Source of the DNA: a virus
Virus record (IMG/VR): IMGVR_UViG_3300025132_000360
Span: 1-21,753 of that record
Direction: 5' to 3' (one strand)
DNA: 21,753 nucleotides
Notes under the pieces: generated by a model
Databases searched by the model: none
What the model saw: the letters and a program-made list of their open reading frames with translations, nothing else
What the model was told of the DNA's origin: nothing
Shown: positions 1 to 21,753 of the stretch, one piece after another
Numbering within the stretch: position 1 is the stretch's first letter
How the letters are laid out: the number at the start of each line of letters is the position of its first letter
Made by a program: the position numbers and the translations under genes

Positions 1-1
1 A

Positions 2-1381
2 TCAAGTCCAACCCGCTGCCGCAACCCTTTTGACTTGCCTTTTCTGTAAAGTATATGCTGCATCACTCGCGTGATTAATATGCAGCATAAGATACTGTAG
101 CGCTTCTGCAACATGTGAATGTTTATTTTTCTCTATGTTGCCATTCTTTTTGTGGAATCTATATCCTCCCATCATTGCTGCTTTAAGCTGTGTACATTTT
201 GGATCAAGTAGAAAAGCTGCATCGCCGTCTACCTGACGCATCAAGTAATCATCAACAGAAGACAAACGTGCTGACACGCTATTTGTCTTGGCTGGCATAA
301 CACGCAGACCTTCTGCTTTAATAATATCTACTGCTGATCGTTCATCAGTTTGTGCACGTTGGATACCTGCTGGATCACAGATAACCATAACAGGTGCTCC
401 AGTAAACCGTTCAAAGATTAATGGTTTGAGTATGGTGCGGACGAAACGCTGTATACCCATATCGAAACTAACAGCTTCATCGAGGATCAACGTCCGTCCG
501 CGAGGATCTTGTTGCCCTATTACTGCCGCTGGTGTCAAGCCTAAATCCATACCAATTACGATTGGACGTACACCATTTATGATTGGACGTAGGGTTTGCG
601 CCGCAATATGGTAGTCTGGTCTAAAATATTTATACACAGGTTGTCCCGCAGAACTTAACCCATATTCTCCATCTACATAAACTCGAATGTATTCTTCTGA
701 CCTACCTTGAGTATCATAATAACCTTCAGGTAAATTTTCTATGTTTTCTGCTAACGGACTACGACCTGATGGTTGTTTAAATACTTTCCATCCGTTGTCA
801 TTAGGACTAACTCCATCTTTAGAATCAAGTCCTTCCATTTGATAATACCACCAAGTATCCATAGTCGGAGGGTTAGTGTCACCCCACATACCAAACCATG
901 ATGGCCCACCATCTTTAGAAGATGGAAAACGACCAATACGTTTTGACATCGCGTCCATAATATCTGGGTGAATATCTCTACACTCGTTAAACCATGCGAA
1001 TGTTAATTCAAGTGAGTTCAAGTTTGCAACATCGTCAGCATCATCAAGTGCACGAAACATAATCTCACACTCAACATCACCAACTTTAAAGAAAAAAGTT
1101 TTTGTAGTACGCATAAAGTTTCCACACACTCCTGTTGGAAACCAATCTAAAAAAGTTTTGATTGTCGTATCCTGCAACTGACGTGCAGTTTCACGGACAA
1201 TAGCTACTCGTGATTTACGAATACCTTGTTTGTTAGGAGCCTGTTGTGATGCTCGACGTATTACTTCAAAACAACTGGCTACTGATTTACCCGAACCAAC
1301 AGGCCCCATGAGTACACGCATCTTTGCATCAGATGCCATAAATTCTTTACACGTCTTTGTAGGGGTGTAATCAATATCCAT
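2..1381 (-). CDS. terL: Terminase large subunit (DNA packaging ATPase/nuclease)
   Basis: The 459-residue protein is complete, with its TGA stop at the extreme left edge. It is the packaging motor that pumps DNA into the procapsid and cuts the concatemer. Visible motifs are Walker A GPVGSGKS (residues 26-33), a Walker B-like stretch ending in FNE (E133), and a C-terminal RNase H-like nuclease: D279 in VIGMDLG, D336 in VICDPAG and HSHVAEALQY near 422-430. The length is normal for phage large terminases. The ATG overlaps the stop codon of the 36-residue membrane protein upstream by one base (TAATG), so translation is probably coupled. It is the last gene of this leftward unit inside the window; portal and head genes would be expected beyond the edge. 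The identification is firm; the packaging type (cos or headful) cannot be told from the sequence. Confidence 0.95.
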   Translation of the reverse strand: MDIDYTPTKTCKEFMASDAKMRVLMGPVGSGKSVASCFEVIRRASQQAPNKQGIRKSRVAIVRETARQLQDTTIKTFLDWFPTGVCGNFMRTTKTFFFKVGDVECEIMFRALDDADDVANLNSLELTFAWFNECRDIHPDIMDAMSKRIGRFPSSKDGGPSWFGMWGDTNPPTMDTWWYYQMEGLDSKDGVSPNDNGWKVFKQPSGRSPLAENIENLPEGYYDTQGRSEEYIRVYVDGEYGLSSAGQPVYKYFRPDYHIAAQTLRPIINGVRPIVIGMDLGLTPAAVIGQQDPRGRTLILDEAVSFDMGIQRFVRTILKPLIFERFTGAPVMVICDPAGIQRAQTDERSAVDIIKAEGLRVMPAKTNSVSARLSSVDDYLMRQVDGDAAFLLDPKCTQLKAAMMGGYRFHKKNGNIEKNKHSHVAEALQYLMLHINHASDAAYTLQKRQVKRVAAAGWT

Positions 1382-1491
1382 TAGAAAATAACCGCGCCAA
1401 GAATGAAACTAACAATACAAGCAATGATAGGTTTCTTATGATACCTTACTCGTCTCGTCCACTCCCGAGGCGTATGACCAAATACAATCAT
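1381..1491 (-). CDS. Small single-pass membrane protein between terS and terL
   Basis: A 36-residue ORF fills the gap upstream of terL. It begins MIVFGHTPREW, has a basic stretch (RRVRYHKK) and ends in one hydrophobic segment, about residues 21-36 (PIIACIVSFILGAVIF). A strong Shine-Dalgarno (AAGGAGGAAGC then ATG) supports the start. The start overlaps the upstream stop as ATGA, and its own stop overlaps the terL ATG, so it lies in a tightly coupled chain. The positively charged N-terminus suggests it stays in the cytoplasm. In T7, lysis genes (Rz/Rz1) lie between terS and terL, so a holin-like or other lysis accessory role is possible, but nothing in the sequence proves it. The gene itself is well supported by its ribosome site and spacing. 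Confidence 0.75.
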   Translation of the reverse strand: MIVFGHTPREWTRRVRYHKKPIIACIVSFILGAVIF

Positions 1492-1679
1492 GCTTCCTCC
1501 TTTTCTATCAGTATAACTATATACTGTGTTGGTATATGTTTTCTTTTCAGAATTTTAGTTCTGTATGATATACCTAGTTTTACTAATTTGTAAGTGAAAC
1601 TATCATAGTCTGAGATAGTGTCAAACGATGTTGACTTACTACCTTCGTATGAATCTGTAAAATTTTTAAGAACTTCCAA
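1488..1679 (-). CDS. Hypothetical small protein downstream of terS, start uncertain
   Basis: An open frame follows the terS stop and ends in TGA overlapping the next ATG (ATGA). The part beyond terS encodes about 60 residues, with a plausible mixed helix/strand pattern and a hydrophobic C-terminal strand (TQYIVILIEKEEA). There is no ATG in this portion. The start given here is a TTG (1679-1677) just before the terS stop, with no clear Shine-Dalgarno. The frame stays open upstream within terS to about 1811, but that stretch reads like a shadow of terS. Options are a TTG start by translational coupling to terS, or a +1 frameshift extending terS. Function is unknown. Coding nature is supported by the clean overlap with the following gene and by the absence of any other content. 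Confidence 0.55.
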   Translation of the reverse strand: MEVLKNFTDSYEGSKSTSFDTISDYDSFTYKLVKLGISYRTKILKRKHIPTQYIVILIEKEEA

Positions 1680-2142
1680 TCGCTGTTGTATCTTCAACTG
1701 CTTCAGCGTCGATAACAGTTGCTGGATGTTCTTGTCCTCCGAGATTGATTGTGATCTTAACTCCTCCACCTGCACCCTCCGTTGTAACGTCACCCTTAGG
1801 TTCAAGCCCACCCCACTTAACTGTGGATTTAATAAGGTCAGCTTTAACCGCAGCCGAAGTGTCTGGACTGTGGATTAAACTCCAAGAGGTTGTTAGTAGT
1901 TCTTCTGCTTGAGCACGAGCTTTCAGTTTGAAAGTCATGCCTTTCTCTTTAATCTCATCTCTATAAGAAGTTACCTTCTTAAGAAATATAGGATCTTTAT
2001 TAAACACAAGTATATCTTCGGCAGTAATATTATGCCGATCTTTTACTTCGTCTAAAGTCTCCCCGCTGCCTTCTAACATAAGTGCTGTATCAAAAGCAAA
2101 ACGGTCAGACCACTTTGTGTGTTTCAAAGGTATCGTGTCCAT
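1666..2142 (-). CDS. terS: Putative terminase small subunit
   Basis: The 158-residue protein sits first in the leftward unit, two genes upstream of terL. Its N-terminal half carries a helix-turn-helix-like stretch (about residues 28-50: EGSGETLDEVKDRHNITAEDILVFNKD) followed by a helical segment (FLKKVTSYRDEIKEKGMTFKLKARAQAEELL). The C-terminal part is an acidic, Gly-rich tail. This matches small terminases, which recognise the packaging site and feed DNA to TerL. The assignment relies on position and architecture rather than a diagnostic motif. The ATG has no Shine-Dalgarno. A strong promoter lies only a few bases upstream (2151-2178), so the message may be leaderless. An internal start at the Met of MLEGSG also lacks a ribosome site. 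Confidence 0.75.
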   Translation of the reverse strand: MDTIPLKHTKWSDRFAFDTALMLEGSGETLDEVKDRHNITAEDILVFNKDPIFLKKVTSYRDEIKEKGMTFKLKARAQAEELLTTSWSLIHSPDTSAAVKADLIKSTVKWGGLEPKGDVTTEGAGGGVKITINLGGQEHPATVIDAEAVEDTTAIGSS

Positions 2143-2335
2143 AATTAAACATTATGCCTAAAATTACCGAGCTGTCAAGCGCAAGTGAAACTTTACACTT
2201 GGATTTTTTGGGTCTTGTTATGTGAGGTTTACTTATATGGGGGGGAGGGGTCAATCGCGTGTCCATGTCCCCCCCTGCCATTTAATTTAATGGTTAAAAT
2301 ATCTATAACCTAAAACCCTAGTAAATAGCCCATAC
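2143..2335. other. Intergenic region between divergent units, with G7/C7 dyad
   Basis: No gene is seen here. The stretch holds the leftward terS promoter and a strongly biased segment: G7-A-G4 at 2239-2250 and C7 at 2269-2275, which can pair as a 7-bp GC stem with a loop of over 20 bases. AT-rich sequence follows, including one TATCTA (2300-2305) of the type repeated at 3134-3473. Positions just upstream of terS often carry packaging signals in phages, so a cos/pac role is possible but unproven. The dyad might also insulate the divergent units. Confidence 0.5.
2151..2178 (-). promoter_or_regulatory. Sigma70-like promoter for terS-terL
   Basis: On the minus strand TTGACA (2178-2173), a 16-base spacer and CATAAT (2156-2151) form a near-consensus promoter (6/6 and 5/6 matches). 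The expected transcription start, 6-7 bases beyond the -10, falls at about 2144-2145, only two or three bases before the terS ATG at 2142. The leader would be almost absent, which fits the lack of a Shine-Dalgarno. It points away from promoter P1 at 2336. Confidence 0.7.
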
Positions 2336-2364
2336 TTGACATTTATGTAAATTTAGCCCATAGT
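2326..2364 (+). promoter_or_regulatory. Early promoter P1 with flanking direct repeats
   Basis: TTGACA (2336-2341), a 17-base spacer and CATAGT (2359-2364, 4/6 to TATAAT) form a good sigma70 promoter. The 9-mer TAGCCCATA occurs at 2326-2334, just upstream of the -35, and again 28 bp on at 2354-2362, overlapping the -10. That is the geometry of a pair of operator sites on one face spacing. The predicted start is near 2371. It would drive the two genes at 2436 and 2784, ending at the terminator at 2974. Confidence 0.7.
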
Positions 2365-2370
2365 TAAACC

Positions 2371-2415
2371 ATCAACACAACGTTGATACTCGAACACTCT
2401 CCGAGATTAGAGAGT
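2371..2415 (+). promoter_or_regulatory. Two 5' leader hairpins before the first early gene
   Basis: ATCAAC (2371-2376) pairs with GTTGAT (2382-2387), and ACTCTC (2396-2401) pairs with GAGAGT (2410-2415). Both stems are perfect 6-mers. The first would sit at the very 5' end of the P1 transcript, as in messages protected from 5'-end decay. The Shine-Dalgarno CTGGAGGT follows, outside both stems. Confidence 0.5.
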
Positions 2416-2435
2416 ACAAACTGGAGGTATCTACT

Positions 2436-2729
2436 ATGAGTAGAATCTTTGAAGGTAATGTTAGCTTAGTTGCTAACACCAAGGGTGAGATTGCCCTGAA
2501 GCGCGACCTAAACGGTGCTTGGAATTCAACTAACGCTAAGGAACTATATGCTAAGGCTATGGAACTTAGTAAGGCGAAGAAAATGCCACTACATAAGTGG
2601 AGTTTCTTCAAGGCTGACGGTGGAACTGATGTTCTACTAATGGCTGACAGATACGGTAATCCTAGAATTACCATTCTGCCACCTAAGGCCGAGGGCGCAA
2701 CGAAGTCCAAAGTGACTAAGTTAGCCTAA
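2436..2729 (+). CDS. Early protein, paralogue A of a duplicated small family
   Basis: This 97-residue soluble protein of unknown function is the first rightward gene. It starts MSRIFEGNVSLVANTKG and ends TKSKVTKLA. A second copy of the family lies at 3610. The two share the EGNVS start, an LLxxxRxGxP core (residues 67-76 here: LLMADRYGNP) and the TKSKV-KLA end, with about one third identity by eye. A strong ribosome site (CTGGAGGT, 2421-2428) and a good promoter 70 bases upstream suggest high early expression. The next gene is separated by a GC-rich UUCG hairpin. It is a small basic protein, which fits a host-takeover or DNA/RNA-associated role, but no motif demonstrates this. Confidence 0.85.
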   Translation: MSRIFEGNVSLVANTKGEIALKRDLNGAWNSTNAKELYAKAMELSKAKKMPLHKWSFFKADGGTDVLLMADRYGNPRITILPPKAEGATKSKVTKLA

Positions 2730-2738
2730 CTTCAACCC

Positions 2739-2763
2739 GAGTGTGGGGCTTCGGCCCCCACTC
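2739..2763 (+). terminator. Stable UUCG-capped hairpin without a U-tract
   Basis: GAGTGTGGGGC, a TTCG loop and GCCCCCACTC form a 10-bp GC-rich stem with one bulged T. No run of T follows (ACAACAAAC), so it is not a classical intrinsic terminator. It lies between two cotranscribed genes and may act as a 3' stabiliser, processing or pause element that sets relative expression. Confidence 0.6.
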
Positions 2764-2783
2764 ACAACAAACTGGAGACAATT

Positions 2784-2966
2784 ATGTCAATGAAAGATTG
2801 TAAAAGAGAGTACCGAGTGGATTGGATTGAATATGGAAACCTTTTCTCTAGATGGTACTACAAGGAAGCTGACGCCAAGAACCTAGCATTCAAGCTGAAG
2901 CATGACACAGAGATCGAAGCAGACAATGTAACAGTCTCATACAACCCAGCTAGGAAATCACAATAA
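2784..2966 (+). CDS. Hypothetical small protein
   Basis: The gene encodes 60 residues (MSMKDCKREYRVDWIEYGNLF and onward) with many charged and aromatic residues and no membrane segment. Its start is supported by CTGGAGA at 2773-2779, similar to the ribosome site of its neighbour. It lies between the UUCG hairpin and a strong terminator, so it is the last gene of the P1 transcript. The spacing of charged residues suggests one strand-rich and one helical segment (about 25-40). No family is recognised. Position immediately behind the early promoter makes an early accessory role likely. Confidence 0.7.
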   Translation: MSMKDCKREYRVDWIEYGNLFSRWYYKEADAKNLAFKLKHDTEIEADNVTVSYNPARKSQ

Positions 2967-2973
2967 GAAGAAC

Positions 2974-3006
2974 GGAGGGAGCCTAACAAGCTCTCTCCTT
3001 TTTTTT
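2974..3006 (+). terminator. Strong rho-independent terminator
   Basis: GGAGGGAGC (2974-2982) pairs with GCTCTCTCC (2990-2998) around a 7-base loop, with one G-U pair, and is followed by eight T (2999-3006). It closes the two-gene early unit from P1. Confidence 0.9.
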
Positions 3007-3133
3007 GTCTTTTATTTTTAATAATATATATCCCATACGTCGGGGGGTTTCGGCACGCCTTTATCTTAGATTAAACGTCAAGTTTAAACTTTAGTTTACA
3101 GGTTGTAGCACATTTGGTGTAAAGTTATACATC

Positions 3134-3184
3134 TATCTAGTATCTAAAAGCATACTTGACACAACATATTGAGTTTTAGATAGC
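3134..3184 (+). promoter_or_regulatory. Promoter-like element P2 framed by an inverted repeat
   Basis: The 11-mer CATACTTGACA (3151-3161) is identical to that of P1 (2331-2341). The -10 at a 17-base spacer (GATAGC, 3179-3184) matches only 3/6. TATCTAAAA (3141-3149) and TTTTAGATA (3174-3182) form a perfect 9-bp dyad that brackets the -35 and covers the -10 zone, as expected for an operator. Promoter activity is uncertain; the dyad is plain. Confidence 0.5.
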
Positions 3185-3254
3185 GAAAGTTTACAACAGG
3201 ATGTCCAAATGGCCTTGGTTTACAGGGGTTTACACCATATACGCAGGAGAATAC

Positions 3255-3278
3255 TATCTAAACTATCTAAATTATCTA
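3255..3278. repeat. Three TATCTA iterons at 9-bp period
   Basis: TATCTA occurs at 3255, 3264 and 3273, exactly 9 bp apart, within units TATCTAAAC, TATCTAAAT and TATCTATTA. A two-copy reverse-strand version at the same period (TTAGATACT twice, 3362-3379) lies about 90 bp downstream, so the clusters face each other. Confidence 0.8.
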
Positions 3279-3361
3279 TTAAATTTACATACATCACTCT
3301 CCAAATCTAAATCTAGGGTAATATAAAGGAATTCGCGTAGCCAAGGATTATCTTCTAAAAC

Positions 3362-3379
3362 TTAGATACTTTAGATACT
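3362..3379. repeat. Two tandem TTAGATACT units (reverse-oriented iterons)
   Basis: TTAGATACT is repeated perfectly in tandem at 9-bp period. It is the reverse complement of the TATCTA(A) unit at 3255-3278, giving a head-to-head arrangement of iteron clusters. Confidence 0.8.
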
Positions 3380-3511
3380 TCCTCTCAACACGTTGATATA
3401 CAATAGAAACTCTTATCTAATACCTGATATAAACCACAACATACACACAGATAGTGCCACCTACCAGTAGATAACTAGTAGTTTAAACTTGTCGCTTTCT
3501 CTGTGTACCGG

Positions 3512-3547
3512 GCCAAACTTGACAAACCGACCTCGCCGAGCCAAACT
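3512..3547 (+). promoter_or_regulatory. Promoter-like element P3 with flanking direct repeats
   Basis: TTGACA (3519-3524) lies upstream of the second paralogue. GCCAAACT occurs at 3512-3519, running into the -35, and again exactly 28 bp on at 3540-3547. The second copy covers the -10 position (CAAACT at a 17-base spacer, 3/6). P1 has the same 28-bp direct-repeat layout with a different repeat word. The -10 is poor, so an activator may be needed, or the true start may be elsewhere. Confidence 0.45.
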
Positions 3548-3609
3548 GGGTTTGTCTTTCGGGGTTTTCCCTTAAGGCGATTTTATCAACCATTTAACTG
3601 GAGGTCAAT

Positions 3610-3900
3610 ATGGCTAAAATATACGAAGGTAATGTATCTATCTTTAAGAATACTAAGAACAAGATTGTTGTGAAAGCAGATCCTGAAGGTCAGTATAATG
3701 CTGATTCAGTTGATGCTCTTTCCAAGACAATGACTGAGCTTGGTACTAAGTTGAAGGCTGAAGTAAACTTCTTCATTCCTGAAACTAACACTGGTGACTT
3801 GAAAGCAATGTTACTAGTGAATCGTTGGGGTGCTCCTTATGTAGCATTCTTACCAACATCTACAACCGGAACTAAGAGCAAGGTTGAGAAGCTTGCTTAA
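3610..3900 (+). CDS. Early protein, paralogue B of a duplicated small family
   Basis: This 96-residue soluble protein is clearly related to the gene at 2436. Shared elements are MxxI(F/Y)EGNVS at the N-terminus, NTK at about 14-16, a core reading LLVNRWGAP (about 69-77) and TKSKVEKLA at the C-terminus. Its ribosome site is CTGGAGGT (3598-3605), the same word as for paralogue A. It follows the repeat-rich control region and is followed by a hairpin terminator, so it may be expressed as a nearly monocistronic message with read-through into the next genes. Function is unknown. The two copies differ in codon choice and in the middle of the protein, so the duplication is old. Confidence 0.85.
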   Translation: MAKIYEGNVSIFKNTKNKIVVKADPEGQYNADSVDALSKTMTELGTKLKAEVNFFIPETNTGDLKAMLLVNRWGAPYVAFLPTSTTGTKSKVEKLA

Positions 3901-3909
3901 TCATAATCA

Positions 3910-3940
3910 GGGAGAGTGGTGTATTACTGCTCTCCCTTTT
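3910..3940 (+). terminator. Rho-independent terminator, probably leaky
   Basis: GGGAGAG (3910-3916) pairs perfectly with CTCTCCC (3930-3936) around a 13-base loop, followed by TTTT. The short U-tract and the lack of an obvious promoter between here and 3973 suggest partial termination with read-through into the downstream operon. Confidence 0.75.
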
Positions 3941-3972
3941 CGTGTTCCATTAATCAATTCAAGGAGGTTTAT

Positions 3973-4173
3973 ATGTCTCAATGTGTACTTTGTAATGCAG
4001 ATATACATGACAAACGTGTAAGTTTAGGATACACTACTTGCATGATTTGTGGTGACAAGGAAGCTCAAAAGGTAGTGCATACTGTGCTACCAATGCACAA
4101 ATCTAACTACATGTTAGTGACCAATCGTAAGGATTTGATTGGTTTTAATACCAAAGGAGGATTAGTAAAATGA
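3973..4173 (+). CDS. Small zinc-finger-like protein
   Basis: The 66-residue product starts at the ATG preceded by AAGGAGGT (3961-3968). An earlier in-frame start at 3916 lies inside the terminator stem and is unlikely. Two CxxC knuckles (CVLC at about residues 4-7 and CMIC at about 23-26) look like a treble-clef or zinc-ribbon metal site. The rest has no recognised motif. Its stop overlaps the next ATG (ATGA), making it the first gene of a chain of four tiny genes before the AAA+ ATPase. Such short Cys4 proteins in phage early regions often bind host factors or nucleic acid, but here that is inference only. Confidence 0.8.
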   Translation: MSQCVLCNADIHDKRVSLGYTTCMICGDKEAQKVVHTVLPMHKSNYMLVTNRKDLIGFNTKGGLVK

Positions 4174-4253
4174 AGTATTGGATAATATATGGAATTGTTG
4201 CAGGAGGTATCGGTGGTTTACTGTATTCCTTTGCACAATCGGTAGGACTATGA
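4170..4253 (+). CDS. 27-residue membrane peptide
   Basis: This very short ORF (MKYWIIYGIVAGGIGGLLYS and on) is almost entirely one hydrophobic, glycine-rich transmembrane helix. The start has a good ribosome site (AAAGGAGG, 4153-4160) and overlaps the previous stop by ATGA. Its stop overlaps the next ATG. These signals, rather than its length, make it credible. Function is unknown; small membrane peptides may alter host membrane physiology or assist lysis. Confidence 0.6.
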   Translation: MKYWIIYGIVAGGIGGLLYSFAQSVGL

Positions 4254-4429
4254 TGTACAAAAGTTTACAGTACATTGGTGCTACCATCTTAATCGTTGCA
4301 TTCAGTCTGTTAATAATGTTCACCCTAATCAATTTCATGCTCGGTTGTGAGACATGGGATGAACAGTATTGGACTGCATGGAACTCTTGTTTAACACCAA
4401 CCGAGTTCATTGGAGTATTTCTACCATGA
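4250..4429 (+). CDS. Small membrane protein with Cys/Trp-rich tail
   Basis: The gene encodes 59 residues starting at a doubled ATG (4250 and 4253), overlapping the stop of the preceding peptide. Residues about 9-31 form one transmembrane helix. The remainder (GCETWDEQYWTAWNSC) is acidic and aromatic, with two cysteines 15 residues apart that could form a disulphide if periplasmic. The basic N-terminus (MMYKS) suggests N-in, C-out orientation, which would put the cysteines in the periplasm. The ribosome site is weak (TAGGA), so expression probably depends on coupling. No family is recognised. Confidence 0.7.
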   Translation: MMYKSLQYIGATILIVAFSLLIMFTLINFMLGCETWDEQYWTAWNSCLTPTEFIGVFLP

Positions 4430-4605
4430 CAAAAACTGCACTGAAACTTTTCATGCTTAAGCATTCGAAAGGTGGAGCAATAGTGAAGGATGATGAGGGC
4501 AATCCATTAACCTTCCACGACAAGATGATTGCCAAAGCTAGTAGGGTAGGTAAACAAGTTGTTACCTATGGCCCTGACCATCGTAAATACAAAGGAGGTA
4601 AATGA
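4426..4605 (+). CDS. Hypothetical small basic protein
   Basis: This 59-residue lysine-rich protein (MTKTALKLFMLKHSKGGAIV and on) starts at an ATG overlapping the previous TGA. GGAG lies 10 bases upstream. An upstream in-frame extension to 4369 lies within the preceding gene and lacks a ribosome site. It contains the strand-turn pattern KDDEGNPLTFHDK and a basic end (GPDHRKYKGGK). Its stop overlaps the ATG of the AAA+ ATPase gene, so the two are translationally coupled. No family is recognised. Confidence 0.75.
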   Translation: MTKTALKLFMLKHSKGGAIVKDDEGNPLTFHDKMIAKASRVGKQVVTYGPDHRKYKGGK

Positions 4606-5597
4606 TGCGAGCTACATTACTAAAATCAACTATTAAATCCCTATTCCCTACACAACGTACAATGGCGATTGAAGGATCTCCGGGAGGAGGTAAGACAACC
4701 ATCTGTGAAGAAGTTGCTAAAGAACTAGACGTAGGTTTCATTGAGAAACATATGCCTACAATGCTAGTAGAGGACTTCGGTATCATGTATCCCAATGGTG
4801 ATGACATGCTACACTACAAGTTACCTGATTGGTTTCCATCAGATGACAGGACAGATATACCTGACACTGGTATCTTATGTTTCGATGACAGGAACCAAGC
4901 TAATGCAGACTTACAGAAAGTATTGGCTAACATCTGTCAAGCTAGGAACCTACATGGTAAACCACTCAAGAAAGGTTGGATGGTTGTATCGACAGGTAAC
5001 AGACAGTCTGACAGGGCAGGTGCTAACAGAGTGTTATCTCATCTGCGTAATCGTGAGACTGTGTATGAACTTGAAACTCACCTTGATGACTGGTGTAGTT
5101 GGGCAATCGACCATGGTGTCAAGTCTGAGGTTATCTCGTTCATTCGATTCAGACCTAACTTACTGCATGACTTCGATGCACAACGTGACCAAAACCCTAC
5201 ACCACGTTCATGGGTTGAGGGTGTATCCGATGCACTTGGTATTGTACCTGCTGAAGCAGAGTATGAAACATTCAAGGGTGCTGTCGGTGAAGGTGCAGCA
5301 GCAGAGTTTGTAGGCTTCGTTAAGATATATCGTAAGCTACCAAATCCTGACAACATCATCATGAATCCTACTACAGCCGAGGTTCCTGATGACCCTGCTA
5401 CGTTGTATGCACTGTCTGGTGCTATTGCAGAACGAGCAACTGAGAACAACTTCGAACGTGTTGTGACATATGCAGAACGTATGCCACCTGAATTTTCAGT
5501 TCTATCAGTATCGTATGCAAGTCGTAAGAATCCAGACTTGGCTTCAACGCAAGCATTTACGAAGTGGGCTGTTAACCATCAAGACGTACTATTCTAG
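4602..5597 (+). CDS. MoxR/CobS-like AAA+ ATPase
   Basis: This 331-residue AAA+ protein has Walker A GSPGGGKT (residues 25-32), Walker B ILCFDD (91-96), sensor-1 MVVSTGN (127-133) and an arginine-finger-like SHLRNR (146-151). It is an ATPase of the MoxR/CobS type, which remodel partner proteins, usually together with a VWA-domain protein. The partner gene lies two genes downstream, and the gene between resembles the DUF3150 proteins found in such cassettes. The ATG is doubled (ATGATG), preceded by AAAGGAGG and overlapping the upstream stop. Walker B has Asp in place of the usual DE pair (DD), which may alter hydrolysis. Phage annotations often call such proteins porphyrin biosynthesis or CobS, but a remodelling ATPase is the safer reading. 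Confidence 0.85.
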   Translation: MMRATLLKSTIKSLFPTQRTMAIEGSPGGGKTTICEEVAKELDVGFIEKHMPTMLVEDFGIMYPNGDDMLHYKLPDWFPSDDRTDIPDTGILCFDDRNQANADLQKVLANICQARNLHGKPLKKGWMVVSTGNRQSDRAGANRVLSHLRNRETVYELETHLDDWCSWAIDHGVKSEVISFIRFRPNLLHDFDAQRDQNPTPRSWVEGVSDALGIVPAEAEYETFKGAVGEGAAAEFVGFVKIYRKLPNPDNIIMNPTTAEVPDDPATLYALSGAIAERATENNFERVVTYAERMPPEFSVLSVSYASRKNPDLASTQAFTKWAVNHQDVLF

Positions 5598-5606
5598 GAG
5601 GTAAGT

Positions 5607-6458
5607 ATGAAACTAAGTGACAAAGCACTATTGGTGCAACTCAATGTATCACAGTGGACTGCTCGTAAGTATGACAAACGTGCTACTGAACAGGTAGCAC
5701 AGCAGAACAATACTACGATTGGTGCAGGTAGATACAACAAATCGCTGTTACCTATGAATGATTATCTAGATAATGTTCATAAGAAAACTACAGCTATTCG
5801 TGCCAAGTATTATGCCAATACCCTACCATGGGGTATTGAGGGTACGATGTTGCTACCATCTGCAAACTACTTGAACTTCATGACTGAGTTCAGGAATGAG
5901 AAAGCAGAATGGCAACAACTTGTGGATAGATTTTGGAATGAGTATCCACGATTGAAACAGGATGCACAACGATTCCTTGGTAATCTCTACAATGCTAGTG
6001 ATTATCCTATGCTTCATGAGATACAGCGCAGATTCAACATGGACTTGGCTGTGTTCCCTGTACCATCTAATGACTTTCGTGTTCAGATTTCAGATGAGGA
6101 ACTAAGTCGTATCCAATCTGATGTTGAGACGAGAGTACAAGATGCGGCTGAACAAGCAATGAAGGAAGCTTGGCAACGTCTGTATGACAAAGTCAAACAT
6201 ATGGCTGAGAAACTAGCAGACCCTAAAGCTATCTTCAGAGATACTTTAATTGATAATACCAAGGAAGTTTGTTCGGTTCTATCAAGACTTAACTTTGCTG
6301 ATGACCCTGACTTGGAGACTATGCGTCAACAAGTTGAACAGTCATTGGTTAACAACCACCCTGACAGTTTGCGTAATGACCCTGACTTAAGACGTGTAAA
6401 AGCGGCTGAAGCTAAGGACATTATGAACAAGATGGGTGCATTTATGGGAGGTAACTAA
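5607..6458 (+). CDS. DUF3150-like coiled-coil protein of the AAA+/VWA cassette
   Basis: This 283-residue, highly helical and charged protein has no membrane segment. The middle third (about 160-205) has a coiled-coil-like pattern (EELSRIQSDVETRVQDAAEQ and on). It sits between the MoxR-like ATPase and the VWA metallopeptidase, the place where DUF3150 proteins are found in bacterial and phage cassettes. The N-terminal half (SQWTARKYDKRATEQV, then LPWGIEGTMLLPSANYLNF) also recalls that family. The ribosome site GGAGGT at 5597-5602 supports the start. The stop shares one base with the next ATG. It may be an adaptor linking ATPase and VWA subunits; this is inference from context. Confidence 0.6.
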   Translation: MKLSDKALLVQLNVSQWTARKYDKRATEQVAQQNNTTIGAGRYNKSLLPMNDYLDNVHKKTTAIRAKYYANTLPWGIEGTMLLPSANYLNFMTEFRNEKAEWQQLVDRFWNEYPRLKQDAQRFLGNLYNASDYPMLHEIQRRFNMDLAVFPVPSNDFRVQISDEELSRIQSDVETRVQDAAEQAMKEAWQRLYDKVKHMAEKLADPKAIFRDTLIDNTKEVCSVLSRLNFADDPDLETMRQQVEQSLVNNHPDSLRNDPDLRRVKAAEAKDIMNKMGAFMGGN

Positions 6459-7585
6459 TGCAAGATGTAGCTAAACGAATCAGTAAAGCTAAGACAGCTT
6501 TGATTCTTGAACATCCATTCATTGGTAGTGTTGCTCTCAATATGCCAATGAGTATTGATAACTCAGTACCTACTGCGGCTACTAATGGTAAACGTGTTCT
6601 ATTCAATGAGGAATTTTGTAATGGTTTGAGTGATGAGGAACTTAAGTTCCTTGTTGCTCACGAATGTATGCACCCTATGTTGGAACACAATTTCCGGAGA
6701 GGTGAACGTGACACTTACAAATGGAATCAAGCGGCTGACTATGTAATCAACAAGCTGTTGACAGATGAGGGTATCGGTAAAATGCCTGAACAAGGTCTGC
6801 TTGATGACAATATATACAAGCAAGGTGGAGGTACCAGTGATGGTATCTTCAACCTTCTACCTGACACACCACAAGATGGGCAAGGTAATGGTGGTCAAGG
6901 TCAACCACTTGACAGTTGTGAAGATGGGCAAGGTTCACCTGCTGAAGTATCACAACAACAAGCTGAATGGAAAGTCAAAGTTGCACAAGCGGCTCAGTCT
7001 GCAAAGATGATGGGCAAGATGAGTGCAGGACTTGAACGTCTAGTTGAGGAGATCCTTAAACCCAAAGTGGACTGGAGGGATGTCTTACAGAGATTTGTTG
7101 TCAAGTGTCGGTCTGACCAACGCTCATGGGCTAGACCTAACAGACGATTCTTATCACAAGGATTGTACTTACCTAGTGTATCAGGTGAATCGCTAGGTGA
7201 GATTGCCTTTGCTGTCGATTGTTCAGGCTCGATTGGTCAAGATGAAATCAATCAGTTTGCTAGTGAGATTACTACAGTATGGCAAGACCAAAGACCAACT
7301 AAGGTTCATGTGATTTATTTTGATTCCGAAGTATCACACTATGATGAGTTCGGACAAGATGATGAACCTGTTGTGAAACCGCATGGTGGAGGTGGTACTG
7401 CGTTTAGTCCTGTATTCAAGTACATGACTGAGCATGGCATTGAACCTGTAGCATGTATATTTTTAACTGACCTTTGCTGTGATGACTTTGGTGATGCACC
7501 TGACTATCCAGTTTTATGGGTGTCAACGCATGATGACAAAGCACCATTCGGTGAAGTCGTAATGATGGAGGATAACAATGGGTAA
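6458..7585 (+). CDS. VWA-domain putative metallopeptidase (DUF2201-like)
   Basis: This 375-residue protein has two parts. The N-terminal part has a zinc-peptidase motif HECMH (residues 68-72) with a following NQAADYVINKLL stretch (90-101), as in predicted VWA-linked metallopeptidases. A Gly/Gln-rich low-complexity linker (about 122-160) leads to a C-terminal VWA domain with MIDAS residues DCSGS (254-258), a conserved GGGGTAFSP Thr site and a TDLCCDD segment. This is the expected effector partner of a MoxR-like ATPase. The catalytic residues look intact, so it may be an active protease or a metal-binding scaffold. The ATG overlaps the preceding stop, and GGAGG precedes it. Substrate and role in infection are unknown. 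Confidence 0.85.
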   Translation: MQDVAKRISKAKTALILEHPFIGSVALNMPMSIDNSVPTAATNGKRVLFNEEFCNGLSDEELKFLVAHECMHPMLEHNFRRGERDTYKWNQAADYVINKLLTDEGIGKMPEQGLLDDNIYKQGGGTSDGIFNLLPDTPQDGQGNGGQGQPLDSCEDGQGSPAEVSQQQAEWKVKVAQAAQSAKMMGKMSAGLERLVEEILKPKVDWRDVLQRFVVKCRSDQRSWARPNRRFLSQGLYLPSVSGESLGEIAFAVDCSGSIGQDEINQFASEITTVWQDQRPTKVHVIYFDSEVSHYDEFGQDDEPVVKPHGGGGTAFSPVFKYMTEHGIEPVACIFLTDLCCDDFGDAPDYPVLWVSTHDDKAPFGEVVMMEDNNG

Positions 7586-7781
7586 ATATAAAACCTACAG
7601 ACAAACAAAGGAACTTGAGGCAGAGACAATGTTGGTCACCTGCCTTGATGATTATGGCATGACCAACGAACAAGCATTTACCAAGATAGGTAAAGAGTTA
7701 GGAACAGTAGCTGAACAGCATGTTCGTGACTTAGTTAATCAATGGAACAAAGGAGACAGAGATGGCAACAGTAAGATTTAG
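7578..7781 (+). CDS. Hypothetical small helical protein
   Basis: The 67-residue product starts inside the end of the VWA gene (8-base overlap) behind GGAGG at 7567-7571. It is predicted helical, with a possible helix-turn-helix-like pattern in residues 27-58 (MTNEQAFTKIGKELGTVAEQ and on), but the match is weak. The 3' end overlaps the next gene by 20 bases. No family is recognised. Tight coupling to the AAA+/VWA genes suggests it is made with them. Confidence 0.7.
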   Translation: MGKYKTYRQTKELEAETMLVTCLDDYGMTNEQAFTKIGKELGTVAEQHVRDLVNQWNKGDRDGNSKI

Positions 7782-8442
7782 TGAACAACTAAAAGCTGAT
7801 ATAATTGATAATGCTAAAGATATGTTTAAAGCAAACATACAAAAAGCTGAACAAGATATACCTTCACATTGGGCAGATAAGATATACCAATGTTTCTTCC
7901 CTGCTGAGGTGATAGCAAAGTTCAAAGCATTACCTGATTATGCAATGACGAAGGAAGAAAGTGTATCATTCACAGGGTTTCACAATGCACCTGATGATGA
8001 AGTGTTTATAGCTGATGAACATAGGCAAGCTATATATAATTGTAATACTATAAAACTTCAGTTCAGTACAGCACAACCATGGCCTGTAACATTTGAAAAA
8101 GCAATTACAGGTTTTACTGCAGGGTATAGTAGTGGTAGTGCTGACTTCAATGATACAAGATGGGATTGGTTAAAGCCTGAATTCAAAGAATACAATCGTA
8201 AAATCTTTGAACAAGAATCTAAACAACGAAAGTTTCTTCAGGGTGTTAATTCAATCATCAACAACTACAGTACGTTGGCACCTGCATTGAAAGCATGGCC
8301 TGCACTGTGGGATCTAATACCTGAAGAAGCAAAGGAACGACACAAGAAGATTGTTGAGAAGAAGAAAACAGAAGTAGCAGACATAGGGGCAGACCTAGAT
8401 GGTATGACTGCGGCTGTAACATTTAGTAAACTAACCAAGTAA
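7762..8442 (+). CDS. Phage protein of unknown function (possibly Nmad5-like)
   Basis: This 226-residue soluble protein starts MATVRFSEQLKADIIDNAKD behind AAGGAGA. The N-terminal third is helical, followed by ADKIYQCFFP, a strand-rich centre and a C-terminal helical segment (LAPALKAWPALWDLIPEEAK) with a final DLDGMTAAVTFSKL. The general architecture recalls phage proteins annotated as nucleotide-modification-associated domain 5. That recollection is weak and no catalytic motif is visible. It might be a virion-independent regulator as easily as a modification accessory. It belongs to the same run of coupled genes as the AAA+/VWA cassette. Confidence 0.6.
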   Translation: MATVRFSEQLKADIIDNAKDMFKANIQKAEQDIPSHWADKIYQCFFPAEVIAKFKALPDYAMTKEESVSFTGFHNAPDDEVFIADEHRQAIYNCNTIKLQFSTAQPWPVTFEKAITGFTAGYSSGSADFNDTRWDWLKPEFKEYNRKIFEQESKQRKFLQGVNSIINNYSTLAPALKAWPALWDLIPEEAKERHKKIVEKKKTEVADIGADLDGMTAAVTFSKLTK

Positions 8443-8452
8443 AGGAGTAATC

Positions 8453-9388
8453 ATGTACACATGGTGGCAGAGTGATAGGTCTCTTAATACCTATGAAGAA
8501 ATGTTGACATCATTCAACACAGCAAGGTGGCCTGATAAAGGTAAGCCTGTCAATCAAAACTGGAGAATGTTTAAGAAAGGAGATGCAATTCGTATTGTGT
8601 GTCAAGGCTATGGTACTGAACCATTGGCTGACATAACACCTGACAACATCATCACGTTTGTGGCTAAAGATAGTCACATTATTGGCATGTCTCAGTCTTA
8701 TGTATCATCTTTCTACAGATGGTTTCCATTTGTAATCAACAGACATCGTAAGGGTTTGTATCGTATTCGTCATACTAAGAACCTTAATGAAGAAATACAT
8801 GCGAAAGTCGGTGATAATCAAGACTCAGTATACAGTACATTCAGTTCAGTTATGAACAATGGGCCTTCATACTTCAGTGGTATACAGTTCAACTTGTTGA
8901 CAGGTGAGTGTCTTAATCAGAAGCCTGATGACAAGTTCATTGAGATACCTGCAAAGCGAAAAGAGTGGAGGCAAATGCTTACTGCTTACAAGAAAGGTTT
9001 GAAAGCTAGAGCCAAAGTTCATGCACTTGATGCTATTGCTTTGGAAGTTCAGAAAGAACGACAACAATCAAAAAGCTCTTGGCATTCAAGACAACCCGAT
9101 TGGTCATCAGAAGAATGGCTAGATTGTCTACAGCAAAGCATGACTACATTGGACTATCCTAAACATCTTCTCAAAGGTCTCATGGAAACAAGTATGAGCA
9201 ACAGAGGGTGGGGCAGACAAACAGAAGTACCAACAGTAGATGATATAATACATACAGTAGATAAGATATTTACTGACCTAAGTATCCCATTGCGTAGACG
9301 TTTCGGAGTGTTTCAATCAGAAGGACACGATGAGCATACTGCTGATAAGTATTCTTATGGTGGTGGTTATAAACTTGGAGCATCTTAA
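8453..9388 (+). CDS. Hypothetical phage protein, 311 residues
   Basis: This soluble, basic protein is rich in Trp, Tyr and Ser and begins MYTWWQSDRSLNTYEEML behind AAAGGAG. The first 110 residues look like mixed strands with a KKGDAIRIVCQGYG segment. A helical region (about 165-205) contains KRKEWRQMLTAYKKGLKARA, and the C-terminus ends in a glycine-rich GGGYKLG tail. No membrane helix, Walker motif or nuclease motif is seen. No family is recognised. It sits between the possible Nmad5-like gene and the Ntn hydrolase. Confidence 0.7.
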   Translation: MYTWWQSDRSLNTYEEMLTSFNTARWPDKGKPVNQNWRMFKKGDAIRIVCQGYGTEPLADITPDNIITFVAKDSHIIGMSQSYVSSFYRWFPFVINRHRKGLYRIRHTKNLNEEIHAKVGDNQDSVYSTFSSVMNNGPSYFSGIQFNLLTGECLNQKPDDKFIEIPAKRKEWRQMLTAYKKGLKARAKVHALDAIALEVQKERQQSKSSWHSRQPDWSSEEWLDCLQQSMTTLDYPKHLLKGLMETSMSNRGWGRQTEVPTVDDIIHTVDKIFTDLSIPLRRRFGVFQSEGHDEHTADKYSYGGGYKLGAS

Positions 9389-9389
9389 T

Positions 9390-9857
9390 ATGACAGTATT
9401 AGTATGGGATGGTATAAGTTTAGCTACTGACAGACAAGCCAACGATGGTTCTGCTAAATGGGAATCAGATAAGGCTTGGTATGTATCAGATAAAACAACA
9501 GGTAAGGTATGTATTGTATCGGGAGTAGGATTACTTGACGATATAATTAAACTTAGAGAGTGGTACAGAGAGGGTGCCTTACCTAAAGCATTCCCTGAAC
9601 TTACAAAGAAAAGCTCACAGCTGATTGTAATTCACAGGGATACAGGTTTGTGGTTGTACGATGGTGTCCCCCATCCAGTACACTACGGACATAATCTTCA
9701 TGCCTTTGGTCATGGTAAAGACTTTGCTTATGGGGCATTAGCCATGGGTGCTACTGCCAAAGAAGCTGTAGATGCTTGCAATGTATACAGTCTACATTGT
9801 GGCAAAGGTGTGGGCGTATATAACTTAAATGGAGAAACAGATGTCAAAGAAGTCTAG
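9390..9857 (+). CDS. Proteasome/HslV-like Ntn hydrolase
   Basis: The 155-residue protein starts MTVLVWDGISLATDRQAND; removal of Met would expose Thr as the N-terminal nucleophile. Further family marks are the ATDRQ aspartate (equivalent of proteasome Asp17), a Lys in SDKAW (equivalent of Lys33), a hydrophobic CIVSGVG strand, and the characteristic C-terminal GHGKDFAYGALAMGATAKEAVDACN helix. Phages carry small proteasome-fold proteins of this length, mostly uncharacterised. The start at 9390 is chosen because it yields the Thr-2 N-terminus and follows GGAG; a 20-residue longer version would bury the nucleophile and run inside the upstream gene. It may degrade or process host or phage proteins, perhaps with an ATPase partner. 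Confidence 0.8.
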   Translation: MTVLVWDGISLATDRQANDGSAKWESDKAWYVSDKTTGKVCIVSGVGLLDDIIKLREWYREGALPKAFPELTKKSSQLIVIHRDTGLWLYDGVPHPVHYGHNLHAFGHGKDFAYGALAMGATAKEAVDACNVYSLHCGKGVGVYNLNGETDVKEV

Positions 9858-10143
9858 ATATAATCGGAACAACATACTTAAAAAAGCTGACAAGTTAATA
9901 TCATCGGAACGTGAGAAAGAACATGGTGATGCTAGTAAGAACTTTGAGATGGTGTCTGATTTGTGGAGTACATACTTAGGTGTGGATATATTTCCACACG
10001 AAGTACCCATGATGATGGTGTTGTACAAGGTTGCTAGGACTACAGAGAACCCATACAACGTGGATAACTATGTGGATACTAGTGGCTATGGAGCCTTAGC
10101 AGGTGAACAGGTTCCTAATATAAATAAAACAAGGGAGAAGTAA
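9841..10143 (+). CDS. DUF6378-like protein
   Basis: The 100-residue all-helical protein carries the family pattern SEREKEHGDASKNFEMVSDLW (about 24-44), then YLG, PHEVPMMMVLYKVAR and NVDNYVDTSGYGALAGEQ. This resembles DUF6378 phage proteins, whose ExxxD-type acidic helices are reminiscent of MazG/dUTPase-type all-alpha NTP pyrophosphatases. A nucleotide-pool role is therefore possible. The ATG at 9841 is preceded by GGAGA, which lies just inside a competing in-frame ATG at 9829, so the shorter form is preferred. It overlaps the end of the Ntn hydrolase gene by 17 bases and its stop shares one base with the next ATG. Confidence 0.8.
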   Translation: MSKKSRYNRNNILKKADKLISSEREKEHGDASKNFEMVSDLWSTYLGVDIFPHEVPMMMVLYKVARTTENPYNVDNYVDTSGYGALAGEQVPNINKTREK

Positions 10144-10346
10144 TGACTAAGAAAGACAAGGAGATAACAAAAGCTTTCATAGATATGATTAAACGTAAAG
10201 GTTGGAAGCCTATGGCAACAGAAGATAAGATGGCTTGGTTCGGTGGTAAAACTCACTATCAACTAGCAGATTACTTACCTAAAAAAGCTATAGATAGTCA
10301 TAGTCATGAGGACATTGACTTTCTTGTGGTAGGTTGGAGGACATAA
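10143..10346 (+). CDS. Hypothetical small protein upstream of DNA polymerase
   Basis: A 67-residue basic protein (MTKKDKEITKAFIDMIKRKG and on) with an aromatic end (DFLVVGWRT). The start overlaps the preceding stop by one base behind GGGAGAAG. Its stop overlaps the polymerase ATG by one base, and the polymerase ribosome site lies within its last codons, so the three genes form a coupled set. No domain is recognised; short basic proteins directly before phage polymerases are sometimes accessory factors, but that is only context. Confidence 0.7.
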   Translation: MTKKDKEITKAFIDMIKRKGWKPMATEDKMAWFGGKTHYQLADYLPKKAIDSHSHEDIDFLVVGWRT

Positions 10347-12220
10347 TGGACATTGTAACCATAGATTTTGAAACTTATTACGACAGAGAATATTCTTTAT
10401 CTAAGATGACAACAGAAGCATACGTTCGTGATGATAGGTTTGAGGTCATTGGTGTTGGTGTCAAAGTTAATAACCATCCTACTGATTGGTACAGTGGTAA
10501 TGATGTGGGCAAGTTTCTAAACTCGTTGGACTATTCTAACAAGGCAATACTTGCTCACAATACTGTATTTGATGGGGCAATATTATCGTGGCACTATGGT
10601 ATCAAGCCTAAGTTTTGGTTTGATACTTTATCTATGGCTAGACCTTTTCACAATGCAACTACAGGGGGGTCACTAAAAGCATTAGTACACCATTATAAAC
10701 TAGGTGCTAAAGGTGATGAGGTTATCAATGCTTTAGGTAAACATCGACAGGACTTCACACCAGAAGAACTTGATAGGTATGCAAGCTATTGTGTCAATGA
10801 TGTTGACCTTACTTACAAATTATTCAAAGTGTTGGCTAAGAAATTTCCATCGACAGAGTTGTTGGTGGTTGACCAAACCATGCGTATGTATACTGAGCCT
10901 ACTATCGTACTTGATGGTGATTTATTGGCGGATCATCTGGCGCAAGTCAAGGCAAACAAACAGAAACTTATTGACGATTTAACGTTGAAAGGTTTGAGTC
11001 AGGAGAAAGTCAAGAAAGCACTGATGTCAAATCAAATCTTTGCTAAGTTACTAAAAACTGTGGGCGTAGAACCGCCGACTAAGATAAGTCTAAGGACAGG
11101 CAAAGAGTCTTTTGCTTTTGCAAAGACAGATAAAGAGTTCACTAATTTATTGGAACACCCCGACGCTAGGGTGCAGAATTTGGTCGCGGCTCGGCTCGGC
11201 ACAAAATCGACAATAGAGGAGACGCGGACTGAGAACCTTATAAAGGTATCAAAACGTGGTCGCCTACCTATCATGCTTAATTATTATGGCGCACACACAG
11301 GCAGGTTTAGTGGTGGTGATAAACTTAATCTACAGAACCTACCTCGTAGTGGTGCTATTCGTAAAGCTATCACAGCACCCCTCGGAGAATCATTACTTGC
11401 ATGTGACTTGTCACAAATTGAGGCTCGTATGGTTGCGTATGTTGCAGGACAGGAAGATTTACTTCAAGCCTTTCGTGAGGGTCGTGATGTTTATAGTGAG
11501 TTCGCTAGTGAAGTATATAATAAGAGAGTGACCAAAGAGGACAAGGTCGCAAGGTTTGTTGGTAAAACTTGCATCTTAGGTTTGGGTTATGGCATGGGTC
11601 ATGTGAAGTTTAGGAATACTCTTGCTCTTGGTATGGGTGGTATATCTTTAGATATAGATGAGAATGAGGCACAAAGAATTGTAAACTTATATAGGAATAA
11701 GAACCATAAGATAGCTTCATTTTGGAACAGATGTAATCATGCACTTACTGAGATGGTAGCAGGTCGTAGTGGTAGTCTATGTGATATTGCACACTATGAT
11801 GGCGAAGGTATAATACTTCCTAACAAATTAAGAATTCTTTACCCTGCATTATGCAGAGGAGAAGATGGGTACGTCTATATTAATAATGCAAGAACCTTTC
11901 GTAAACTTGTAACTAAAAGAGTTATGACTGGTGAGCAAGATGGTATAGACTGGACTAAAATATATGGCGGTAAAGTTACAGAGAATATAGTACAAGCACT
12001 TGCTCGTATTGTAATCACTGAACAGATGGCATCTATTGGTAGACATTATCATGTGGCTTTTCAAGTTCATGATGAGATTATCATATCCGTCCCGGACGAT
12101 GAGTTGACAAACGCACAGCAACTTATTGTCAGGAAGATGTCTAAACCCCCCAGCTGGGCACCTACACTACCAGTTGATTGTGAAGTTGGTGTAGGCAAAA
12201 ACTATGGAGAAGCAAAATGA
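10346..12220 (+). CDS. polA: Family A DNA polymerase with 3'-5' exonuclease
   Basis: This 624-residue replicative polymerase has a DnaQ-type exonuclease (exo I D7 and E9 in DFETYYD, exo II AHNTVFD with D76, exo III YCVND with D152) and a Pol I-type polymerase domain. Motif A is ACDLSQIEAR (D354), motif B is R403-x3-K407-x7-Y415-G and motif C is QVHDE (H575-D576). The start at 10346 follows GGAGGACATA and is preferred over an in-frame TTG at 10334. At the position equivalent to E. coli Phe762 (K407+4) it has Leu411, the Leu762 type common in marine virioplankton and discussed as linked to slower, more accurate or temperate replication. All catalytic residues are present. With the primase-helicase and SSB it forms the replisome. 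Confidence 0.97.
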   Translation: MDIVTIDFETYYDREYSLSKMTTEAYVRDDRFEVIGVGVKVNNHPTDWYSGNDVGKFLNSLDYSNKAILAHNTVFDGAILSWHYGIKPKFWFDTLSMARPFHNATTGGSLKALVHHYKLGAKGDEVINALGKHRQDFTPEELDRYASYCVNDVDLTYKLFKVLAKKFPSTELLVVDQTMRMYTEPTIVLDGDLLADHLAQVKANKQKLIDDLTLKGLSQEKVKKALMSNQIFAKLLKTVGVEPPTKISLRTGKESFAFAKTDKEFTNLLEHPDARVQNLVAARLGTKSTIEETRTENLIKVSKRGRLPIMLNYYGAHTGRFSGGDKLNLQNLPRSGAIRKAITAPLGESLLACDLSQIEARMVAYVAGQEDLLQAFREGRDVYSEFASEVYNKRVTKEDKVARFVGKTCILGLGYGMGHVKFRNTLALGMGGISLDIDENEAQRIVNLYRNKNHKIASFWNRCNHALTEMVAGRSGSLCDIAHYDGEGIILPNKLRILYPALCRGEDGYVYINNARTFRKLVTKRVMTGEQDGIDWTKIYGGKVTENIVQALARIVITEQMASIGRHYHVAFQVHDEIIISVPDDELTNAQQLIVRKMSKPPSWAPTLPVDCEVGVGKNYGEAK

Positions 12221-12429
12221 GTAAGAAAGAAAGTACCTTAAAGGTAATTAAAGAACTTACTGAGACTGTTTCATCTACTGACGACGCTGACCTAGGCGAC
12301 TTGGTAATACTTGTCAAGGTAAAAGGTAGGTACGTTAGATTCTCTACAAAGATAGATGATACTGTAAACTTAGTAGGTTTTATTGAAACCCTAAAGCATG
12401 ACATTCTACGTCGCGCAGCGGGTGAGTAA
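12217..12429 (+). CDS. Hypothetical small protein
   Basis: The 70-residue protein begins MSKKESTLKVIKELTETVSS. An acidic segment (TDDADLGDL) leads into alternating hydrophobic strands (VILVKVKGRYVRFS) and a C-terminal helix ending KHDILRRAAGE. It overlaps the polymerase stop (ATGA) with GGAGAAG upstream and is followed three bases later by the nuclease gene. It appears soluble. No family is recognised. Confidence 0.75.
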   Translation: MSKKESTLKVIKELTETVSSTDDADLGDLVILVKVKGRYVRFSTKIDDTVNLVGFIETLKHDILRRAAGE

Positions 12430-12432
12430 GAC

Positions 12433-13092
12433 ATGGACATAAAACTAACACACTCATACTCATCTATTAAGATGTATGAGAACTGTCCAAAGCGTTACTA
12501 CCATCAACGTGTTATGAAAGAAGTACAAGACACAGGTAGTGACGCAACAAAATATGGTGAAAGAGTACATGCTAGTTTAGAACACCGACTAGTAGATAGT
12601 AAACCATTGTCTGATGGTACAGAAAAGTACGAACCTTTATGTAAAAGTATAGAAAATATGGGTGGAACTTTACTCGCAGAACAACAGCTGTGCCTCAACG
12701 AAAACCTTACACCAACAGGTTGGTGGGAGAAAGACGCATGGTTGAGATCCATCTTAGACGTTCTGATTCTGATAGATGATAAAGCAATAGTCATGGATTG
12801 GAAGACAGGTAAACGTAGACCCGACTTTACACAACTACAATTATTTGCACTACAAGTCTTTAAACATTACCCTAAAATTAAAACAGTACAGTCTACATTT
12901 ATATGGCTAAAAGATATGTCTATGGACTCTGAAACATTTAAAGCTAATCAAACTAATCTAATGTGGTCTGATATGCTTGCTCGTATAGAAAGGATACACC
13001 AATCTGTTGAGCATAATAACTGGCCTGCTAAACCTAGTGGCTTATGTGGTTGGTGTCCTGCAAAAAATATTTGTGAATTTGCAAGAATATAA
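12433..13092 (+). CDS. Cas4/RecB-like PD-(D/E)XK exonuclease with Fe-S cysteines
   Basis: The 219-residue nuclease has GERVHASLEH (H46), ILDV with D109, the MDWK motif (D122, K124) and QLQLFAL (Q135), the order of RecB/Cas4-type exonucleases. Cys18 in ENCPKRYY together with C205, C208 and C214 in CGWCPAKNIC forms the four-cysteine pattern of the 4Fe-4S cluster that pins the ends of this fold. Such phage enzymes resect DNA ends during recombination or degrade host DNA. The next gene is another nuclease, and a SNF2 helicase follows, suggesting a recombination or repair module. Confidence 0.9.
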   Translation: MDIKLTHSYSSIKMYENCPKRYYHQRVMKEVQDTGSDATKYGERVHASLEHRLVDSKPLSDGTEKYEPLCKSIENMGGTLLAEQQLCLNENLTPTGWWEKDAWLRSILDVLILIDDKAIVMDWKTGKRRPDFTQLQLFALQVFKHYPKIKTVQSTFIWLKDMSMDSETFKANQTNLMWSDMLARIERIHQSVEHNNWPAKPSGLCGWCPAKNICEFARI

Positions 13093-13093
13093 C

Positions 13094-13123
13094 TTGACAA
13101 TACTGTAAAGGTACATATATAAT
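13094..13123 (+). promoter_or_regulatory. Perfect-consensus sigma70 promoter overlapping a start codon
   Basis: TTGACA (13094-13099), an 18-base spacer and TATAAT (13118-13123) match consensus at 12/12 positions. The -10 box contains the first two bases of the VRR-NUC ATG (13122-13124). Transcription starting about 13130 would therefore miss that start codon and serve the helicase and later genes, unless the downstream Met at about residue 16 is used. The core is AACTTGACA, as at P3. Confidence 0.65.
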
Positions 13124-13421
13124 GGCTACAACACCTGAAGGAAAGATTAAGAACAAACTTGACAAGATGTTAAAGTATGAAAAAGTTTGGTATTATAGTC
13201 CACAAGCAGGGCCATTTGGTCGTGCAGGTGTACCCGATAGAGTGGCTATCTTAGGCGGTCAGTTTATTGGGATTGAGTGTAAGGCGGACAGGACAAAGAA
13301 ACCCACCGCCTTACAACTTAAATGTATGCAGGAGATAGAAGATGCAGGAGGTAAATGTTTTGTTGTATGTGATGATGAAAGTATTGAACAGGTTAGAGAA
13401 TATATAAATGGTAATCGTTGA
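13122..13421 (+). CDS. VRR-NUC domain nuclease
   Basis: A 99-residue stand-alone VRR-NUC fold with D39 in GVPDR, E52 and K54 in IGIECKAD and Q65, the conserved acid-acid-Lys and Gln pattern. Family members are structure-specific nucleases acting on branched or flapped DNA. It is 29 bases from the Cas4-like nuclease and overlaps the helicase start by 14 bases. AAAGG lies about 10 bases upstream of the ATG. The ATG lies within the -10 box of a perfect promoter, so this gene can only be read in full from messages that begin further upstream. Confidence 0.9.
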   Translation: MATTPEGKIKNKLDKMLKYEKVWYYSPQAGPFGRAGVPDRVAILGGQFIGIECKADRTKKPTALQLKCMQEIEDAGGKCFVVCDDESIEQVREYINGNR

Positions 13422-14958
13422 AGAATCACAAGCTATAGCTTTAAATCTAAAGCACCCAAACAAAGTGTTGGAGTGTATACCTACAGCTAAGAAGCTTACA
13501 TACAAGGGAGCAGAACTTGTTGTAGCACCTCATCGTAATGACGAAGTTAAGATACTAAGAAACCTAGGTATCAAAGCACCTGCACCTATACTACATTATT
13601 ATAAATGGGCAGGTAGGTTTGAACCTTATGACCACCAAAAAATGACTGCCGCTTTTCTGACAATGAATAGGAGAGCGTTGGTACTCAATGAAATCGGTAC
13701 AGGTAAGACACAGTCCGCACTATGGGCGGCTGATTATCTTATATCTATCGGCGCAATCAAAAAAGTTTTAATCATATCACCACTATCAACCCTTGAAAGA
13801 GTATGGGGCGATAGTATTTTTATGCAATTTCCACATCTAAAATCAGTAACCTTACATGGTACAAGCGAGAGACGTAAAAAACTATTAAATACTGACGTGG
13901 ATTTTTACATCATTAATCACGATGGATTCCCTATCATTATGGAAGAAGCCAAGGATATGTTTGACCTTGTTATCATTGACGAGGTGGCTGTCTATCGTAA
14001 CCCCTCAACAAATAGATTTAAACTGCTCAGGAAGTTCATGGCTCAACATTCGTCAACACGTTTGTGGTTGATGACTGGCACACCTACGCCGAATGCACCG
14101 ACTGACGCGTGGGCATTAGCAAAATTAGCTGATAGTCCTAACTTGACAAAGACGTATACTGCCTTTAGAGAAACTGTTATGATGAAGGTAGGACAATGGA
14201 AGTGGCTACCAAGACCCGAATCAATAGAGATTGTAAAGTATATGTTAACCCCTGCTGTAAGATACACTAGAGATGAGTGCTTTGATTTACCCGATACTGT
14301 ATCACAGACAAGGAAGGTTGAACTTACTAAGGAACAGAAAGAACATTACCAAAAGATGCTCAAGCATTTCATTACAGAACATACACAGGGTGAAACAATT
14401 ACTGCTGTGAATGAAGCTGTAAAATTACAGAAGCTAGTACAGATAGCTTGTGGTGTTGTCTATGGTGACGATGGACAGCATATTCAAATCGATTGTAAAC
14501 CTAGAGTTAATATTGTTAAGGAGGTGATTGAGGAAGTAGGTGGTAAAGTAATAGTTTTTGTACCATTAACAGGTACATTAAGAATGTTGGAGAGAGAACT
14601 CTCTAAACATTGGAGTGTTGGTGTTGTCAATGGGGAGGTATCGGCTACTAAACGTAACGAGATATTCCATAACTTCCAACACACAAAAGACCCTCATGTT
14701 CTTGTTGCTCACCCTGCAACTATGGCTCATGGATTGACACTAACTTCTGCGTCAACCGTGATCTGGTATGGGCCAGTGACAAGCAACGAACAATATGTTC
14801 AGGCAAATGGACGTATTGAGAGGATAGGTAAAAAGCATGTTTCAAACATCGTACACATAGAAGCAACAGAACTAGAGTACAAGATGTATGACAGGCTTAA
14901 AAACAAACAAAAACTACAGGGTCTGTTGCTTGACCTTATAGAGAATGAAACGAGGTGA
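13408..14958 (+). CDS. SNF2-type superfamily 2 DNA helicase/translocase
   Basis: The 516-residue enzyme has motif I NEIGTGKT (94-101), motif II DEVA (191-194), motif III TGTP (223-226) and motif VI QANGRIERIG (465-474), typical of SNF2-like phage helicases. The DEVA box is a variant of the usual DEAH. It uses ATP to remodel or unwind DNA, probably in recombination or fork restart with the two nucleases upstream. It starts inside the VRR-NUC gene. The ribosome site is weak, so coupling is likely. The C-terminus (RLKNKQKLQGLLLDLI) is helical. Confidence 0.93.
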   Translation: MVIVEESQAIALNLKHPNKVLECIPTAKKLTYKGAELVVAPHRNDEVKILRNLGIKAPAPILHYYKWAGRFEPYDHQKMTAAFLTMNRRALVLNEIGTGKTQSALWAADYLISIGAIKKVLIISPLSTLERVWGDSIFMQFPHLKSVTLHGTSERRKKLLNTDVDFYIINHDGFPIIMEEAKDMFDLVIIDEVAVYRNPSTNRFKLLRKFMAQHSSTRLWLMTGTPTPNAPTDAWALAKLADSPNLTKTYTAFRETVMMKVGQWKWLPRPESIEIVKYMLTPAVRYTRDECFDLPDTVSQTRKVELTKEQKEHYQKMLKHFITEHTQGETITAVNEAVKLQKLVQIACGVVYGDDGQHIQIDCKPRVNIVKEVIEEVGGKVIVFVPLTGTLRMLERELSKHWSVGVVNGEVSATKRNEIFHNFQHTKDPHVLVAHPATMAHGLTLTSASTVIWYGPVTSNEQYVQANGRIERIGKKHVSNIVHIEATELEYKMYDRLKNKQKLQGLLLDLIENETR

Positions 14959-14962
14959 TGAT

Positions 14963-15367
14963 ATGAGTCTAACTGTAGACCAAGTGATTGATACATACCT
15001 CAAGCTTCGTAAGAAGAAAGAGGCCATAGAAACTGAGACTAAAGATAAAGTCAAAGGTATTAAAGATAGTATGGCTAAACTTGAGGGATGGATTAAGGAA
15101 CAAGCAGATACCCAAGGGGTAAAGTCTTTTAAGACTGACCATGGTACTGCCTTCCTAACTACCACTGACTTCGCACAAGTAGCTGATTGGGATTCTGTTC
15201 TTGAATATATTAAGAAGAACGATGCCTTTGATATGCTTGAGAAGCGAGTTAGTAAGACTGCTGTACGAGGTTATATTGAGAAGAATAAAACCGTACCATC
15301 AGGTGTGAACTATGGAACACGCATTGATGTAAATGTTCGTAAGCCTGTAGCCAAGGTGGATGAGTAA
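14963..15367 (+). CDS. Conserved phage protein near ssDNA-binding gene
   Basis: A 134-residue protein with a long helical N-terminus rich in Lys and Glu (LKLRKKKEAIETETKDKVKG), then GVKSFKTDHGTAFLTT, and VNYGTRIDVNVRKP at the end. The pattern resembles a family often found beside phage ssDNA-binding and recombination genes, but it has no certain function. The ATG at 14963 is preferred because GAGGTGA lies just ahead; an ATG at 14945 would add six residues and overlaps the helicase end. The stop abuts the next ATG without a gap. Confidence 0.75.
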   Translation: MSLTVDQVIDTYLKLRKKKEAIETETKDKVKGIKDSMAKLEGWIKEQADTQGVKSFKTDHGTAFLTTTDFAQVADWDSVLEYIKKNDAFDMLEKRVSKTAVRGYIEKNKTVPSGVNYGTRIDVNVRKPVAKVDE

Positions 15368-16063
15368 ATGATTGGTTCTAAACTATCAATTAAAGGCTCA
15401 CGTTTCCATCTTGCGACGGCAGCAGGGGATGCTCAGATTACTGCAACAAGTTTGAACACAGTGATTGTTGGAGCAAACCCTAAGCTGTCTAAGGTATGGT
15501 ATGCAGGTGAATATAGTGTAGATAGAGAATCATCTGCACCTGATTGCTACTCTTTGAATGGTGAAACACCACATGAGAGAAGCGAACTTAAACAGAATGA
15601 CCTATGTGCTTCTTGTCCACAAAACGCATGGGGTTCTAAGATTACGCCTGAAGGTCGCAAGATTAAAGCTTGTGCTGACCAAAAGCGAATAGCTTTGGTA
15701 ATGGCGGATAAGACAGATGGTGAACTCTATCTGTTACAAGTTACACCATCTTCACTAGGCAACTTAAATGCTTATCAGAAGACACTACAAAGCAGAGGTA
15801 TTGCACCTGATATTGCTGTAACAACAATATCTTTTGATACGTCTGTGCGTTTCCCTAAATTAAAATTTTCCTTTGGTGGTTTTAATACAGATGAAATGCA
15901 ACGTAATGTCGATAAACTTATAGGCACCAACGATGTAAAGGTTGTTACAGGTGAAGTTAGTGTAGCCAGTGGGCAAACCCCTGTTGCTTCTGATTTTGGT
16001 TTTTCAGAAGAAGCAGGTTTCAATCAACATGAACATGAACTAGGAGGTTCAAATGACAAATAA
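15368..16063 (+). CDS. Conserved phage protein with a four-cysteine cluster
   Basis: The 231-residue protein carries Cys60 (APDCYSLNG), Cys80 and Cys83 (CASC) and Cys102 (KACADQKR), a likely zinc site, with a PQNAWGSK turn between the pairs. The N-terminal part is strand-rich, and the C-terminus is acidic with GFSEEAGFNQHE. The gene starts immediately after the preceding stop and ends inside the SSB gene, with AGGAGG serving the latter. This genomic company suggests a DNA replication or ssDNA-related role. Its acidic tail, like that of the next gene, could contact replication partners. Confidence 0.75.
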   Translation: MIGSKLSIKGSRFHLATAAGDAQITATSLNTVIVGANPKLSKVWYAGEYSVDRESSAPDCYSLNGETPHERSELKQNDLCASCPQNAWGSKITPEGRKIKACADQKRIALVMADKTDGELYLLQVTPSSLGNLNAYQKTLQSRGIAPDIAVTTISFDTSVRFPKLKFSFGGFNTDEMQRNVDKLIGTNDVKVVTGEVSVASGQTPVASDFGFSEEAGFNQHEHELGGSNDK

Positions 16064-16820
16064 AACTTTTACTACTAATAAAGGTGTTGCGTACTATCCG
16101 TACATTAGCGCACCCGATACTAAATTTGATGAATCAGGACACTATAAAGTTAACCTGTGCCTATCAAAAGAAGAAGCTAAGCCTGCTATCGAATTGATCA
16201 ACAGTCATATACTAGCAGGTATCAAGGCATTGAAGGAAGCTAAGCCTAACAAGCAGGTGAAGCAAGCACCACTACCATACCACGACGAGTTGGACGATGA
16301 GACTGGTGAGCCAACAGGCAATGTTATTATGAAGTTCAAATCAAAGGCGGCTTATAAGCCTGCTGTATTTGATGCTAAAGGTAACATGATGGCTAAACAT
16401 AATATCTATGGTGGCTCTATCATTAAGGTCAGTGGCTCTGCCGCTTTCTACGACTCTCCATCTATTGGAGCAGGAGTAACACTACGTCTTAGAGCAGTAC
16501 AAGTTATTGAGTACGTTGAAGGTACTAGTGGCGCAGGTAAGTTTGGATTCGGTGAAGAAGTTGGGTTCACAGCTGATGAATCAGTTGCTGTAAATGATGA
16601 AGCAGTGGTTGGTAATGGTAATTTATCTATTGATTTAGAGGAAAAACCTGCACCTAAACCTGCACCTAAACCTGTTGCAGAAATGCAACAGTCTGCTCCT
16701 GCACCTAAACCGAAGGCAAGAGTGGTTGAGGAGCCTGCCCCTGCACCAGTTGCATCTAGTGAAGCTGATGACCTAGCGGCAGAGATTGCTAAACTTGTTG
16801 GAGATAATTCTGATGACTAA
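16053..16820 (+). CDS. gp2.5-like ssDNA-binding protein
   Basis: The 255-residue protein has an N-terminal OB-like domain (about 1-170: strands TTNKGVAYYPYIS, YKVNLCL, NIYGGSIIKVSGSAAFY) as in T7 gp2.5 and related phage SSBs. A proline/alanine/lysine linker with repeated PAPKP follows (about 198-230). The protein ends in an acidic tail (about 236-255, SEADDLAAEIAKLVGDNSDD) of the kind that binds polymerase and helicase. It overlaps the upstream gene by 11 bases behind AGGAGG. The DNA of the linker holds tandem CCTGCACCTAAA repeats and an internal hairpin. Confidence 0.85.
   Translation: MTNKTFTTNKGVAYYPYISAPDTKFDESGHYKVNLCLSKEEAKPAIELINSHILAGIKALKEAKPNKQVKQAPLPYHDELDDETGEPTGNVIMKFKSKAAYKPAVFDAKGNMMAKHNIYGGSIIKVSGSAAFYDSPSIGAGVTLRLRAVQVIEYVEGTSGAGKFGFGEEVGFTADESVAVNDEAVVGNGNLSIDLEEKPAPKPAPKPVAEMQQSAPAPKPKARVVEEPAPAPVASSEADDLAAEIAKLVGDNSDD
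16647..16709 (+). repeat. CCTGCACCTAAA repeats and GAAA-capped hairpin inside the SSB gene
   Basis: The 12-mer CCTGCACCTAAA occurs at 16647-16658, 16659-16670 and 16698-16709, encoding the PAPK linker repeats. Between the second and third copies, CTGTTGCA (16672-16679) pairs perfectly with TGCAACAG (16684-16691) around a GAAA tetraloop. Confidence 0.75.
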
Positions 16821-17097
16821 GAATCCTCCTCTTAACTTCAAAAAAGTTGAAGCTTTGAGGAAGCATATGCTTTTAACAACCTCCAATATGGCAGAGTTGT
16901 TAGGTATATCTCGTATGACTTACTACGGATGGGTTAAAGGTAAGCCTGTCCGTGCTAAGAATGATGAGAAAGTACGAGAAATATTAAGGAAAATGCTAGC
17001 CATTCTTAACGATGGATGGCCTCAACCCGAGGTCATAGCACTTGAACAAAAGCAACGCTTTGAAAGGCTTCTTGAGATTTTCAAAGAAAACGAGTAA
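16813..17097 (+). CDS. Helix-turn-helix DNA-binding protein (Cro/XRE-like)
   Basis: This 94-residue protein has an HTH motif in residues about 19-47: MLLTTSNMAELLGISRMTYYGWVKG, with the typical A-LGIS-TY-W pattern. A helical C-terminus (KVREILRKMLAILN, QRFERLLEIFKENE) could dimerise. The ATG lies 8 bases inside the SSB end with GGAG about 10 bases ahead; longer in-frame extensions run into SSB. It sits directly before a perfect inverted repeat (17105-17142) and the primase-helicase gene, a layout that suggests autoregulation or control of the downstream gene. It is the only clear regulator in the window. Confidence 0.85.
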   Translation: MTKNPPLNFKKVEALRKHMLLTTSNMAELLGISRMTYYGWVKGKPVRAKNDEKVREILRKMLAILNDGWPQPEVIALEQKQRFERLLEIFKENE

Positions 17098-17104
17098 ACT
17101 AGTA

Positions 17105-17142
17105 GTGGGAATAGGGAAAGCGAGAGTGGAACCTATTCCCAC
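17105..17142. promoter_or_regulatory. 11-bp perfect inverted repeat before the primase gene
   Basis: GTGGGAATAGG (17105-17115) and CCTATTCCCAC (17132-17142) form a perfect dyad with a 16-base loop. No T-run follows, so it is not a normal terminator. It may be an operator for the adjacent HTH protein or a hairpin that modulates translation or RNA processing. Confidence 0.65.
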
Positions 17143-17169
17143 CAAGGTTAACATGAAGGTAGGGCAAAT

Positions 17170-20016
17170 ATGAACACGTTGGAGTTTCTTCAGCGAGTCC
17201 TGCCGGAAGAAGGATTCTATGTTACTACTGTTATTAATCCTAACGGTAGACAACAAGGGTTTTTTCAAACGGTAGAGGAACTCGCTAAAACATGTGAGAG
17301 ATTAGATAAGACAAATAATAATACTTATTTTGCTATCTCTGCATTTAGAGAAAAAGGCACAAGAAAACAAGATAATGTAAGAGCCACAAAAGTAGTGGCT
17401 ATTGATGTTGATTGTGGCACAAATAAACCATTTCCATCTTGGAAGGAAGGTCTTGTTGCATTAGGTAATTTTGTACAAGAACTTAAATTACCAAAGCCTA
17501 TGATAATCCATTCGGGTAATGGACTACATGCTTACTGGGTATTGACAGAAGAACTAGAACCTAGTGAATGGAAACCATTAGCCGAAGCTATGAAGCAAGC
17601 GGCTATTGCAAAAGAGTTTAAAATTGATGCAGGACTTACAGCTAACAGTGCGTTAGTGTTAAGACCTGTTGGTACACACAATCCTAAGAATGGTAATCAA
17701 GTAAAGCTGTTGGTAGATGCTGAGCCTGTCAAAAGTTTGACACTCAAGGATAAGCTAAGTTATTACTACCGAGCTGCAGCTGCGGGCACAAACGATCACA
17801 CTCGTGACAGCACATTGTTAGATAACCTTGCAGTCAAGAAAGAGTTTCCACCTGCTGTTGGGTCTGTAGTTGCTAGTAAGTGTAAACAGATTGAATGGGC
17901 AATAGATAACCAAGATAAAGTAGATGAACCATTATGGTATGACTTAGTTGGGGTAGCCGCTTATTGTGTAGACCCTGAGAATACTGCATTAGAATGGAGT
18001 AAAGGTCATACAAAGTTTAGTGAGAAGGACACCTTACAGAAACTTACTCACTGGAGAGAGTCTGCGACTGGCCCGGCAACATGTACGAAGTTTGAAAACG
18101 ATAGACCAAACGGATGTAAGGGTTGTAAATATAAAGGTAAGATAGGTTCACCTGCAAGATTAGGTGTTCAGTATCAAGAGATAGCTGTGTCTGAGGAAGC
18201 ACCTGATTCAACAGCTAATTCTATTCCAATACCTAAACCATTTAAAAGAACAAGAGATGGGATAAAGGTAACGATTGATGATACTGATATAGATGTCTGT
18301 AAATTTGATGTCTACCCTGTAGCATATGGATATGATGAATCACTAGGCTACGAAACAGTTAGGTTCCACTGGCACAGAACACATATGGGTTGGACAGAAC
18401 TCGTGTTAAGGCAAGCGCACCTTACTGATGGCAATCGTGAATTTGCTACAGCTATAGCAGACCAAGGAATAGTATTATACAATAAAAGACAAACGGAGTA
18501 TTTTCAGCTTATGTTAAGAACATATATGGATGAGTTGAGACAAATCCGTAAGATGACTAACTTGTACGCAACTATGGGTTGGAAAGAAAAGAATACGGCA
18601 TTTGTCTTAGGTAACACATTAATTAGGCGTGATGCCAATGGTGTAGTTAATGAAGAAGAAATTAATCTAGCATCTACAGTACAAAGACAAGGTGCAGAAT
18701 TATATAATAGAAAAGGTTCAGCAGAAGAATGGTCTGCGTTAACCCAGATCCTAGAGAAAGGACACTTACATGCACACATGTTTGTGTTAGGTGTAGGATT
18801 ATCTGCACCACTCTACAACTTTACTGGACTAAAGGGTTTGACTGTGTCTCTCTACGGCCCTACCGGAGGTGGTAAAACACTCGCGCAGTATTGGGCACAG
18901 TCAATCTATGGTAATCCTGACAAGTTACATTTTGCGGCTAAGTATACGCAGAACAGTTTGTTTTCTAGGTTAGGTACATATGCAAATCTACCTTTAACTA
19001 TAGATGAAGTTACCATGATGAACGATAAAGAGGTCGGTGACTTCTGTTATTGGGTGTCACAAGGTAGAGATAAAGCAAGACTTAATCGTAATGCTGAAGA
19101 ACGTGATGCTAAAACATGGGCAACACCTGTCATAGTATCTACCAACAAGTCTCTACAAAGTAAACTGATTGCATCCGGACTAGATACAGATGCGCAGATG
19201 GCTAGGTTATTAGAAATAACTGTACCTGCCACACCATTATTCACTAGAGATACTAATGTTGGTAAGAGAATATATGAATCTATCCATTCTCATTATGGTC
19301 ATGTAGGTCGTACTTATCTAAGAAATCTAGTTGAGATGGGTGAAGCAGGGGTACAATCAGCCATTGCAGAAGCATCATCAACATTCCGTGCTAGGTATAA
19401 AGCACAGTTCTCAGGCCAAGAAAGATACTGGGAGCAGTCTATTATATTAGCTGACTTAGGTATGAAGCTAGCTGATGAATGGGGATTAATACAGTTTGAT
19501 TATAGAAAAGCTACTGAATGGATTCTATCTCAGATTGGCGCTATCCGTAGAACAGTTAAAGAAAACCAGTTTGATTCATTTGATTTAATAGCTGAGTACA
19601 TGGCAGACTTTGCAGAAGCACAAGTAACTGTAATGCACACAGCAGGACAGAAACCTGCACCTGACTTTAGTCGTATGCCTAGAAATGATATTCGTGTACG
19701 TCTTGATGTATATCGTAAGTCAGCAGCAGATCCATTTGATAAAGGTACAATGATGATAGACCGTACCCACTTCCGTAAATGGTTGTCTGTTCGAGGAGCT
19801 GACTACAAATCACTCAAAGAAGAACTTGTTCTTGAGAATGCAATAGCTACTCCTAAGTCTGAGAAAGCATCTATGGGTAAAGATACACCTGTTAAGTTAG
19901 CACAAACTTATGTAATGGGACTCAACCTAATACATCCGAGATTCCAAAACTTATTGGAGAATGCTGACACAGTTGCTGATGATCTGACTTACGGACAATT
20001 TTCTATGGTGAAGTGA
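17170..20016 (+). CDS. Primase-helicase (AEP-like primase fused to DUF927-type helicase)
   Basis: The 948-residue replication protein has an N-terminal primase-like region (AIDVDCG, D79/D81; HSGNGLHAYWVL, H120; DAGLT and RPVGTHNPKNG at about 153-174) matching the archaeo-eukaryotic primase layout of phage RepB-type proteins. A cysteine cluster (C305, C316, C319 in CTKF...CKGC) follows. The C-terminal half is a DUF927-like helicase with Walker A GPTGGGKT (563-570), Walker B LTIDEV (D612/E613) and sensor PVIVSTN (653-659). It primes and unwinds DNA for the polymerase. The start has only a weak AGG ribosome site and follows the 11-bp dyad, suggesting separate control from the SSB group. It overlaps the endolysin start. 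Confidence 0.9.
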   Translation: MNTLEFLQRVLPEEGFYVTTVINPNGRQQGFFQTVEELAKTCERLDKTNNNTYFAISAFREKGTRKQDNVRATKVVAIDVDCGTNKPFPSWKEGLVALGNFVQELKLPKPMIIHSGNGLHAYWVLTEELEPSEWKPLAEAMKQAAIAKEFKIDAGLTANSALVLRPVGTHNPKNGNQVKLLVDAEPVKSLTLKDKLSYYYRAAAAGTNDHTRDSTLLDNLAVKKEFPPAVGSVVASKCKQIEWAIDNQDKVDEPLWYDLVGVAAYCVDPENTALEWSKGHTKFSEKDTLQKLTHWRESATGPATCTKFENDRPNGCKGCKYKGKIGSPARLGVQYQEIAVSEEAPDSTANSIPIPKPFKRTRDGIKVTIDDTDIDVCKFDVYPVAYGYDESLGYETVRFHWHRTHMGWTELVLRQAHLTDGNREFATAIADQGIVLYNKRQTEYFQLMLRTYMDELRQIRKMTNLYATMGWKEKNTAFVLGNTLIRRDANGVVNEEEINLASTVQRQGAELYNRKGSAEEWSALTQILEKGHLHAHMFVLGVGLSAPLYNFTGLKGLTVSLYGPTGGGKTLAQYWAQSIYGNPDKLHFAAKYTQNSLFSRLGTYANLPLTIDEVTMMNDKEVGDFCYWVSQGRDKARLNRNAEERDAKTWATPVIVSTNKSLQSKLIASGLDTDAQMARLLEITVPATPLFTRDTNVGKRIYESIHSHYGHVGRTYLRNLVEMGEAGVQSAIAEASSTFRARYKAQFSGQERYWEQSIILADLGMKLADEWGLIQFDYRKATEWILSQIGAIRRTVKENQFDSFDLIAEYMADFAEAQVTVMHTAGQKPAPDFSRMPRNDIRVRLDVYRKSAADPFDKGTMMIDRTHFRKWLSVRGADYKSLKEELVLENAIATPKSEKASMGKDTPVKLAQTYVMGLNLIHPRFQNLLENADTVADDLTYGQFSMVK

Positions 20017-20468
20017 TGATACTAGAAGCAGCAACCGCAATGATATGTATGGCTCATGCTATATATTTTGAAGCTAGGTCTGAATCTACTGCCGCACAAA
20101 TGGCTGTTGGTCATGTAATACTTAATAGAGTAGAAGACCCTAGGTATCCTGACAATGTATGTGATGTGGTTACTGAAGGTATGAGGCATGAGTCTGGCCA
20201 AATGAAAAAACATAAGTGCCAGTTTAGTTTCTACTGTGATGGAAAACCCGAGAATATATATGAACAATACGCCTATTCTAAGGCAGAAGCATTAGCTTTT
20301 GCAGTAGTAACTAACCATGAAGTATATGATTTAACTGATGGTGCTACGCATTATCATGCTGATTATGTAAGTCCTGCGTGGGCAAAGAGGTTTAGTCTAA
20401 CCACTTGTATAGATAGACACTGCTTTTATAGAGATGGTTATTTTAAATCCTCAGGGTCAATACCATAG
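20016..20468 (+). CDS. SleB-type cell wall hydrolase (endolysin)
   Basis: The 150-residue enzyme matches the Hydrolase_2/SleB family: AIYFEARSES with the catalytic Glu, VGHVILNRV, YPDNVCDVV and CQFSFYCDG. It cleaves peptidoglycan, probably for lysis or entry. No signal peptide or membrane segment is visible, so release would need a holin or another membrane protein. The ATG overlaps the primase stop (TGATG); a GTG three bases upstream is an alternative start. Its 3' end runs 31 bases into the convergent virion gene. Placement at the end of the replication arm, far from head and tail genes, fits an endolysin. Confidence 0.9.
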   Translation: MILEAATAMICMAHAIYFEARSESTAAQMAVGHVILNRVEDPRYPDNVCDVVTEGMRHESGQMKKHKCQFSFYCDGKPENIYEQYAYSKAEALAFAVVTNHEVYDLTDGATHYHADYVSPAWAKRFSLTTCIDRHCFYRDGYFKSSGSIP

Positions 20469-21753
20469 ATACTCATCAACTCATCTAGTTCAGACCTGAT
20501 ATTTCTAGGTGCATATTTTTTGTACCTTAGAAGTGTTGGCTTCTTAGCTGCATTGTATGAACGATTAGCAGACCTAACAAATCCTTTAAACTCAAACTCT
20601 GTGCCTCTGTGTGTACGGTTATGTTCATTAACCATCTGCACAATACGATTCATCTCAGGTATATCGTTATTCAATCTAGCTTTTACATATGCCTGAGTGT
20701 ACTTCATCTTCATTGATTTTACATAAGCATCTGAAAACTTACTAATACGAACTAGGTCATTCTGCAATGTTGCTACAGCAGGATAGAAACCTAGCATTCG
20801 GAATATAGCTGTAGAGATAGGTACATCATTAGAAATAACATTACCTTTGGAATTAGTAATTCTTCCATCACTTAGATATGTATAACCATCTGCTACACCT
20901 CGTAGTGCAGCAATAGGATTATCACGAAGAATATCTACGAAGTTAGTTGTATCATCTTTTAGTCCTACTGTCTCAGCCCCGTAACTTAGAAGCCTACCAC
21001 CTGTAAACAAACCCTCCTGCATTGCATTATAGACTGGCCCAAAGAAGTTTTCTACTTCTCGCCATGGGTCTGAGCCTGCTTTGAATGCTCCAGTCAATGG
21101 AACCAAATCACCAAAGCCAAGTCTTGTAGAGATTGTGGCACCAGTAAATCTATCCATTATACCTCTCATTACATACGGTGAAGATCCGGGGAAAAGAGAA
21201 TCAGTTAATACAGCAAGTTCTTTCTCTATGCTTCCCATTTTAATACCAAACTTCTGAGCAAGTGTATCGATTAAGTCCATCAAGTCATCAGCAAATGGTA
21301 GTCCTTTGACACCAGACATCAACAGAAGCAGACCTAAGAAGTATAATCTTCCTTTGTAATTCATACCTTTCATTAGTTCGACACTGATAATAACGAATTG
21401 TTTATATACAAATATATAGTTACCTACGTTACCTCTAGCCATTTCAGGTCTGTTGTATAAAGCATATTCACCTTGAGAGGTGTTAACAGCCTTACGCCCA
21501 AACTCTTGCGCTTTGTCTTGTGCTTGTTCTTGAGATGCACCTGATGCTAATTGACGGTCTCGCTCTAGTCTATACGCAGCAAGGTAGGTAGTTCTACGAT
21601 TTAACTGTTCAGTAAGAGAGAACATATACATCCATGCTTTAATAGCCGAAGCAGTTTGGTTACTATTTATTCCTCCTCTAGCTGTACCAACTAAAGCATT
21701 AAACTGAGCAGCTTGAAGAACACCTTGTCCTGTAGCGTTCAATAAAGCTTCAG
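20438..21753 (-). CDS. C-terminal part of a giant virion protein (PLxRFG-type polyvalent protein)
   Basis: The frame is open to the right edge, so about 438 residues of the C-terminus are seen and the N-terminus lies outside the window. Features include a hydrophobic segment (YFLGLLLLMSGVKGLPF), MRGIMDRFTGATISTRLGFGDLVPLTG near the middle, and a basic end (RYKKYAPRNIRSELDEL). The RGxxxRFTGA...RLGFGDLxPLTG stretch resembles the PLxRFG/large polyvalent protein tails of giant podovirus proteins that are ejected into the host. Those proteins often carry enzymatic domains upstream. It is the last gene of the leftward structural arm and converges on the endolysin without a visible terminator. Confidence 0.75.
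   Translation of the reverse strand, partial: EALLNATGQGVLQAAQFNALVGTARGGINSNQTASAIKAWMYMFSLTEQLNRRTTYLAAYRLERDRQLASGASQEQAQDKAQEFGRKAVNTSQGEYALYNRPEMARGNVGNYIFVYKQFVIISVELMKGMNYKGRLYFLGLLLLMSGVKGLPFADDLMDLIDTLAQKFGIKMGSIEKELAVLTDSLFPGSSPYVMRGIMDRFTGATISTRLGFGDLVPLTGAFKAGSDPWREVENFFGPVYNAMQEGLFTGGRLLSYGAETVGLKDDTTNFVDILRDNPIAALRGVADGYTYLSDGRITNSKGNVISNDVPISTAIFRMLGFYPAVATLQNDLVRISKFSDAYVKSMKMKYTQAYVKARLNNDIPEMNRIVQMVNEHNRTHRGTEFEFKGFVRSANRSYNAAKKPTLLRYKKYAPRNIRSELDELMSIYGIDPEDLK

Follow-up and report, generated by a model that had tools for sequence, protein, structure and literature searches.

A noncoding gap in the virus record studied here (21.7 kb, analysed over its whole length and referred to as the window) holds ten copies of the hexamer TATCTA/TAGATA, and their arrangement recurs in a deeply diverged, mainly environmental phage lineage; metagenomes are the sole source of its close members. 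In this array we see a conserved element on which a nucleoprotein complex would assemble at many sites and whose specificity switches in a coordinated manner. The evidence on its function is circumstantial and favours an origin: with moderate confidence, we take the array for a replication origin with iterons to which the phage's own DUF927 primase-helicase binds through its C-terminal domain. No earlier description of the array was found in the openly accessible papers that were searched.

Genomic setting and composition of the array

In the window, the gene for the large terminase subunit (TerL) occupies positions 2-1381 on the minus strand and is adjoined by a putative small subunit gene (TerS, Table 1). 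The early and replication block on the plus strand encodes a MoxR-type ATPase, a metallopeptidase-like protein, a family-A DNA polymerase and an exonuclease, followed by an SNF2-type helicase, a gp2.5-like SSB, an HTH protein (16813-17097) and a DUF927 primase-helicase of 948 residues. Immediately downstream of the array, the early operon begins at 3610; the putative TerS gene, transcribed divergently, is about 1 kb away from the array and the primase-helicase gene about 14 kb away. The array is flanked by genes for two paralogous small proteins of about 36% identity (2436-2729 before and 3610-3900 after the array), which are without a Pfam or PHROG match and are kept in many relatives. A nucleotide search of the region against annotated phage records gave no match.

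An earlier note, made from the sequence alone, had described ten TATCTA/TAGATA copies between 3134 and 3473 in one noncoding gap, and all ten were recovered there, six in forward and four in reverse orientation within the gap 2967-3609 (Table 1). The 9-bp period that it had seen in the forward triple and the reverse pair is exact, and the first forward pair is 7 bp apart. In 5000 dinucleotide shuffles of the gap the copy number averaged 0.75, peaked at 5 and never reached ten; ten copies of any hexamer occurred in 6 of the 5000. Counting the hexamer over the entire window revealed no equal density elsewhere, with 29 copies per kb within the array and 1.4 per kb, roughly twenty-fold fewer, in the rest. 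The 39 copies in total against 17.6 expected nevertheless amount to a mild excess outside the array too.

Table 1. Coordinates of the array, of neighbouring elements and of its proposed reader in the window
Feature	Position	Strand	Remarks
Putative TerS gene	1666..2142	-	adjoins TerL; identity from position and size
Hexamer site 1, forward	3134..3139	+	exact TATCTA; invariant in the 17-phage alignment A1
Hexamer site 2, forward	3141..3146	+	TATCTA; invariant in A1; 7-9 bp downstream of site 1 in almost every relative
Promoter-like element	3156..3184	+	TTGACA (3156-3161), 17 bp, GATAGC (3179-3184); overlaps site 3
Hexamer site 3, reverse	3177..3182	-	TAGATA; 98% conserved; overlaps the -10-like hexamer of the promoter-like element
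Hexamer site 4, forward, triple	3255..3260	+	100% conserved; 78 bp downstream of site 3 in almost every TATCTA relative
Hexamer site 5, forward, triple, 9-bp step	3264..3269	+	TATCTA; relatives' layout and A1
Hexamer site 6, forward, triple, 9-bp step	3273..3278	+	TATCTA; TATATA in several relatives
Conserved block GTAGC..(A)TTA	3337..3350	+	precedes the reverse pair; A1; by eye also in L053, L065 and L055
Hexamer site 7, reverse, pair	3363..3368	-	TAGATA; relatives' layout and A1
Hexamer site 8, reverse, pair, 9-bp step	3372..3377	-	TAGATA; relatives' layout and A1
IHF-like site	3386..3398	-	exact match to WATCAANNNNTTR
Hexamer site 9, forward	3414..3419	+	TATCTA; less conserved, 89%
Hexamer site 10, reverse	3468..3473	-	TAGATA; least conserved, 82%
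Promoter-like element, gene at 3610	3519..3547	+	TTGACA (3519-3524), 17 bp, CAAACT (3542-3547)
DUF927 primase-helicase, proposed array reader	17170..20016	+	Pfam DUF927 E=1e-30 (1.4e-30)
C-terminal region, residues 690-948	19237..20013	+	helix-helix-hairpin (winged-helix-like) topology; AF2 mean pLDDT 80.7
S901	19870-19872	+	one side of predicted hairpin loop (wing); tracks motif class
A911	19900-19902	+	other side of predicted hairpin loop (wing); tracks motif class

Conservation of the layout and coordinated change of the hexamer

Scans of viral contigs by means of the ATPase provided considerably more than 200 related loci, with overlaps among some, and the comparison of the gap among these relatives revealed a strongly conserved array. 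With forward and reverse copies written as > and < and distances in bp, the layout of the TATCTA class reads >7-9> 35-36 < 78 > 9 > (9 >) ~90 < 9 < ~42 > ~54 <; it is present in nearly every locus whose gap is present, and its spacing is repeated almost base for base in about 100 related loci. Further lineages with an ATPase identity of only 60-68% still keep it. In alignment A1 the mean majority frequency was 0.97 for site columns, as against 0.67 for the other columns within the array.

Six relatives with records of about 52-55 kb contain one array each, with 8-10 copies, close to the divergence of early and late genes, and no second cluster was found in them, other 400-bp stretches holding at most four copies. 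One relative of 53.6 kb (G005, L089-L091) has an exact terminal repeat of 123 bases, probably a circular assembly overlap. The GC skew, which the earlier note had proposed to plot, was examined in these six relatives: the global minimum fell within about 1.5 kb of the array in four of the six (G004, G005, G007 and G009) and was hidden by the linear cut of the record in G001 and G003, but it does not discriminate between readings because it coincides with the early/late gene divergence.

For distant relatives, motif classes were determined by an unbiased hexamer search of the corresponding gap. The same layout carries AATCTA/GATCTA in L053, L098-L107, L201, L170 and L148, AATCTG mixed with AATCTA in L189-L206, and TAGGTA in L210, L215 and L217, the class assignment being weak, with few sites, for the most diverged members (e.g., L157, L238, L055 and L074). 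Unrelated short tandem repeats occur in the early region of L152, L155 and L181 (ACGGAA at 9-bp steps and 4-bp microsatellites). The sites thus switch hexamer all together while the spacing is unchanged, and therefore a trans-acting protein must read them; a coordinated switch of this kind would result from a change in one DNA-binding protein. The conserved spacing, the preservation of sites amid diverged DNA, the joint change of motif and the single array per genome bear out the description as an iteron array given in the earlier note.

Short repeats at steps of 8-11 bp in both orientations also characterise the partition centromeres that ribbon-helix-helix proteins read. We give a centromere, or an assembly site for some other phage protein, a slim chance, given that the searched window proteins included no recognisable partition ATPase or ribbon-helix-helix protein.

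IHF-like sites and promoter-like elements

In the layout, IHF-like sites occupy fixed places. Of 23 non-redundant arrays, 18 match WATCAANNNNTTR with at most one mismatch directly after the reverse pair, where 2.1 would be expected, and seven match it exactly there (0.13 expected). The 78-bp gap contained it with at most one mismatch in 13 of the 23 (2.9 expected), whereas matches in three control intervals stayed at chance level. The window's own 78-bp gap has no match to WATCAANNNNTTR within one mismatch. Judging from these matches, IHF would be expected to bind here.

Clusters of sites around IHF-like matches resemble the layout of lambda attP, where an integrase occupies arm-type sites together with IHF. 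A search for the tyrosine recombinase family PF00589 was, however, negative in all 13 relatives' records, most of them longer than 45 kb, while the control search was positive in 14 of 14 genomes. The lack of a tyrosine integrase in these 13 relatives makes an attachment site very unlikely, and its probability is close to negligible.

Two promoter-like elements, one inside and one after the array (Table 1), may act as promoters. TTGACA of the first is kept in most A1 sequences, and the second contains AACTTKACA, which is conserved in A1. Copies of this motif precede the genes at 2436 (copy at 2189) and 3610 (copy at 3516); one lies reversed at 3118, and others are at 13091 and 13156. Several of the copies are upstream of genes, and the motif resembles a -35 promoter element with an extension or the site of a regulator.

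The protein that reads the array

The primase-helicase is related to the self-loading helicases of staphylococcal mobile elements. Searches against the PDB retrieved SCCmec Cch (5dgk, E=3e-10) and SaPIbov1 Rep (8tch, E=9e-7), and the NCBIfam model Cch1 was matched at 2e-14, below the model's cut-off. With the model of the C-terminal region, the top three Foldseek matches were 5dgk_B, 5dgk_A and 8tch_A (probability 0.96-1.00); these were the sole convincing fold matches, with modest E-values (4e-3 to 1e-2) and low TM-scores (0.30-0.34). In the model, we infer that helix 176-185, helix 190-199 and hairpin 210-230 form a winged-helix-like unit. SaPI Rep recognises its iteron origin by the C-terminal domain (Ubeda 2007, as cited in PMC7581432), and the isolated C-terminal domain of Cch2 binds the Cch2 repeats (PMC7581432). 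In mobile elements, DUF927 helicase domains are found fused to primases (PMC5862659). A "putative integrase protein" of Rhizobium phage RHph_TM3_14A (L448, MN988472, 42239-45322) aligns with the window's primase-helicase, and its annotation is likely wrong.

We compared how well the candidate proteins follow the hexamer. Columns that tell TATCTA and AATCTA genomes apart, one misfit being allowed, numbered six in the primase-helicase and five, mostly in the ragged C-terminal part, in TerS; there was one each in the SNF2-type helicase, the gene at 5607 and the gene at 15368, and none in TerL, the ATPase, the polymerase or the HTH protein. Residue 901 of the primase-helicase is Ser in TATCTA genomes and Tyr or Phe in AATCTA genomes, and residue 911 is Ala, Ser or Pro in the former and Gly in the latter; in both positions the TATCTA genomes include G029 and G031, which acquired their class separately. 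Exceptions are G040 (TATCTA/TATCTG), which is of the AATCTA type at both residues, and G028 with Met at 901. Among 39 genomes, the motif class changes four times on the tree of the primase-helicase C-terminal region, as against six times on those of the ATPase and two more genes.

The per-column phylogenetic test, with only five switches, yielded nothing significant after multiple testing (p=0.06 for S901), and in the phylogenetic co-change tests, which are without power at 5-6 switches, nothing survived this correction. Per-column mutual information is confounded by phylogeny and was set aside as unusable because many genes score high. The partial Mantel value of the primase-helicase was about 0-0.15, below that of TerS.

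G029 and G031 (L309 and L312/L313) carry TATCTA arrays though they are nested in an AATCTA clade by their other genes. Their primase-helicase is 57% identical to those of their sisters, where 67-68% is normal in the clade, and their other genes show normal identity. It looks as though the primase-helicase gene, despite its distance of about 14 kb from the array, was exchanged for a distant allele.

In a semi-blind check, a domain search led to a new group of proteins with S901/A911, for which TATCTA was predicted. All seven geometry-consistent records (G067, G068, G072, G074, G082, G083 and G085) carried TATCTA 9-bp tandems in the expected layout, and the RATCTA tandem was absent from these seven. 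Many other records of the group had neither tandem; they are mostly fragments but also include the 49-kb G076, examined with the strict pattern. A tandem in G088, a single pattern match inside the primase-helicase gene, was judged to be due to chance. The check is supportive but not fully independent because the group resembles the window's clade in the C-terminal domain. Taken from the sequence comparisons, the primase-helicase is likely the reader of the array.

The earlier note had named the HTH protein encoded at 16813-17097 as the candidate binder, which is not supported: its HTH region hardly varies across the motif classes, and its partial Mantel value is about zero. The second function suggested in that note is a multi-site operator; at such an operator, or enhancer, a phage regulator on the hexamers would control the early operon from 3610. 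The operon directly downstream, the TTGACA elements within and after the array and the overlap of site 3 with a -10-like hexamer speak for such a function, but an ordinary repressor operator is much smaller and less rigidly spaced than the array, the six long relatives contain no other array, and the phage's HTH protein lacks residues that track the motif. We regard an operator as unlikely if taken as the sole function; since origins are often autoregulated, an operator may exist alongside an origin instead of competing with that reading.

TerS is another protein whose variation partly follows the hexamer. Its tree, like that of the primase-helicase, needs four class changes (34 taxa with TerS), its partial Mantel value is, together with that of VRR-NUC, one of the two highest among widely present genes, and at its position M22 TATCTA phages have a hydrophobic residue, most AATCTA phages Thr or Arg. 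Together with the nearby putative TerS gene and the IHF-like sites, these data would fit a packaging-initiation site (cos or pac), in which TerS binds the hexamers, IHF bends the DNA and TerL cuts. At lambda cosB, the R sites of gpNu1 likewise surround an IHF bend near the terminase genes, though these sites are fewer and longer than those of the array, and the covariation fits TerS less well in one clade. This clade (L053/L098-L107) combines AATCTA arrays with a TATCTA-like TerS that has M22 and a mean identity of 79% to TerS of the TATCTA class and 69% to that of the AATCTA class; the M22 association is also broken in L181. Furthermore, TerS was not replaced at the G029/G031 switch, the contig ends of near-complete records vary in their position with respect to the array (virion ends are not visible in assemblies), and physical linkage alone could explain the co-inheritance of TerS and array. 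Packaging initiation is in our view a less likely function of the array, though one that keeps some weight.

Comparison with known replication systems

SaPIbov1 Rep and SCCmec Cch and Cch2 are, like the phage protein, DUF927-type self-loading helicases, and the C-terminal domain of these proteins recognises an origin of multiple short iterons (PMC7581432); in the window, multiple short iterons lie in a single noncoding region. The phage protein differs by about 400 extra N-terminal residues with matches to primase-like families, and the array differs by its IHF-like sites and by hexamers that span 340 bp in both orientations with 9-bp steps. While the SaPI origin is located directly downstream of rep, an arrangement that its function does not require, the array at 3134-3473 is far from the helicase gene at 17170-20016; it would thus be SaPI-like in mechanism but is not a SaPI-type replicon.

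The alpha protein of phage P4 is another primase-helicase fusion; it binds short type I iterons, present in both orientations, at ori and crr. These are two separate regions as opposed to the one array here. The iteron plasmids pSC101 and R6K combine iterons, IHF and AT-rich DNA as the array does, but their iterons are direct repeats of about 20-22 bp read by Rep proteins of another fold.

The nearest isolate by TerL is Pseudomonas phage Rollin (L447, OR577172; 44% identity in TerL and 25% in the primase-helicase). In the reverse complement of its positions 260-680, an unannotated part of the record, TATGCA occurs at > 57 < 70 > 9 > 9 > 225 < 22 < 22 <, with an exact IHF-like match, AATCAACCACTTA, near this array. 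Repeated palindromes of the AAGGTAGTAACTTGCTACCTTTT type are found in the first 600 bases of Rollin. The hexamer scan used on Rollin detected no clear array in the syntenic early region of RHph_TM3_14A. Given that a similar array is present in the cultured, distantly related Rollin, its function could be tested without cultivating the hosts of the metagenome phages.

A proposed model of initiation and its implications

Beyond an iteron array that is read by one protein, we infer the following steps. About ten hexamer iterons of fixed orientation and spacing would be bound by the winged-helix-like C-terminal domain of the primase-helicase, while host IHF would introduce bends next to the site clusters, at fixed places, and thereby allow the clusters to be gathered into one nucleoprotein complex. 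The helicase could then load itself in the AT-rich interval, prime and start replication, as SaPI Rep does at SaPI origins. Where the specificity of the initiator drifts or its gene is replaced, all sites would switch hexamer and the geometry would stay. We see an even chance that this fuller account is right, i.e., that a rigid, IHF-bent origin has been kept across the lineage while its hexamer was rewritten several times at all of its roughly ten sites, in step with the specificity or the replacement of the distantly encoded DUF927 primase-helicase, in the manner of matched initiator-origin swaps.

If true, replication of a widespread lineage of environmental phages would originate at the array, which would link these phages to the helicase initiators of SaPI and SCCmec elements. 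The fixed spacing together with the IHF-like sites makes the geometry of the proposed initiation complex testable. The lineage would moreover offer a ready set of matched and mismatched pairs of initiator and iterons, which may show how a helicase of this type reads and opens its origin.
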